Origin: Bradyrhizobium sp. LMTR 3 | GTDB lineage: Bacteria; Pseudomonadota; Alphaproteobacteria; Rhizobiales; Xanthobacteraceae | Assembly (NCBI RefSeq): GCF_001693485.1 | Contig: NZ_MAXC01000033.1 | Location: 186,001-250,000, forward strand | Reading direction: 5' to 3' | Length of the DNA: 64,000 nucleotides | Shown here: in pieces, positions 1-64,000 of the stretch | Position numbering within the stretch: position 1 is the first letter of the stretch | Layout: each line of letters starts with the position of its first letter | Program-made: the position numbers and the translations under genes | The notes under the pieces: model-generated | The model's database searches: none | What the model saw: the letters and a program-made list of their open reading frames with translations, nothing else | Told to the model about the DNA's origin: nothing

Positions 1-170
1 CACATTGCCGCGAGAATGCCGGCGATTGCCCTATCGCCGCCGCGTGGTTTCCAGAACAGGAGCGCTACGGCGACGCCACCGAGCAAGTAGGCGCCGATCT
101 GGGCCGGCCAGATTGCATGATTGTATCTTGCGAAGACCAATAGAAACTGGTCCGGCGTGAACGGCAGCAT
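1..170 (-). CDS. DUF6064 family membrane protein, C-terminus outside window
   Basis: Only the first 56 or so codons are inside the window; the gene runs off the left edge. It starts at an ATG whose complement lies at 168-170. The protein begins MLPFTPDQFLLVFARYN and continues with HAIWPAQIGAYLLGG and a hydrophobic helix, the typical opening of DUF6064 membrane proteins. The function of the family is unknown. It lies downstream of chrA on the same strand with a gap of about 105 bases and may be read from the same transcript. Confidence 0.7.
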   Translation of the reverse strand, partial: MLPFTPDQFLLVFARYNHAIWPAQIGAYLLGGVAVALLFWKPRGGDRAIAGILAAM

Positions 171-275
171 GTCGAGCCTCGCTGGCGCCAGACACTGTAT
201 CCGCAGCGGACACCGTGCGATTTGATCTGCCGCAAACGCCTTGCGGTGAACGATCTTCTCGTGCGCGACAGTCGA

Positions 276-1676
276 TCAGGCAACCCCCACTAGCCGCAGC
301 GCCACACCCGCCGCGCACGACCCCGCCAGCACCCACAACATCCCGACGTTAAGCCGGAAGATCGCCGTCGCCGCGGCGGCCGCCAGCACGAACGCTGCGA
401 CATCGAGACTTCCCCATACCGGCATGTCGAACGAAAGCCCCAGCGAGCGAACCGGCGTGGTCTGCCGGAATAGCGTGTGCAATCCGAACCAGATCGAGAG
501 ATTGAGGATCACGCCAACGACAGCAGCGGTGATGGCAGAGAGCGCGCCCGCGGGCCCCTTGTTGCCGCGTAGCGTCTCGATGTAGGGCGCGCCGAGAAAG
601 ATCCAGAGGAAGCAGGGGATGAAGGTGACCCAGGTCGCCAACAATCCGCCCAGCGTCGCGGCCAGCATCGGCGACAGCGTGCCGGGGTCGCGATAGGCGG
701 CCATGAAGCCGACGAATTGCAGCACCATGATCAAGGGCCCCGGCGTGGTCTCGGCCATGCCGAGGCCATCCAGCATCTCGCGTGGCTGTAGCCAGTGATA
801 ATGCTCGACCGCCTGCTGGGCGACATAGGCCAGCACCGCATAGGCGCCGCCGAACGTCACCATCGCCATCTTGGAAAAGAACAGCGCGATCTGGCTGAAC
901 ACATTGGCCTGTCCAAGCCCGATCAGCAGCGCCGCGACCGGCACCACCCACAGCAACAACCATATCGAGCTTACGCGCAGCGCGCGCGCCACGCTGGGGC
1001 GGACATGGTCGGGCAGTTCCTCGCCGAGCAGGCTGTCGACCGCCGCGGATTGCTTGCCGCCGCCGTGTTCGATGGCGGCAAACTCCGGCCGGCCGCTGCG
1101 CGCGCCGAAATAGCCGATCACGCCGGCCGCGATGATGATGACCGGGAAGGGGACGTTGAAAAAGAAGATCGCGACAAATGCGATCGCCGCGAGCGCGATC
1201 ATCACGCGGTTGCGTAGGGACCGCTTGCCGACCCGGACGACCGCATGGACCACGATCGCCAGCACTGCAGCCTTCAGCCCGAAGAACAGCGCCTCGATGA
1301 AGCCGACGTTGCCATAGGCCGCATAGATGTAGCTCAAGCCCATGATGGCGATGATGCCGGGCAGGATGAATAGCCCGCCCGCCATGATGCCGCCGGCGGT
1401 ACGATGCAACAGCCAGCCGATATAGGTCGCGAGTTGCTGCGCCTCCGGGCCCGGCAACAGCATGCAATAGTTCAGCGCATGCAGAAACCGCCCTTCGGAG
1501 ATCCAGTTCTTTTCCTCGACCAGGATGCGGTGCATCACCGCGATCTGCCCGGCCGGGCCGCCAAAACTCAGTATGGCGACCCGCAGCCAGACCCGGAAGG
1601 CCTCGCCGAAGCTGATGCCGTGACCGGTTTCCCTGACGACATCGGCTTCGGCCGCCTTGTTCATCGCCGCGTCCAT
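276..1676 (-). CDS. chrA: ChrA chromate efflux transporter (two-domain CHR family)
   Basis: Inner-membrane chromate exporter of the long CHR family, 466 residues with two homologous CHR halves. The first half has SFGGPAGQIAVMHR and LPGPEAQQLATYIGW; the second repeats the pattern as FGGAYAVLAYVAQQAV and ETTPGPLIMVLQFVGF. Many hydrophobic helices cover the rest. The start at 1676 is preferred because it overlaps the stop of the upstream rhodanese-ChrB gene by one base (TAATG), which implies coupled translation. A longer reading frame to 1736 lies entirely inside that gene. Efflux of chromate is known for the family; the substrate here is inferred from homology and from the ChrB partner. Confidence 0.92.
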   Translation of the reverse strand: MDAAMNKAAEADVVRETGHGISFGEAFRVWLRVAILSFGGPAGQIAVMHRILVEEKNWISEGRFLHALNYCMLLPGPEAQQLATYIGWLLHRTAGGIMAGGLFILPGIIAIMGLSYIYAAYGNVGFIEALFFGLKAAVLAIVVHAVVRVGKRSLRNRVMIALAAIAFVAIFFFNVPFPVIIIAAGVIGYFGARSGRPEFAAIEHGGGKQSAAVDSLLGEELPDHVRPSVARALRVSSIWLLLWVVPVAALLIGLGQANVFSQIALFFSKMAMVTFGGAYAVLAYVAQQAVEHYHWLQPREMLDGLGMAETTPGPLIMVLQFVGFMAAYRDPGTLSPMLAATLGGLLATWVTFIPCFLWIFLGAPYIETLRGNKGPAGALSAITAAVVGVILNLSIWFGLHTLFRQTTPVRSLGLSFDMPVWGSLDVAAFVLAAAAATAIFRLNVGMLWVLAGSCAAGVALRLVGVA

Positions 1677-2494
1677 TACGGTTTCGCCTTGTTGGTCGGC
1701 CAATTGTGGGTCTCGCCGGTCGCGTCCCGGCACCATCGGTAGAACGCGTCGTACAGCGTCATGCCGGCTTCCAACTGCTCGAGATCATCATCGAACATGC
1801 GCGACAGCCCGAGCGAAGCCGCGAGCAGGCCGGGCGCTTCCGGTGACAGGTCGAGCCGCCCGGTGTCAGCGCCGCGGACCATTGTCGCCAGCCGCAGCAA
1901 GGGCGGCGTCGCGAGCCCGAATTCCTCGATCATGACGTCAAACGTGCAGAGTTCGCCGCGATGGCTCCAGAATACGTTCTCGACGTCGAAGGGGGCGGCG
2001 TTGAAACGCTCGCTGACTCCCAGCACTTCCGGCGGTGTCACGAAGAGGAATACCGCGTTGGGATCGACGAACCTGCGGATCAGCCACGGGCAGGCGATGC
2101 GGTCGATCTTTGGCCGCGCGCGGGTGACCCAGACGGTGCGACCCTGCGCGTCGCGCGCGGGGAGTTTTGCCGCCGGCACCAGCGGCAGCTTGGCGGCCTT
2201 CCAGCCTTCGAAACCGCCTTCCAGCGCTTCGGCCGAGACGTGGAGATGGCGCAGCCAGGCTGCGGTGCCTTGCGCCAGTTTCTGGCCGCGCAGGCAGACG
2301 ACGATCGCCGAGCGGCCGGAGAACTCCTCGCCCCAATCGGCAGCTTCTTCGTGGTTGCGTCTGACGGCGCCCGGAATCAGCCGCTGGTCGGCGGCAAAAT
2401 CCTCGTCGGTGCGCACATCGATCAGGGCCGGCATGTTCGCCGTGCCGATCAATTTTGAAAGCTTGTCGGGAGATATCGTGGTGTAGGATGACAT
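1676..2494 (-). CDS. Rhodanese / ChrB-type chromate resistance fusion protein
   Basis: A 272-residue two-domain protein. Residues about 5-115 form a rhodanese domain (LIDVRTDEDFAADQRLIPGA) with the likely catalytic Cys67 in VVCLRGQK. Residues about 118-265 match the ChrB C-terminal chromate-resistance domain (WVTRARPKIDRIACPWLIRR, VDPNAVFLFV). Such fusions sit next to chrA in many alphaproteobacteria. The rhodanese half suggests sulfur-transfer or redox handling of the oxyanion, and the ChrB half suggests sensing or resistance; neither is shown here. The gene follows a structured leader with a small upstream ORF that runs past this ATG in another frame. Confidence 0.88.
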   Translation of the reverse strand: MSSYTTISPDKLSKLIGTANMPALIDVRTDEDFAADQRLIPGAVRRNHEEAADWGEEFSGRSAIVVCLRGQKLAQGTAAWLRHLHVSAEALEGGFEGWKAAKLPLVPAAKLPARDAQGRTVWVTRARPKIDRIACPWLIRRFVDPNAVFLFVTPPEVLGVSERFNAAPFDVENVFWSHRGELCTFDVMIEEFGLATPPLLRLATMVRGADTGRLDLSPEAPGLLAASLGLSRMFDDDLEQLEAGMTLYDAFYRWCRDATGETHNWPTNKAKP

Positions 2495-2538
2495 GGCTGC
2501 GCCCTCGTCAAAAGAAACGGGACGCGATACTTGGGCAT
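2449..2538 (-). CDS. Putative 29-residue leader peptide upstream of rhodanese-ChrB
   Basis: A small ORF starts at an ATG (complement 2536-2538) four bases after a good Shine-Dalgarno (GAGG). It reads MPKYRVPFLLTRAQPCHPTP and ends in YLPTSFQN. It overlaps the first 46 bases of the rhodanese-ChrB gene in a different frame. The same first seven residues, the same ribosome-binding site and the same upstream hairpin occur before the DUF1259 gene near 5667. The repetition argues for a functional leader peptide. It could also be a conserved RNA element that only happens to contain an ATG. Confidence 0.45.
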   Translation of the reverse strand: MPKYRVPFLLTRAQPCHPTPRYLPTSFQN

Positions 2539-2605
2539 GTCGCCTCGTGGGGAGATCGCAACATCCCCATGCGCGGAATTAAGCGCCTGTGGCTTCCGCT
2601 GTCAA
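2539..2605 (-). promoter_or_regulatory. Promoter and 5' hairpin leader of the chrB-chrA operon
   Basis: On the minus strand, TTGACA (2600-2605) is followed after exactly 17 bases by TTAATT (2577-2582), a good housekeeping-type promoter. The expected transcript would start near 2570, directly at a hairpin with the stem TGGGGA/TCCCCA (2548-2569). GAGGCGAC and the leader ATG follow. The second copy at 5668-5733 has the same order and spacings. Confidence 0.6.
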
Positions 2606-2622
2606 CCAGCTCTCGCGGGAAC

Positions 2623-2660
2623 CGTAGGATGGGTATCGCTTCCGCTCCACCCATCCTACG
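2623..2660. repeat. CGTAGGATGGGT palindromic repeat
   Basis: A perfect 12-base inverted repeat, CGTAGGATGGGT and ACCCATCCTACG, around a short loop. A related longer copy lies at 33665-33746. This is a dispersed intergenic palindrome. It sits between the divergent chrB and MFS promoters. Confidence 0.75.
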
Positions 2661-2782
2661 CAAGGGCGCTTGCGAAACCTCATATTCGGTTCTAGCTTTC
2701 CCCGTCGGGGACGAAGCAGGCTCCCCGTCAGACGGTCCGCCGTCCAAGCTCTGCGCACACTCGATTACGTCGAGGATGGCGC

Positions 2783-4024
2783 ATGGATGCTGGGATGACC
2801 GATATCGCGACCGAACCAAAACCCTCAACCGCCAACGCGCTGATCCGGCTGCTCTATGTCGCACGCGGCCTGCGCGGTTTCGGCGACGGCTTTGCCATCA
2901 TCATCTTGCCGGCCTACATGACCGCGCTGGGGTACGACGCTATCGCCGTCGGTATCGTCGCGACAGCGTCGCTGTTGGGAACGGCGCTGCTGACACTGAT
3001 CACCGGCTGGATCGCGCCGCGCCATGACCTCCGGCCGCTGCTGATCGCGGGCGCCAGCCTGATGGCAGCGACCGGCATCGCCTTTCCCGCTGTCGAGCAT
3101 TTTGTGCTGATTGCGCTGGTCGCATTTATCGGCACCATCAACGCTTCCGGCGGCGATCTCGGTGTGCTGGTGCCGCTCGAGCATGCGGTGCTGGCGCACA
3201 GCGTCACCGATGAGCGCCGCACCCAGGTGTTCGCGCGCTACAGCCTGATCGGCGCGCTCTGCACCGCTGCGGGTTCGCTTGCGGCCTCGCTGCCCGATCT
3301 CCTCGTCGCCGGCGGCAGCACGCAACTCGCCGCATTCCGTCTGATGTTCTACGCCTATGCCGCGCTGGGCATCGCCTGCGCGGCGCTCTATCGCTACGTC
3401 CCGCATCAGCGCGGCGAGGAGCGGGCGCCACAGACGCCGCTCGGGCCTTCGCGCGGCACGGTCTACAAGCTCGCAGCGCTGTTCAGTATCGATTCATTTG
3501 CCGGCGGTTTCGTCGCGCAGTCCCTTCTGGTGCTGTGGCTGTTTGAGCGCTTTGATCTGTCGCTGTCTGCAGCCGGCGTATTTTTCTTCTGGTCGAGCAC
3601 GCTGAGCGCGTTCTCCTATCCGGTCGCGGCCTGGATCGCCAGGCGGATCGGGCTGGTCAACACGATGGTGTTCACGCATATCCCATCCAGCATCTTCCTG
3701 ATCCTCGCGGCGTTTGCGCCGAACCTCTACGTCGCGCTCGGCTTGCTGCTGTTGCGCTCCGCGCTGTCGCAGATGGACGTGCCGACTCGCACCTCCTATG
3801 TAATGGCCGTGGTGACGCCGGCCGAACGGCCCGCGGCCGCCAGCGTCACCGCCGTGCCGCGCAGCCTCGCATCTGCCGTCAGCCCGGCAATCTCGGGCGC
3901 GCTCTTGATGACGTCGTTTACGGGGTTGCCGCTGGTGGTTTGCGGCACGCTCAAGATCGCCTACGACCTCGCTTTGCTGTTCTCGTTCCGCCATATCAAG
4001 CCGCCCGAGGAGCAGGGACGGTGA
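2783..4024 (+). CDS. MFS transporter, divergent from chrB-chrA
   Basis: A 413-residue major facilitator protein with about 12 hydrophobic helices. It has an MFS-like opening (ARGLRGFGDGFAIIILPAYM), WIAPRHDLRPLL after helix 2, and a charged central loop (PHQRGEERAPQTP). It diverges from the chromate operon and shares its intergenic region, which suggests a role in oxyanion or metal stress, but the substrate cannot be read from sequence. An alternative in-frame start is at 2795. The last residues (SFRHIKPPEEQGR) have a degraded second copy at 4569-4610. Confidence 0.85.
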   Translation: MDAGMTDIATEPKPSTANALIRLLYVARGLRGFGDGFAIIILPAYMTALGYDAIAVGIVATASLLGTALLTLITGWIAPRHDLRPLLIAGASLMAATGIAFPAVEHFVLIALVAFIGTINASGGDLGVLVPLEHAVLAHSVTDERRTQVFARYSLIGALCTAAGSLAASLPDLLVAGGSTQLAAFRLMFYAYAALGIACAALYRYVPHQRGEERAPQTPLGPSRGTVYKLAALFSIDSFAGGFVAQSLLVLWLFERFDLSLSAAGVFFFWSSTLSAFSYPVAAWIARRIGLVNTMVFTHIPSSIFLILAAFAPNLYVALGLLLLRSALSQMDVPTRTSYVMAVVTPAERPAAASVTAVPRSLASAVSPAISGALLMTSFTGLPLVVCGTLKIAYDLALLFSFRHIKPPEEQGR

Positions 4025-4073
4025 CGCGCTTTCAGGCGATGCGGCGACCGGCGCGTCAACGCGGTTCGCGGGA

Positions 4074-4328
4074 CTACCAGGGCGATCGCCGCCCGTCGGG
4101 CAGGGGGTCCATCACGCGTCGCTCATCCCGGACATGCGACCATTGCGCCAGCTTGATCTCCGGCGTTTCGGGGGTGTTGCCCCCTTCCGAGTGATAGGCA
4201 AGTTTCTGGCTTGCTTGCACCTGGTATTTGGCGGCTTGCGCCAGCCAATACCACTTCTTGTCGGGTTCGTTGAGCGCGCGTTGACGGCACTCGGCTTCCA
4301 ATTCGCGTAAGCGGATCGCTTCCTTCAT
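4074..4328 (-). CDS. Small hypothetical protein (84 aa)
   Basis: A short soluble protein read from an ATG at 4328, with GGAAG six bases upstream. It is rich in charged and aromatic residues (RLRELEAECRQRALNEPDKK, WYWLAQAAKYQVQAS) and has no membrane segment. I do not recognise a family with known function; similar small arginine/glutamate-rich proteins occur in bradyrhizobia. A longer reading frame to 4625 is probably not used, because its N-terminal part is arginine-rich and overlaps a degraded MFS tail on the other strand. It faces the MFS gene tail to tail. Confidence 0.5.
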   Translation of the reverse strand: MKEAIRLRELEAECRQRALNEPDKKWYWLAQAAKYQVQASQKLAYHSEGGNTPETPEIKLAQWSHVRDERRVMDPLPDGRRSPW

Positions 4329-4559
4329 AACCACTTCCAGAGCCTGCAGGCTCCAACCTGCCGGAGCCTCGAAACCACCGGAAACCGGGGTTCCGGTCAG
4401 CTTCTCATGACAAAAACTTCTTGCCGGTAAGCTATGCCGGTCCGACGCAATTGATTGAAATTTAGGAACGGATTGAAGCGATAATTCGCGGATCTGATCG
4501 ACTGTACCTCTAATCGTCGCCAGATTGGTCACGAATGCCGCCTGCCGGCGCCGACCGCG

Positions 4560-4610
4560 GCGCCGCCCTTGTTCCCGTTCCGCCGCATCAAGCCGCCAAA
4601 GGAAGCTTGA
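4560..4610 (+). pseudogene. Remnant of an MFS transporter C-terminus
   Basis: Read on the plus strand, the last codons encode LFPFRRIKPPKEA and a stop. This matches the end of the intact MFS gene at 3970-4024 (LFSFRHIKPPEEQGR and stop). Upstream of 4560 the similarity fades. The block looks like the tail of a second, mostly deleted copy, with the small gene at 4074-4328 lying between the two. Confidence 0.5.
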
Positions 4611-4621
4611 CGTCCGCGCGA

Positions 4622-5512
4622 TCAATGCTGCGCGACGGCCGTCTTGTCGAGCGCGGCGCGGACGTTGCGTGCCAGCTTCAGGGCGTCGTCGTTGGCCCAG
4701 AAATGAATGAAGAACATCCGCGGCTCTTCTGCAAGCATGTGGCTATGGATCGCGGTGACCTCGATATCGCCGGCGCGAAGTGTCCGAATCAAGGGATTGA
4801 CCTCGTTGCCGGTCACGAGGAAGTCGCCGGTTATGGCGGCCTTGCCGCCACCGGTCGGCTGAAAGTTGATGGCGTTGGCGCCGCCGAGCGGCGTGTTGAC
4901 CTGCATTCCGCCTTCCTTGGCCGGATCACGCCTCGGAATGCCGTACTGGTAGACACCGCCAGCCGCCGTGCCCTTGGCGCCCATCGCCTCGTCGAGCTTT
5001 GCGGTGTCGAGATCAATCGCAGGCGTAGCGGTGGCGGTGGTGGGCGGTGGATCGAACGGCGTCTTGCTTGCCGATGAAAGCGCTGCACGGATCGCGGTTG
5101 CCATTTTCTCGGGATCGCCGTGTCCGGCCACATGCATGTAGAAGGTCGCGGGAGAGGCGCGGAGAATGTGATTGTGGATGGCAGTGATATCCAATCCGCT
5201 GTCCAGCAGCTTCGTCATGACCGGGGTAATCTCGGTCTCGAGCAACACCAGATCGCCCATCAGCATGGCCTCTCCGTGCATGGGAGCGAAGGCGACCCAG
5301 CCTCCGAGCGCCAATGCTGGCTTGATCGCGACGCCGTCCAGCGTGACGTGCAGATCTGATCGCGGCAGCCCGTAACGATGCACTTCACCACTCACCGTGG
5401 CGGTCTTGCCGAGGGCGGCATCCACCTTCTTCCAGTCGATAGCATCGGCGCGGGCAGCATGCGACAGCAGCAGTGCGGCGCCGAGCGCGAGTAATATGAG
5501 CCGGTGTTTCAT
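4622..5512 (-). CDS. Secreted protein with two DUF1259 domains
   Basis: A 296-residue exported protein. It opens with a clear signal peptide (MKHRLILLALGAALLLSHA, cleavage near ARADA) and contains two DUF1259 units. Each unit has the pattern GEVHRYGLPRSDLHV or GVYQYGIPRRDP, a hydrophobic stretch, and a histidine motif (ITAIHNHIL, VTAIHSHML). The paired histidines could bind a metal, but the family has no established function. The start at 5512 has AGGAG upstream and overlaps the stop of a 52-residue upstream ORF by ATGA. The leader shared with the chromate operon suggests common control. Confidence 0.85.
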   Translation of the reverse strand: MKHRLILLALGAALLLSHAARADAIDWKKVDAALGKTATVSGEVHRYGLPRSDLHVTLDGVAIKPALALGGWVAFAPMHGEAMLMGDLVLLETEITPVMTKLLDSGLDITAIHNHILRASPATFYMHVAGHGDPEKMATAIRAALSSASKTPFDPPPTTATATPAIDLDTAKLDEAMGAKGTAAGGVYQYGIPRRDPAKEGGMQVNTPLGGANAINFQPTGGGKAAITGDFLVTGNEVNPLIRTLRAGDIEVTAIHSHMLAEEPRMFFIHFWANDDALKLARNVRAALDKTAVAQH

Positions 5513-5667
5513 GGTGTTCTCCTTCTTGCGCGAGCCCCAAAGATCGACCGGATAGCGCGCGGCATCCCGCAAGCGTGATGCAGCGCGGCCGAGTGTCGGG
5601 GTATGGATGAGAGAATATTTGGGCATGCCTTGCGCCTCCGGAAAACCGGGACGCGATACTTGGGCAT
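5509..5667 (-). CDS. Putative 52-residue leader peptide coupled to DUF1259 gene
   Basis: The ORF starts at an ATG (complement 5665-5667) behind the same GAGGCGAC ribosome-binding site as the chrB leader peptide. It begins MPKYRVPVFRRRKACPNILS, and its stop codon overlaps the DUF1259 start in an ATGA. That overlap is a classic translational-coupling arrangement. Inside it, a second partial copy of the motif (AGGCGCAAGGC then ATGCCCAAATAT, near 5627) suggests a local duplication. Expression is inferred, not shown. Confidence 0.5.
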   Translation of the reverse strand: MPKYRVPVFRRRKACPNILSSIPRHSAALHHACGMPRAIRSIFGARARRRTP

Positions 5668-5733
5668 GTCGCCTCGTGGGGGGATCGCAAAACCCCCATG
5701 GCCGCATTCAGCCACACTGACGCGGAGTGTCAA
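5668..5733 (-). promoter_or_regulatory. Promoter and 5' hairpin leader of the DUF1259 gene
   Basis: TTGACA (5728-5733) and TGAATG (5705-5710) are separated by 17 bases. A 22-nt hairpin (5677-5698) with a GGGGG/CCCCC stem follows. Compared with the chrB copy, one stem pair is G-C here and A-U there, so pairing is kept while the sequence changes. The loop core TTGCGAT is shared. Confidence 0.6.
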
Positions 5734-5812
5734 CGCGGTCACGCGCTGACATCAGCAGACTCACGCTCAATTGACCGGACGCGATCGAGCCGTTTTTCGC
5801 TCCCCGCTGCTA

Positions 5813-6544
5813 TCAGATGATCAGCACCGCACCCGAGACCAGCAGCAATACCAGCACCACCTTCCGGAACGCCGCCTCATCCAGCCGGCCGTACAGCTTG
5901 AGCCCAGCCCAGGTGCCGGCGAACAAGGCTGGCAGTCCAATCAGAAACAGTTTGATCGTGTCAGGCGTGATCGCGCCCCTGGCTCCGATCCACAGGGCGC
6001 TCATGGCGAAGATCGCAACGGCCACCGGCTGAAACACCGTGCGCTGCACGTCCTTGGGCCAGCCGCGCAGGCCGCACCAGATCGTCACCAAAATTCCGGC
6101 AAGCCCGGTGATGCCGCCGAGCACGCCGTTGAGGAAACCGACGGCGGCGTCGGCAGCGGCGCCGCCCGCTTTCACCGCAGGGATGGCCGGTCGCAGCAGC
6201 GCGTAGAGGCTGTAGAGCACGAGGAACGCGCCGACGCCCGCGCGCACATGGGCAGGGTTCGCCCAGGTCAGAATGCCGACGCCGATGGGAACGCCGAGCG
6301 CGGCGCCGGCGACGAACGGCCAGAGCCGTCGCCAGTCGAGCGCGCCGCGCAGCTTCCAGACCGAATAGCCCTGCACGAGCAACCCGAACGCGATGATCAG
6401 CGTCGCCGCTTGCAGCGGAGTGAGGATGTAGAGCCAGATCGCGGAGACGACGAGGCCGAAGGCGAAGCCGGAGAGACCTGCGACCAGAGCGCCGACGAAG
6501 GTCGCGAGAAGGAACAGCGGCAGTTCGAGTGTCGTTCCATCCAT
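5813..6544 (-). CDS. TauE/SafE family sulfite/anion exporter
   Basis: A 243-residue integral membrane protein with about eight hydrophobic helices. It has the TauE/SafE (former DUF81) signatures LSGFAFGLVVSAIWLYI in the first half and NGVLGGITGLAGILVTIWCG in the second. Members export small sulfur-containing or carboxylate anions; the substrate is not determined. It stands alone on the minus strand, upstream of the DUF1259 unit with about 70 bases between that leader and this stop. Confidence 0.85.
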   Translation of the reverse strand: MDGTTLELPLFLLATFVGALVAGLSGFAFGLVVSAIWLYILTPLQAATLIIAFGLLVQGYSVWKLRGALDWRRLWPFVAGAALGVPIGVGILTWANPAHVRAGVGAFLVLYSLYALLRPAIPAVKAGGAAADAAVGFLNGVLGGITGLAGILVTIWCGLRGWPKDVQRTVFQPVAVAIFAMSALWIGARGAITPDTIKLFLIGLPALFAGTWAGLKLYGRLDEAAFRKVVLVLLLVSGAVLII

Positions 6545-6809
6545 GTGCCCGCTCCATACAAAGCGAGCAGCGCTTGAACGGGATCGCCATTTGACGGGGA
6601 GGCTGCGATTTCCCCGCGGGGCAGGCTAAGCCCGTCGTGGCCTCGCGCGCAAGACGGGAGATCGACGTGGGCTGCTGACAGTTGCCGCCATTTGCGTGCA
6701 GTTCGCGCGGCGCAAGACAAAAAGATTCATCCAAGCGTCGTCGAGCCTCGCGTACGCAATTTCCCGTACCATATGATCGCGCGATGGAGGCGGACGACAG
6801 GGGGCGGCG

Positions 6810-7688
6810 TTGGGTGAATGGATCGGGGTGGCAATCGCGCTGATCTCGAGCAGCCTCGGCGGCAGCGCCGCGGCGATTACGCGCTATCTCGCCGGCAACA
6901 CAGATCCGATCACGCTTGCGATCCTGCGATGGGGGATCGGCTTCTGCTGCGTGCTGCCGGCGGCGCTGCTTATGAAGGCGCAATGGCCGAAGCGCGCGGA
7001 CTGGCCCGCCGTCGCCGCCCTCGGCTTCTGCTTCTTCGGCGTGTTTTTCGTTCTCTACAATATTGCCATGACGTTCACGACCGCGGCGCGCGCCTCGCTC
7101 GCGCTGGCGACGCTGCCGCTGCACACCATGGTGGTCGGTGCTCTGCTCGGCATCGAGCCGCTGACGAAACGGAAGTCGATCGGGGTCTGCATCGCGGTGC
7201 TGGGTGTCGCCGCCGCGCTCGCAACGGGATTGTCGGCCGCGCCGGCGGGCGCGTGGCGCGGCGAACTGATCATGACCGGCGCCGTTCTGTGCATGGCGTT
7301 CTACAATGTCTGGTCCCGGCCGTTTATCCAGCGATCCAGCGCGCTCGGTTTCCTCACCGTGGGCATGGGCACCGGCGCAGCGGCCCTGATCCTGGTCGGA
7401 GCGTTGACCGGCAGCGTCGCATCACTCGGCCAGTTCGGAACACCGCAATGGATCGCGGGGCTTTATCTCGGCGTCGCCGGCGGGGCGCTCGCCTTCATCC
7501 TGTGGGTGCTCGCGCTCGAGCGGGCGTCGCCGACGCGCGTGGCCAACACCATGACCGTCAACCCGGTTGCCGCCGGCCTGCTTGCCACCCAGCTCGTCGG
7601 CGAGCCGATCACGCTCAACCTCATTGTCGGGCTGGTCGCCGTGTTTGCGGGCATATGGATCGCGACGTCGGAGAACAGGAAGCCGTAG
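6810..7688 (+). CDS. EamA/DMT family transporter
   Basis: A 292-residue protein with two EamA repeats, about ten helices in all, and the usual C-terminal ending. The first repeat covers residues 5-135 and the second about 150-287 (VNPVAAGLLATQLVGEPITL near the end). The start is TTG in the sequence TTGGGTGAATGG; no better start lies downstream within the first helix. The family exports metabolites or drugs. Substrate unknown. It converges on the arsenic-linked MFS gene with two bases between the stops. Confidence 0.85.
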   Translation: MGEWIGVAIALISSSLGGSAAAITRYLAGNTDPITLAILRWGIGFCCVLPAALLMKAQWPKRADWPAVAALGFCFFGVFFVLYNIAMTFTTAARASLALATLPLHTMVVGALLGIEPLTKRKSIGVCIAVLGVAAALATGLSAAPAGAWRGELIMTGAVLCMAFYNVWSRPFIQRSSALGFLTVGMGTGAAALILVGALTGSVASLGQFGTPQWIAGLYLGVAGGALAFILWVLALERASPTRVANTMTVNPVAAGLLATQLVGEPITLNLIVGLVAVFAGIWIATSENRKP

Positions 7689-7690
7689 GC

Positions 7691-8854
7691 TCACGTCTCA
7701 ACTGGCAGGTTCGGCGATCCCTTGCGCAGCAGGAACAGCGCCAGCAGCGCCGAGATGCTGAGTGCCGAGGATACGAGCAGCACTCGCGCGCCCATGACCT
7801 CGATCAATAGGCCGAACAGCAGGGGGGCCGCGGCCTGCGCCATCCGTGCCGGTGCGCCGATGATGCCGAGGCGATAGCCGTAATTCTCCGGGCCGAAAAC
7901 CGCGAGCGGCAGCGTGCCGCGTGCGATGGTCAGGATGCCATTGCCGGAGCCGTGGAACAGCGCGAACACGCTGGCCGCGCCGCCGCCGGCCAGGCCGAGG
8001 ATGGCGGCGCCGATCGGGTGGGTAGTGCAGGCAAGCCTGGTCGAGACCAGCGGATGGTAGCGGCTGAGAAAGCCCGCCTCGAAGATCCTCGCGGCCACCT
8101 GCGCCGGGCCGATCAGCGCGCCGGCGAACACCGCCTGCGCGGTGGTCGCGCCGGCCGCTTCCATGATGCGCGGCAGATGCGCCGCCATCGCGCCGGTGAC
8201 GGTCCAGGCCGCGGCGAACACGAAGGCGAGCACGATCATGGTGCGGTCGATCGGGATATGCGGCTTGACGGCTGCCGCCACCGCCGCCTTCGCCCCTTTC
8301 ACGGCCGGCAGCATCAGGAGGTTGAGCGGCAGGCCGATCAGAATGTGCGCCGCCGCCCAGGCAAAGCAGGTGTTGCGCCATCCGATGGTTTCCAGCCCCC
8401 ACGCCGACAACGGCCATCCCACGGTCGAGGCAAAGCCGGCCAGCAGCGTGATGCCGGTGATCGAGCGGCGCGCGGCATCGCCGTAGATGCGGCCGAGTGC
8501 GGCGAAGGCGGCGTCATAGAGGCCGGCACCCATGCCGACGCCGAGCAGCAGCCAGGCGATGACGAGCATGGGGATGGATGAAGTGAAGCCGAGCAGCGCC
8601 AGCCCTGCCGCCAGGACCAGGTTGGACAGCGACAGCACCGACCGGCCGCCGACCAGGTCGATCTGCCGTCCGACACGCGGGCCGATCAGGGCCGAAATCA
8701 CCAGCGAGGCGGAGAAAGCGGTAAATATCCAGGTCGAGGATATGCCGAGATCGCGCGCAATGGGGTCAGCGAGGATCGCCGGCAGATAGTAGCTCGAAGC
8801 CCAGGCCAGGGTCTGTGTCGTGCCGAGGGCGAGAATGATGGGAAGCTGGTTCAC
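7691..8854 (-). CDS. MFS transporter of the arsenic island
   Basis: A 387-residue MFS permease that starts at GTG (8854), where GTGA overlaps the stop of the preceding 63-residue ORF. It opens NQLPIILALGTTQTLAWASS and has about twelve helices, with the MFS loop motif RVGRQIDLVGGRSV. It is the last gene of an arsR-flavoprotein-orf-MFS unit. That context suggests efflux of an arsenic or antimony compound or of a product of the flavoprotein. Agrobacterium ArsK is a precedent for an MFS arsenite exporter, but orthology to it cannot be judged here. Confidence 0.82.
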   Translation of the reverse strand: MNQLPIILALGTTQTLAWASSYYLPAILADPIARDLGISSTWIFTAFSASLVISALIGPRVGRQIDLVGGRSVLSLSNLVLAAGLALLGFTSSIPMLVIAWLLLGVGMGAGLYDAAFAALGRIYGDAARRSITGITLLAGFASTVGWPLSAWGLETIGWRNTCFAWAAAHILIGLPLNLLMLPAVKGAKAAVAAAVKPHIPIDRTMIVLAFVFAAAWTVTGAMAAHLPRIMEAAGATTAQAVFAGALIGPAQVAARIFEAGFLSRYHPLVSTRLACTTHPIGAAILGLAGGGAASVFALFHGSGNGILTIARGTLPLAVFGPENYGYRLGIIGAPARMAQAAAPLLFGLLIEVMGARVLLVSSALSISALLALFLLRKGSPNLPVET

Positions 8855-9042
8855 TGGACCGTTTCTCTTCTTGACCACAGCAGCGCCAGCGGCCCGAGCA
8901 GGGTGCCCGCTGCCAGCACCGCGAACGCCGCCATCCGTGCCGAGGCATCTTGCGGCCCGCCGGTTACATCCAGCGCGACGCCGAGCTGCCCTACGCACAT
9001 CGTAACGATGACGGATCGGCCTTCCAGCGAAATTCTATTCAC
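8851..9042 (-). CDS. 63-residue membrane ORF between flavoprotein and MFS genes
   Basis: A small protein with one hydrophobic segment near residues 36-56 (MAAFAVLAAGTLLGPLALLW) followed by basic residues. It begins three bases after the flavoprotein stop and overlaps the MFS start by four bases (GTGA), so it is well integrated into the unit. Its second half looks like the last transmembrane helix and tail of an MFS permease. It may be a remnant of a second transporter retained as a coupling ORF, or a genuine small membrane subunit. Function unknown. Confidence 0.5.
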   Translation of the reverse strand: MNRISLEGRSVIVTMCVGQLGVALDVTGGPQDASARMAAFAVLAAGTLLGPLALLWSRRETVQ

Positions 9043-9045
9043 TCC

Positions 9046-10416
9046 TCATGCCGAGGACGCGCAACCGCATCCCGATTTGCCTTGTTGCTTTGCTTTTTCA
9101 TCCGCGACGCAACATGCGTCAACATCCGATATTGCGGGGCCGCCACAGCAATTGCCGGCATCTGGCGCGAGCGAGCGGCTGCAGACGCCGGTCTCGGGCA
9201 GCACCAGTTCGACCCGCTCTGCGGCAGCTCGGTCGCCGGCGATGTCGGCCGCTATCGAGCGCACCTGTTCGTACCCGGTGAGCATCAGGAAGGTCGGCGC
9301 GCGGCCGTAAGCTTTCATGCCGGCGAAATAGAAGCCCGGCTCGTCCTGCGCCAGTTCGCGGGCGCCGTGCGGCCGCACCGTGCCGCAGCTATGCTCGTTC
9401 GGATCGATCAGCGGCGCCAGCGCAATCGGACATTCGATCGCAGGATCGAGCCGGATGCGCAACTCGCGCACGAAATCGAGATCGGGGCGGAAACCCGTCG
9501 CGACGATCAGTTCATCGACCACGGCCTGCCGGGCGCTGCAGCCGGACAGGGCACCGACGACGAGGCGCGGACCGTCGGCCACGAGGTGCGAAACGCGAAA
9601 TTCGCTTTCGACCTTGATGCGGCCTGCCGTCACCAACGCGGCAAAGGCCGCGCCCAATTCACCGCGAGCCACCAGCTTGTCGTTCGCGCCGCCACCGAAA
9701 GCCTTGGCCGGATCGCTGCCGCGCAGCAGCCAGATCGGCCGGGTGCCCGGCGCCTGGTCCGCAAGCTTCGCCAGATCGATCAGCGTGCCGATCGCCGAAT
9801 GCCCCGCGCCCAGCACCGCGATGGTCTTGCCGGCGTAGCGCGCGCGCTCCTTGCCCAGGACGTCGGGCATCCCATAGGCAATCTTGTCGGAGGTATCAGC
9901 CTCGCCGATGGCGGAAAGGCCGTTGGCGCCTGCAGGGTTCGGCGAATGCCAGGTGCCGGAAGAGTCGATGATCGCGTCGGCCTTGACGACTTTCGGACCT
10001 TGTCCGTTCTGGTAGCGAATTTCGAACGGCGCCTTTTCGCGGCCCTTGGTCTTCATCTTGTCGAAGCCGGCCCGGCTGATCGCGGTGACGCGGCTCGAGG
10101 TGCGGATGTGGGGCTCGAGCGCCGAGTGGGCCGCAAGCGGTTCGAGATAATGCTCGACCATTTCCGCGCCGGTCGGATACTGATCCGGTTCGGGAGAATT
10201 CCATCCCGTTGTCGCCAGCAGCCGCGTCGCCGCCTTGTCGACATTGTATTCCCAGGGTGAGAACAGTTGCACGTGGCCCCACTGCCGCATGGCGTGGCCG
10301 ACCTTGCCGCCGGCTTCCAGCACGATCGGCTGCAGCCCGCGCTCCAGCACATGGGCCGCGGCGGCAAGGCCGACCGGCCCGGCTCCGATGATCGCGACAG
10401 TCCGGGTTTCACTCAT
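9046..10416 (-). CDS. FAD/NAD(P)-dependent oxidoreductase with cysteine-rich tail, arsenic-linked
   Basis: A 456-residue flavoprotein with an N-terminal Rossmann motif (VAIIGAGPVGLAAAAHVLER) and a second nucleotide-binding motif (TIAVLGAGHSAIGTLIDLA), as in flavin monooxygenases and ArsO-type proteins. The last 45 residues are unusual: CCGGP, then DACC, then SGCGC, seven cysteines in about 30 residues. Such a tail could bind trivalent arsenic or another thiophilic metal. It follows arsR and has an ArsR-like operator just upstream (10428-10452). The reaction is unknown; oxidation or sequestration of an arsenical is an inference. The ATG at 10416 has GGGAG upstream. Confidence 0.8.
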   Translation of the reverse strand: MSETRTVAIIGAGPVGLAAAAHVLERGLQPIVLEAGGKVGHAMRQWGHVQLFSPWEYNVDKAATRLLATTGWNSPEPDQYPTGAEMVEHYLEPLAAHSALEPHIRTSSRVTAISRAGFDKMKTKGREKAPFEIRYQNGQGPKVVKADAIIDSSGTWHSPNPAGANGLSAIGEADTSDKIAYGMPDVLGKERARYAGKTIAVLGAGHSAIGTLIDLAKLADQAPGTRPIWLLRGSDPAKAFGGGANDKLVARGELGAAFAALVTAGRIKVESEFRVSHLVADGPRLVVGALSGCSARQAVVDELIVATGFRPDLDFVRELRIRLDPAIECPIALAPLIDPNEHSCGTVRPHGARELAQDEPGFYFAGMKAYGRAPTFLMLTGYEQVRSIAADIAGDRAAAERVELVLPETGVCSRSLAPDAGNCCGGPAISDVDACCVADEKAKQQGKSGCGCASSA

Positions 10417-10427
10417 GGCATTCTCCC

Positions 10428-10452
10428 ATAAAACTAGAAATATCGAAATACA
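10428..10452. promoter_or_regulatory. ArsR-like operator in front of the flavoprotein gene
   Basis: AGAAATATCGAAATA lies between arsR and the flavoprotein. The core TATCGAAATA recurs in the arsR promoter (10864-10873), and a related TATATCGATAA lies before the divergent arsR (10917-10927). It suggests the flavoprotein gene has its own regulated promoter. Confidence 0.45.
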
Positions 10453-10472
10453 GGTCGAAAAAGCGCAACGCA

Positions 10473-10814
10473 CTAAGCCGCGGTCTTGGCATTGGTCTCG
10501 GCATTGATCTTGGCGTCGGCGGATTCGGCGCTTTCCGTGCAGCATTCGGCGACCAAGAAACCCACCAGCTCCCGCATCACCTCGTAGTTGGCGTGGCAGA
10601 TCAGCGTGGTCGCATCGCGCACCTGGGTGACGAGGCCGGCCACCACCAGCGCCTTGATATGGTGGGAGAGGGTCGAGGGCGCGATTTTCAGCTTCTCCTG
10701 CAGGCGGCCGACGGCAAGTCCGGCGCCGCCGGCGCGGATCAGCGCACGATAGATCTTGAGCCGGGTCGGATTGCCCAGCGCTTCCAGATGGGCGGCGGCG
10801 TCATTGAGTTTCAT
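10473..10814 (-). CDS. arsR: ArsR/SmtB family repressor (first of two)
   Basis: A 113-residue winged-helix protein with the ArsR recognition region (LKIAPSTLSHHIKALVVAGL) and a start typical of the family (ALGNPTRLKIYRAL). Metal-sensing cysteines are likely Cys91-Cys92 in AECCTE near the C-terminus, perhaps with Cys73. This cysteine placement differs from the second ArsR nearby. It heads the flavoprotein-MFS arm and diverges from the other arsR, with two operator-like sequences in the shared region. Confidence 0.88.
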   Translation of the reverse strand: MKLNDAAAHLEALGNPTRLKIYRALIRAGGAGLAVGRLQEKLKIAPSTLSHHIKALVVAGLVTQVRDATTLICHANYEVMRELVGFLVAECCTESAESADAKINAETNAKTAA

Positions 10815-10938
10815 GACTGCACGATCACACGGATATCACGGCCGGTCAACGGTATTTCCAGAATTATCGAAATAGCGAGCGGCCGAAGTGGCAACAGTAA
10901 AAGTTGACACGCCCCGATATATCGATAAGTCTGGATAT
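10815..10938. promoter_or_regulatory. Divergent promoter region between the two arsR genes
   Basis: The region holds ATTATCGAAATA (10862-10873) on the side of the first arsR, and GATATATCGATAAG plus GGATATATGG (10916-10942) on the side of the second. TTGACA at 10904 may be the -35 box for the rightward genes. If so, transcription would start close to the ATG at 10939 and the message could be nearly leaderless. These are pattern matches only. Confidence 0.45.
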
Positions 10939-11301
10939 ATGGAATCCGAACAAGCCATTCTGGCGCTGGCGGCGCTGGCGCAATCGACCCGGCTCGACGT
11001 GTTTCGGCTATTGGCGAAACACGAGCCGGAGGGATTGCCTGCAGGTGACATCGCCAAGGCGCTCGCCGTACCGCAAAACACCATGTCCTCGCATCTGGCG
11101 ATCTTGTCGCGTGCGGGGCTGGTGACAGCGCGCCGCTTCAGCCGCTCGATTGTCTACCGCGCCGATCTGAAGGCCTTTCAGTCCGTCGTGCTGTTCATGC
11201 TCAGGGATTGTTGCGACGGGCGGCCCGAAATCTGCGGTCCATTGATCGAAGACCTCACGCCTTGCTGCAACCCGAAGCCGAGGACGAAAGCGCATGTCTG
11301 A
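10939..11301 (+). CDS. arsR: ArsR family repressor (second of two)
   Basis: A 120-residue winged-helix repressor (QSTRLDVFRLLAKHEPEG; recognition helix near PQNTMSSHLAILSRAGL). The C-terminal part carries Cys91-Cys92 and Cys99 in RDCCDGRPEICG, and a further pair at 109-110 (TPCCNP). Adjacent cysteines plus a third a few residues on are known in arsenite-sensing ArsR proteins. I place the start at 10939; an in-frame GTG at 10888 would put the operator inside the gene. It overlaps the next gene by eight bases and leads the arsC-aqpS-arsC operon. Confidence 0.87.
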   Translation: MESEQAILALAALAQSTRLDVFRLLAKHEPEGLPAGDIAKALAVPQNTMSSHLAILSRAGLVTARRFSRSIVYRADLKAFQSVVLFMLRDCCDGRPEICGPLIEDLTPCCNPKPRTKAHV

Positions 11302-11821
11302 ACGCATCTACAATGTACTCTTCCTGTGCACCGGAAACACTGCCCGTTCGATCCTGGCGGAATCGATCCTGCGCAAGGACGGCCGCCGCAATTTTCGCGC
11401 CTACTCCGCCGGCAGCCAGCCGAAGGGGACAGTCAATCCGTTTGCGATCAAGGTTCTCAACCGCCTCGATTACCCCACCGACGAATTGCGTTCGAAGAGC
11501 TGGGCAGAGTTCGCGCGCGCCGATGCTCCCGTGATGGATTTCGTCTTTACGGTCTGCGACAACGCCGCCGGCGAATCCTGCCCGATCTGGCCGGGACAGC
11601 CGATGACGGCACATTGGGGCATCGAGGACCCCGCCGCCGTCGAGGGCACCGATATCGAGAAGGAAGCCGCATTCGTCGAGGCTTTCCGCTATCTCAAGAA
11701 TCGAATTGGCGCTTTTGCGAGCTTGCCGCTCGCAAGCATCGACAAGTTGTCGCTCGGGACCAAGCTGCGCGACATCGGCCGCAGCGACGGCGCGACCTCG
11801 GGCCATGAGAAGGCGAGCTGA
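11294..11821 (+). CDS. arsC: Arsenate reductase, thioredoxin/LMW-phosphatase type
   Basis: A 175-residue arsenate reductase of the low-molecular-weight phosphatase family. The phosphate loop is FLCTGNTARS (Cys12), and the resolving cysteines are probably those in VCDNAAGESCPIWPG. It reduces arsenate to arsenite using the thioredoxin system. It overlaps arsR at its start and aqpS by one base at its end (TGATG). The C-terminal tail (residues about 150-175) is polar and probably dispensable. Confidence 0.92.
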   Translation: MSERIYNVLFLCTGNTARSILAESILRKDGRRNFRAYSAGSQPKGTVNPFAIKVLNRLDYPTDELRSKSWAEFARADAPVMDFVFTVCDNAAGESCPIWPGQPMTAHWGIEDPAAVEGTDIEKEAAFVEAFRYLKNRIGAFASLPLASIDKLSLGTKLRDIGRSDGATSGHEKAS

Positions 11822-12519
11822 TGTCTGACTTCGATCTGCCACGCCGGCTCGCCGCCGAAGCGCTCGGGACCGCATTGTTGGTCGCGACCGTAGTCGGCTC
11901 CGGGATCATGGCCGAGACCTTGACCAAGGACGGCGCGCTGGCGCTGCTCGGCAACACGCTGCCGACCGGTGCCATCCTGGTCGTCCTCATCACCATTCTC
12001 GGTCCCATTTCCGGGGCCCATTTCAATCCGGCGGTATCGCTGGTCTTTGCGATCAGGCGCGAGCTGACGCCGCGCGAGGCGCTGCTCTACATCGCTGCGC
12101 AAATCGCGGGCGGGATTGCCGGAACCATGCTGGCGCATGCGATGTTCGCGCTGCCGCTGCTCGATGCCTCGCTGAAAATGCGAACCGGCGGCGCGCAATG
12201 GCTGGCCGAAGCCGTCGCCGCCTTCGGCCTGGTTGCGACCATTCTGGCCGGTATCCGGTTCAACCGCGCCGCGGTGCCGTGGCTGGTCGGCCTCTACATC
12301 ACGGCGGCTTACTGGTTCACGGCGTCGACGTCGTTCGCCAATCCCGCCGTTGCCATTGCGCGCTCGCTGACCAATACGTTTTCGGGCATTCGCCCCACAG
12401 ATCTTCCGGGCTTCATCGCGGCGGAAACCTGCGGCGCCATCATCGCGTTGATCTTCATGGGCTGGCTGCTCTGTGAAAGCGACAAGGCGCGCGCAGTGTT
12501 GAAGGAGGCGCAACCATGA
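11821..12519 (+). CDS. aqpS: Aquaglyceroporin AqpS, arsenite channel
   Basis: A 232-residue MIP-family channel with six helices and two NPA boxes: HFNPAVSLVF in the first half and ANPAVAIARS in the second. In Sinorhizobium an aquaglyceroporin in the ars operon lets arsenite made by ArsC leave the cell down its gradient, replacing an active pump. The position between two arsC genes supports the same role here. It is bounded by one-base and four-base overlaps with its neighbours. Confidence 0.92.
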   Translation: MSDFDLPRRLAAEALGTALLVATVVGSGIMAETLTKDGALALLGNTLPTGAILVVLITILGPISGAHFNPAVSLVFAIRRELTPREALLYIAAQIAGGIAGTMLAHAMFALPLLDASLKMRTGGAQWLAEAVAAFGLVATILAGIRFNRAAVPWLVGLYITAAYWFTASTSFANPAVAIARSLTNTFSGIRPTDLPGFIAAETCGAIIALIFMGWLLCESDKARAVLKEAQP

Positions 12520-12923
12520 GCGTCACGATCTATCACAACCCCGCCTGCGGCACCTCGCGCAACACGCTGGCGATGATCCGGCAGAGCGGCGAAGAGCCCG
12601 AGGTGATCGAGTACCTAAAGACGCCGCCGAGCCGCGCCCGGCTGGTCGAACTGATTGCCGCGCTCGGAATTTCGCCGCGCGAGCTGCTTCGCGAAAAAGG
12701 CACGCCCTATGCCGAGCTTGGCCTGGCCGACCCGAAATGGAGCGACGACGAGCTGATCGATCTCATGCTGAAACATCCGATCCTGATCAACCGGCCGATC
12801 GTGGCGACGCCAAAGGGCGTCCGCTTGTGCCGGCCCTCGGAGCTGGTGCTCGATCTCCTCGATAACCCGGTCGAATCCTTCGTCAAGGAAGACGGCGAGG
12901 CGGTGACGTGCGCGAAGCGTTAG
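12516..12923 (+). CDS. arsC: Arsenate reductase, glutaredoxin type
   Basis: A 135-residue protein of the ArsC/Spx fold. The active site is YHNPACGTSRNTL with Cys11, and the arginine-bearing segment ILINRPIVATPKGVRLCRP is present. It reduces arsenate with glutathione and glutaredoxin. It starts at an ATGA overlapping the aqpS stop. Having both arsenate reductase families in one operon is redundant in reaction but draws on two electron sources. Confidence 0.92.
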   Translation: MSVTIYHNPACGTSRNTLAMIRQSGEEPEVIEYLKTPPSRARLVELIAALGISPRELLREKGTPYAELGLADPKWSDDELIDLMLKHPILINRPIVATPKGVRLCRPSELVLDLLDNPVESFVKEDGEAVTCAKR

Positions 12924-12931
12924 AGTTGTTC

Positions 12932-13020
12932 GTGTCCCGGACGCGGTGCAGTGTGTAACGCTGCTCCGCAGACCCGGGACGCAAGCCGCAGAGTGTGGAC
13001 CCCGGATCAGCAGCGCACCA
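12932..13020. repeat. Intergenic repeat (GTGTCCCGGACGCGG family)
   Basis: The block reads GTGTCCCGGACGCGGTGCAG, then CTCCGCAGACCCGGGAC and GGACCCCGG. A related block with the same elements in the opposite order lies at 17043-17166. It is a dispersed bradyrhizobial-type palindrome downstream of the ars operon. Confidence 0.6.
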
Positions 13021-13138
13021 CGCCGCATGCCATAGCGCGTCGAAGACGCGCGTAAACGCGCTTATGGCGCTGCGCAGCATCCGGGGAACGCGGGCTGCCA
13101 GCCTTTCGCTCGCCCCGATTGCACGGCATAATAGCCGC

Positions 13139-14398
13139 ATGGAGCTCACCCCCCGTCTGCGCCTGATGAACTGGCTGGTCGGCCAGGGCCTCACCGGCCT
13201 GCCTCAGAACGACCTGATCCGCGGTTTCTGCGAACGCTGCTGTGCCGAGGGGCTTGGCATCTCGCGCGGCATGGTCTTCATCGACACGCTGCACCCGATT
13301 TTCGAAGGCCGCGGCTTTCGCTGGAACGACGCCGAGACCAACGAAAGCGACGCGTTCGAATATGGCTCGACCAACGAGGGCGAAGCCGCGGAGGCATGGC
13401 GGAGTTCGATCTTCTACTACATGCTCCAAAACGGCCATGAAGAGCTGCCGCTCGACCTCGCCAATCGCACCTCCTACAACTTCAAATTCATGGGCGAGCT
13501 CGCCGAGAAAGGCCACAAGCATCTGGTCGCCTATGTGCACCAGTTCGGCGAGGCCGGCACCATGGGACAGATGGACTGCGTCTATTCCTATTGGGTGACA
13601 CGGCGCGACGAGGGCTTTGGCGCGCAGGGGCTCGCCGCGCTCCGCGAGCTCGTGCCGACGCTGGGGCTGGCGATCAAATCCGCGGCTCAGGCTGACATCA
13701 CCAAGACGCTGGGCCGGGTCTATCTCGGTCGCGACACCGCCGAGCAGGTGCTGCGCGGCCGCATCACGCGCGGCGTCACCGAGCGGATCAACACGGTGCT
13801 GTGGTTCTCCGATCTGCGCGGCTCGACGGCGATCAGCGAGAGCATCGATCCCGGCGAGATCATCCCGTTCCTCAACGATTATGCGCAGGCCTCGATCGAC
13901 GCCATTCATGATGCCGGCGGCGAGGTGCTGAAGCTGATCGGCGATGGCGTGCTGGCGATGTTCACCCATGAGAACATGGCGAAGGCAAACCGCGCCGCGC
14001 TGCGCGCCGAATATCGCTTCCGCCGCAACATGAGGACGCTGAACGCCCGCCGCACCGCCGAGAGCCGGCCGGTCACATCGGCCCATGTCGGCCTGCATGT
14101 CGGCGAGGTCTTTTACGGGAATATCGGCAGCGACGACCGGCTCGACTTCACGGTGGTGGGACCCGCCGTCAACGAGGTCAGCCGCATCGCCTCGATGTGC
14201 CGCTCGGTCGACCGCGAATTGCTGATGTCCTCGGCGTTCCGCGGAGGTCTCGATGCGGCAGGGCGAAACTACCTGGTGTCGACCGGCCGCTACGCACTGC
14301 GCGGCATCGGCCGCGCGCAGGATCTCTACACGCTCGATCCAGATATTGCCGCGGACGAGGTGGTGGCCGGGAAGTACGAGCGGTATCTGGCCTCCTGA
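13139..14398 (+). CDS. Class III adenylate/guanylate cyclase with unnamed N-terminal domain
   Basis: A 419-residue cytosolic protein. The C-terminal half (about residues 215-370) is a class III nucleotide cyclase catalytic domain: VLWFSDLRGSTAISES holds the first metal-binding Asp, and KLIGDGVLAMF the second. The N-terminal 200 residues (FCERCCAEGLGISRGMVFID) resemble the region often found before such domains in rhizobial cyclases and may sense a signal. It probably makes cAMP. Rhizobia carry many of these enzymes. No obvious partner is adjacent. The start follows a repeat; an upstream in-frame ATG at 12995 lies inside that repeat. Confidence 0.85.
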   Translation: MELTPRLRLMNWLVGQGLTGLPQNDLIRGFCERCCAEGLGISRGMVFIDTLHPIFEGRGFRWNDAETNESDAFEYGSTNEGEAAEAWRSSIFYYMLQNGHEELPLDLANRTSYNFKFMGELAEKGHKHLVAYVHQFGEAGTMGQMDCVYSYWVTRRDEGFGAQGLAALRELVPTLGLAIKSAAQADITKTLGRVYLGRDTAEQVLRGRITRGVTERINTVLWFSDLRGSTAISESIDPGEIIPFLNDYAQASIDAIHDAGGEVLKLIGDGVLAMFTHENMAKANRAALRAEYRFRRNMRTLNARRTAESRPVTSAHVGLHVGEVFYGNIGSDDRLDFTVVGPAVNEVSRIASMCRSVDRELLMSSAFRGGLDAAGRNYLVSTGRYALRGIGRAQDLYTLDPDIAADEVVAGKYERYLAS

Positions 14399-14478
14399 GA
14401 CGGCCCGCAAACCAAAGCGTGAATGGCAAATGCCATCCAGCTCCTTGAACAATGCCCTGCGCTTCACAAATCCCGGAC

Positions 14479-15702
14479 ATGAAGACGGTATTGATCTCGG
14501 GTGCAGGAATCGCCGGACCGACGCTGGCGTTTTGGCTGCGAGCGGCCGGATTACAGCCCACGCTGGTCGAGCGCGCGCCTGAGCTGCGCAGCGGCGGCTA
14601 TGTTATCGACTTCTGGGGGCTTGGATACGACATTGCCGAGCGCATGGGGCTGATAAGGGAGATCAACCGCGCCGGCTACCATGTGCAGGAGCTGCGGATT
14701 GTCGACGACAGGGGGCAACGCGTAACCGGATTTGGAACCAAGGTGTTCTCCGAGTTGACGGGCGATCGTTACGTGACGCTTCGGCGTAGCGATCTCTCGC
14801 GACTGCTGTTCGAGAAGATCAGGGGGACCACGGAAGTCATCTTTGACAGCGAGATCGTCAACCTCGAGCAGCAGCCAGACGGCGCGCAGGTGCGATTGAA
14901 GCATGCGGGCGAACGACGGTTCGATCTGGTGATCGGCGCCGATGGCCTGCATTCGGGCGTTCGCGGGCTGGCATTCGGGCCGCAGCATCAGTTCGAGAAA
15001 CATCTCGGCTATGTCGTCGCGGCGTTCGAGGTCCACGGCTATCGTCCTCGCGACGAGGACGTATATCTGATGTACGGAAGGCCCGGGCGCATGCTGGGCC
15101 GCTTCACATTGCACGATGATCGAATGCTGTTCCTTTTCGTTTTCGCCGCGAAAGGCGGTTCACTGCCGAGCACGCTGGACCTGCAGAAGGCCATGCTGCG
15201 CAAGACCTATCGCGAAGGGAAGTGGGAATGTCCGCAGGTTCTGCAGCGGCTGGAGGAAACGGACGAGCTCTATTTCGATCGCGTCAGCCAAATCCGGATG
15301 GAGAGTTGGTCGCGAGGTCGCGTTGCGCTCGCCGGCGACGCCGCGTTTTGCGTGTCGCTGTTGGCCGGACAGGGCTCGGCGCTTGCCATGATTTCAGCCT
15401 ACGTGCTGGCCGGCGAACTGGCCAGCGCCGACGGACGTCACGAAGAAGCCTTCAGCAACTACGAAGCGCGGTTGCGGAATTACATCCACGGCAAGCAGCA
15501 GGGCGCCGAGCGCTTCGCTTCGGCTTTTGCACCGAGAACCGCGGCAGGCCTGTGGTTTCGCAATCAGGTGATAAGGGCGTTTGCCATCCCCGGCCTAGCC
15601 CGGCTTGTGGCCGGCAGGGACATTGTCGACACCCTGCAACTTCCCGATTACCGGTGGCCGCTGTTGCAGGAGCTTCCGTCGGGCGCGCGGGCGTTGGCGT
15701 GA
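14479..15702 (+). CDS. FAD-dependent monooxygenase (aromatic hydroxylase family)
   Basis: A 407-residue flavoprotein with the GxGxxG dinucleotide motif at the start (VLISGAGIAGPTLAFWLRAA), the DG motif (DLVIGADGLHSGVRGLAF) and the second FAD motif (GRVALAGDAAFCVSLLAGQG). This layout is typical of p-hydroxybenzoate hydroxylase and TetX-like monooxygenases. Substrate unknown. The start at 14479 is chosen because the Rossmann motif follows at once. It converges on the Bcr/CflA gene, with seven bases between the stops. Confidence 0.85.
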   Translation: MKTVLISGAGIAGPTLAFWLRAAGLQPTLVERAPELRSGGYVIDFWGLGYDIAERMGLIREINRAGYHVQELRIVDDRGQRVTGFGTKVFSELTGDRYVTLRRSDLSRLLFEKIRGTTEVIFDSEIVNLEQQPDGAQVRLKHAGERRFDLVIGADGLHSGVRGLAFGPQHQFEKHLGYVVAAFEVHGYRPRDEDVYLMYGRPGRMLGRFTLHDDRMLFLFVFAAKGGSLPSTLDLQKAMLRKTYREGKWECPQVLQRLEETDELYFDRVSQIRMESWSRGRVALAGDAAFCVSLLAGQGSALAMISAYVLAGELASADGRHEEAFSNYEARLRNYIHGKQQGAERFASAFAPRTAAGLWFRNQVIRAFAIPGLARLVAGRDIVDTLQLPDYRWPLLQELPSGARALA

Positions 15703-15709
15703 AATCGCT

Positions 15710-16924
15710 TCATGGCTTGGTCGCCCGGATCGAGTAAAGCGCTACGGCCACCAGCGAAAACACCATCAGAACTACGCCAAGCGCGAATAGCGCATCGTGG
15801 GAAATCGTCGCCGCGAGCCAGACGCCGATCGCGGCCGTCATCATCTGCGAGAAGCCGATGAGCGCCGATGCCGCGCCCGCTTTGTCGCCGAACGGGGACA
15901 GCGCCTGCGCCGTGCCTAACGGGCTAACGATGCCCATGCCGAGCAGGAACACGCTCATGGCCGCAAGAAACGGCAGGAAGGAGGGGGTGTATAGCGAGAC
16001 CAGCAGCATCGCGAGGCTGCCGGCGGCGGCGGCGAACAGCCCGCCCCGGATCGGACGGTCGAGCCCATAGCGTGGCGCCAGCCGGGTCGCGAGCATACCG
16101 GCGGCGAACACGATCAGCACCGTGCCCGCAAAGAACAGGCCGAGTTGAATAGGCGTGAAATGCATCGCTTCGATCAGCACGCGGGGCGCCGCCGAGAAAA
16201 TCGAGAACAGCGCGCCCAGAATCAGGCTGACGGTTGCCGCCGGCACCACGAAGCGGCGGTCGCGCAGCAGGGCGAGGTAGGTTTTTGCGATCGCCTGCGG
16301 ATCGAGCGGGGTGCGTGTTGCGAGGTGGGTCTCGCCAAACGCCATGCCGTAGGCGAGGGCGCCGAGCCCGGCGAAAGCCGCGAGAAATGCGAATTCGGAG
16401 CGCCAGCCGAACGTGTGGTCGAGCGCGCCACCCAGTAGCGGCGAGAAGCCGGGTGCTGCCGCCATCGCGATCATGATCAGCGCCATCGCGCGGGCGAGTG
16501 CCGCGCCGGAGAACAGGTCGCGGGCAATGGCGCGGGACAGCACCGAGGTGGCGCAGGCGCCGGCCGCCTGGATGACACGGCCAATCAGCAGACTCGGCAA
16601 GTCATTGGCGAGGCCGCACCAGACGCTGCCGGCGAGAAAGATTGCAAATCCGGCCAAGACCGGCCAACGGCGGCCATAGCGGTCCGAGATCGGCCCGACC
16701 ACGAGTTGGCCGATCGCGAACACCGCGAGGAAGACCGTGATCGCTGCGGTGACCGCCGCGCTCGTGACGTTGAGCGACGCCGCCATCTGCGGCAGCGACG
16801 GGAGCAGGATGTTGGTGGCGAGCGTTCCCGTTGCGGCGAGGCCTGCCAGGACAGCGATCTGCAGAACAGTGGAAGAAGCTTCCGAACGAGGGCGGGTGTC
16901 GATTGCTGCAGTCTGGTCGGCCAT
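15710..16924 (-). CDS. Bcr/CflA family multidrug efflux MFS transporter
   Basis: A 404-residue MFS antiporter. It has the Bcr/CflA opening (LATNILLPSLPQMAASLNV), the loop motif GPISDRYGRRWPVL and GRVIQAAGACATSVLSRAI. It likely exports drugs or small metabolites using proton antiport. A perfect palindrome 23 bases upstream of its start suggests repression by a TetR-, MarR- or GntR-type protein encoded elsewhere. Confidence 0.87.
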   Translation of the reverse strand: MADQTAAIDTRPRSEASSTVLQIAVLAGLAATGTLATNILLPSLPQMAASLNVTSAAVTAAITVFLAVFAIGQLVVGPISDRYGRRWPVLAGFAIFLAGSVWCGLANDLPSLLIGRVIQAAGACATSVLSRAIARDLFSGAALARAMALIMIAMAAAPGFSPLLGGALDHTFGWRSEFAFLAAFAGLGALAYGMAFGETHLATRTPLDPQAIAKTYLALLRDRRFVVPAATVSLILGALFSIFSAAPRVLIEAMHFTPIQLGLFFAGTVLIVFAAGMLATRLAPRYGLDRPIRGGLFAAAAGSLAMLLVSLYTPSFLPFLAAMSVFLLGMGIVSPLGTAQALSPFGDKAGAASALIGFSQMMTAAIGVWLAATISHDALFALGVVLMVFSLVAVALYSIRATKP

Positions 16925-16947
16925 GAGGGTTCCCGCTTTTACATGAG

Positions 16948-16961
16948 ATGATATATATCAT
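16948..16961. promoter_or_regulatory. Perfect palindrome ATGATATATATCAT, probable operator
   Basis: A 14-base perfect palindrome in an AT-rich pocket directly upstream of the Bcr/CflA gene, in otherwise GC-rich DNA. It probably overlaps the promoter. The cognate regulator is not adjacent. Confidence 0.55.
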
Positions 16962-17042
16962 ATAAAGCGGCATGGGAAAGCACCAATGGGCTCCGGGCAA
17001 TTAGAAAGAAATGCTGGCAAAAACCGTCATTGCGAGTGAGCG

Positions 17043-17166
17043 ACGTGCCCCGGACGCGGCGCAGCACGAAGGGATGCGCTGCAGAGCCGGGGCCAATCTT
17101 TCCGCGGCGTGGGTCCCGGCTCTGCGGTGGAGCGCTGAAGGAACGCTGCACCGCGTCCGGGACACG
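17043..17166. repeat. Intergenic palindromic repeat between two MFS genes
   Basis: The block starts with GTGCCCCGGACGCGG and ends with ACCGCGTCCGGGACACG; internally, CAGAGCCGGGGCC pairs with GGTCCCGGCTCTG-like sequence. It shares elements with 12932-13020. It could fold into a long hairpin between the two minus-strand genes. Confidence 0.65.
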
Positions 17167-17182
17167 AGCAGCACTTCCTCGG

Positions 17183-18427
17183 CTAGCACGCCGCCGGCTC
17201 GCCCACCATCTCCGGCTGCCGTGCCAGCGAGACCACCGGCGACAGCAGGATCACCAGCGCTTGGGCCGCGAAGATGGCGGCTGCCAGATAGAGGCAGGCT
17301 TCCGCGCCATAGAGCCCGCCGACGGCTGCGCCCAGCGCCGAGCCGAGCGGGCGAGCGCCATAGCTCATGATGTTGATGGCGGAGACGCGCCCGAGCAGCG
17401 AGGGCGGCGTCACCGATTGGCGCAGCGTGGTGGTCGAGATCACCCAGAGGATCGGGCCGGCGCCGAGCAGGAAGAAGCTCAGCCCCGCGAGCCACGGCGT
17501 CGGCACGATCGTCGTCAGCGCCATCACGGTGGCGGCAACGAAACCGGTCACCGGCCCGAGCCCGATCACGGTGCCGAAGGCCAGCCGCTGCATCACCCGC
17601 GTGGCCGCGAGCGCGCCGGCCACCATGCCGACGCCGTACATCGCAAGCGTCACGCCGACGCCGGTGGCTGATAGGCCGAGATGGCGAACGGCGTAGGGCA
17701 CGAACACGGCCAGCAGCAGGAACGACGCCGTGTTGAAGATGAACTGCGTGATGAACACGGGCCGCAGCAGCGCGTGATGCAACACGAACGCGGCACCTTC
17801 CCTGATCTCCTGCAAGGGATGGCGGCGGGGGGCAGGGGCGCGTGCCGGTTCATAGATGCCCGACAGCAAGACGACGGCCATCACCGACAATGCGGCGGCA
17901 AAGCCGAAGGCAGGCGCAGCCCCGACCCATCCGACCAGCACGCCGCCGAGCGCCGGACCGCTCGCAAACGCCACCGTGCGCGCCAGTTCGATGCGCGCGT
18001 TCGCCGCGGGCAATTGCTCCGAATTGACCAGCGATGGCACCAAAGCCGGCGCGGCGACGCTGTAGGCTACGGTGCCGCATACGGCGACGAAGCCGAGTAG
18101 CGAGAGCAGCGGCAGCGTTATTGCGCCGAGCCAGATCAGCAGCAGCGTCGCGGCAAGCGCGGCCGCCCGCAGCGCTTCGGAGGCCGCCATCACCCAGCGC
18201 CGCGAGATGCGGTCGGCAAGGAGACCGGCTGGAATCGCAAACAGGATGAAGGGCAGGGTCAGCGCGGTCTGCAATAGCCCGGTCTGGCCTTCGCCCGTGC
18301 CGAGCAGCAGCACCGCGACGATGGGCGCTGCGGCCAGCGCAATCTGCTCGGCCGATTGCGCGGCGAGGTTCGACCAGGCCAGACGGTTGAAGGTCGCGGG
18401 CAGGCGCGGTGTCGGATCGGGTGACAT
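17183..18427 (-). CDS. MFS transporter (EntS/tetracycline-type group)
   Basis: A 414-residue permease with about twelve helices: FNRLAWSNLAAQSAEQIALA at the start, the loop motif AGLLADRISRRWVM, a central charged loop (ARAPAPRRHPLQEIREG) and RVSAINIMSYGARPLGSALG in the second half. The last motif is typical of the MFS group that includes EntS. Exporter of an unknown compound. Monocistronic on the minus strand. Confidence 0.85.
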   Translation of the reverse strand: MSPDPTPRLPATFNRLAWSNLAAQSAEQIALAAAPIVAVLLLGTGEGQTGLLQTALTLPFILFAIPAGLLADRISRRWVMAASEALRAAALAATLLLIWLGAITLPLLSLLGFVAVCGTVAYSVAAPALVPSLVNSEQLPAANARIELARTVAFASGPALGGVLVGWVGAAPAFGFAAALSVMAVVLLSGIYEPARAPAPRRHPLQEIREGAAFVLHHALLRPVFITQFIFNTASFLLLAVFVPYAVRHLGLSATGVGVTLAMYGVGMVAGALAATRVMQRLAFGTVIGLGPVTGFVAATVMALTTIVPTPWLAGLSFFLLGAGPILWVISTTTLRQSVTPPSLLGRVSAINIMSYGARPLGSALGAAVGGLYGAEACLYLAAAIFAAQALVILLSPVVSLARQPEMVGEPAAC

Positions 18428-18574
18428 GACGGTATTCCCTGGAAGATTCGATTCTCACCTCATTGTCTGGTCTGAGGACGATCGAACCCACCCGTTTCCC
18501 GACAAGCCCCTCTACAAACAAAAGCCTCCACACGCGCACGTGTGGAGGCATACCGGTTTGCGTGAGGGGCTGCC

Positions 18575-18648
18575 GTCATTCCGGGGCGATGCGAAGCATC
18601 GAACCCGGAATCTCGAGATTCCGGGTTCGCTTCGCGCCCCGGAATGAC
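18575..18648. repeat. GTCATTCCGGGGCG palindromic repeat
   Basis: An almost perfect long inverted repeat: GTCATTCCGGGGCG at one end and CGCCCCGGAATGAC at the other. The centre is AACCCGGAATCTCGAGATTC. Another copy is at 38320-38395. It is a dispersed repeat downstream of the peroxidase gene. Confidence 0.8.
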
Positions 18649-18717
18649 GATGGCGAGTGGATGCCCGGCAAACAGTTGGATCGAGCCAATCCGCAGAAGT
18701 TATTTCGTGAATTGGCA

Positions 18718-20748
18718 TCAAACGTCGAACAGGAAATCGTGCTTTGTGAGTTCATGGGGCCGTACGTTGGTAAGTTCGATCCGGTCATCACCGACCTGGA
18801 CCACCGTGTTCCCATGGTCGCCCCAGATCCTCACGTCGCGAAAGTCCAAACGGCCGGCATTCTCAAACACCAGCATGTCGACGCCCGGATCGAAGTCGGT
18901 GATCTCAGCTTTGGTGGATCCGAAATCAAACACAAAGCGATCCGCGCCGTCATTCCCTGTCATCGTCTGCTTGCCGGTTCCGGCGAACAGATAATCGCCC
19001 TGCGGACCGCCGATCAATGTGTCGTTGCCATCGGAGCCGATGACGATCTGGCGGGCTTCGGGGTCTTCGGACTCCACGCCACCGGCAAGGCCGGTGTGCC
19101 GCGTATAGGTGACGAAGACATCGTCCTGGATATGCTTGGTGTCGGTATTGCGCAGGATGATATCTGCCAGCGTCGTGCCTTTGATCTCTGCCAACGTCTT
19201 GGAATCGAATCCCTGATTCTCGAACCAGAACCGGTCGCCGTCGCGCAACGCCTCGAACTGCATCGTAATGATGGCCTGGAAGGTTTCGCCGACCAGCGCG
19301 CCAGCGACATGATTTTCTGACAAGCCGCCGGTCCACAGGCCGACGTTGTCGACATTGCCGTAAGCCGCTTTCAGTCCGGCCAGCGTTTCCGGGTCGCTCG
19401 TGATCTGGCTGAAATCCGTGTAGGGGTCGAGGCCGAGTGCTTCACGGGTCTGGTTGAGCGTGCCGAGGCCAAGGTCGCGCGCGCGCTGGATGTTGATCGC
19501 GGCGAGATCGAGAGACACCGGTGGATCGAAAAGGAAGTTACGCAGGTCGTCGACGATGCGCGCGTCGAGTGCTTGTGATGGATCGGCGGCCAGGTGGCGC
19601 AATTGTCCGTCGGCGCCGCCATTGTCGTTGAAGTTTGCAGCCGGCTGGAAAAATACATCCTTCAGGTCTTCCTCGGAGCCCGCGATGACTTCGCCGTTCT
19701 CCGCAAGGCCTTCGGTTTCGCCTGACACGATCGAATGTCCGAAGCGGAACGCCGCAGCGACGAATTCCAGCGTGAGGTGGGGATCGACATTGGGGTCATA
19801 GCCGTCGTAGGGCGTGAGCGCGTTCTTGCCAAGTAGGTTTGGCAGGAACTCCGAATAGGTGATGTTGGCGATTTCCGCCGTCACGATAGCGCGGGCGTGA
19901 TTGTAGAGCTGGTCGCCGCTCCAGTTCGGGTGCTCAAGATGCAGTTTGTCGACCCAATAATTGTGTTCGCGCACGAATAGCGTTTGCAGCGCGGTGAGCG
20001 CCGGATTTTCTGCGGCACGGACGTCTCCTGCCACGACCATGCCGTCGACGATCGGCAGGTTGTTGCCAGCCGACGTCAACATGTGGCCGTCGGCGGTGCG
20101 CAGGCTGGCCGCGGTCGCGGCGTTGGACCCATAAACCATAGAGGCGTCCAGCCAGGCGGTATTGGAGTTGACCGCCATCGCGGGATTGGACGTGCCCGCA
20201 CCGGTCGTGGGATCGATGACCGCGCGGGTGATCGGGATGATGGTGCCGGCGGGAAGCACGGGATCGCCGCCGGGGACGACGACGCTGATATCGTTGACGC
20301 CATCCGTCCGGGTCAGCGTCATGTCATGATCGATGAATTGACCCCATGCGTACATGAAGGCGGACACACCTTCCGGGTTCGCCACATCAGGGTCGCCGGC
20401 GCCGACGACAAGATTGCTGATGGTGCGGGGATTGTTGCCGCCGAGCGGGACGGAGATGCCGTCGGCAAAATGCGCCTCGCCGATACGTGCGAATTCGGTG
20501 CCGGCGGCGTTGAGGGTGGAATCCGATTGATTGTTCTGCGAACCGTCGAAGCTGCGGTACTCGAGTTTTACCGGCTTGGGATCCGGGTAGCACGGCGAGC
20601 CGTGAGGGCCATGTGGACCATGGTCCTCACCCGGGCCATGCGAGCCGTGCGGTCGGTGCGGCACATGAAAATGGCCGAGAAAATCGCCGAAGTGAAAATC
20701 GTCGTCTCTGTCTTGGTGTGCCTCCCAAGCCCGCTTGAACTGACGCAT
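18718..20748 (-). CDS. Secreted heme peroxidase (animal type) with RTX tail and His-rich N-terminus
   Basis: A 676-residue peroxidase of the cyclooxygenase/myeloperoxidase superfamily. The distal His is His141 in AWGQFIDHDMTLT and the proximal His is probably His338 in AAFRFGHSIV; REHNYWVDKL is also diagnostic. After about residue 565 come RTX-like calcium repeats (GSDGNDTLIGGPQGDYLF, MTGNDGADRF), which with no signal peptide suggest type I secretion. Residues 19-49 are rich in His, Pro and Gly (HVPHRPHGSHGPGEDHGPHG) and may bind metal. No secretion genes are adjacent. TTGCAA repeats stand upstream. Oxidative or halide chemistry outside the cell is inferred from the family. Confidence 0.9.
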   Translation of the reverse strand: MRQFKRAWEAHQDRDDDFHFGDFLGHFHVPHRPHGSHGPGEDHGPHGPHGSPCYPDPKPVKLEYRSFDGSQNNQSDSTLNAAGTEFARIGEAHFADGISVPLGGNNPRTISNLVVGAGDPDVANPEGVSAFMYAWGQFIDHDMTLTRTDGVNDISVVVPGGDPVLPAGTIIPITRAVIDPTTGAGTSNPAMAVNSNTAWLDASMVYGSNAATAASLRTADGHMLTSAGNNLPIVDGMVVAGDVRAAENPALTALQTLFVREHNYWVDKLHLEHPNWSGDQLYNHARAIVTAEIANITYSEFLPNLLGKNALTPYDGYDPNVDPHLTLEFVAAAFRFGHSIVSGETEGLAENGEVIAGSEEDLKDVFFQPAANFNDNGGADGQLRHLAADPSQALDARIVDDLRNFLFDPPVSLDLAAINIQRARDLGLGTLNQTREALGLDPYTDFSQITSDPETLAGLKAAYGNVDNVGLWTGGLSENHVAGALVGETFQAIITMQFEALRDGDRFWFENQGFDSKTLAEIKGTTLADIILRNTDTKHIQDDVFVTYTRHTGLAGGVESEDPEARQIVIGSDGNDTLIGGPQGDYLFAGTGKQTMTGNDGADRFVFDFGSTKAEITDFDPGVDMLVFENAGRLDFRDVRIWGDHGNTVVQVGDDRIELTNVRPHELTKHDFLFDV

Positions 20749-20764
20749 CTGGATGCTCCCTCAG

Positions 20765-20817
20765 TTGCAATTGCGAATTAGTTGCAATTGGTTGTCACGA
20801 ATGCGAGGCATTTGCAA
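20765..20817. promoter_or_regulatory. TTGCAA half-site cluster upstream of the peroxidase
   Basis: TTGCAA occurs at 20765-20770, 20782-20787 and 20812-20817, with TTGCGAA at 20771. The same hexamer in inverted pairs stands in front of mntH. Rhizobial Mur (a manganese-responsive Fur homologue) binds TTGCAA-like inverted repeats near mntH and sit genes. The match is suggestive, but the spacing here (11 bases between hexamers) differs from that at mntH. Confidence 0.4.
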
Positions 20818-20884
20818 TAAGGAAGTGCGGGCTGCCCGCAGCCCGCGCGCTTCCCTACAACTGACAGGAGAGAGGGACTCCAGG

Positions 20885-20917
20885 AAAAAGGCCCGCCGCG
20901 CGAATGGCGGCAGGCCT
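20885..20917 (-). terminator. Rho-independent terminator after yqiK
   Basis: On the minus strand the stem AGGCCTGCCGC pairs with GCGGCGGGCCT (one G-U pair) across a seven-base loop and runs straight into a T tract. It lies 35 bases after the YqiK stop and closes the pspA-yqiJ-yqiK operon. Confidence 0.75.
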
Positions 20918-20951
20918 CGATTTGAACGGCGTTCTGGCTGCTTCTGCTTGA

Positions 20952-22727
20952 TTACGACTTCGGCCCGAGCGTCGCCTTGCCGGTTCCCGAGATCGTCGCC
21001 GGCGGCGTAGCTAGCTCATCTTCATCAGCATCTATAGCAGCGGGCAATTCGGCAGGACTGGCGAGTTGCTGCGCGGCCAGCGCGTTGGTCAGGCTGGTCA
21101 GCGCGTCGGGGCCGGCGGCGAAGCCGCCCTCGGCGAGGATCTTGTCGATGATCGGCTTGAACGCCGAGACCGACAGCAACTGCGCGGCAAGGCCGTCACC
21201 CAGACCAAGCCCGTTGCCATGGCCGTTCATCGCGCCATTGCCGCCGCCACGGCCGAGCAGGCCGCCGGTGTCGAAGATCCGGATGTCGGAAATCTTCTCG
21301 ATCGGCTTGACCGCTTCGGCCAGCGCGTTCGGGATGATGTTGATGCGCGCCATGGTGAGATCGTAGTCGACCATCGCCTGAGAGAGCTTGTTGCGCGCTT
21401 CCGCCTTCAAGGCCGCCACCTCGGCCTCGGCCTGGCCGAGCGATTTGACGCCGAGTGCGCGGGTGGTTGCCGCCTCGGCGTCGGCCTTGGCCAGCATGGT
21501 GATGGCTTCCGCCTTGTTGTTCGCAGCCTGGTTCTCGGCTTCCGCCATCACGGTGATCGGCATCGCCTCGGTCTCGGCAGCCTTGCGCGCCGCGATCACG
21601 TTGATGATCTTGTCGCGTTCGGCGATTTCGACGGCTTTGGCGGTGGTGACCTTTTCCTCGGCCGCAATTGCCAGCGCACGCGCGGTCTCGGCGACGGTCT
21701 GCGCTTCCGACTGTTCCTTGCTTTTGGTCGCAACCGCGATCGCGCTTTCCTGCGCGACGATCTGCAGGTCGCGCTCCATTTCAGTGTTGCGGCGCTTCAC
21801 CGCGAGGTCGGCCTCGATCTTTCTGGTGTCGCGCAACTGATTGGCTTCGGTCTGCTTGTTGGCGACCGCCAGTTCCTGCTGGATGCGGTATTCGGCCTCG
21901 TTCTGCAGCGCGGTCTGCTCGACCTGCGCAGTCTGCGCGCGCATCGCGGCGGTCTTGTTGGCGATGTCGCGCTGTTGGGCCAGCTCCGCCTCGCGCTTGG
22001 TGGCCTCGATCGTCAGCGTGGTCTGGCGGGCGACGAGGTCCTGCTGCGCGATGTTGACCTCGGTGGTGCGCACGATCTGGTTGCGCTCCTGTTCGCGCTC
22101 GCGCGTGATCTTGGTCAGCGTCGTCAGACCGTGGGCGTCGAAGAAGTTGCTCGGGTTGAAATGTTTGATGTCGCTCTGGTCGAGACGGGTCAGCGACACC
22201 GATTCGAGCTCAAGGCCGTTGTTCTGGATGTCGGCGCCGACGGCGTCCTGCACCGATTTCACGAACGTCGCGCGCTGCTCCTGCAGCTCCTCGAGGTTCA
22301 TGGTGGCGGCCACCGAACGCAGGCCGTCGACGAATTTGGCCTCGATCAGTTCGCGCAGCTCGCCTGCATTTTGGGTGCGGCTGCCGAGCGTTTGCGCGGC
22401 AAGCGCGATCGAGGAAGTATCGGGTTTGACGCGCAGATAGAACTCGGCGCCGATATCGACGCGCATGCGGTCCTTGGTGATCATCGAGTCCGGGCCGCCG
22501 CGGGTGACCTCCAGCCGCAGCGTCTTCAGATTGACCGCGGCGACGGAGTGGAACACCGGAAGGACGATCGAGCCGCCGTCGAGCACGACCTTCTGGCCGC
22601 CGAGTCCGGTGCGGACATAGGCTTCATCACGGGTCGAGCGGCGGTACAGTTTGGCAAGCAGTAAACCGATAACAAGAACGGCGATAACGCCAATCGTGAC
22701 GGGTATTGCAAGTTCCCACATGTTCAA
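20952..22727 (-). CDS. yqiK: Flotillin family protein YqiK
   Basis: A 591-residue membrane-anchored scaffold protein. One N-terminal helix (residues about 7-27) is followed by a SPFH/band 7 domain (GGQKVVLDGGSIVLPVFHSV; FYLRVKPDTSSIALAAQTLG). A long alanine- and glutamate-rich coiled coil covers about 205-450, and the C-terminal tail is Gly/Asn-rich (GRGGGNGAMNGHGNGLGLG). Flotillins organise membrane microdomains. It overlaps yqiJ by four bases (ATGA) and is last in the operon, before a terminator. Confidence 0.9.
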   Translation of the reverse strand: MNMWELAIPVTIGVIAVLVIGLLLAKLYRRSTRDEAYVRTGLGGQKVVLDGGSIVLPVFHSVAAVNLKTLRLEVTRGGPDSMITKDRMRVDIGAEFYLRVKPDTSSIALAAQTLGSRTQNAGELRELIEAKFVDGLRSVAATMNLEELQEQRATFVKSVQDAVGADIQNNGLELESVSLTRLDQSDIKHFNPSNFFDAHGLTTLTKITREREQERNQIVRTTEVNIAQQDLVARQTTLTIEATKREAELAQQRDIANKTAAMRAQTAQVEQTALQNEAEYRIQQELAVANKQTEANQLRDTRKIEADLAVKRRNTEMERDLQIVAQESAIAVATKSKEQSEAQTVAETARALAIAAEEKVTTAKAVEIAERDKIINVIAARKAAETEAMPITVMAEAENQAANNKAEAITMLAKADAEAATTRALGVKSLGQAEAEVAALKAEARNKLSQAMVDYDLTMARINIIPNALAEAVKPIEKISDIRIFDTGGLLGRGGGNGAMNGHGNGLGLGDGLAAQLLSVSAFKPIIDKILAEGGFAAGPDALTSLTNALAAQQLASPAELPAAIDADEDELATPPATISGTGKATLGPKS

Positions 22728-23383
22728 GCCCTGTCTGAACGTTGTTGCGCAATGAGGTCGGCTGGTGCGGAAATGGCGATAAAGCTTTTGGCGTCACGGT
22801 CGACCAGCAAAACGCTGGCGCCGACCGGGAGGGGTACGGATTCGGGACTGGCGCGCGCCACCAGAGAGTGCCAGTTACCGAAGACATCCTTGAGACGGAC
22901 GCGGCCGGGCAGTCCCTGGTCGAGCGGGCCGATCGAAACCTCGGCGACATGGCCGATGAAATCGGCCTCGTCCACCGCATAGGTCTCGTCGCGAGGGATG
23001 ATCTTGGCGATGCCGCGGCTGGTGACGCGGATGGCCGGAATGCTGCAGGCCGCCGCGGCGAGCGCCGCGATCGAGATGGGGACCGAGATCCCCACGCCGT
23101 GCGCCAACCCTTGCAGGAAGAATCCCGCGATCGAGAACGTGCCGAGCGCGAGAATGATCAGGATCAAAAGCGGTAGACGCCCCGCATTGATCCAGAGGAA
23201 CAGGCCGCCGAGGCCATTGGCGTGGTCGGACTCGACGGTGACTTCCTTGCCGAGCAGTTCGCTGATCGAGAAGCCGACCAGCGTCGCCAGCAGTTCGATG
23301 CCACCGAGCGCCAGCATGATTGCGGCGGCAATTGCGAAGGGACGTACGTCGGGCGCCAGCAGGAGGTCGGACACGGCACTCAT
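22724..23383 (-). CDS. yqiJ: YqiJ family membrane protein with OB-fold domain
   Basis: A 219-residue NfeD-like partner of flotillin. Three or four hydrophobic helices cover residues 15-125, and a C-terminal OB-like domain follows (GHVAEVSIGPLDQGLPGRVR; SLVARASPESVPLPVGASV). In E. coli yqiJ and yqiK are neighbours and affect membrane behaviour. Overlaps of four bases on both sides (ATGA) tie it to the PspA-like and YqiK genes. Confidence 0.85.
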   Translation of the reverse strand: MSAVSDLLLAPDVRPFAIAAAIMLALGGIELLATLVGFSISELLGKEVTVESDHANGLGGLFLWINAGRLPLLILIILALGTFSIAGFFLQGLAHGVGISVPISIAALAAAACSIPAIRVTSRGIAKIIPRDETYAVDEADFIGHVAEVSIGPLDQGLPGRVRLKDVFGNWHSLVARASPESVPLPVGASVLLVDRDAKSFIAISAPADLIAQQRSDRA

Positions 23384-24510
23384 TGCTGCGATTTGATCCT
23401 TTCAAGCCGCGCCGCGATTTCCTTCTCGCGATGCAACCGGTCGAGTTCGTCGAGCTCCTTGTCGCCGGGCACGCTTGCAGCCGGCACGCCGGTGACGCGT
23501 GCGATCGCCGCCATCGCCCGATCGGGACTCACGGTCTTGGTCGCGCCGGCCGCGCGTCCGGTTTCGTGCGGCGCGTGTTTTTCGAGGCTCGCCTCGAGAT
23601 CGGCGAGGCGGGTCTCGGCTTCACGCCGCGCGCCAAGCATCGCCTGCAACGCCTTGGTCTGCTCGTCGATTTCGAGTTCGATGAAATCCATCGCGCGCTC
23701 CAGCGCGGTACCCTGCGATTCCAGATCAATTTGCCGTGCAACGCCGGCGCGGGCGAGATCTTCGCGGTTCTCTGCAACCGCAAGACGAATCTTGTCGGTC
23801 AGCGCGGCGATTTCGCCGTCGAGCTCCTCGCGCCGGCGCTTGAGGCGGAACTCCTCGGCGCGGGACTTGCCGAGTGCGTGGCGCGCTTCGTCGGCGCCGG
23901 CGTCGATTTCGCGGATCGCCTGCTTGACCAGCGCGACCTTGTTGCTGTTCTCGGCATTGTCGATCGTCTCACTGGCAATGGCGGCAAGAAGTCTGCCCAT
24001 ACGCGCAAGGATACCTTCGTGAACCATGGTCTTCTCCTCCGGCTGTGGTGATTTCGATTTGACGGCGATGTGGATTTCGTAAGCCCGGCCGTCCGAAACC
24101 AAATGAGCCGGGAAAGGGCTATCCCAGCCGGCAAGATAGCCGGGGATTTCAAACGGCACCAAGACACGTCCGTGGACAGTGCTAATGGTCAGTGAAGTTG
24201 GTCCCTTGATCGCAAACAACTTGTCGTCGAGCGGGATTTTGCGCGTTGCCGAGCCGGCGACGTAACTGGCGCGGTCGCGCAGACCAAGCGTCACGAGACG
24301 CGCGGGCAGTCCCGTCTCGATGCGGATCCGCTCATAGGCCTGGGCGTGGAGGGTAACGAGGTTGGCGCCGACCGGGGCAACCTCGGCGAGGATCGCCATC
24401 ATCCGGTCATAGGCGGCAAAGGTCGCTTCTATGGCGGCGATGCCGGCCTCGTCGGGGGCGAGGGCGTATCGCAGCGTGGCCGTCGGAGTTTCGATCGGAA
24501 CCTTTATCAT
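23380..24510 (-). CDS. PspA/IM30-like protein with TnpB-like N-terminal extension
   Basis: One continuous frame of 376 codons. Residues 162-376 form a PspA/IM30 (YjfJ-like) coiled-coil protein (MVHEGILARMGRLLAAIASE onward). Residues 1-161 resemble the N-terminal part of TnpB-type nucleases. The landmarks are ATLRYALAPDEAGIAAIEAT (the usual opening), LHAQAYERIRIETGLPARLV (YxxxRxxxGL helix), FAIKGPTSLTISTVHGRVLV (the SFKG...L.T..GR..VPF strand block) and GRAYEIHIAVK (DGK.YL.V.V). No RuvC motifs follow. PspA has its own ribosome-binding site and ATG at 24027, so both a fusion and a shorter PspA are possible. First gene of the pspA-yqiJ-yqiK operon. The PspA call is firm; the TnpB call rests on motif memory. 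Confidence 0.75.
   Translation of the reverse strand: MIKVPIETPTATLRYALAPDEAGIAAIEATFAAYDRMMAILAEVAPVGANLVTLHAQAYERIRIETGLPARLVTLGLRDRASYVAGSATRKIPLDDKLFAIKGPTSLTISTVHGRVLVPFEIPGYLAGWDSPFPAHLVSDGRAYEIHIAVKSKSPQPEEKTMVHEGILARMGRLLAAIASETIDNAENSNKVALVKQAIREIDAGADEARHALGKSRAEEFRLKRRREELDGEIAALTDKIRLAVAENREDLARAGVARQIDLESQGTALERAMDFIELEIDEQTKALQAMLGARREAETRLADLEASLEKHAPHETGRAAGATKTVSPDRAMAAIARVTGVPAASVPGDKELDELDRLHREKEIAARLERIKSQQ
24025..24040 (-). promoter_or_regulatory. Internal ribosome-binding site and ATG for the PspA part
   Basis: On the minus strand GGAGGAG (24034-24040) stands six bases before an in-frame ATG (24025-24027). This is stronger than the weak signal at the upstream ATG (24510). 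It implies that the PspA-like protein is also, or mainly, made alone. Confidence 0.7.
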
Positions 24511-24578
24511 GCGGGTCAGCGTAAAGTACTTCCTCAGTGCTTTAGGCGATCTGCGGTATCATTTTCGTGATCTCCAGA

Positions 24579-24623
24579 TGCAACTGCACATGATTGCCAG
24601 ATGCAGTTGCAAATGAGTTGCAA
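24579..24623. promoter_or_regulatory. TTGCAA inverted repeats upstream of mntH, probable Mur-type operator
   Basis: TTGCAAATGAGTTGCAA (24607-24623) is two palindromic hexamers 11 bases apart centre to centre, ending 29 bases before the mntH start. A second perfect inverted repeat, TGCAACTGCA (24579-24588) with TGCAGTTGCA (24602-24611), overlaps it. Mur is known to repress mntH in Bradyrhizobium. The site also lies between mntH and the divergent TnpB-like/pspA operon. Confidence 0.5.
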
Positions 24624-24652
24624 TAAGAACGAAGATCGGCCATCTTCCTGAA

Positions 24653-26041
24653 ATGGATGCGCGCACGCCCGAGTTGGGACCGGAAGCCAAGGGTTTGGTG
24701 ATGGCTGACACGACCGCCACCGGTTGGCGCGCTGACGCCGCCGCCGACGCGCGGCGGAGCTTGCCCGAGGTCAATTCCACGATCCTGGTGCCCTTTGGCG
24801 GGCATTGGTCGCGCCGGCTGCTGGCCTTCCTCGGCCCGGGCTATCTGGTTTCGGTCGGCTACATGGACCCCGGCAACTGGGCCACCGACCTCGCGGGCGG
24901 TTCGAAGTTCGGCTACACGCTGCTCGCGGTCATCCTGCTGTCGAACCTGATGGCGATCCTGTTGCAGGCGCTCGCCGCGCGGCTTGGCATCGTCACCGAC
25001 CGCGATCTGGCGCAGGCCTGCCGCGCCAGCTTCTCGCGGCCCGTGAACTTCCTGCTCTGGGTGGTCTGCGAGGCGGCGATCATCGCCTGCGATCTTGCCG
25101 AGGTGATCGGCACCGCGATCGCGCTCAACCTGTTGTTCGGCATTCCCCTGATCTGGGGCGCGCTGATAACGGCGCTCGATGCCTTCCTGCTGCTCCTCCT
25201 GATGAACAAGGGTTTTCGCTTCCTCGAAGCCTTCGTCATCTCGCTGCTGATTGTGATCGCGGTCTGCTTTTCGATTCAGATCGTGGCTGCGGCGCCGCCG
25301 GTAGCTGCCGTCCTGAAGGGGTTTGTGCCGTCGCCCGAGATCGTCACCAATCCGGAGATGCTCTACATCGCCATCGGCATCATCGGCGCCACCGTGATGC
25401 CGCATAATCTCTACCTGCACTCTTCGATCGTGCAGACCCGCGCCTATGAACGCAACGACAAGGGGCGCCGCGAGGCGATCAAATGGGCGACGACGGACTC
25501 GACCATCGCGCTGATGCTGGCGCTGTTCATCAATGCCGCGATCCTGATCGTCGCCGCTTCCACCTTCCATGCGACCGGCCGCACGGAAGTGGCCGAAATC
25601 GGCCAGGCATATGAACTGCTGTCGCCGCTGCTCGGCCTCGGCATTGCCTCGACCCTGTTTGCGGTGGCGCTGCTCGCCTCCGGCCTGAACTCGACCGTCA
25701 CCGCGACGCTGGCGGGCCAGATCGTGATGGAGGGCTTTCTGCACCTGCGGCTGCCGAACTGGGCGCGGCGGCTCGTCACCCGCGGCATCGCCATCGTTCC
25801 GGTCGTGATCGTCACCGCGCTCTATGGCGAGCGCGGCACCGGCCAACTCCTGGTGTTCAGCCAGGTCGTGCTGTCGATGCAATTGCCGTTCGCGGTGATC
25901 CCGCTGGTGAAATTCGTTTCCGACCGCCGCAAGATGGGCAAGTTCGTCATCCCGCGCGCGGTAGCTGCCGTGGCGTGGATCGTGGCCGGAATCATCGTCG
26001 CGCTGAACGTGAAGTTGTTGTTCGAGACGTTTTTCGGCTAG
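24653..26041 (+). CDS. mntH: Nramp divalent metal transporter MntH
   Basis: A 462-residue Nramp-family proton-coupled Mn(II)/Fe(II) importer in the inner membrane. Both signature motifs are present: [14 protein letters not shown] in helix 1 and [19 protein letters not shown] in helix 6, with about eleven helices in all. The N-terminal 40 residues are polar. In Bradyrhizobium MntH is the main manganese importer, repressed through Mur when manganese is ample; TTGCAA inverted repeats upstream fit this. A start at 24653 gives the full frame; an internal ATG at 24701 is possible. Confidence 0.93.
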
Positions 26042-26061
26042 TGCCGCACAGTAGGTATTGC

Positions 26062-26163
26062 CCTCATGGTGAGGAGCGCGCACTTGCGCGCGTCTCGAAC
26101 CATGAGGCCCCGTCAGTGCCATTCATCCTTCGAGACGCCGCTGCGCGGCTCCTCAGGATGAGG
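26062..26163. repeat. CCTCATGGTGAGGAGCGCG repeat cluster
   Basis: The block contains CCTCATGGTGAGGAGCGCG, then CGAACCATGAGGCC, then ATCCTTCGAGACGCCGCTG and CTCCTCAGGATGAGG. CCTCATGG...CCATGAGG and CATCCT...AGGATG form inverted repeats. A related block is at 29759-29862. It fills the space between mntH and bpt. Confidence 0.75.
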
Positions 26164-26174
26164 TTTGGCCCTCT

Positions 26175-26951
26175 TCAATCCTGCGGCTCGGACAGCATTT
26201 CGCCCATCGCATCCACCCGCAGCCAGCCTGACGGCGCCAGTCGCTGCTGCGGCAGGAAGCGGCCCTTGTAGTCCATCTTCTTGGAGCCTTCGATCCAGTA
26301 GCCGAGATAGACGTAAGGCAGCCCAAGCCGGCGCGCGCGGGTGATGTGGTCGAGGATCATGAAGGTGCCGAGCGAGCGGCTCGCCTGCGACGGCTCGAAG
26401 AACGAGTACACCATCGACAGCCCGTCGCTGAGCACATCCGTCAGCGCCACCGCGATCAGCTCCTCGCCGCGGCCGGTGATGCCGGTGTCGACGCCGCGCT
26501 TGCGGTATTCGATGATGCGGGTCTCGACATGGCTGTCTTCCACCATCATCGCGTAGTCGAGCACGGTCATGTCGGCCATGCCGCCATGGCGGTGGCGCCT
26601 GTCGAGATAGGCGCGGAACACGGAGTATTGCTCCGACGTCGGCACCGCGCTGCGCTGCTCGCCGACGATGTCGGCATTGCGCGCCAACACCTTCTTGAAG
26701 TTGCGCGAGGGGCGGAATTCGTTGGCGATGACGCGCACGGAGACGCAGGCCCGGCACTGGTCGCAGGCCGGGCGGTAGGCGATCGACTGGCTGCGGCGGA
26801 AGCCGCCATGGGTCAGGAGGTCGTTGAGGTCGCCGGCCTTGTCGCCGACCAGATGCGTGAACACCTTGCGCTCGTGCCGGCCCGGCAGATAGGGGCAGGG
26901 CGAGGGCGCCGTCAGGTAGAATTGCGGGGTATCACGCGAGTGTTGGGTCAC
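26175..26951 (-). CDS. bpt: Aspartate/glutamate leucyltransferase (bacterial ATE homologue)
   Basis: A 258-residue N-end-rule enzyme that adds leucine from Leu-tRNA to proteins starting with Asp or Glu and so marks them for ClpS/ClpAP. The N-terminal cysteine motif [12 protein letters not shown] and [17 protein letters not shown] are typical, as are [20 protein letters not shown] near the end and [10 protein letters not shown]. Length fits the family. Monocistronic, transcribed leftwards. Confidence 0.92.
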
Positions 26952-27038
26952 GTCGGGTCGTCACGCCTCCGAAACAAGTCAACCATAGCGCTTTCCAACG
27001 CAGTAGACACGGTTCGCGTTAAGAAAACGCATCGGAAC

Positions 27039-27087
27039 AAAAAAGCGCCGGCCCGGCCCCGATTCATCTTGGGGCCCCGACCGGCTC
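27039..27087 (-). terminator. Probable terminator after the RDD gene
   Basis: On the minus strand a GC-rich, slightly imperfect hairpin (GCCGGTCGGGGCCCC pairing with GGGGCCGGGCCGGC) is followed by a run of six T. It lies about 47 bases past the RDD stop and before bpt. Confidence 0.6.
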
Positions 27088-27133
27088 TAACATCGCGCCC
27101 CGAAGGCGGACGGTCAAATAGTTTGCTGCTCGC

Positions 27134-27706
27134 TCAATAGCTGCTGCGCGCCGAGGGGACTACCTGGGTACGAACCGAGCTGTTAATGACCACGGTTCCC
27201 AGGATGATGTCGTGCAGCAGCCGGCGGCGGCCGTTGAACAGGCCGACCAGCAGCACCAGCGGCGTCAGGAATGAGATCGAGACCCAGTACAGCACGGCAT
27301 GGCAGGCACCGAGCACGAAATAGCCCGGTTCGCCGTACCAGGTGCGCAGCTCCAGATCCATCGCGCGCATGCCGAGCGTCGCCGAATGCGGGCCGCCGAT
27401 CGAGGTCCCGTAATAGACGATCGCCCACACGATGGTGGCGGGCCAAGCCAGCCAGAACAGCATCCAGCCGAGCCCGAGCGTGATGATGCCGAACAGGCCG
27501 ATGAAGATGTAGCCGAGGATGACGGGCACCGACAGCACGACGAGATCGATCAGGAACGCAAATACCCGCCGCGTCAGCACGCCGCGAAACAGTTCCGGCT
27601 GCGAATAGGGATCGAACGCATGCGGCGGCACTCCACCGTCGTTCCGCCAGCCGCCGCCAGCATTTTGAGCGCCGCCGCCAGTATTGCCAGAGCCGCTATA
27701 AGACAT
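27134..27706 (-). CDS. RDD family membrane protein
   Basis: A 190-residue protein starting at an ATG (27706) with GGAGGAC upstream. A Gly/Asn-rich N-terminal stretch (SGSGNTGGGAQNAGGG) precedes the RDD domain: RRVFAFLIDLVVLSVPVILG holds the defining Arg and Asp, followed by helices to residue about 170. RDD proteins are of mixed function, some being Na+/H+ antiporters. A longer frame to 27823 would have a proline/arginine-rich, unlikely N-terminus. Function unknown. Confidence 0.8.
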   Translation of the reverse strand: MSYSGSGNTGGGAQNAGGGWRNDGGVPPHAFDPYSQPELFRGVLTRRVFAFLIDLVVLSVPVILGYIFIGLFGIITLGLGWMLFWLAWPATIVWAIVYYGTSIGGPHSATLGMRAMDLELRTWYGEPGYFVLGACHAVLYWVSISFLTPLVLLVGLFNGRRRLLHDIILGTVVINSSVRTQVVPSARSSY

Positions 27707-27911
27707 GGTCCGTCCTCCAGGCCGATTTCCCTGACGACACATGGGAACCGGCCGCGCGCTCGCCAAGGGCCTGCGACCATTAACAGCGCGCAATATTGTC
27801 GGGTTGCCGCGGTGGACGCACAACTTCTCCGTCGTCCCTGCGAACGCATACGCCGCGGCTCATCAATGGGACGATGGGGCCAGTTGTCTTCGCCACCACG
27901 TGCAGGAAACT

Positions 27912-29737
<1,826 letters not shown>

Positions 29738-29758
29738 GATCCTGTGGCGCGTCCGGTG

Positions 29759-29862
29759 GCCTCATGGTTCGCTCGGCGATGCGCAGCATCGTCCGAAGAC
29801 GCGCGGCCCTGCCGCGCTCCTCACCATGAGGACGAAGCTAGACCTCATCCTGAGGAGCGGCC
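29759..29862. repeat. CCTCATGG...CCATGAGG repeat
   Basis: Outer arms CCTCATGGTTCGCTCGGCG and CGCTCCTCACCATGAGGACG enclose GATGCGCAGCATCGTCCG. CCTCATCCTGAGGAGCGGC follows. The elements match those at 26062-26163. Confidence 0.7.
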
Positions 29863-30267
29863 GTCGCTTCAACGTGTCAGTTTTCCGCCATAATCCATCC
29901 GCGTGCAGAATCCGCGACGCGATCCCGTACAATTTTCAAAAAGTTTTCCCGTAACGATTTGGTCACCGTTAAAGGCCGTAAAGGGTTCCACCACACATCT
30001 TACGCGAGCGTTTCGATTTCAGACGCACCTGTTTCCGAATGCGACAAGGCTTGCAGACGAAGCGTGAACAGGACGCTTCCAGCGTCAATGAAATGTTGCA
30101 AAAAGCCTTGATCCATGGGGCTTAATCCACGATTCACTCTGTTAAATTCATGATCTCTTTATTGTCTTATTTAAGCGGATCTTCAAACCGCCCCCTTAAG
30201 TTGAAGCTATCAGGCGGGACAGAAGTTTCGTCGAAATAAGTCGAAAAACGACGACAGGGGAAGTGTC
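29863..30267 (+). promoter_or_regulatory. Long AT-richer upstream region of the ldtR-like gene
   Basis: About 400 bases without a convincing gene, clearly richer in A and T than its surroundings. The last 45 bases contain TTTCGTCGAAATAAGTCGAA and AACGACGAC, an inverted arrangement of CGTCG/CGACG that could be an autoregulatory site. A 28-codon ORF (30039-30125, MRQGLQTKREQDASSVNEML and eight more residues) has no ribosome-binding site and is doubtful. Confidence 0.4.
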
Positions 30268-30783
30268 ATGATCAAAGCCGTTGCAACGGCGGTGGAAACC
30301 GCTGAACGCTCTGCCGGTCAAACTCCGGTGCAGCCGCTCTATCTGGAAGCGTTGACTTTGGTGGAACGGCTGCATCGCCGGCTGCTCGACGTCATCAAGG
30401 ACGAATTCGATCGCCGCGGCCGCGCCGACATCAATTCGGTGCAGGCATTGCTGCTCTATAACATCGGCGACAAGGAGCTGACCGCGGGCGAGCTGCGTAC
30501 GCGCGGCTATTACCTCGGCTCCAACGTCTCCTATAACCTCAAGAAGCTCGTCGAGCTCGGCTTCCTCGATCATCAGCGCTCGCGCGTCGATCGTCGCTCG
30601 GTCCGCATTCGCCTCACCGCGCAGGGCCAGGAAATCCGCAAGATCGTCGATGCGCTCTACCAGAAGCACGTCAAGACGGTGGAGCAGGTCGGCGGCATCT
30701 CGAATGAGGAGTTCGCGACGCTGAACAAGTCGCTGCACCGCCTCGAGCGGTTCTGGACCGACCAGATCCTGTATCGGCTCTGA
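30268..30783 (+). CDS. ldtR: MarR family regulator, LdtR-like
   Basis: A 171-residue winged-helix regulator. The recognition region is TAGELRTRGYYLGSNVSYNL, and the wing lies near DHQRSRVDRRSVRIRLTAQG. LdtR proteins of Rhizobiales have this spacing and the conserved RADINSVQALLLYNIGDKEL. They control L,D-transpeptidase and envelope or osmotic stress genes, and respond to small ligands. The long upstream region suggests complex control. Followed by a strong terminator. Confidence 0.85.
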   Translation: MIKAVATAVETAERSAGQTPVQPLYLEALTLVERLHRRLLDVIKDEFDRRGRADINSVQALLLYNIGDKELTAGELRTRGYYLGSNVSYNLKKLVELGFLDHQRSRVDRRSVRIRLTAQGQEIRKIVDALYQKHVKTVEQVGGISNEEFATLNKSLHRLERFWTDQILYRL

Positions 30784-30870
30784 GAATTCGTAAGCGCCAA
30801 GCCGGCCACCTAGAAGACCGGCCGCCAACAAGCGGACAAATGAACTGGCAGGGCGGTAAACCCTGCCCAA

Positions 30871-30915
30871 AAGCGCATCGGCGCCGGTGTTCCGGCGCTG
30901 GTGCGCTTCGTTTTT
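30871..30915 (+). terminator. Rho-independent terminator after ldtR
   Basis: AAGCGCATCGGCGCCGG pairs with CCGGCGCTGGTGCGCTT around TGTT and is followed by CGTTTTT. A smaller hairpin, GGCAGGG...CCCTGCC, precedes it at 30848-30867. The rest of the gap up to 31087 shows nothing else clear. Confidence 0.75.
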
Positions 30916-31087
30916 GAGGGAAAATCCTCTGCATTTCCGGGCAGCTATCGCTGTTTCCTAAAGAGAAATTGCGATTTCTCGCTTTGGAACCAACTTCTTC
31001 TCGTTGTGGAACCATCTTCGCGCCTGCGAATTATCGGCCCGGCCACAAAACAGGTGGGGCATGCTGGTCGAGCGCGGAATTCAGGTC

Positions 31088-31285
31088 ATGAATTTTGAAG
31101 TGGTGGGCGATGCCTACGCGATCGCCTCAAACTACCTTCGCAAGACTGGCGCCATTGCCGATACCTTGGTCACCGACGAGCGATTGCTCGCAATCATCGT
31201 GAAGATGTTCCGGCGCGGCGAATTCAACAGGCTCAGGCTCGCCAACAAGGCGATCGCCACGTTCGAAGCAGGCGCATTGGCCTGA
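31088..31285 (+). CDS. Small hypothetical protein (65 aa)
   Basis: A basic, mainly helical 65-residue protein (NFEVVGDAYAIASNYLRKTG; IIVKMFRRGEFNRLRLANKA) without membrane segments or cysteine motifs. It may start at 31088 or at an in-frame ATG at 31061. The following small gene lies 33 bases downstream with its own ribosome-binding site. I do not recognise the family. Confidence 0.6.
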   Translation: MNFEVVGDAYAIASNYLRKTGAIADTLVTDERLLAIIVKMFRRGEFNRLRLANKAIATFEAGALA

Positions 31286-31318
31286 CGATCACCCGCTCAC
31301 GCAAATCAGGAGAAATCC

Positions 31319-31540
31319 ATGGAAGCCGCGATCGAACGGATCATGCAGACCTATGACCTGCTTCTGAACTGCAGCGCCGCTGCCAGCGACGAGGCGCGCG
31401 CCAAGGTCACGGCCTATCTCACCACGCTGGTCGAGGCGGGCGAGACGGATCCGCACCGGCTGACGGTGTACGGGCTCACCTATCTACGCCAGCTCGACGG
31501 CAGCAACGATCCGGTGAAGGCGGGGTATACGGGATTGTAA
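31319..31540 (+). CDS. Small hypothetical protein (73 aa)
   Basis: A 73-residue acidic helical protein (MEAAIERIMQTYDLLLNCSA; KVTAYLTTLVEAGETDPHRL) with AGGAG seven bases before the ATG. Probably co-transcribed with the 65-residue gene in front. No known domain recognised; similar short proteins occur in bradyrhizobia. Confidence 0.65.
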   Translation: MEAAIERIMQTYDLLLNCSAAASDEARAKVTAYLTTLVEAGETDPHRLTVYGLTYLRQLDGSNDPVKAGYTGL

Positions 31541-31658
31541 CGAAAGACGCCTTGCCGCCGCGGCTTGACGCGAGCGTAGACCCGGCGCCTCCGAAGCAAG
31601 TCTTGCTGCCTCGCGCGCGCCACCATAGATTTGCGTCTCTGATCGACGGAGGCTCGCC

Positions 31659-32015
31659 ATGACCTCACTCACTCGTCGTTTGTTTCTGTCGCTGGCGGCG
31701 GGCCTTGTGCCGGCTTCGGCCATCGCCCATCACGGTTGGGGCGGCTACGACACGTCGAAATCGTTCACCGTCACCGGCAAGATCCTGAAATCCACCTTCG
31801 AGAATCCGCATTGCGGGATCGAGATGGAGGTCGACGGCAAGCACTGGCACTTCGTCCTGGCGCCGCCGTCGCGCATGCAGGCGCGTGGCGCAACGCGCGA
31901 GCTGATCGCGCCCGGCAAGACCTGCACCGTGTTCGGCTATCCGCACACCAGCAAGCCGGACGAGGCGCGGATCGAATATATCGTGCTCGACGGCAAGCGT
32001 ATCGAGTTGCGGTAG
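31659..32015 (+). CDS. Exported DUF6152 family protein
   Basis: A 118-residue protein with a signal sequence (RRLFLSLAAGLVPASAIA) cleaved before HHGWGGYD, the defining DUF6152 start. Two adjacent histidines at the mature N-terminus would form a possible metal-binding end, as seen in some copper proteins. The rest is a small beta-type domain (SKSFTVTGKILKSTFENPHC). Four bases separate it from the next membrane protein, which is its usual partner. Function unknown. Confidence 0.8.
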   Translation: MTSLTRRLFLSLAAGLVPASAIAHHGWGGYDTSKSFTVTGKILKSTFENPHCGIEMEVDGKHWHFVLAPPSRMQARGATRELIAPGKTCTVFGYPHTSKPDEARIEYIVLDGKRIELR

Positions 32016-32019
32016 GGCA

Positions 32020-32508
32020 GTGGAACATCAGCCGGCCGCATCGATATTCCTGGCCCTGCAGGAAAGCGCGCTGGGTCATGCGATGCGCTCTTCGCCGGCG
32101 CTCTATCCCGCGGTCGAGATTCTGCACATTTTCGGCTTCGTGATCCTGGTGGGATCGATCCTGGCGCTCGACTTGAGGCTGCTGGGACTCGGGCGCACGC
32201 TTGCCATTCAACCGATGGCGCAATTGCTGCTACCCTTGTCGCGTGCAGGCTTTCTGCTCGCGATCACCATGGGCTTTTTGCTGTTCAGCGCCGATGCTTC
32301 GCATGTCGTGAAAAATCCTGCGTTCCAGGCCAAGGTACTGCTGATTGCGGCAGCGCTCGTCAACATCGTGATCGCGCATGCCGTTCCATGGCGTCATGTT
32401 GAACACTGGGGCGACAAGGCGTCCGGCGCAGCCAAGGTGACTGCACTGCTATCGATCCTGCTGTGGCTCGGCGTCATCTGCGCGGGGCGCCTGATTGCGT
32501 ATTTCTAG
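32020..32508 (+). CDS. Membrane protein, DUF6644-like
   Basis: A 162-residue protein starting at GTG four bases after the DUF6152 stop. Four hydrophobic helices are seen (VEILHIFGFVILVGSILALD; LLPLSRAGFLLAITMGFLLF; KVLLIAAALVNIVIAHAV; ALLSILLWLGVICAGRLIAY). Conserved His in the first and third helices (EILHIF, IAHAV) could hold a heme or metal. It is probably translated with the exported partner. Function unknown. Confidence 0.7.
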   Translation: MEHQPAASIFLALQESALGHAMRSSPALYPAVEILHIFGFVILVGSILALDLRLLGLGRTLAIQPMAQLLLPLSRAGFLLAITMGFLLFSADASHVVKNPAFQAKVLLIAAALVNIVIAHAVPWRHVEHWGDKASGAAKVTALLSILLWLGVICAGRLIAYF

Positions 32509-32522
32509 CAAGGTCGCTTGCC

Positions 32523-33098
32523 ATGTCCTGCATTCGTCTTGCCATCTTCGCGCTCCTCGTCGGTTTGTTCAGTTCGGCGGAGATCGCCACTGCCGAGGAG
32601 GCCGCCAACGCCTGGAGGGCGTTGCGCGCCGGGGGGCATGTCGCGCTGATGCGGCATACCGATGCACCGGGGGGCTTCGGCGATCCGCCCGGTTTCCGCG
32701 TTGAAGATTGTGCCACCCAGCGCAACCTAAGCGCCAAGGGGAGGGCGGACGCCGAGAAGATCGGTGCGCGGCTCAAGCGGGAAGGGATTGCGTTTGAAGC
32801 GATCCTGAGCTCGCCGTGGTGCCGATGCATCGACACCGCCAGATTGCTGAACTTGGGGACGGTCGAAACCGTTGCGACATTCGGTAATGTCGTGGTGCTG
32901 CGCGATCAACGAGAGACGCTGACGGCGGGCGCGCGTGAGCGCATCGCTAAATGGGCGTCGCGCGGAAACCTCCTCATTGTGACGCACGGCGCGAACATTT
33001 CGGCGCTCACCGGCGTCTCGCCGGCCAGCGGCGAAATCGTCGTCGTCAAAAGCGGAAGCGAACGCACTGAGCCTGCCGGCCGCCTGGTCCTCGATTGA
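32523..33098 (+). CDS. Exported histidine phosphatase superfamily protein
   Basis: A 191-residue protein with a signal peptide (LAIFALLVGLFSSAEIATA). The branch-1 histidine phosphatase core is HVALMRHTDAPGG with the catalytic His, then ILSSPWCRCIDTARLL, and the second His in LLIVTHGANISALTG. Related exported proteins are called phosphoglycerate mutase-like. Substrate unknown. It follows the DUF6644 gene by 14 bases, so may belong to the same operon. Confidence 0.8.
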   Translation: MSCIRLAIFALLVGLFSSAEIATAEEAANAWRALRAGGHVALMRHTDAPGGFGDPPGFRVEDCATQRNLSAKGRADAEKIGARLKREGIAFEAILSSPWCRCIDTARLLNLGTVETVATFGNVVVLRDQRETLTAGARERIAKWASRGNLLIVTHGANISALTGVSPASGEIVVVKSGSERTEPAGRLVLD

Positions 33099-33476
33099 GC
33101 CAATTCGAATTACCGTGCGTCCGCCCGCTCTGGTTCACTCTGCGGCCGGCAAAGGTCTCGCGCTGCCCGAAAGGCAAATCAGCTAGATGTTGTGTCCAGC
33201 CGGTCTCGCAAAAATTATCCGCTTTCGTCTCGAGGCAAATCAGTCACATATACCGTGCGTCTCACCCAATTGAGGGGCGGGTCGCGATCGTCACGAACGT
33301 GCGGTGAGATGCGATGGACGCGGAATGCGCAAGACGTAGGCGCAGGAAGCGTACGGCGAAGTCGTGTGGTTCGGGCGCCGCGGTGCTGGCGTTAAGCTGC
33401 GTGAAACTATTTGCGCAGCGACGGAGGCAAAAGAGCCGTTCTCCGGGGAGAGCACGAAGTAAGCCGTAAAGCCATT
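33099..33476. other. Gap without a gene (378 bases)
   Basis: No convincing ORF or RNA gene seen. Only short frames without ribosome-binding sites are present. The right part leads into a structured repeat and may belong to the same larger repeat unit. Confidence 0.5.
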
Positions 33477-33588
33477 GCGCAGGGAAGGCCGGGATGCTCC
33501 CGCTGAACCTGTATGCTCGTGTGCGTGTTCTTGATGCGCAATGGCACACGAGACCGCGGGTGCAGCCAGCACCCGGTCTTCCCTGCGC
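33477..33588. repeat. Large nested-hairpin repeat element
   Basis: Outer arms GCGCAGGGAAG (33477-33487) and CTTCCCTGCGC (33578-33588) are perfectly complementary and extended by GCCGGG/CCCGGT. Inner arms CTCGTGTGC (33516-33524) and GCACACGAG (33544-33552) form a second perfect hairpin. I recognise this pattern as a high-copy intergenic element in bradyrhizobia; it yields spurious small ORFs. Confidence 0.75.
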
Positions 33589-33664
33589 CCTCTGTTTGGA
33601 GAGGGCGGGAAGTTGAGAGCAAACCTCGGGCGCCATGCGTCGCGAGATCGCGAAAGCGTATCTG

Positions 33665-33746
33665 CGTAGGATGGGTAGAGCGAAGCGAAACCCATCATCA
33701 CGTGCGCCGGCATTGATGGGTATCGCTTCGCTCCACCCATCCTACG
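33665..33746. repeat. CGTAGGATGGGT long palindromic repeat
   Basis: The arms CGTAGGATGGGTAGAGCGAA and TTCGCTCCACCCATCCTACG enclose an inner pair, AACCCATC and GATGGGT. It is the long form of the 2623-2660 element and lies 45 bases before the GST gene. Confidence 0.8.
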
Positions 33747-33791
33747 GGACCTCAAGAACCGCCACGCTCGAACAAGACCGGAGGAAGCCCC

Positions 33792-34427
33792 ATGCTCACG
33801 GTTCATCATCTCAACGACTCCCGCTCTCAGCGAATTTTGTGGCTGCTGGAGGAACTCGGCACGCCCTATGAGCTGAAACGTTATCAGCGCAACGCCGAGA
33901 CGCGGCTGGCGCCGCCGGAATTGAAAGAAGTTCATCCGCTCGGCAAATCGCCCGTCATCACGGACGGCGACATGACCATCGCCGAATCCGGCGCTGTCGT
34001 CGATTACATCATCCGCCGCTACGGCCAGGGAAAAGACAAGCCCGCGATGATGCCGGCGCCCGGCAGCGCGGACTACGAGGCCTACAACGAGTGGCTGCAC
34101 TACTCGGAAGGCTCGGCGATGTTGCCGTTGATGCTGAACCTCTATGTCGGCCGGCTGAAGGAGGCGGGCGCGCCGCTGCATCCGCGCATCGAGGGTGAAC
34201 TGGCGAACCACCTCGGCTATGTCGACCGCGCGCTGAATGGGCGGGAGTTCTTCGTCGGGGCGTCGCTGACCGGCGCCGACATCCAGATGAGTTTTGTCGG
34301 CGAGCTGGCAAAAGTGTTCGACAAGCTCGGGCCATATCGGAACCTGGCCGCTTGGCTGGAGCGCATGCATGCCCGCCCGGCGTTCCAGCGCTCGGTCGCC
34401 AAGGGCGGGCCGTACCGGTTTGCGTAA
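33792..34427 (+). CDS. Glutathione S-transferase
   Basis: A 211-residue cytosolic GST. The N-terminal thioredoxin-like domain holds LNDSRSQRILWLLEELGTPY with a Ser at the usual catalytic site, KSPVITDGDMTIAESGAVVD with the glutathione-binding Glu-Ser, then a helical C-terminal domain (LTGADIQMSFVGELAKVFDK). It conjugates or reduces compounds with glutathione; substrate unknown. Monocistronic. Confidence 0.88.
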   Translation: MLTVHHLNDSRSQRILWLLEELGTPYELKRYQRNAETRLAPPELKEVHPLGKSPVITDGDMTIAESGAVVDYIIRRYGQGKDKPAMMPAPGSADYEAYNEWLHYSEGSAMLPLMLNLYVGRLKEAGAPLHPRIEGELANHLGYVDRALNGREFFVGASLTGADIQMSFVGELAKVFDKLGPYRNLAAWLERMHARPAFQRSVAKGGPYRFA

Positions 34428-34433
34428 CAACCC

Positions 34434-34562
34434 CGGATGTCGTCCCGGCGAACGCCGGGACCCAATACGCCGCGGCCGCGGGAAGGGGCACCTTGGCCGA
34501 CGCCTTGCTGTTCCAGGTACCGCCGGGGGTTATGGGCCCCGGCTCAAGGCCGGGGCGACGAG
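34434..34562. repeat. Intergenic repeat between GST and glyA
   Basis: GTCGTCCCGGCGAACGCCGG starts a block that ends GGCCCCGGCTCAAGGCCGGG and GCGACGAGG. Several inverted GC-rich arms are present. It is a dispersed repeat of the kind seen elsewhere in the window. Confidence 0.65.
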
Positions 34563-34729
34563 GAATGGGGCTTCATCCCCACCATATCTTGCATAAATAC
34601 CAGCCCTGTACCGCAAGTGCTTGGCCAATTCCGGCCGATGTGGTATCTCGCAGGCGTTTCTTTCGACCGCCACACCAGACCCGCCCGCTTCGCCCCTAAG
34701 GGCCTGCGGCGGTGGAGATATTTCGCCCA
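34563..34729 (+). promoter_or_regulatory. Upstream region of glyA
   Basis: About 170 bases with no gene. The likely promoter is in the less GC-rich part (34578-34600), and GGTGGAG (34710-34716) may be the ribosome-binding site. No known riboswitch pattern was recognised. Confidence 0.35.
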
Positions 34730-36040
<1,311 letters not shown>

Positions 36041-36067
36041 GGTCTAGCAAGTCGAAGGTCCCGTTGG

Positions 36068-36550
36068 ATGCGTTGTCCTAGCTGCAACAGTCTCGATACG
36101 CAGGTGAAGGATTCGCGTCCGACCGAGGACTCGGCCGTGATCCGACGGCGGCGGGTATGCATTGCCTGCAACTTTCGCTTCACCACCTTCGAGCGGGTGC
36201 AGTTGCGCGAACTGACGGTCATCAAGCGCAACGGGCGCCGGGTGCCGTTCGACCGCGACAAGCTGGTCCGCTCGTTGCAGATCAGTCTGCGCAAGCGCCC
36301 GGTCGACCCTGAGCGGGTCGAGAAGATGGTTTCAGCCATCGTGCGCGAACTCGAGAGCGGCGGCGAGGCGGAGGTTTCCTCGGAGGCGATCGGCGAGATC
36401 GTGATGGAGCATCTGCGCCAGCTCGACGACGTCGCCTATGTGCGCTTCGCCTCCGTCTATCGCAATTTCCGCGAGGCCAAGGATTTTGAGACCGTGCTCG
36501 GCGAGCTCTCGGGCGAGGACGAAGCGCGGATCGCCACGTTGCGCAAATGA
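36068..36550 (+). CDS. nrdR: Transcriptional repressor NrdR
   Basis: A 160-residue regulator of ribonucleotide reductase genes. The zinc ribbon is [18 protein letters not shown] and [17 protein letters not shown], followed by an ATP-cone domain ([20 protein letters not shown]) that senses dATP/ATP. Lies between glyA and ribD, the standard order in many alphaproteobacteria. Its stop overlaps the ribD start (ATGA). Confidence 0.95.
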
Positions 36551-37698
36551 TCTTCCGCATCCTGGAAGACCAGTACGGGCAGAAGATCAGGGAGTCCAAA
36601 GCGGCTGACCAGCGCTTCATGCAGCTTGCGCTGTCGCTCGGCCGGCGCGGGCTCGGGCGCACTTGGTCCAACCCGGCCGTCGGGGCAGTCGTCGTGAAGG
36701 ATGGCGTCATCATCGGGCGCGGCTGGACGCAACCGGGCGGGCGACCGCATGCCGAGCCGGAAGCCTTGAGGCGTGCCGGCGAGGCGGCGCGGGGCGCGAC
36801 GCTGTATGTGACGCTAGAGCCCTGTTCGCATTTCGGCAAGTCGCCGCCTTGCGTCGACGCCGTGATCGCCTCCGGCATCGCGCGCGTGGTGTCGGCGATC
36901 GAGGATCCCAATCCCGAGGTGGCCGGGCAGGGACATGCAAAGCTCCGCGCGGCCGGGATATCAGTCGATGTCGGACTCGGTGCCCAGGAAGCCGAGCGCG
37001 ATCACGCCGGCCATTTCCGCCGCGTCCGCGACAAGCGCCCGCATGTGATCCTGAAACTCGCCGTCTCCGCCGACGACAAGATAGCTGCCGCCGGCCACAA
37101 GCCCGTTGCGATTACGGGCGAGGCCGCGAGAACGCGGGTGCATCTGTTGCGCGCGCAATGCGACGCCATCCTGGTTGGCATCGGCACCGTGCTGGCGGAC
37201 GATCCACTGCTGACCTGCCGCCTGTCCGGCATGGAAGCACGGTCGCCGGTACGGGTGGTGCTGGATCGCGCGCTGCGCATTCCCGGCACAAGTAAGCTGG
37301 TTCAGTCCGCGCGGCAGACGCCGCTCTGGGTGATGACCTCAGATTTTGCCGAGGCGCCGGCCGCCGTGAAGCTCGGTGCGGCAGGCGCGCAGGTGATACG
37401 CGTTGCGGCTACCGCGGAGCCGCCGTGGCTGGATCTATCGGCGGTGCTTCACGCGCTGTCCGACAAGGGCATCACAAGGCTGATGGTCGAAGGCGGATCG
37501 CGGGTGGCGACGTCCTTCGTCGCGAGCGGCTTGGTCGATGAAATCTGGCTGTTGCGCGGTCCTGATAAAGTCGGCGCTGACGGCATTCCCGCGCTGGACG
37601 CATTGCCGCTGTCGGCAATCACCGGGTCGCCCGCGTTCAGGGCACGTGCTAGCGAACTACTCGGTAAAGATACCCTGACTGTTTACGAGCGCGCTTAA
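36547..37698 (+). CDS. ribD: Riboflavin biosynthesis deaminase/reductase RibD
   Basis: A 383-residue bifunctional enzyme. The deaminase domain (about 20-160) has the zinc motif [15 protein letters not shown] and [15 protein letters not shown]. The reductase domain (about 170-380) has [14 protein letters not shown] and [20 protein letters not shown]. It performs the second and third steps of riboflavin synthesis from GTP. Overlaps nrdR by four bases and ribE by one base (TAATG). Confidence 0.95.
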
Positions 37699-38306
37699 TG
37701 TTTACTGGAATTGTCACCGACATCGGCGAAATCGTCGCCCTCACGCCAACGGCGCAGGGGCAGTTGCACCGCATGCGGATCGCTTGCCGCTACGACCGGA
37801 CGACCATCGCCGACGGGGCCTCTATTGCCTGCAACGGCGTCTGCCTGACGGTGGTGGCTTCCGGCGTCGAAGGCGGCAAGACCTGGTTCGACGTCGATGC
37901 CGCCGCGGAAACGCTCGGCATGACCACGGCAAAGCATTGGGCGAAGGGAACCAGACTCAATCTCGAGCGTGCGCTGAAGATCGGCGACGAACTCGGCGGT
38001 CATATCGTCGCCGGCCACGCGGACGGCATCGCCTCCATCGTCAGGCGCGACGATCTGCCCGATATGGCCCGGTTCGACCTGCGCACCACGCGAGAGCTGG
38101 CGCGGTTCATCGCGGCCAAGGGTTCGGTGACGCTGGATGGTGTGTCGCTGACCGTGAATACGGTCGAGGATGTCACATTTTCGGTGTTGATTATCCCGCA
38201 CACGCTCAACGTCACCACGCTTGGCGGCTGGGCAGCAGGCAGCGAGGTCAATATCGAGGTCGACCTGATGGCACGCTATGCGGCGCGGCTGTCGGAAATG
38301 AAGTGA
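37698..38306 (+). CDS. ribE: Riboflavin synthase alpha subunit
   Basis: A 202-residue enzyme made of two lumazine-binding repeats. It begins with the hallmark [12 protein letters not shown]; the first repeat has SIACNGVCLTVV and the second GSVTLDGVSLTVNTVED. It dismutates two 6,7-dimethyl-8-ribityllumazines to riboflavin. A repeat element separates it from ribH. Confidence 0.95.
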   Translation: MFTGIVTDIGEIVALTPTAQGQLHRMRIACRYDRTTIADGASIACNGVCLTVVASGVEGGKTWFDVDAAAETLGMTTAKHWAKGTRLNLERALKIGDELGGHIVAGHADGIASIVRRDDLPDMARFDLRTTRELARFIAAKGSVTLDGVSLTVNTVEDVTFSVLIIPHTLNVTTLGGWAAGSEVNIEVDLMARYAARLSEMK

Positions 38307-38319
38307 CGGGCGAAAGCCC

Positions 38320-38395
38320 GTCATTCCGGGGCGCGAAGCGAACCCGGAATCTCGAGATTCCGGGTCTGGTCCTTACGGACCATCCCGGAATGACG
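38320..38395. repeat. GTCATTCCGGGGCG palindromic repeat inside the rib cluster
   Basis: GTCATTCCGGGGCGCGAAGC starts the block, AACCCGGAATCTCGAGATTC forms the centre and CATCCCGGAATGACG closes it. It is a second copy of the 18575-18648 family, placed between ribE and ribH. Confidence 0.8.
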
Positions 38396-38472
38396 ATGTC
38401 TGAGTTCGCGCTTGGCTTAACCACCCGCGGCGACTACATAACGCGCCGGTAGAAGAGTGAATGGATTAAACG

Positions 38473-38964
38473 ATGGCAGACGCACGGCGCGCACCGCTGA
38501 AAGACCAGACCGACATCACAGGCGCGCGCGCGCTGATCGTGGAGGCGCGGTTTTATGACGACATCCAGGACGCGCTGCTGGAAGGTGCCGTCGCCGAGCT
38601 GAAGGCCGCGGGCGTGACGCATGACGTCATCACCGTGCCAGGCGCCTTGGAAATTCCGGCCGCGATCGCGATCGCGCTCGATGCCGCCGAGCGGAACGGC
38701 AAGCCCTATGACGCGGCGATTGCGCTCGGCTGTGTGGTGCGCGGTGACACCATCCATTTCGAGATCGTCTCGATCGAATCCTCCCGCGCCCTGATGGACC
38801 TTGCGGTCGCGCGAAAGGTGCCGCTCGGCAACGGCATCATCACCGTCAATACCGAGGCGCAGGCCTGGGCGAGGGCGCGCGCCAGCGAGTTGAACAAGGG
38901 CGGCGACGCCGCGCGCGCGGCGCTGGCGATGCTGCGGATCAAACGCCGGCTGGCAAAGGCTTAG
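38473..38964 (+). CDS. ribH: 6,7-dimethyl-8-ribityllumazine synthase
   Basis: A 163-residue enzyme that condenses the ribityl-pyrimidine with dihydroxybutanone phosphate. Family blocks: [10 protein letters not shown]-like ([13 protein letters not shown]), [20 protein letters not shown] and the [19 protein letters not shown] segment. Lies before nusB, three bases apart. Confidence 0.95.
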
Positions 38965-38967
38965 GCG

Positions 38968-39459
38968 ATGGCAGAGAAGAAGCCCGCCAAAACTCCCGAC
39001 AAGAAAGCCAACCGCCGTGGCGCGGCGCGGCTCGCTGCCGTGCAGGCGCTGTACCAGATGGACATCGCGGGCGCTGGCATCAACGACATCTTCGCCGAGT
39101 TCGAAAGCCACTGGCTCGGCAACGAGGTCGAGGGCGAGAAATACCTGCCGGCGGAAGCTGCGTTCTTCCGCGACGTGGTGTCGGGCGTGGTCCGCGATCA
39201 GGCAAGGCTCGATCCTCTGATCGACGACGCGCTGCAGAAGGGCTGGCCGTTGAAGCGGATCGACGCGATCTTGCGCGCGGTGCTGCGCGCCGGCTCCTAC
39301 GAGCTCGAGCATCGCAAGGACGTGCCGGGCCGCGTGGTCGTCTCAGAATATGTCGACGTCGCCCATGCCTTTGTCGAAAAGGACGAGACCGGCATGGTCA
39401 ACGCCGTGCTCGATCAGATCGCGCGCCAGTTCCGCGCCGACGAGTTCACGCGTGGCTAG
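38968..39459 (+). CDS. nusB: Transcription antitermination factor NusB
   Basis: A 163-residue all-helical RNA-binding protein that acts with NusE on boxA RNA in rRNA operons. Family features are RRGAARLAAVQALYQMDIAG at the start and ILRAVLRAGSYELEHRKDVP, then VSEYVDVAHAFVEKDETGMV. It overlaps thiL by eight bases. Confidence 0.94.
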   Translation: MAEKKPAKTPDKKANRRGAARLAAVQALYQMDIAGAGINDIFAEFESHWLGNEVEGEKYLPAEAAFFRDVVSGVVRDQARLDPLIDDALQKGWPLKRIDAILRAVLRAGSYELEHRKDVPGRVVVSEYVDVAHAFVEKDETGMVNAVLDQIARQFRADEFTRG

Positions 39460-40444
39460 CGGCAAACCAGTGTCCGGCGAGGACCGGCTGATCGCGCGCT
39501 ATTTCCGCCCGCTTGCGACCGACCCCGGCGCCCTCCGTCTCGACGACGATGCTGCGGCGCTGAAGCCGTCCGGCGATGACATCGTGGTGACGACGGATGC
39601 GATCGTCGAGGGCGTGCATTTCCTGCCCGATGATCCTCCCGATGCGGTCGCACGCAAGGCACTGCGGGTGAATCTCAGCGATCTCGCCGCGAAGGGAGCA
39701 ACGCCGGCCGGCTTTGTCCTGACGCTGGCGCTTCGCAGTGCGGATGAGGGTTGGCTAAAACCGTTCGTGGCGGCGCTGGGCGAGGACATCGGACAGTTCG
39801 CATGCCCGCTGTTCGGCGGCGATACGGTGTCGACGCCGGGGCCGCTGATGGTTTCGGTGACTGCATTCGGCCGCGTGCCGCCGGGCAGAATGGTCCATCG
39901 CAGCGGTGCCAAACCCGGCGAGCGCGTGATGGTGACGGGCACGATCGGAGACGCGGTGCTGGGGCTGGCCATCCTCCGCGGGGGAAAGGTGCATGCCGCC
40001 GCCGATACAGCCGCGCGGGAGATGCTGGTCGGGCGCTATCGCGTCCCGCAGCCGCGCGTGGCAATGGCCGAGATCGTTCGCGAATACGCCAGTGCTTCGA
40101 TGGACATATCGGATGGCTTGGCCGGCGACCTGACAAAGCTCTGCGGCGTGTCGGGCGTATCCGCCGTGGTCGATCTGGAGCAGGTGCCGTTGTCCGGCGC
40201 AGCGCGGGGGTTGGTGTCGCGCGGCGTTGTCGGACTGGAAACATTGATCGTCGGTGGCGACGATTACGAAATCCTCTGCACGATTCCGGAAGAGCGTGTT
40301 GAAGCCTTCGAAGCTGCCGCGGGGCGCGCAGGGGTTGCGCCTAGTTCCATCGGAACGATCGTCGCGGGGAGTTCAGTTCCGAAGTTCGTCGACAAAGCGG
40401 GCAAGGAAATCGTGCTGGAACGGCTGTCCTACAGCCATTTTTGA
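39452..40444 (+). CDS. thiL: Thiamine-monophosphate kinase
   Basis: A 330-residue kinase that makes thiamine pyrophosphate from thiamine phosphate and ATP. It starts at GTG inside the nusB end. ATP and metal-binding blocks are LDDDAAALKPSGDDIVVTTD, VHFLPDDPPDAVARKALRVN, LFGGDTVSTPGP and MDISDGLAGDL; the end holds IVGGDDYEILC. The reading frame continues upstream to 39350 but that part is nusB in another frame. Confidence 0.93.
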   Translation: MASGKPVSGEDRLIARYFRPLATDPGALRLDDDAAALKPSGDDIVVTTDAIVEGVHFLPDDPPDAVARKALRVNLSDLAAKGATPAGFVLTLALRSADEGWLKPFVAALGEDIGQFACPLFGGDTVSTPGPLMVSVTAFGRVPPGRMVHRSGAKPGERVMVTGTIGDAVLGLAILRGGKVHAAADTAAREMLVGRYRVPQPRVAMAEIVREYASASMDISDGLAGDLTKLCGVSGVSAVVDLEQVPLSGAARGLVSRGVVGLETLIVGGDDYEILCTIPEERVEAFEAAAGRAGVAPSSIGTIVAGSSVPKFVDKAGKEIVLERLSYSHF

Positions 40445-40650
40445 AGGCGTCGCAGCATGCCGTCGGCTTTATTTCCTGCCGGCCATTGCAATTTCGCTGA
40501 AAACCTATAGGTTGTGGCGCATTCGATTACCGCCGTGCCTTTTTGAACGCGCCCCACGGGGCTTCTTTCCAGAGACATCGTCGAGATTGGATTTGAATCC
40601 GTGCGATCGCCGCGCGGAATGAAAAGCCTATGTGCTTTGGAGAAGAGAAA

Positions 40651-40860
40651 ATGGCTACGGGAACAGTGAAGTGGTTCAATGGTCAGAAGGGTTTCGGTTT
40701 CATTGAGCCGAGCGATGGCAGCAAGGATGTGTTCGTGCACATCTCCGCCGTCGAGCGCGCCGGCCTTGGCGGGCTGGCCGAAGGTCAGAAGGTTCAGTTC
40801 GAACTCAAGACCGACAAGATGCGGGGCAAGGTAAGCGCGGAAAACCTGTCGCTGGTCTAA
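40651..40860 (+). CDS. Cold-shock domain protein, CspA family
   Basis: A 69-residue single-strand nucleic-acid binding protein with both RNP motifs: [13 protein letters not shown] and [10 protein letters not shown]. The start at 40651 has AGAAGAGAAA upstream. About 200 bases between thiL and this gene hold a long leader, as is usual for csp genes whose RNA structure regulates translation. A terminator follows. Confidence 0.93.
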
Positions 40861-40903
40861 GGCCTCGAAACGGTCGTTTCACGGATGTACTGGAATGGCT
40901 AGT

Positions 40904-40947
40904 GAGCCCGCTCGATTCCCTTGGGATTGAGTGGGCTCTTGTATTTT
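40904..40947 (+). terminator. Rho-independent terminator after csp
   Basis: GAGCCCGCTC and GAGTGGGCTC (one G-U pair) form the stem around GATTCCCTTGGGATT, which itself can pair (ATTCCC/GGGAT). TTGTATTTT follows. Confidence 0.75.
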
Positions 40948-41188
40948 GGGCCGGGCCGAATGCCCGACGCCGCCGGGGCGCCAGTTGGCTGGACGTATTC
41001 CGGGTGACACCTTTCAAAAATCGACGGTTTTCGCCCTCCGTGACATTGCGCCGGAAGGGCGATTTTGGCATGGTCCCGCCCGATTTGAGGCCGCCCTTCT
41101 GGGCAGGGAAGGCCTCCTTTTTATGCGTCCGCCGCTACCCGCGGTGACGGCGCGGGGGTGGAACGAACAAAAAACTGAGGCAAATTCA
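40948..41188 (+). promoter_or_regulatory. Upstream region of hppA
   Basis: About 240 bases between the csp terminator and hppA. No gene is supported, though the hppA frame stays open through it. It probably holds the promoter and leader of hppA; no clear boxes were picked out. Confidence 0.35.
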
Positions 41189-43309
<2,121 letters not shown>

Positions 43310-43335
43310 TCCGGCGAATAGCTGATCGAACAAGA

Positions 43336-43363
43336 AACCCCGCGGTACGAGCCGCGGGGTTTT
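43336..43363 (+). terminator. Rho-independent terminator after hppA
   Basis: AACCCCGCGG and CCGCGGGGTT form a perfect ten-base stem around TACGAG, followed by TTTT. A-rich sequence on the other side means it may also stop leftward transcripts from the Bug gene. Confidence 0.8.
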
Positions 43364-43386
43364 GATTTGGACGAGACGTCTGGCGC

Positions 43387-44391
43387 TCAGCCCGCGTCCA
43401 TCTGCAGGCCTTCGCGCTTGATGATGTCGCCGAACTTCGTCGTCTCCGCCTGGAGGAAGTCGGAATACTGCTGCGGCGTCCCGTAATCGGTGCGTGCGCC
43501 GATCTTGGCCATCTGGTCCTTGATGTCATCGCGCTCCAGGAACACCTTGATCTCCTTGTTGAGCGCGTCGAGGACAGGGGCGGGCACACTCTTCGGCAGG
43601 AAAATGCCGAACCAGGACGAGACGTCGAACTTTGCAAGCTCCGGTGCGCTCTCGCGCATGGTGGGAATGGTGGGCGCCAGCGCGTTGCGCTCCGGCGTCG
43701 TCACCGCCAGCGCATTGAGCTTGCCGTCCAGAACCTGCGGCAGCGTCGGATAGAGATTGTCGAACAGGATCTGGATATCGCCGGCAAGCGCAGCCTGCAG
43801 CGCCGGGCCGGCGCCGCGGAACGGCACGTGGACCATCTTCAGGCCGGTCAATTGCAGGAACCAGGCGCCGGTAAGGTGGGGGCTCTGCCCAACGCCGGAC
43901 GAGGCATAGGTGAGTTTGTCCGGATTTGCCCTGATATAGGCAATCAGGTCCGCGATCGACTTGATCGGCACCGACGGATGCGCCGATACGATGTTTGGAA
44001 TTCGGATCAGGTTGGAAACCGGCTGCAGCTGATCCGCTTTGTAAGGCATGTTGCGGAAAATGCTGTAGGCGATCGCATTGGGGCCGGGATTGCCGACTAG
44101 GATGGTGTGTCCGTCACCCTTGCTGCGCACGGCTTCGGCGGTGCCGATGGTGCCGCCACCGCCGGAGCGGTTTTCCACGACCGCGGACTGGCCCCACGCC
44201 TTCTGCAGATGTGCCGCCAGCAAGCGTCCCATCACATCCGTGGTGCCTCCTGGTGCCGCCGGCACAATGAGGCGAACGTTTTCGGTCGGCCGCCAGTCGG
44301 CGCCTAGACTCGACCGCGGCAAGATTGCTGCTGCCGAAACCGCTGCGGCACCGGTCAACACGCGGCGGCGAGAAAAAACTCTAATCGTCAC
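43387..44391 (-). CDS. Tripartite tricarboxylate transporter substrate-binding protein (Bug/TctC family)
   Basis: A 334-residue periplasmic protein starting at GTG (44391) with GGGAG upstream. A twin-arginine-like signal (SRRRVLTGAAAVSAAAILP) precedes the Bug domain: VRLIVPAAPGGTTDVMGRLL and VENRSGGGGTIGTAEAVR are ligand-binding segments. Bug proteins bind small carboxylates. No TctA/TctB permease genes are nearby, so it is an orphan binding protein, as is common in Bradyrhizobium. Confidence 0.88.
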   Translation of the reverse strand: MTIRVFSRRRVLTGAAAVSAAAILPRSSLGADWRPTENVRLIVPAAPGGTTDVMGRLLAAHLQKAWGQSAVVENRSGGGGTIGTAEAVRSKGDGHTILVGNPGPNAIAYSIFRNMPYKADQLQPVSNLIRIPNIVSAHPSVPIKSIADLIAYIRANPDKLTYASSGVGQSPHLTGAWFLQLTGLKMVHVPFRGAGPALQAALAGDIQILFDNLYPTLPQVLDGKLNALAVTTPERNALAPTIPTMRESAPELAKFDVSSWFGIFLPKSVPAPVLDALNKEIKVFLERDDIKDQMAKIGARTDYGTPQQYSDFLQAETTKFGDIIKREGLQMDAG

Positions 44392-44507
44392 AAGTTCACT
44401 CCCTGTTGTTAAATCGTTGTACGCAGCGCCGTAGTAGGCAGCGTACGCGCGCAGGGCAAGCGTGTGATTTAGCTCAGGTTTTCCGTCTCGCGGAAAGCAG
44501 CCAATCG

Positions 44508-44993
44508 CTAGTTGAAGCTGAGCAACTTGAACAGCGGCGTCAGATAGCTGAGCTCCTGGCCGGACGTCGGCGTGGTGCGGCTGATGAAGTCGAAGATCTT
44601 GCCGTCTTGCAATCCGTAATTGGCAAGCCGCTGCACCTGGCGGTTCTTGTCGAAATAGATCGCTATCACGCGCTGGTCCACGACCTGCTGGTTCATGAAA
44701 GCGACTTTGCGCTCGGAGCGCTGCGAGATGTAGTAAAACACCTCGCCGTTCAAGGTCGCGACCGTGGATGGCGTTCCCATCACGATCAGCACCTGGTCCT
44801 GGCTGGCGCCGATCGGAATCTGCTCCAGCGCGTTGGGCGGCAGGATGTAGCCCTTCTGGAACTGCTCGCCGGTGCATCCGGCGAGTGCGGCGCAGACCAG
44901 TGCAACGGCTGCGGCAGCGCGAAAACCGCGCCGGCGCGCGGTCATGCGGCGCGGCGAGGACACGCGGGCGCTCAGGTGGCTCATTTCGGTCAT
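44508..44993 (-). CDS. bamE: Outer membrane assembly lipoprotein BamE
   Basis: A 161-residue SmpA/OmlA protein of the outer-membrane beta-barrel assembly machine. A signal peptide with the lipobox LAGC is near residue 35-40 (VALVCAALAGCTGEQFQKG). The BamE fold is recognised by ALEQIPIGASQDQVLIVMGT and YFDKNRQVQRLANYG. The start may be 44993 or nine bases later at 44984. It diverges from the bc1 chaperone gene. Confidence 0.88.
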   Translation of the reverse strand: MTEMSHLSARVSSPRRMTARRRGFRAAAAVALVCAALAGCTGEQFQKGYILPPNALEQIPIGASQDQVLIVMGTPSTVATLNGEVFYYISQRSERKVAFMNQQVVDQRVIAIYFDKNRQVQRLANYGLQDGKIFDFISRTTPTSGQELSYLTPLFKLLSFN

Positions 44994-45100
44994 CTCAGGA
45001 ATTCGCCCGTCCTCTTGCATCGCGCGGTGCGTTGACGTACCGGGCAGCACGCTTGATTGCAACATGCGCGGCCCGGGAGGGCTCGCTTGCGGAACCCACA

Positions 45101-45652
45101 ATGCTTTGGCCGTTCAATCACTTCAGGAAACCCCGGACGCCGCTGCGCGGCACCATCGAGGCCATCTATGGCATGATCGTGACGCAGGCGCGAGAACCGT
45201 TGTTTTATCGGGACTTTGGGGTTCCGGACACGGTTAACGGCCGTTTTGACCTGCTTCTCCTGCACTTGTGGCTGGTCCTGCGACGGCTGAAGTCGGTGGA
45301 GGGCGGCACGACGCTATCGCAGGGGCTGTTCGACCATTTTTGCAACGATATGGACGATAATCTGCGCGAGATGGGGGTCGGAGACCTCACGGTGCCGAAG
45401 CGCATGCAGGCCTTCGGCGAAGCCTTCTATGGCCGGACCGCGGCCTATGACCTTGCGCTGACCGAGGGCCGCGAGGCACTGGCGCAGGCGATGTGCAAGA
45501 ATATCCTGAATGGCGAGAACATCGAAAAGGCCCGACTGCTGGCCGCCTACGCCGAGGCGGCAATGACGGGCCTCGACAGCCTCGACGAGGCGACGCTGGT
45601 AAGCGGCCGGGGCAAGTTTCCCTCGCCGGAGAAAGCAGGCGCGCAGCAATGA
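45101..45652 (+). CDS. Ubiquinol-cytochrome c chaperone (CBP3 family)
   Basis: A 183-residue protein with the CBP3-type chaperone domain: AIYGMIVTQAREPLFYRDFG, GRFDLLLLHLWLVLRRLK and NDMDDNLREMGVGDLTVPKR. In mitochondria and alphaproteobacteria it assists cytochrome b or bc1 complex assembly. It overlaps yceD by four bases. A frame open upstream to 44768 overlaps bamE and is not protein-like. Confidence 0.88.
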   Translation: MLWPFNHFRKPRTPLRGTIEAIYGMIVTQAREPLFYRDFGVPDTVNGRFDLLLLHLWLVLRRLKSVEGGTTLSQGLFDHFCNDMDDNLREMGVGDLTVPKRMQAFGEAFYGRTAAYDLALTEGREALAQAMCKNILNGENIEKARLLAAYAEAAMTGLDSLDEATLVSGRGKFPSPEKAGAQQ

Positions 45653-46233
45653 GCAAGACTGGCACAGAGAAGCCCGACCCGTGGCGTGTTCCCGTTGCGG
45701 TGGCGCAGATCCCCGAGACGGGCCTCCATCGCGACATCGAGGCCGATCAGGCCATCCGCAAAGCCGTGGCCGACACGGGCGGCTTGCGCGAGGTGCTATC
45801 GGCGCAGGCTTCCTTCGACGTGACGCCGAAGAGCGGCAGCCGCTTCCATGTGGCCGGCCATGTGCGGGCGCGGATCGGGCAGACCTGCGTGGTGACGCTG
45901 GAAGAGATCGAGAACGAGATCGACGAGCCGATCGACCTGATATTCGCTCCGCCCGAGCAGATCCCGCAGATGGCCGCGCTGGTCGATGACGCCGAGGAAA
46001 GCGACGAGGAAACGCCCGATCCGCCCGAGCCGATCGAGAACGGCACGATCGATCTCGGCAGGGTCGCCACCGATGCATTGTATCTCGCGGTCGATCCATA
46101 TCCGCGCAAACCCGGCGCCGTATTCGAGCCGATGGTCGAAGCTGCCGATCCCGAGGATCACCCGTTCGCAGCGCTCAAGGCGTTGAAGGCAGCGCCGAAG
46201 AAATCCGGCACCAGGAAGCCCAAAGGCAAGTAG
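45649..46233 (+). CDS. YceD/DUF177 family protein
   Basis: A 194-residue acidic protein. It has the DUF177 cysteine-bearing core (HVRARIGQTCVVTLEEIENE) and the acidic middle (DDAEESDEETPDPPEP), then TDALYLAVDPYPRKPGA and a basic tail (APKKSGTRKPKGK). Homologues affect 23S rRNA levels and usually lie before rpmF and plsX. rpmF is not here, as in other Rhizobiales. It starts at an ATGA within the end of the chaperone gene. Confidence 0.87.
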   Translation: MSKTGTEKPDPWRVPVAVAQIPETGLHRDIEADQAIRKAVADTGGLREVLSAQASFDVTPKSGSRFHVAGHVRARIGQTCVVTLEEIENEIDEPIDLIFAPPEQIPQMAALVDDAEESDEETPDPPEPIENGTIDLGRVATDALYLAVDPYPRKPGAVFEPMVEAADPEDHPFAALKALKAAPKKSGTRKPKGK

Positions 46234-46534
46234 CCGGTGGCCAAAGTAGTCCATGAGGCCGCATTCGGTTTGATGTAGCTGCACCACCTCGCCAGGAATC
46301 CTCAATAAGGTATTGAATTATCTGAATATATTTCTTATTCTCGATTTCGGGCCACACCGCTTCGCTTTTGCCAAAAGAGCGTGGTCAAGAGGTTGTGTCG
46401 GGCCGGGGACACGCTATTGTCGCGGCCCGGCGGAGGTGCGGTATAGCGTTTCGCCGAGCACCGCCTAACGGTGCCATTCCAGTGCGCGGCCGGCGTCTAC
46501 GAGGGCCGCAAGAGATCAGGTTTCCGGGACGTTC
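46234..46534 (+). promoter_or_regulatory. Intergenic region before plsX
   Basis: A 300-base gap. The centre (46300-46350) is AT-rich, with TTGAATTATCTGAATATATT, and probably carries the plsX promoter. No RNA gene or ORF with a ribosome-binding site was seen. Confidence 0.4.
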
Positions 46535-47590
46535 ATGCCGCAAAAGGTTCGAATCGCGCTTGACGCCATGGGTGGCGATGTCGGCGCAGCGGTCGTCATT
46601 CCCGGCGCCGCCATCTCGCTGAAACGGCATCCCGACAGCGAATTTCTGCTCTATGGCGACAGCAAGCAGATCGACGCAGAATTGGCGAAATACCCCACAT
46701 TGAAGGTGGCTTCGCGCGTTATCCATACCGACGTGGCCATCAGCAATGACGACAAGTTGAGCCAGGCGCTGCGGCGAGGCCGCAAGACCTCCTCGATGTG
46801 GCTTGCGATCGACGCGGTGAAGCGGGGCGAGGCCGATGTCGCGGTTTCCGCGGGCAACACCGGTGCGCTGATGGCGATGGCGCGGCTCCACTTGCGCACG
46901 CTGCCCGGCATCGACCGCCCGGCGATCGCAGCCCTGTGGCCGACCGTGCGCGGTGATACCGTCGTGCTCGATCTCGGCGCGTCTATCGGCGGCGATGCAC
47001 ACCACCTCGTGGCGCTCGCAGAGATGGGCAGCGCGATGGCGAGCGTCCTGTTCAGTATCGAGCGGCCGACCGTAGGGCTGCTCAATATCGGCCGGGAAGA
47101 GATGAAGGGACATGAAGAAATCCGCGAGGCGGCGGAGCGATTGCGAGCGATGAACCTGCCGCAGCTCAACTATGTCGGTTTCGTTGAGAGCGACGATATC
47201 GGCAGAGGGGTGGCCGACGTGGTCGTGACCGAAGGCTTTTCCGGCAATATCGCGCTGAAGGCAGCCGAGGGGACCGCACGGCAGATGTCGGAATTCCTGC
47301 GCAACGCCCTGTCGCAAAACTGGCTGAGACGCATCGGCTATCTGCTTGCCCGCGGCGCCTTTCAGGCGCTGCGTGACAAAATGGACCCGAACAAAGGCAA
47401 TGGTGGTGTGCTGCTTGGATTGAAAGGCGTGGTTGTCAAAAGCCACGGCGGAACCAACGCCGAAGGCTTTGCCTACGCAGTCGATGTTGGCTATGAGATG
47501 GTCCGCTGCGATCTCCTCACCAAGATCAATCAGATGATAAATAGCGACGGCAGTGCGCTGGCACCGACCGCGCAGGAGGCTGTCTCGTGA
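46535..47590 (+). CDS. plsX: Phosphate acyltransferase PlsX
   Basis: A 351-residue enzyme making acyl-phosphate from acyl-ACP at the start of phospholipid synthesis. Family signature: [19 protein letters not shown] at the start, [14 protein letters not shown] and [18 protein letters not shown]. The fabH start GTG overlaps its stop by four bases (GTGA). Confidence 0.95.
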
Positions 47591-48564
47591 CTGCGAAACG
47601 TTCGGTGGTGCTGGGCTGCGGCTCTTACCTGCCGCAGAAGGTGCTGACCAATGCCGAACTGGCGGCCCGAATCGACACTTCGGATGAGTGGATCGTGCAG
47701 CGTACCGGCATTCGGGAGCGCCACATCGCGGCCGAAGGCGAGTTCACCTCGCACCTGGCGATCAACGCCGCGCGCGCGGCGCTGGAACATGCCGGTCTCG
47801 ACGCTCAGGCGATCGACCTGATCGTGCTCGCGACCTCGACGCCGGACAACACCTTTCCGGCCACCGCGGTTGCAGTCCAGAACGGGCTCGGTATCCATCA
47901 TGGCGCCGCCTTCGATCTGCAGGCGGTGTGTTCCGGCTTCGTCTTCGCGCTCGCCACCGCCGACAATTTCCTGCGCTCCGGCGCCTACAAGCGCGCACTG
48001 GTGATCGGAGCGGAGACGTTTTCGCGCATTCTCGACTGGAACGACCGCGGCACCTGCGTGCTGTTCGGCGATGGAGCCGGCGCGGTCGTCCTGGAGGCGC
48101 AGGATCAGCCGGGCTTGCCTTCCGATCACGGCGTGCTCACGACGCATCTGCGTTCAGACGGCCGGCACCAGTCGAAGCTGTTCGTGGACGGCGGCCCTTC
48201 CACGACGCAGACCGTCGGTCATCTCCGGATGGAGGGCCGCGAAGTGTTCAAGCACGCGGTCGGCATGATCACGGACGTCATCGTGGACGCCTTCAATGCG
48301 ACCGGGACGACCGCCGAGGACATCGACTGGTTCATCCCGCATCAGGCCAACAAGCGAATCATCGATGCTTCGGCGCATAAGCTTCATATTGCGCCGCAAA
48401 AGGTGGTGTTGACCGTCGATTTGCACGGCAACACGTCGGCTGCGTCGATCCCGCTGGCGCTCGGCGTCGCCGTCAAGGACGGGCGCGTGAAGAAAGGCGA
48501 TCTGGTGCTGTTCGAAGCCATGGGTGGCGGTTTCACCTGGGGTTCCGCGCTGGTGCGCTGGTAG
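47587..48564 (+). CDS. fabH: 3-oxoacyl-ACP synthase III (FabH)
   Basis: A 325-residue condensing enzyme that starts fatty-acid synthesis from acetyl-CoA and malonyl-ACP. The triad is seen as Cys in [14 protein letters not shown], His in [11 protein letters not shown] and Asn in [14 protein letters not shown]. Starts at GTG, coupled to plsX. Confidence 0.95.
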
Positions 48565-48696
48565 ACGTGGCGTAAAAGTACTGTCTAAAATTGTAGTGCG
48601 GTTCCATGCTTCTGCATGATGGTCTCTGTTGACCATTGCGTGCTAACCTCATAATTTCAGGGAATAAATTTGTTCGCCGAGAGTGCGGGGCAGGCG

Positions 48697-49029
48697 ATGA
48701 CCACCGGGACCGGAAAAACAGTCACACGTGTCGATTTGTGCGAGGCGGTCTACCAGAAGGTGGGCCTGTCGCGGACGGAATCTTCAGCGTTTGTCGAACT
48801 CGTTCTGAAAGAGATCACCGATTGCCTGGAGAAGGGCGAGACGGTGAAGCTGTCGTCGTTCGGCTCCTTCATGGTGCGCAAGAAGGGTCAGCGTATCGGA
48901 CGTAATCCGAAGACCGGTACTGAAGTGCCGATCTCGCCGCGTCGCGTGATGGTGTTCAAGCCATCGGCGATCCTTAAGCAGCGGATCAACGGTCACGCGC
49001 CCGGCAACGGCGAAAGCAAGACCGACTGA
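48697..49029 (+). CDS. ihfA: Integration host factor subunit alpha
   Basis: A 110-residue DNA-bending protein. HU/IHF features: [40 protein letters not shown], and the DNA-intercalating arm [18 protein letters not shown]. Acts with IhfB in recombination, replication and transcription. Standard position between fabH and the MerR gene. Confidence 0.93.
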
Positions 49030-49133
49030 CAAGACCGATTAACAAGATGGACTAGCGAGATCGATTAGCACGGCTGCGTAGCAAGGCGAGTACCGCGTCT
49101 TCACCAACGAATAAAGTTGAGAGGAGCTGGCAC

Positions 49134-49688
49134 TTGGACAAGGCGCCGGATGCGTTCCGCACCATCAGCGAAGTCGCTGAAGAACTCGACATTCCCCAGC
49201 ACGTGCTGCGGTTCTGGGAGACGCGGTTTGCCCAGATCAAGCCGATGAAGCGAAGCGGCGGGCGGCGCTACTACCGCCCGGACGATGTCGATCTGCTGAA
49301 GGGCATCCGCCGTCTGCTATACGGCGAGGGCTATACGATCCGCGGCGTGCAGCGGATCCTCAAAGAGCACGGCATCAAATCGGTGCAGGGCCTTGCCGAC
49401 CAGACCTCGGCGGTCACCTTCGGCGCCGTCGAGGAAGCGATCGGCCTCAGCCTGCAGGAGCCCGATGAGGGCGAGATCCCGACCGTCGCAGCCGACGACG
49501 AGGACTTCGAGACCGAAGAGAAGGAAATCGACTACCGCTTTGTCGACACCGACGACGACGGCATTTTGCTGCCGTTTGCGAGGACCAAGCCGGGGCCGTC
49601 GGACGCCGACCGCGAGCGCCTGGAGCGGGTGCTGCAGGACCTCATCGCCTGCAAGCAATTGCTGGACAACGCGCTGAAGGACGGCTGA
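49134..49688 (+). CDS. MerR family transcriptional regulator
   Basis: A 184-residue regulator starting at TTG with GAGAGGAGC upstream. The MerR winged helix is [20 protein letters not shown] through [20 protein letters not shown]. The second half is acidic ([20 protein letters not shown]), without the long coiled coil or metal cysteines of metal sensors. This is the conserved MerR gene found next to ihfA in alphaproteobacteria; its targets are unknown. tRNA-Pro follows. Confidence 0.88.
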
Positions 49689-49779
49689 GCGGGCGGACGG
49701 AACTGGCGGTCTACCCGGCCGCAATGGGGCCGCTCTCCTGCCTTGCGCCGGGCGCTGATCGCAGCTAATGGAACGGCAT

Positions 49780-49857
49780 CGGAGCGTGGCGCAGCCCGGT
49801 TAGCGCACTAGTCTGGGAGACTAGGGGTCGGAGGTTCAAATCCTCTCGCTCCGACCA
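49780..49857 (+). tRNA. tRNA-Pro (anticodon GGG)
   Basis: A complete cloverleaf: acceptor CGGAGCG pairs with CGCTCCG, followed by discriminator A and encoded CCA. The D arm reads GCGCAGCCCGGTTAGCGC. The anticodon arm CTAGTCTGGGAGACTAG carries GGG. The T arm is GGAGGTTCAAATCCTC. It reads CCC (and CCU by wobble) codons. Confidence 0.97.
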
Positions 49858-49889
49858 TTCATTTTCACGGATAGTGATTTTGATCGCTG

Positions 49890-50018
49890 CTAGATGCCGA
49901 AAACCCAGACGGCAACAATGGCCCCCAGCACGGCTACTCCGCTAACTGTCCAGCCCGTCAAATAGGCCGCATCATCCGTTTCCGGTCGATCGACCATGGT
50001 ATCGCGCCACTGGGTCAC
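49890..50018 (-). CDS. 42-residue single-pass membrane protein
   Basis: A GTG-started ORF with a strong ribosome-binding site (CAGGAGG, five bases before). The protein reads VTQWRDTMVDRPETDDAAYL, then a hydrophobic helix (GWTVSGVAVLGAIVAVWVF) and GI at the end. The polar half precedes a single helix, so it may sit in the inner membrane with its C-terminus outside. Placed just after the tRNA on the other strand. Function unknown. Confidence 0.6.
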   Translation of the reverse strand: MTQWRDTMVDRPETDDAAYLTGWTVSGVAVLGAIVAVWVFGI

Positions 50019-50123
50019 GGCGGCCTCCTGTTCATTTTATTTGTACTGCCTCCGGTATGTAGGTCGCTGCCGCGGGCTCAAGGTTCAAGCTACGCGGGCC
50101 GTGAATATTTCCCCGCAGCTTTC

Positions 50124-50784
50124 ATGACCCAACCAAGCTCTATGCCTGCGCTGTCCTGGTCCCAGGGGGAATTGCCCGACGTGCGCCGCAACACCCTCAA
50201 CGGGCCGGAGACGCGCGGCGTCGTGGACATCCTTGTGGTCGGCGGGTGGATCTGGGCGCCCAAAATATCGAATCTGGTGCAAAGCCTGTTCTCGGGCGGA
50301 CCTAGTGTTTCAATGTTCGCCGACACCAATCGTATCGGCCGGCCGGAAACCGCGCCGGTCGTGCGAAGCTGTATCTTCAAAGCGATGGACCTCGGTCCGG
50401 ACGCCAACAAGATGGAGTCGAGCGCGGCGTACTTCGTCCTGAAGGCCGGCAGCATGCAGGCGAACGTTTCCGCCATGCTTGGCAAGTCAGACCGCTGGTC
50501 CGAAAACCGGACAGTTAATCTGGCCAACACATGGGGACAATTGGCGAGTTGCATCTACGCGCTGGACGATCGCGAACTCTGCGATCCCGACAACCGCGCA
50601 GCGGCAGTAGAGGCCACCATGAAGTTCTTTGCCTACGCGAAGCAGACCGGCGCATCCGCAGGCAAGCCGGCGATATCATCGCTACGGTACGCTTGTGGGC
50701 GCCGATTTCGACAGTCTTGCACCGGCCGAAATAGTGCAAGTCATGCGCGGCGAGCAAGCAACCCGCGACATCTGCAAGCGCTGA
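50124..50784 (+). pseudogene. Hypothetical gene with probable frameshift near its 3' end
   Basis: From the ATG at 50124 a protein-like frame runs about 185 codons (GVVDILVVGGWIWAPKISNL; AAYFVLKAGSMQANVSAML; LASCIYALDDRELCDPDNRA). After about 50670 that frame becomes arginine-rich and unlikely (ACGRRFRQSC). The +1 frame from about 50686 instead reads GTLVGADFDSLAPAEIVQVM and RGEQATRDICKR, then stops at 50784. One or two small indels near 50670-50690 would restore a protein of about 219 residues. No family recognised. Sequencing error is an alternative. Confidence 0.5.
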
Positions 50785-51005
50785 CCCGAGACGGTCAGCC
50801 CGCAATGTGTGAAGGGCGCGCCCTGCACGCGCCCGCAGTGCGTTGATCCGCGGTTGAGACCAAGCGCATGTGCAAGACGCGGCGTTTCCGCTACTCTGCC
50901 GTGCCAATTCCGCAACTGGATCGCCGTTCCGTCCTTGGGTACGCTTGGTTTTGCGAAAGCGGGGAATACGCCCGCACGCAACGGATGGAAACGCGAGGGC
51001 AGCCC

Positions 51006-51911
51006 ATGAAAGCACGTCCGACCGGCGTGATACCGCCGATGACGACGCCGTTCCGGAAAGACGGCGAGATCGATTTCAAACTCGTTGCATCGCAGGTCGA
51101 CTGGCTGATCGCGGCCGGCAGCCACGGCATGGCGGCCGGCGGTTCGACCGGGGAGGGGCATACGCTCGATCACGAGGAGTATCGTGATCTGGTGGCGGCG
51201 ACGGTGGAGGCCGCGAAAGGGCGCGCGCCCGTGATCGCCGGCATCATCGTCGATTCCACCCGCGATGCGATCCGGCGCGGCAAGCTGGTGCGCGACATGG
51301 ATGTTGCAGCGCTTCAGGTGACGCCGGTGCACTACCTGTTCAAGCCGGACGAGCAGGCGATGGTCGACCATTTCCGCCGCATGGCCGATGAAATCGGCAT
51401 GCCGATCATCATCTACAACGTCGTGCCCTGGTCCTATCTGTCGCCAGCGCTGCTGACGCGGATCATGAAAGAGGTGCCGCTCGTCATCGGCGTCAAGCAG
51501 AGCGCGGGTGATCTGAAACTGTTTGCCGACCTCATGATGATGGCGCCGGACAAATTGATCTACAGTGCCGTCGATGCGCTGATGTATCCGTCCTATACGC
51601 TCGGCGCGCATGGTTCGATCGCGGCGATCCTGAGCGCCGCGCCGCATGCTTCCGTCGAACTCTGGAATGTGGTCAAGGCAGGCAACCACACTCGCGCGCT
51701 CGAGCTGCACAAGAAACTGCTGACGCTGTGGAACGCGATCGTCTCGGACAATCTGCCGGCATGCACGCGCTATGCGCAGTCCCTGCAGGGCCTGCCGACG
51801 ACATTCTCCCGCGCGCCGATGCCAGACGCATCGTCCGCGCAGCAGGCCGCGATCCGGAAGGCGCTGGAGGGATTGGGCGCGCTCGGCGGCTCGCGCGAGG
51901 CAGCAGAGTAA
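51006..51911 (+). CDS. Dihydrodipicolinate synthase family lyase/aldolase
   Basis: A 301-residue class I aldolase of the DapA/NanA superfamily. The Schiff-base lysine is in PLVIGVKQSAGD, the catalytic tyrosine in MPIIIYNVVPWS, and the phosphate/carboxylate loop is AAGGSTGEGHTLDHEEYRDL. Genuine DapA for lysine synthesis usually lies elsewhere and has a different active-site context, so this is more likely a catabolic aldolase of unknown substrate. The SDR gene follows 151 bases downstream. Confidence 0.85.
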   Translation: MKARPTGVIPPMTTPFRKDGEIDFKLVASQVDWLIAAGSHGMAAGGSTGEGHTLDHEEYRDLVAATVEAAKGRAPVIAGIIVDSTRDAIRRGKLVRDMDVAALQVTPVHYLFKPDEQAMVDHFRRMADEIGMPIIIYNVVPWSYLSPALLTRIMKEVPLVIGVKQSAGDLKLFADLMMMAPDKLIYSAVDALMYPSYTLGAHGSIAAILSAAPHASVELWNVVKAGNHTRALELHKKLLTLWNAIVSDNLPACTRYAQSLQGLPTTFSRAPMPDASSAQQAAIRKALEGLGALGGSREAAE

Positions 51912-52062
51912 TTCCGCTGCGCGAAAACGCCCTGTAAGACAATCGAGCCGCCCGTCTCGCGGACGGCTTTACCGGCAGCTCCCACCTGTTACTGTCGTTC
52001 CGCACGGGCTCCATGCCATGAGGGCTCCAACTCAAAAATTGAAAACCGAGGTAAGCGTCTCA

Positions 52063-53031
52063 ATGAAGGATTTTGCCGGAAAGTTCGCCGTCATCACCGG
52101 GGGCGGCACGGGCATGGGCCGCGAGCTCGCGCGTCAGCTCGCGGCCGAAGGCTGCAATGTCGCAATGTGCGACGTCTCGCCGGAAGCGATGGCCGAGACC
52201 AAGCGGTTGTGCGAGGCGGAGAGGCTGCCGCAGGGCCTGCGCGTCACCACCCACGTCGCCGATGTTTCGATCGAGGCGCATCTCCAGCGCTTTCGTGACG
52301 AACTGATCGAGCAGCAGGCGACCGACAGGATCCATCTGTTGTTCAACAATGCCGGCATCGGCGGCGGTGGCAGCCTGTTCACCAACACGCGCGAGCAGTG
52401 GGAGCGCACCTTCAACATCTGCTGGGGCGGCGTCTATCTCGGCGTCCGCACTTTTCTGCCGCTTATGATCAAGGCCGAGGAGGCCCACATCATCAACACA
52501 TCGAGTGTCAACGGGTTCTGGGCATCCGTGGGCCTGGGTGCCTCGCACACAGCCTACAGCGCCGCCAAGTTCGCAGTGAAAGGCTTCACCGAGGCGTTGA
52601 TGACGGACCTGCGGCTCAACGCCCCGCACATCAAATGCTCTGTCGTGATGCCCGGGCATATCGGCACTTCGATCGTTTCCAATTCGCGCAAGATCCAGAG
52701 CGGATCGGAATCCGATGAACTCAGCCCGAACGAAATTTTGGCGACGCGGCAGCGCCTGAAGGGCATGGGCATCGACACCGAGCCGATGTCGGATGACGAC
52801 ATCCAGAAGATCGCACTCGACCGCGCCCGCACTTTCCGTGAGGAGGCGCCGACCACGGCGGCGGCTGCGGCAAAAATCATCCTCGACGGCGTCAAGGCCG
52901 AACGCTGGCGGATTCTCGTCGGCGACGATGCCCACAAGCTCGACGAGCGGGTGCGGCAGGCCCCGGAGAAGGCCTACACGCCGGAGTTCTACAAGAGCTT
53001 TACGGAAGAGGTCGGCTGGCGGCTCGGGTAG
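52063..53031 (+). CDS. Short-chain dehydrogenase/reductase
   Basis: A 322-residue classical SDR. The cofactor loop is VITGGGTGMGRELARQL, NNAG is at about residue 95 (LLFNNAGIGGGGSLF), and the active-site Ser and YxxxK are in NTSSVNGFW and TAYSAAKFAVKGF. It is longer than most, with an extra C-terminal helical part (residues 215-322). Asp in MCDVSPEAM after strand 2 favours NAD. Substrate unknown. Confidence 0.87.
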   Translation: MKDFAGKFAVITGGGTGMGRELARQLAAEGCNVAMCDVSPEAMAETKRLCEAERLPQGLRVTTHVADVSIEAHLQRFRDELIEQQATDRIHLLFNNAGIGGGGSLFTNTREQWERTFNICWGGVYLGVRTFLPLMIKAEEAHIINTSSVNGFWASVGLGASHTAYSAAKFAVKGFTEALMTDLRLNAPHIKCSVVMPGHIGTSIVSNSRKIQSGSESDELSPNEILATRQRLKGMGIDTEPMSDDDIQKIALDRARTFREEAPTTAAAAAKIILDGVKAERWRILVGDDAHKLDERVRQAPEKAYTPEFYKSFTEEVGWRLG

Positions 53032-53089
53032 GGCTGGTCGGCTCTGATTGAAGCAGAACCGACGCTTCTCTTTTGTTAGAGCGTATTCT

Positions 53090-53578
53090 TCATGCGAACC
53101 CGTTGCCTGATCCTCGCGAGACGCGTTGACGCGAACCAGGGCGGTAGGCGAGGCGCGTGTGGCCCGAGCAATAGGGCATGCCTTCCACCGGCGTATTGCC
53201 GCAAAAGCAGAAGTCCTCTGCTCCTGGTGTGCTGATCGGCCAGCGGCACCTTTCGTTGCTGAGTTCGAGCAGCGAGCAGCGCTGGTTGCTGGCGATTGGC
53301 TCTTCCTGGATCGGCTGCGGGTTTTCGTAAACGGCCTGCAGTATTTGATATTGCAACCGGGGAATGGATTTCCGCGAACGCTCCCTGGCAACCTTGGTCG
53401 GACGCGGTTCGGCAGGGGCGGGGCCGCGCGTCAATTGCAGGCGCGAGAGTTTGCCGATCACGGCGTTACGGCTGACGCCGATGCTGGCCGCGATCTCGCG
53501 GCAGGTGAGGCCGGCCTCAAAATGACTCTTCAGGAGTTCGACGCGATCGGTGGTCCAGGTCGGTACATTCGTAAGCAT
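53090..53578 (-). CDS. gcrA: GcrA cell-cycle regulator
   Basis: A 162-residue sigma70-associated cell-cycle regulator of alphaproteobacteria. The N-terminal DNA-binding domain is TWTTDRVELLKSHFEAGLTC then REIAASIGVSRNAVIGKLSR. The C-terminal sigma-interacting cysteine module is CRWPISTPGAEDFCFCGN followed by PYCSGHTRLAYR. It activates promoters with methylated GANTC sites. The start at 53578 directly precedes the tryptophan-bearing domain. Confidence 0.92.
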   Translation of the reverse strand: MLTNVPTWTTDRVELLKSHFEAGLTCREIAASIGVSRNAVIGKLSRLQLTRGPAPAEPRPTKVARERSRKSIPRLQYQILQAVYENPQPIQEEPIASNQRCSLLELSNERCRWPISTPGAEDFCFCGNTPVEGMPYCSGHTRLAYRPGSRQRVSRGSGNGFA

Positions 53579-53621
53579 TTTCTCGGTTCCACGTTCTGTG
53601 AAAACCGCCGCGCTGCTCCCG

Positions 53622-53822
53622 TCAGGACGCCTTGCCGTTGTCGCGGATTGCAAGCAGCCCATCCTTGATGGCGAGCCGAATGCCTTCCTCGATCAGGGTC
53701 CTTGCAACGCCGGGAACACTAGTGCCGTGGGTGCCCTGTCTCACCAATTTTTCCATATAAGCGATGGTCGAGAGCGCCAAGGTCACGGGAACGCGGTCGG
53801 TTTCGGCTTTTTCTGTAGCCAT
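53622..53822 (-). CDS. Small ribbon-helix-helix-like protein (66 aa)
   Basis: A 66-residue protein: RVPVTLALSTIAYMEKLVRQ, GTHGTSVPGVARTLIEEGIR and a final LAIKDGLLAIRDNG. The beta-strand then two helices pattern suggests a ribbon-helix-helix DNA-binding domain, as in small antitoxins or chromosomal regulators. It lies just upstream of gcrA on the same strand, with a 43-base gap. No toxin gene is adjacent. Confidence 0.65.
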   Translation of the reverse strand: MATEKAETDRVPVTLALSTIAYMEKLVRQGTHGTSVPGVARTLIEEGIRLAIKDGLLAIRDNGKAS

Positions 53823-54112
53823 GGGGAACGCTAACTTTTAAACGCTGTACTGAAAAGTTACTATTTCGACTCTATTTAGTTTTACACACATGAGTCAAAC
53901 GACTTGTGGATAGCTCTCTATCCATTTGAAAAAACGTATTAAAAGTAGAAGCGGGGTTTGTGGATTAACCAAAACGCCCGTGACACGCAGCGCGCGGCAG
54001 TCTTAACGGCGGTTACAGGCGCGGCGAAACGATCCAGCCGTGTGTGTCATTTCCCCATTGCTTCGCGCTGCAGGGAATGCCGATGATGCCCTGGGATGGC
54101 GGCAAGGGCGCA
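53823..54112. promoter_or_regulatory. Divergent intergenic region between the RHH and GrlR-like genes
   Basis: About 290 bases; 53840-53960 is strongly AT-rich (AGTTACTATTTCGACTCTAT; TTTAGTTTTACACACATGAG) and probably holds the promoters. No gene seen. Confidence 0.4.
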
Positions 54113-54460
54113 ATGACAGTAACGAACGGTCTCTACACCATTCATATCGAGATGACGGACGGCGGTCATGGCCGCGCGCACGGCGTGATTGTGCTGCGCG
54201 ACGGCAAGATCGCCGGCGGTGACTCGTATTTCTATTACACGGGTTCATACACCGCGGATCGCGGCAAGTGGCGCGGTGAACTGATCACCAACGAGCACAC
54301 GAAATCGGCAGGCAGCCTGCCGCTGTTCGGCGGGCGAGAAGTCACTTGCGGCTTCAGCGGGTCGTACGCCGCCGACGGCGCGCAAGTGCAGGGGACCGCG
54401 TTGGTCGGAAAGACCAGCGTATTGTTCTACGCGCGGCTGAAGCTGCGCTCTCCTTTTTGA
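54113..54460 (+). CDS. GrlR family protein
   Basis: A 115-residue beta-barrel-like protein. It matches the GrlR pattern: NGLYTIHIEMTDGGHGRAHG, VIVLRDGKIAGGDSYFYYTG, and a later FGGREVTCGFSGSYAADG. GrlR of enteropathogens is a lipocalin-like negative regulator of type III secretion; homologues are widespread in rhizobia without a known partner. There is no GrlA-like gene here. Function unresolved. Confidence 0.75.
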   Translation: MTVTNGLYTIHIEMTDGGHGRAHGVIVLRDGKIAGGDSYFYYTGSYTADRGKWRGELITNEHTKSAGSLPLFGGREVTCGFSGSYAADGAQVQGTALVGKTSVLFYARLKLRSPF

Positions 54461-54479
54461 AGAGGCGCAAGTCGTCCGA

Positions 54480-55472
54480 TCAGCCGTGCACGACCGCCTT
54501 CGCGATCATGCAGTGAATGCCCTTGGAGCCGTTCACGGTTTGCGTCACGCGCAAATCGGCGGCGAGGCTGCAGAGCGTGTAGGCATCCTCGCGCGACAGA
54601 TTGCGCTTCTCGCCGAGCAGCACGATCATGTCGCGCAGCGCCCGCACCACGCATTGATCGAGATCGGGGTCCATCGCCATCGTCATGTAATGGTCAGGCG
54701 TTTCCGCGCGGGGATAGGCGAGCCGCAGGTCCTTGCGCAGCGTCAGACGGAAGCGGCCCTGCAGCGCGGTCTCGATCGCGGTGACGCAGACTTCGCCATC
54801 GCCCTGCACGCCGTGGCCATCGCCGCAGGAGAACAGCGCGCCCGGCACGAACACCGGCAGGTACAACTTGGCGCCGGCGCCCAGCTCCTTGTTGTCGAGA
54901 TTGCCGCCCATCGCGCGCGGGATCAGCGAGGTGATGCGGCCCCAGGCGGACGGCGGCGCCACGCCCATCACGCCGAAAAACGGCTTAAGCGGCAGATCGA
55001 GCCCCCACGGCATCCGTCCCACCATCCGCTCGCGGTCGAGCGGAATGTTCAGGATCCGCGTTTCGTGAAAATCGTCGGGTAGCGTCCCCGCCAGCGGACG
55101 GATCAGGTTGTATCCCCAGTCCTGCCGGAGCAGGACGTCGAGAATATCGACCTCCAGCACGTCGCCGGGCTCGGCCCCCTCCACGGCGACCGGGCCGGTG
55201 AGAATATGGCCCGGCAGCATCCGCTCGCTTCGCGCGTGAATATCGGCAAGCTCGGGAGGAACGTGAAACTTGCTGCGATCAGGCACCACGTCCGGGCCGC
55301 CCGTCACGGTGTCGATGGTGACTTCGTCGCCGCTGGCAATGGTCATGACGGGCGTCAATTTGGCTTCGAAGAAGCCCCAGTGGCAGGTTTCGGGGCTGGA
55401 ATGCAGGTGATGATGGGGCATGCGGAGGCTTTTGGTTGCTGCAATGGCGTCGTATGACGCTGTACCAGACAT
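54480..55472 (-). CDS. Acetamidase/formamidase family protein
   Basis: A 330-residue amidohydrolase of the FmdA/AmdA family: SGDEVTIDTVTGGPDVVPDR in the first third, VEGAEPGDVLEVDILDV, and the hallmark SCGDGHGVQGDGEVCVTAIE. It likely splits formamide, acetamide or related short amides to ammonia. The start at 55472 is used because the upstream frame overlaps the divergent YdcF-like gene. Monocistronic. Confidence 0.87.
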   Translation of the reverse strand: MSGTASYDAIAATKSLRMPHHHLHSSPETCHWGFFEAKLTPVMTIASGDEVTIDTVTGGPDVVPDRSKFHVPPELADIHARSERMLPGHILTGPVAVEGAEPGDVLEVDILDVLLRQDWGYNLIRPLAGTLPDDFHETRILNIPLDRERMVGRMPWGLDLPLKPFFGVMGVAPPSAWGRITSLIPRAMGGNLDNKELGAGAKLYLPVFVPGALFSCGDGHGVQGDGEVCVTAIETALQGRFRLTLRKDLRLAYPRAETPDHYMTMAMDPDLDQCVVRALRDMIVLLGEKRNLSREDAYTLCSLAADLRVTQTVNGSKGIHCMIAKAVVHG

Positions 55473-55487
55473 TATCAGAGGCTTCCC

Positions 55488-56288
55488 TTGTTTTTTGTCC
55501 TCTCCAAGACGCTCGGCTTTCTGCTGTTGCCGACGAATCTGCTGATCGGCGTAGGCTTCGTCGGTGCCATCCTGATGTTCACCCGCTTTGCATCGCTCGG
55601 CCGCAAACTGGTGATCGCAGCCGTTCTGCTGCTTGTCATCTGCGGACTGTCGCCGCTCGGGAACCTGCTGCTCTATCCGCTGGAGCAGCGCTTTCCGCCA
55701 TGGGACGGTGCGCGCGGCGCGCCTGATGGCATCATCGTGCTCGGCGCATCGATCGAAGCCGATCTCTCCGTCGCGCACGGCACGCCGGTGGTGCGCAGTT
55801 CGCCCGATCGCCTGATCGCGGCTGCCGCGCTGGCGCACCGCTACCCGAAGGCTCGCATTGTTTTCTCAGGCGGCAGCGCGAGACTGATTTCGAACGACGC
55901 CAGGGAAGCCGATTTCGCTGGCGCCATCTTCGAAAGCCTCGGCATCGACAAGTCGCGGCTGATCATGGAACGGGGTTCCCGCAACACGCAGGAGAACGCG
56001 GAATTCTCCAAGGCGCTGCTTGCGCCCAAGCAAGGCGAGCGCTGGCTCTTGGTGACCTCGGCCTTCCATATGCCGCGGTCGGTCGGCCTGTTCCGGAAGG
56101 CAGGATTTGCGGTCGAGCCCTATCCTGTCGACTGGCGGGTTGGCCGAGGCGGCGACGTATTTGATTTCACCAATATTGCGATCGATGGACTAGGACGAAC
56201 CGACCTCGCGCTGCGCGAATGGATGGGCCTGATCGCTTACCGCGCCACCGGCAAGATCGACGAGGTGTTGCCGGGTCCGGCAAAGTAG
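55488..56288 (+). CDS. YdcF/ElyC family membrane protein (DUF218)
   Basis: A 266-residue protein starting at TTG. Two N-terminal helices (LGFLLLPTNLLIGVGFVGAI; LVIAAVLLLVICGLSPLGNL) are followed by a DUF218 domain: GIIVLGASIEADLSVAH, RIVFSGGSARLI, ERGSRNTQENAEFSKALL and LVTSAFHMPRSVGLFRKAGF. ElyC affects peptidoglycan precursor and undecaprenyl-phosphate metabolism in E. coli. It diverges from the acetamidase. Confidence 0.87.
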   Translation: MFFVLSKTLGFLLLPTNLLIGVGFVGAILMFTRFASLGRKLVIAAVLLLVICGLSPLGNLLLYPLEQRFPPWDGARGAPDGIIVLGASIEADLSVAHGTPVVRSSPDRLIAAAALAHRYPKARIVFSGGSARLISNDAREADFAGAIFESLGIDKSRLIMERGSRNTQENAEFSKALLAPKQGERWLLVTSAFHMPRSVGLFRKAGFAVEPYPVDWRVGRGGDVFDFTNIAIDGLGRTDLALREWMGLIAYRATGKIDEVLPGPAK

Positions 56289-56360
56289 CAGCCGGCAGCC
56301 AGCCGGGCTACAATCGAAGGACAGGCGCCGGCTAAGCGCGCCGATTTGGGAGTTGACGCC

Positions 56361-57146
56361 ATGCAACAGCAGACGCCGCCGGAAGCGTTCGATTTGGCCG
56401 GCATGGTGGCCGACCTGAACAGCCTGCTACGGCTGAAGACGACCGTGATCGGCATCAAGATGTTTGCCAGCGTCGAGGAGATGACGGCGATTCCAAAAAT
56501 CCGGCGTCCCTCGGCGGTGCATACCACCGATCAGATCGTCAGCATGGCTTCGCGGCTCGGCTGGACCGTCGGCATCACCGGCGACGATCTGGTCGGCGCG
56601 CAATGCCGTGCGGTGATCGGGCTTGCGCCGCAGGATGAGAAGTGGCTCGCGGGGGAAAACTACGTCGGCGTCTGGCATGGCACCGCCGAAGATGCACGCA
56701 AGCGTCAGGAAGCGCTCGACGTGGTGCCCTTCGGCCAGTACCAGGCGATGGCGGTGAGCCCGCTCACCAGCGGCCGGCTCAATCCGCCGGATATCTGCCT
56801 GGTCTACGCCACGCCCGGCCAGATGATCATTCTGATCAACGGCCTGCAATATACCGGTTACAAGAAATTCGAATGGGGCGTGGTCGGCGAGACCGCCTGC
56901 GCGGATTCCTGGGGCAGGGCGCTGAAGACCGGCGAGCCGTCGCTCTCGCTGCCCTGCTTTGCGGAACGGCGTTATGGCGGCGTGCCCGACGAAGAGATGC
57001 TGATCGCGCTCAAGCCGGAACATCTTGCCAAGGCCATCGTAGGCATGAAGCAGCTCGCGAAGAATGGCCTGCGCTATCCGATCGCGCCCTATGGGATCCA
57101 AGCTGATGTCCGCGCCGGGATGGGCGTGTCCTATCCGAAGAAATAG
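56361..57146 (+). CDS. DUF169 family protein
   Basis: A 261-residue cytosolic protein: MVADLNSLLRLKTTVIGIKM at the start, TTDQIVSMASRLGWTVGITG, and a cysteine near DDLVGAQCRAVIGLA. The DUF169 fold is found in archaea and bacteria and may bind metal or FeS through such cysteines (also TACADSW, SLPCFAE). Function unknown. The start at 56361 is chosen over 56346 on spacing. Confidence 0.8.
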   Translation: MQQQTPPEAFDLAGMVADLNSLLRLKTTVIGIKMFASVEEMTAIPKIRRPSAVHTTDQIVSMASRLGWTVGITGDDLVGAQCRAVIGLAPQDEKWLAGENYVGVWHGTAEDARKRQEALDVVPFGQYQAMAVSPLTSGRLNPPDICLVYATPGQMIILINGLQYTGYKKFEWGVVGETACADSWGRALKTGEPSLSLPCFAERRYGGVPDEEMLIALKPEHLAKAIVGMKQLAKNGLRYPIAPYGIQADVRAGMGVSYPKK

Positions 57147-57168
57147 GCTTGCGAAAGCCAGAGGAAAC

Positions 57169-57251
57169 CGTCATTGCGAGCGGAGCGAAGCAATCCATGC
57201 CGTCCAAGCGGAGCAGTGGATTGCTTCGTCGCTTCGCTCCTCGCAATGACG
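57169..57251. repeat. CGTCATTGCGAG palindromic repeat
   Basis: CGTCATTGCGAGCGGAGCGA and TCGCTCCTCGCAATGACG form the outer arms; AAGCAATCC and GGATTGCTTCG the inner arms. A typical dispersed element of this genus, placed between two plus-strand genes. Confidence 0.85.
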
Positions 57252-57270
57252 AGCCTTAGGGAAATCGAAC

Positions 57271-58449
57271 ATGTCTTCGTCGAAATTCGACATCGTCGTC
57301 TATGGCGCCACCGGTTTCACCGGCCAGCTCGTCGCCGAATATCTCGCCGAGCATTACAAAGGTGACGCCAGCCTCAAGTGGGCGATGGCCGGCCGCAGCA
57401 AGGACAAGCTCGCTTCCGTCCGTGACGCTATTGGTGCGCCGGCCGACACGCCGTTGATCGTCGCCGATGCGGCTGATCCTGCGTCGGTGAAGGCGATGGT
57501 TGGCCGGGCGAAATGCGTGATCAGCACGGTCGGCCCGTACCAGCTCTACGGCAATGACCTGATCGCAGCCTGCGTGGAGGCAGGCACCGATTATTTCGAT
57601 CTCTGTGGCGAGCCGATCTGGATGCGGCAGATGATCGACAAGCACGAGGCCGCGGCGAAGGCGAGCGGCGCGCGGCTCGTGTTTTCCTGCGGCTTCGACT
57701 CCGTACCGTTCGAGCTCGGCGCATTCTTCGTGCAGGAGGAGGCCAAGCGCGTGTTCGGCGCGCCGGCATCGCGCGTCAAGGGTCGCGTGCGCGACATGCG
57801 CGGTACGCTTTCCGGCGGCACAGCAGCAAGCGCCAAAGCGACCTTCGATGCAGTCGCCAAGGATCTCAGCCTTGTGGTCATCCTCAACGATCCATTTGCG
57901 CTGACGCCCGGCTTCACCGGTCCAAAACAGCCGCGGGGCAACAAGCCCGCCTATGAGGAAGACATGCAATCCTGGGCCGCGCCGTTCATGATGGCCTTGA
58001 TCAACACGCGCAACGTCCACCGTTCCAACATGCTGATGGGATTCCCGTACGGCCGCGAATTCATCTATGACGAAATGGTGCTGACCGGCCCCGGCGAGAA
58101 GGGCGAGGCCAATGCCAAGCTCGTGATGGCGGCCAATACCGAAAAGACCGGCCCGAATGCGCCAAAGCCCGGCGAGGGTCCTTCAAAGGAAGAGCGCGAG
58201 AACGGGCTCTATGATCTCCTGTACGTCGCGATCGCGCCCGACGGCCGACAGGTCCGCGCCGCGGTAAAGGGCGATCGCGATCCCGGCTACGGCTCCACCT
58301 CGAAGATGATCTCCGAATGCGCGATCTGCCTGCTGCGCGACGCGCCCGATGTGCCGGCCGGATTCTGGACGCCGGGCGCAGCGATGCAGCACAAGCTGAT
58401 CAAGCGATTGGTTGATCACGCGGGGCTGACCTTTACGGTGGAGAAGTAG
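57271..58449 (+). CDS. Saccharopine dehydrogenase-like / trans-acting enoyl reductase family protein
   Basis: A 392-residue NAD(P)-binding oxidoreductase. The Rossmann motif IVVYGATGFTGQLVAEYLAE is at the N-terminus; AKCVISTVGPYQLYGNDLIA, AGTDYFDLCGEPIWMRQMID and SCGFDSVPFELGAF are typical of the saccharopine-dehydrogenase-like group that includes mycobacterial trans-acting enoyl reductases. True lysine-pathway activity is unlikely. Substrate unknown. Confidence 0.85.
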   Translation: MSSSKFDIVVYGATGFTGQLVAEYLAEHYKGDASLKWAMAGRSKDKLASVRDAIGAPADTPLIVADAADPASVKAMVGRAKCVISTVGPYQLYGNDLIAACVEAGTDYFDLCGEPIWMRQMIDKHEAAAKASGARLVFSCGFDSVPFELGAFFVQEEAKRVFGAPASRVKGRVRDMRGTLSGGTAASAKATFDAVAKDLSLVVILNDPFALTPGFTGPKQPRGNKPAYEEDMQSWAAPFMMALINTRNVHRSNMLMGFPYGREFIYDEMVLTGPGEKGEANAKLVMAANTEKTGPNAPKPGEGPSKEERENGLYDLLYVAIAPDGRQVRAAVKGDRDPGYGSTSKMISECAICLLRDAPDVPAGFWTPGAAMQHKLIKRLVDHAGLTFTVEK

Positions 58450-58458
58450 CCGCAGATC

Positions 58459-58546
58459 GTAGGGTGGGCAAAGCGAAGCGTGCCCACCATTAAGAGCGAG
58501 CAAGATCATGGTGGGCACGGCGCTTGCGCACCTTTGCCCACCCTAC
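58459..58546. repeat. GTAGGGTGGGC palindromic repeat at the polymerase gene stop
   Basis: GTAGGGTGGGCAAAGCGAAG and CCTTTGCCCACCCTAC are the outer arms; GTGCCCACCAT and ATGGTGGGCAC the inner arms. A relative lies at 27912-27994. As there, its right end contains the TAG stop of the adjacent minus-strand gene. Confidence 0.85.
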
Positions 58547-59808
58547 ACGCTACGCTCCCGCGCCTGTGCCGGATCATTACCCGCCTTCCAGCGTTCGGCG
58601 GCGACGAACATGCCCCACATCGTTCCCAGCATCATCCAGAAGTGCCGCCAATGGTCGGTATCGATGATGAAGCTCTCGCCGACCGTGCCGAGGAAGGCCG
58701 CGAAGATTGCCAGATAAGCCGGCTGCCAGGGCACGCGGACGAAGACATAGCGGAAGCCCGTCAGAACCGTGACGAAGACCAATGCCGGATAGCAGACGCC
58801 GGAGAGCCAACCGCCCGACATGAACGCGTTCAGGTACGAATTGTGGGTGTCTTCCGGGAAGTAGCGGGTGAACTGTAGCGGACCGATGCCGAATGGCAGG
58901 CCCAACGCCATTTCTGCGCCGAGGATGTGCCGGCCGAACCGGCCGAAGCGGCCTTCGTCGTAGCTCTGGTCAAGGCTGGCGCGCTCCTTGAATAGCTGCG
59001 CAATCGAATCGAAGGACAGAAGCACCGCGACCAGGGCGGCGGCCAGCACTACGGTAACCAGCGCCATCACGATGATGCGCGAGCGCTGCGACTGCGAGCG
59101 GCTGGTCAGCACCATCAATGCCAGCACGAAGCCCGAGGTGATGATAAGCATACCCCACGCAGCGCGTGAGAACGCCAGGAGAATCGCCAACGATATGATG
59201 CCAAACACGATCGCGCTGCGGAACGCCTTGCCGAATTTGTCCGTGACCACGCTTTGCAGCACGAGTAGCGCCGGCAGGACCAGGAACGCGCCAAACACGT
59301 TCGGGTCCTTGAAGGTACCGCGGGCGCGGTCGTACAGCGTCAGCAGGTCGCGCCCGCCGGGGACGAGATTGAAGTAACCCGCGATGCCGGCTAGCGCCGC
59401 AATCATCGCGCCGACGATGAGGCCGCGCCGGAGCATGTCGAGCCGCGCCGCGGTATCCTCGGAGATCACCATCGCGAACAAGATGACCGTGATCGCCATG
59501 TACCAGGAGGTCGCAATCCAGCTCGGCACATTGGGCCGATCCATTACGGCGACCGCACTGATGCTGTAGCCGAGGTTGAGCAGGAACAAGAGCAACAGCA
59601 GCGGCATGAACACCAGCCGCATCCGTGCGCCCGTTGCGAAGAAAATCACCGAGGCGGCAAGCGTCGCCAGCTCATAGGGGCTCGGCTCGATGAAGACGAT
59701 GGCGATCGACGCACCCACCAGCCAAACCAGAGCGCGCTGCAGCGCGAGCACGCCGGGCGCGGCCGTTATCGATGGGAGCGATTCCCCGGCTGTCGCCGCA
59801 TACGCCAT
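58543..59808 (-). CDS. O-antigen ligase / Wzy-type polysaccharide polymerase
   Basis: A 421-residue membrane protein with about eleven helices and the Wzy_C/O-antigen ligase region: TFKDPNVFGAFLVLPALLVL, a large periplasmic loop (SFDSIAQLFKERASLDQSYD) and the FPEDTHNSYLNAFMSGG motif with His and Asn. It likely polymerises exopolysaccharide repeat units at the periplasmic face. The start may be ATG 59808 or GTG 59844. Next to priming transferase and glycosyltransferase genes. Confidence 0.85.
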   Translation of the reverse strand: MAYAATAGESLPSITAAPGVLALQRALVWLVGASIAIVFIEPSPYELATLAASVIFFATGARMRLVFMPLLLLLFLLNLGYSISAVAVMDRPNVPSWIATSWYMAITVILFAMVISEDTAARLDMLRRGLIVGAMIAALAGIAGYFNLVPGGRDLLTLYDRARGTFKDPNVFGAFLVLPALLVLQSVVTDKFGKAFRSAIVFGIISLAILLAFSRAAWGMLIITSGFVLALMVLTSRSQSQRSRIIVMALVTVVLAAALVAVLLSFDSIAQLFKERASLDQSYDEGRFGRFGRHILGAEMALGLPFGIGPLQFTRYFPEDTHNSYLNAFMSGGWLSGVCYPALVFVTVLTGFRYVFVRVPWQPAYLAIFAAFLGTVGESFIIDTDHWRHFWMMLGTMWGMFVAAERWKAGNDPAQARERSV

Positions 59809-59867
59809 TACACACTCACGCAACTCAACTAACTTCGGCGCCACTTCCGCGTTGGCGTCTCCTCAAC

Positions 59868-61406
59868 TCAATACGCGTTCTCGCTCTTGGTCATCAGCGC
59901 GATCGGCGTCTTGAGCAAGATGTAGAGATCGAACAGCACCGACCAGTTCTCGATGTAATACAGGTCGAACTCGACGCGCTTCTGGATCTTCTCGTCGGTG
60001 TCGACTTCGCCGCGCCAGCCGTTGATCTGAGCCCAGCCGGTAATCCCCGGCTTGACGCGGTGGCGCGCGAAATAGCCATCAACGGCTTCGTCGAACAGGC
60101 GGCTTTGCAACTTGCCTTGCACGGCGTGTGGGCGCGGCCCGACCAGGGACAAATTGCTCTTGAACACGACGTTAAAGAGCTGCGGCAGTTCGTCGAGGCT
60201 GGTCTTGCGGATGAAGCGCCCGACGCGGGTGACGCGCGGGTCATTCTTGGTCACGACCTTGGAGGCGGTCGGATCGGCCTGATGGTGGTACATCGAGCGA
60301 AACTTGAAGACGTCGATGCGCTCATTGTTGAAGCCGAAACGCTTCTGGCGGAACAGTATCGGCCCCGGGCTATCGAGCTTCACCGCGAGCGCAACCAGCC
60401 CCATCACCGGTAGCGCCAGCAGCAGGATCACGAATCCGACGACGTGGTCGAACAGCCACTTCATCACGAGGTCCCAGTCGGTGATCGGCGCCTCGAACAC
60501 GTCGAGGGTAGGCACCTCGCCGAGATAGGAATAGGAGCGGGGACGAAAGCGCAGCTTGTTGGTATGGGCCGAAAGGCGGATATCGACCGGAAGCACCCAC
60601 AGCTTCTTCAACATATCGAGAATGCGGGTCTCGGCCGAAATCGGCAGTGCGAACAGCACGAGGTCGATGCGGGTGCGGCGCGCAAACTCGACGATGTCGT
60701 CGACCTTGCCGAGCTTGGGACTGCCGGCGCAGGTGTCCATCGCGCGGTCGTCGTTGCGGTCGTCGAAAACGCCGAGCACATGGATGTCGGAATCATCCTG
60801 CGTCTTGAGCGCTTGGACGAGTTCCTCGCCGTTCTCGTCGGCGCCCACGATGATGGTGCGGCGATCGAGCCGGCCCTGGCGGGCCCAGCGGCGCACCAGC
60901 GAGCGCAGGAGCACGCGCTCCGTGACCAGCGCCGCGAGGCCGCTCACGAAAAACGCCGCAAGCCACAGCCGCGAAATCTCGCTGCCGAGCTTCACGATGA
61001 AGGATGCGCCGATGAACAGCAGGAACACGAATGCCCAGGATGAAATCATCCGCGTCATCTGGCGAAGATGGCCACGAAATAACTGTACCTGATAAATATC
61101 GGCGGCCTGGAAGCAGATCACGGCCGTTGCCGCCACGCCGAAGATCGCCGCAAGAAATTCCCAGGAAAAGCCGCTGAGAGGTACGACATAACCAAAATAG
61201 AGCGCAGTACCGATCGCGCTTAACATCGCGAAATCGATCACGCGAACCACGCCTGCGATCACGATCGGCGAATAGGCGCGGCCAACTTTCTGATGGGTGA
61301 CGGTGAGCGCTGCCGGAGATAGCCTGCGGCGCCGTTCGATCGGCGGACGATCGGCGCTGGCGGTCGCCGCGGCATCGAGCATCGAGCGTGCGTTAATCGA
61401 TTCCAC
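59868..61406 (-). CDS. Undecaprenyl-phosphate hexose phosphotransferase (EPS priming enzyme)
   Basis: A 512-residue membrane enzyme. Five N-terminal helices and a CoA-binding-like domain ([20 protein letters not shown]) precede the bacterial sugar transferase domain: a helix ([20 protein letters not shown]), then [30 protein letters not shown] and [20 protein letters not shown]. It attaches the first hexose-1-phosphate to undecaprenyl phosphate to begin exopolysaccharide units. A GTG start at 61406 gives [10 protein letters not shown]. Confidence 0.9.
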
Positions 61407-61521
61407 TGGTCCACGTCCGTTCTTGAGCGGGCACACAGCAACGTGCCCGCTGGTGCGGAATTCCCCACACCACGGGCTTACGGGACAAATCGGAAGAAAC
61501 AGTTACGCTGGTAATTTTCGG

Positions 61522-62655
61522 TTAACGATTGGCAAACGCCTCGCGGTAGCCGGCAACAACGCCCTCGACCATCGCCTTCTGCGAAAAATGCTGGAAGATT
61601 CGTTCGCGCAGCGATTTGGCTCGCTCCTTTGTCGCGGCCGGATCCTTCAGCGCAGCTTCGATGGCATCGGCCATGGCGGCTGCGTTGCTCGGCGCGAACA
61701 AGGCGTCGCCATGCGAGCCGAAAATCTCGGGGATGCCGCCGACATTGGCGGCGAGCATCGGAATGCCGGCGGCCGCCGCCTCGATCACGACGTAGGGCAT
61801 CGAGTCTCCGCGGGAGGGAACCACCAGCAGCGAGCCCTTGGAGAAGCCGTAACGCGCCTTGACGTGGCCGATGAAGCGCACGGCCTCACCGAGGCCGAGC
61901 CGCGCGACCTGGGCTTTGAGGCCTTCGCCTTCCTCGCCGTCGCCTGCGAGCGTCAGCGTCACCGGACGGCCGTCGACGCGCAGCCGCGCTACCGCATCGA
62001 TCAGAAGGTCGGCGCCCTTGATGTGTCGGAACTCGCCGACATAGATCAGGTCGGTGGCGTCCTCCGCCTTGATGACGGGGTCGAATTCACTGGCGGTGAC
62101 GCCGTTGAACACGCATCGCACCAGTCCCGTCGGCGTGCCGATGGTGCGTTGGTAGGTGTTGCGAGCAAACGCGCTTTCGAACAGGAACAGGTCGGTATCG
62201 TTCATCAGCGCGCGTTCGACACGGGCATAGATGTTGCCCTTCAGCGTCGACAGCGGATAGTGCAGCGAGCCGCCGTGCGGAGTGTAGACCCTGACCCTGT
62301 CGCGGGAAGCGGTCCTTAAACGCATGAAGGCGCCGGCCTTGGCGCCATGACCGTGCAGCACGTCCGGCTTCAATTGGCGGATCATGCGCTGGAACCGGGC
62401 CCACACCAGAAGATCGGACGGCAGCGGCTCGCGGCGAATGGCGGTGCGGTGAACGCCGAGCTCGAGGCGCGGGGCGATTTCCGCCAGCGCCTGCTCGGCG
62501 CGTTCGCCGCCGGTGAGGCTATCGGCGATGATGCCGACGTGATGGCCGCGATCGACCTGGCCGTTGGCGAGATCGAGGATGTGGCGGAAGATGCCGCCGA
62601 CCGGCGCGCGCGTTGCGTGCAGGATACGAAGCGGCTGACCGTCAACGACAGGCAT
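61522..62655 (-). CDS. Glycosyltransferase family 4
   Basis: A 377-residue GT-B enzyme. The acceptor domain starts ILHATRAPVGGIFRHILDLA; the donor domain shows TDLIYVGEFRHIKGADLLID and the E-x7-E region VIEAAAAGIPMLAANVGGIP followed by Glu. It probably adds a sugar to the growing exopolysaccharide repeat unit in the cytosol. A start at 62655 is chosen for the short lead before the first strand; an ATG at 62712 is also in frame. Confidence 0.88.
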   Translation of the reverse strand: MPVVDGQPLRILHATRAPVGGIFRHILDLANGQVDRGHHVGIIADSLTGGERAEQALAEIAPRLELGVHRTAIRREPLPSDLLVWARFQRMIRQLKPDVLHGHGAKAGAFMRLRTASRDRVRVYTPHGGSLHYPLSTLKGNIYARVERALMNDTDLFLFESAFARNTYQRTIGTPTGLVRCVFNGVTASEFDPVIKAEDATDLIYVGEFRHIKGADLLIDAVARLRVDGRPVTLTLAGDGEEGEGLKAQVARLGLGEAVRFIGHVKARYGFSKGSLLVVPSRGDSMPYVVIEAAAAGIPMLAANVGGIPEIFGSHGDALFAPSNAAAMADAIEAALKDPAATKERAKSLRERIFQHFSQKAMVEGVVAGYREAFANR

Positions 62656-62761
62656 CGAGACCGCCTTCAGATGCGACCGGAACCTGCGCAGCCCGGACCA
62701 GGCAGCCCGCAAGCGTCAGCGCAGCAATCAGATATCGAATAGGGGCGAGCACGCCTCGCAT
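62642..62761 (-). CDS. Possible 39-residue lipoprotein-like ORF
   Basis: It reads MRGVLAPIRYLIAALTLAGC then LVRAAQVPVASEGGLDACR. A basic start, a hydrophobic helix and LAGC resemble a lipoprotein signal, and the stop overlaps the glycosyltransferase start by 14 bases. No clear ribosome-binding site. It could be a real coupling ORF, a decayed gene start, or chance. Confidence 0.3.
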   Translation of the reverse strand: MRGVLAPIRYLIAALTLAGCLVRAAQVPVASEGGLDACR

Positions 62762-62938
62762 TACAGGTATCCTGAAAAGTATTCCGCGATTAAGGGCTTT
62801 GATGGTTAACAAAAAATGACTGCGCGCGCGAGGTTCTGCTCGGGCGCGCAGACGAGGCAAATTAACCCAGCAGCAACCATAATGAAGTGTAATCGCCTTG
62901 ATCGAGTGGACCGATAGTTGCGTCCGCGGGAGTGTGCG

Positions 62939-64000
62939 ATGCGTTTGGCGTTCTGGCGTGCAGGCAAGGACAAGCCGGTGGTGCAGCGGGCAATGGCAAG
63001 GCCTGTGTCTTCGGCGCCGAAGACCGTCACCGCATCCGATTCCGGCGATCTCGATCTGCATGCGCTTGGTCAGGCGTTGATGCGCAGGCGGACCTGGATC
63101 ATCGTTCCGACAGTGCTGGCGCTGGTGCTGTCGCTGGCCGCGGTCAACATGATCACGCCGCGCTACAAGTCGGAAGCGCGCATCCTGGTCGATGGGCGCG
63201 AGAACGTTTTCCTGCGGCCGAACGGCGAGCGCAACGAGGAGCGCAGTGCGCTCGACGCCGAGGCCGTCACTAGCCAGGTGCAGTTGGTGCAATCGCGCGA
63301 TCTGGCCCGCGAGATCATCAAAAAGAACAAGCTAGCCGAGCGTCCCGAATTCGATCCGGTGCTTCAGGGGCTCTCGCCGCTGAAATCGCTGCTGGCACTG
63401 GTCGGCATCGGGCGCGATCCGTTTTCGTTGACGCCGGAAGAGCGCGTGCTGGAAGCCTATTATGAGCGCTTCACGGCCTATGCGGTCGACAAGTCGCGGG
63501 TCATCGTGGTTGAATTCCAGTCGCGCGATCCCGAGTTGGCCGCGCGCGTCGCCAACTCGATCGCGGAAGGCTATCTGGTGCTGCAGCAGGACGCCCGGCA
63601 GCAGCAAGCGAAGTCTGCCAGCCAGTGGCTCTCGGGTGAAATAGAACACTTGCGCAAGCGCGTGGCCGAGGCCGAATCGCGGGTCGAGGATTTCCGCTCC
63701 AAGTCGAGCCTGTTCGTAGGCACCAACAACACCACGCTGTCCAACCAGCAGATGGGCGAGATCAACACGCAGTTGAACAACGCCCGCGCGCTGAAGTCGG
63801 ATGCCGAATCCAAGGCGCGGCTGATCAAGGAGATGCTTCAGAGCGGCAAGCCGATCGAGGCTTCCGAGGTGCTCAATTCCGAACTGGTGCGCCGGCTGTC
63901 CGAGCAGCGCGTGACACTGCGCGCGCAGCTCGCCGAGCAATCCTCGACGCTGCTCGGCGGTCATCCCCGCATCAAGGAATTGAAGGCCCAGCTTGCCGAT
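62939..64000 (+). CDS. Exopolysaccharide chain-length/export protein (Wzz/GumC family), 3' end outside window
   Basis: 354 codons are inside the window and the frame is open to the edge. After a polar start, a helix (WIIVPTVLALVLSLAAVNMI) begins the Wzz domain: TPRYKSEARILVDGRENVFL, TSQVQLVQSRDLAREIIKKN and VVEFQSRDPELAARVANSIA. A long coiled coil then follows (SGEIEHLRKRVAEAESRVED). Such proteins co-polymerise with Wzy and often end in a tyrosine kinase, which would lie beyond the edge. Divergent from the glycosyltransferase, with GGGAG before the ATG. Confidence 0.9.
   Translation, partial: MRLAFWRAGKDKPVVQRAMARPVSSAPKTVTASDSGDLDLHALGQALMRRRTWIIVPTVLALVLSLAAVNMITPRYKSEARILVDGRENVFLRPNGERNEERSALDAEAVTSQVQLVQSRDLAREIIKKNKLAERPEFDPVLQGLSPLKSLLALVGIGRDPFSLTPEERVLEAYYERFTAYAVDKSRVIVVEFQSRDPELAARVANSIAEGYLVLQQDARQQQAKSASQWLSGEIEHLRKRVAEAESRVEDFRSKSSLFVGTNNTTLSNQQMGEINTQLNNARALKSDAESKARLIKEMLQSGKPIEASEVLNSELVRRLSEQRVTLRAQLAEQSSTLLGGHPRIKELKAQLAD

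What the first reader, a model, noticed from the sequence alone, without database searches (positions are those of the whole stretch)
23380..24510. TnpB-like N-terminal domain in frame with a PspA-like protein
Seen: one uninterrupted frame of 376 codons. The first 161 residues carry, in order, an opening like ATLRYALAPDEAG, a helix LHAQAYERIRIETGLPARLV, the strand block FAIKGPTSLTISTVHGRVLV then PFEIPGY, and GRAYEIHIAVK. Known: IS200/IS605-type TnpB proteins carry the same landmarks in this order in their N-terminal half, before the RuvC part, which is absent here. Inference: a transposon-nuclease RNA/DNA-binding module has been kept (no stops, GC-rich third positions) and placed before PspA in an envelope-stress operon with YqiJ and flotillin. 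A strong internal ribosome-binding site at 24034-24040 means long and short PspA forms may both be made. This could be a domesticated nucleic-acid-binding regulator of a membrane-stress system.
Basis: partly seen in the sequence, partly recalled or inferred. Interest (0 to 1): 0.8.

Follow-up and report, generated by a model that had tools for sequence, protein, structure and literature searches.

The report
TnpB-derived head on membrane-stress protein PspA
In Bradyrhizobium and its relatives a membrane-stress protein (PspA) carries at its front a domain that descends from a transposon's RNA-guided nuclease, with the cutting half gone, which suggests that part of a CRISPR-like machine was recycled into a membrane-stress system.

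Summary
The frame is real (minus strand, 24510-23380, 376 aa). Residues 1-161 precede a normal PspA, which keeps its own ATG (24027). RuvC is absent. The head precedes PspA, YqiJ and flotillin in 72 of 72 contigs found by it, under the same purifying selection as PspA (dN/dS 0.11 and 0.12). The internal ribosome-binding site is the longest DNA run invariant in 30 sequences, so long and short PspA are probably both made. What the head binds is open: net positive charge is gone and 9 of 15 basic TnpB columns are lost, against a nucleic-acid role; yet most TnpB signature residues survive, and an inverted repeat, perfect only once in the genome, lies in the promoters, with arms that change together in the most diverged operons. 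Best reading: a RuvC-less TnpB recognition lobe exapted as regulatory head on part of the PspA pool. My searches of the open-licence library found no description of it.

The parts
23380..24510 (-). whole gene: TnpB-like head fused in frame to PspA, 376 aa (coordinates include the stop)
   Evidence: frame open in the 41 genomes (own one included) with a complete match among 120
24028..24510 (-). extension, residues 1-161; predicted WED+REC fold over about residues 8-151, no RuvC
23383..24027 (-). PspA core, residues 162-376, begins with its own ATG
   Evidence: Pfam PspA_IM30; Foldseek matches of the full-length model to PspA and Vipp1
24034..24040 (-). internal ribosome-binding site GGAGGAG for the short form; part of a 12-nt run invariant in 30 sequences
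24522..24543 (-). promoter inverted repeat AAAGCACTGAGGAAGTACTTTA, the only perfect match to its pattern in the genome
22724..23383 (-). YqiJ-type membrane protein with OB domain; its start overlaps the end of the fusion gene
   Evidence: Pfam YqiJ_N and YqiJ_OB
20952..22727 (-). flotillin with Band_7 domain
   Evidence: Pfam Flot and Band_7

Best explanation
A TnpB that lost its nuclease lobe was fused in front of the native start of PspA in a pspA-yqiJ-flotillin operon and has been kept by selection. SHOWN by computation: homology and fold of the head; absence of RuvC; conservation in frame; purifying selection on the head; nucleotide-level conservation of an internal ribosome-binding site at the native PspA start. 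INFERRED: the gene makes a long form (head + PspA; the promoter layout suggests an mRNA that starts at or close to the first ATG) and a short, ordinary PspA. Most likely mechanism (inferred): the head sits directly before the membrane-binding N-terminal helix of PspA and is probably too bulky to be on every subunit, so the long form is a minority subunit that caps or regulates PspA assembly and docks a partner to the PspA-flotillin platform. My odds for the head's ligand: protein 0.5, the operon's own operator DNA 0.25, RNA 0.15, other or none 0.1.
For: Homology: the profile of 29 heads hits a 374-aa protein in another class at E 1.2e-6; that protein has Pfam OrfB_IS605 and Cas12f1-like_TNB above cut-off. 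hhalign against 11 TnpBs: prob 98.5, E 3.1e-15, 146 columns ending just before RuvC; 200 column-shuffled decoys give at most prob 9.0. Fold: pLDDT 86.2, pTM 0.83; Foldseek PDB ranks 1-12 are all TnpB, Fanzor, Cas12 or TranC; VIA-align rows 1-47 likewise, Z 11.3 to 6.0, first unrelated row Z 4.4. Family: 72 of 72 contigs that were found by the head, and 5 of 5 plasmid loci fetched, have head-PspA-YqiJ-flotillin. Selection: median dN/dS 0.114 head, 0.117 PspA, 435 pairs of 30 sequences. Two products: of 26 amino-acid-invariant Glu codons in the gene only the two of the internal site are codon-invariant, and this site is the only invariant run of 12 nt or more; an internal ATG is present in 72 of 72 loci. 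A PspA without head exists with YqiJ and flotillin in G095 and by eye starts at the equivalent of the internal ATG. Head and PspA distances correlate, r 0.97, 73 sequences. The linker, residues 152-169, is of low confidence in the model.
Against: No curated model recognises the head; a PDB sequence search with the head profile finds no TnpB. Foldseek E-values are modest (best 2e-3). No proteomics or ribosome profiling was available, so both products are inferred; other codons elsewhere in the gene are codon-invariant too (23 of 229 in all), and codon variation is also low in residues 141-154. The window's own promoter lacks the TTG at -35 that 66 of 72 upstream regions carry. The capping or docking role has no direct evidence.
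Confidence: 0.8

Rival explanations
1. The head still binds DNA: it reads the inverted repeat in the operon's own promoter and represses the operon until PspA is drawn to the stressed membrane (autoregulation, an analogue of PspA-PspF control; the latter recalled).
For: The repeat AAAGYRC-N-GYRCTTT is in 72 of 72 upstream regions tested (L101 seen by eye there), in 5 of 5 plasmid operons fetched (by eye) and in 17 of 17 genomes of the diverged Bradyrhizobium clade for which I held a locus. In the four most diverged operons seen (G126, G741, G669, G263) an inverted repeat stays but both arms differ together (by eye). One perfect site in the genome; not seen in the 160 nt before the head-less pspA of G095. 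No regulator gene is constantly adjacent in five plasmid contexts, whose gene table is incomplete. TnpB holds the TAM duplex between WED and REC (PMC10097598, passages). 10 of 13 TnpB-conserved columns are identical or conservative in the head.
Against: Net charge about zero or negative; 9 of 15 basic columns and the TnpB Cys-Asn signature lost. A regulator encoded elsewhere, or a hairpin in RNA, would explain the repeat equally well. Only one head-less operon was compared.
Confidence: 0.25
2. The head binds RNA (a guide-like or structured transcript), making PspA an RNA-responsive membrane protein.
For: In TnpB the WED domain contacts the guide RNA scaffold (PMC10097598, passages); Y59, R63, K97, K102 and R115 are invariant in 29 heads.
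Against: In that structure the RuvC domain shares the RNA contact, and it is absent here; no Rfam match in 20500-26200; charge lost.
Confidence: 0.15
3. Ordinary PspA whose annotated start is wrong: only the short form is made and the upstream part is a decaying relic of a transposon gene.
For: Strong internal ribosome-binding site; no curated model hits the upstream part; G003 has lost head and PspA.
Against: dN/dS equals that of PspA; frame open in all 41 genomes with a complete match among 120; 41 to 64% identity to the window kept outside the close relatives, with invariant residues; confident fold.
Confidence: 0.05
4. The extension is a chaperone-type domain such as CesT/Tir, known beside PspA in related operons, and the TnpB likeness is convergence on an OB fold.
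For: CesT/Tir genes occur in pspA-flotillin-YqiJ operons (PMC11237479, section 19).
Against: The fold matches are TnpB/Cas12 over WED and the inserted REC helices together, and sequence signatures align in register.
Confidence: 0.02

Closest known systems
IS200/IS605-type TnpB (ISDra2 TnpB; plasmid TnpBs of Bacillota, Thermus, Rhodovastum)
   Same: WED+REC fold and signatures Y...R, D.R/K, T..GR
   Different: RuvC and zinc finger absent; no TnpA beside it; no match to the TnpB model in this genome; basic charge lost; fused to PspA
TldR, nuclease-dead TnpB repressors (PMC13418256, passages)
   Same: host-exapted TnpB relative tied to a non-transposon gene
   Different: TldR has a mutated RuvC domain and works with guide RNA; here RuvC is missing altogether and no RNA family was found
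PspA-YqiJ-flotillin operons (PMC11237479, section 19)
   Same: gene content and PspA_IM30 core
   Different: that survey's section on PspA domain architectures names NlpC/P60, PspAA and tandem repeats as fusions, no TnpB-like head (section 14)
Stand-alone TnpB N-terminal genes on Paenibacillaceae plasmids (seen here)
   Same: WED+REC half without RuvC; hhalign prob 95.4 of the Thermobacillus one with the head profile
   Different: separate small genes, not fused to PspA, in other plasmid gene contexts

Membership tests
TnpB (IS200/IS605 RNA-guided nuclease) | N-terminal WED+REC lobe | tested here: met
   Z 11.3 to ISDra2 TnpB, 138 of 153 residues; hhalign prob 98.5
TnpB (IS200/IS605 RNA-guided nuclease) | RuvC domain with catalytic acidic residues, and zinc finger | tested here: not met
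   PspA follows directly after residue 161
TnpB (IS200/IS605 RNA-guided nuclease) | transposon context with TnpA neighbour (optional in the family) | tested here: not met
   neighbours are an Nramp transporter, YqiJ and flotillin
TnpB (IS200/IS605 RNA-guided nuclease) | guide RNA bound | tested here: inconclusive
   no Rfam match at gathering score in 20500-26200; binding not testable here
TldR | full-length TnpB with inactivated RuvC and a guide RNA | tested here: not met
   RuvC absent rather than mutated
PspA/IM30 | PspA_IM30 domain above Pfam cut-off | tested here: met
   48.8 bits against 33.9
PspA/IM30 | NCBIfam equivalog phage shock protein PspA (TIGR02977) | tested here: not met
   30.8 bits against 242.95
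PspA-YqiJ-flotillin operon | three genes in this order on one strand | tested here: met
   window; 72 of 72 contigs and 5 of 5 plasmid loci fetched
PspA-YqiJ-flotillin operon | function in membrane stress | not testable with these tools
   inferred from the families

The most novel reading that the evidence does not exclude
The head is a guide-free, sequence-specific DNA reader made from the TAM-reading lobe of TnpB: PspA oligomers carrying a few heads sit on the inverted repeat between -35 and -10 of their own promoter and let go when PspA is recruited to damaged membrane, so that an ESCRT-III-like membrane protein is at once sensor, effector and repressor, with the isoform ratio set by a start at or near the mRNA's 5' end and an internal ribosome-binding site. 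The repeat's arms have changed together in the operons with the most diverged heads, as co-evolution of reader and site would predict.
Probability: 0.2. Interest if true: 0.92.

Novelty: new variant of a known kind. Interest (0 to 1): 0.75.

Why it matters
The TnpB exaptations described in the passages read here (Cas12, TldR) keep the RuvC lobe, active or mutated, and act on nucleic acids. Here only the recognition lobe survives, joined to an ESCRT-III-like membrane-remodelling protein and conserved across Bradyrhizobium and Rhizobiaceae. It is either a very small exapted TnpB module that still reads nucleic acid, or a CRISPR-type recognition lobe turned into a protein-assembly module. Either answer can be had with ordinary bench tests.

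Tried and rejected
Curated libraries (Pfam, NCBIfam, PHROGs) gave nothing convincing for the head; the NCBIfam match to a B6 transporter protein (E 0.0054) and the PDB matches to ribose-5-phosphate isomerase (E 0.075) do not fit the fold and were set aside. A profile search of PDB sequences found no TnpB; the link needed a closer TnpB subfamily or structure. The seven weak hits (E 0.02 to 0.1) were not followed. No relative of the head was found in viral contigs or phages. Mapping the ISDra2 TAM-contact residues onto the head was not possible: profile matches to ISDra2 begin after REC and the structural aligner gives ranges only. An RNA hairpin reading of the promoter repeat was considered: 3 of 72 sequences have a C/A mismatch in the stem and the element lies between the presumed promoter boxes, so a DNA operator is preferred; not settled, and co-varying arms fit both. 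RpoH as sigma factor is only suggested by CTTG at -35 (passages in PMC4167512 and PMC4842269). CesT/Tir was considered and rejected on fold.

Full report
What is there. On the minus strand, 24510 to 23380, one open frame codes for 376 residues. Residues 166-302 are PspA_IM30, preceded by an in-frame ATG at 24027 with GGAGGAG at 24040-24034. Residues 1-161 match no Pfam, NCBIfam or PHROGs model convincingly. YqiJ and flotillin genes follow; a divergent Nramp transporter gene, 24653-26041 plus strand, lies upstream. The genome holds one match to the fusion protein.

Is the extension real? In 120 relatives, the own genome included, 43 match the extension at E <= 0.001. Two are not complete: G033 is cut by its contig end and G003 keeps only a decayed remnant in front of yqiJ. 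The other 41 have an open frame of 386 to 481 codons. The PspA part matches in 45 of the same 120 at E <= 1e-6: these 41, G033, and three distant PspAs without the extension (G050, G093, G095). A scan of named genomes gave 72 loci, mainly Bradyrhizobium and Rhizobium, also Neorhizobium, Endobacterium, Ensifer and Pararhizobium. All 72, which were found through the head, and 5 of 5 plasmid loci fetched out of 11 alphaproteobacterial plasmid records have matches to extension, PspA, YqiJ and flotillin in order. Samples of the phylum (9 of 398 genomes with a clear match) and of the class (4 of 289), the own genome counted in both, show that it is uncommon elsewhere but not confined to the window's order. 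Database annotation reads the long form in the five loci fetched; of the 11 records 10 name it PspA/IM30 family protein, one hypothetical.

Selection. In 30 Bradyrhizobium-type sequences (four with length differences, and all more distant ones, left out) median dN/dS is 0.114 for the extension and 0.117 for PspA over 435 pairs. Distances of the two parts correlate with r 0.97 over 73 sequences. The extension is therefore a protein domain that travels with PspA.

Two products. Of 229 amino-acid-invariant degenerate codons 23 are codon-invariant; among the 26 such Glu codons only E158 and E159, in the internal ribosome-binding site, are; the run GGAGGAGAAGAC is the only stretch of 12 or more nucleotides invariant in all 30. 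Codon variation is also low in residues 141-154, so some of the constraint may extend further upstream. An internal ATG is present in 72 of 72 loci, mostly with a GGAGG-like site. The head-less PspA of G095 starts, by eye, at the equivalent place. I infer that long and short PspA are both made.

What the head is. A profile of 29 extensions hits, at E 1.2e-6 in one genome of another class, the N-terminal half of a 374-aa protein that carries Pfam OrfB_IS605 and Cas12f1-like_TNB above cut-off and exceeds the cut-off of the NCBIfam TnpB model: a TnpB. hhalign with that single protein gives prob 92.4, and with 11 TnpBs prob 98.5, E 3.1e-15, columns 10-156 against TnpB 7-166. 100 column shuffles of either side give at most prob 9.0, the reversed TnpB alignment 0.08. 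AlphaFold2 of residues 1-153 has pLDDT 86.2 and pTM 0.83: one strand, three helices, then strands. Foldseek ranks 1-12 in PDB are TnpB, Fanzor, Cas12 or TranC, although no E-value is under 1e-3 and some of the twelve have low probability. VIA-align, a second look at Foldseek's candidates, gives ISDra2 TnpB Z 11.3, rmsd 3.6, 138 residues, chain range 2-176; rows 1-47 are all of this superfamily and the next has Z 4.4. In ISDra2 TnpB, WED is residues 1-12 with 117-176 and REC 13-116 (PMC10097598, passages). In the viral library, of the eight named hits among the first 12, five are called transposase and one TnpB-like; the other two are a putative HTH regulator and an uncharacterized protein.

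What it kept and lost. Of 13 aligned columns conserved at 90% or more in the TnpB set, ten are identical or conservative in the head (Y59, R63, L68, D95, T111, G114, R115; L/I27, L77, K97) and three are lost, among them Cys-Asn. Of 15 mostly basic TnpB columns six stay basic. Net charge per 100 residues is -1.1 on average against +5.0 for 11 TnpB halves, though single TnpBs range from -5.6 to +12.6. The fold and core are kept; the general nucleic-acid-binding charge is not.

Promoter. All 72 upstream regions tested (71 loci and the window) carry AAAGYRC-N-GYRCTTTA; in 67 of them it ends 9 to 11 nt before the first ATG, and 66 of 72 have TTG just upstream, giving a -35/-10 layout with the repeat as spacer and a start at or near the ATG; the window itself lacks the TTG. 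L101 shows the element by eye, as do the five plasmid operons. The diverged Bradyrhizobium clade has it in 17 of 17 genomes for which I held a locus. Four more diverged operons keep an inverted repeat whose two arms differ from this together: G126 and G741 (AAAGGA/TCCTTT), G669 (AAAGTA/TACTTT) and G263 (AAAACACCG/CGGTGTTTT), by eye. It was not seen in the 160 nt before the head-less pspA of G095. In the own genome it has one perfect site, and the backward control pattern scores more hits than the pattern at up to three mismatches. Leaderless mRNAs are documented in Sinorhizobium meliloti and Bradyrhizobium japonicum (passages of PMC3616915 and PMC4842269).

Reading. A TnpB recognition lobe was placed before PspA's own start, the RuvC lobe is gone, and the product is maintained as a second PspA isoform. 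I judge protein docking or assembly control most likely, operator binding the most attractive alternative, RNA binding less likely.

Novelty. The large PspA survey lists no such fusion in the sections read (PMC11237479, sections 14 and 19), and its main text holds no word beginning with 'transposase'; a second survey was searched for passages only and showed none (PMC9239133). TnpB with PspA gave five papers, seen as a listing, none on this subject by title or abstract start; TnpB with phage shock protein and Rhizobium gave none; other searches. The library holds open-licence papers only.

Noticed in passing
L106:2881-3411 (Thermobacillus composti pTHECO01) and L256:2989-3531 (Paenibacillus rhizovicinus plasmid): Stand-alone TnpB N-terminal genes of 176-180 aa that end before RuvC, 53% identical to each other; the nearest annotated full TnpB in that search is 46% identical. 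No Pfam match. Possibly a second exapted RuvC-less TnpB lobe.
   Followed up: partly
L257:1986-2513 (Allomeiothermus silvanus pMESIL01): A TnpB cut off right after the first RuvC motif (ends GVDLGI): looks like a recent truncation.
   Followed up: no
L231:2260-2690 (G003, same genus): Natural loss: head and PspA are reduced to a short remnant between the Nramp-like gene and yqiJ, while matches to yqiJ and flotillin stay.
   Followed up: partly
L232:3226-3786 minus (G095): The head-less PspA-YqiJ-flotillin operon has an extra 186-aa gene just upstream, without a Pfam match.
   Followed up: partly
window 24560-24650: Between the fusion gene and the divergent Nramp transporter, TTGCAACT...TGCATCTGG-like sequence recurs in many Bradyrhizobium loci and may belong to the transporter's metal control (by eye).
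   Followed up: no
L018-L031, L114-L117, L234, L235: A second deep clade of head-PspA in Bradyrhizobium, 51-60% identical in the head, where in the sequences printed the KLFAIKG motif reads KLAKIKG.
   Followed up: partly
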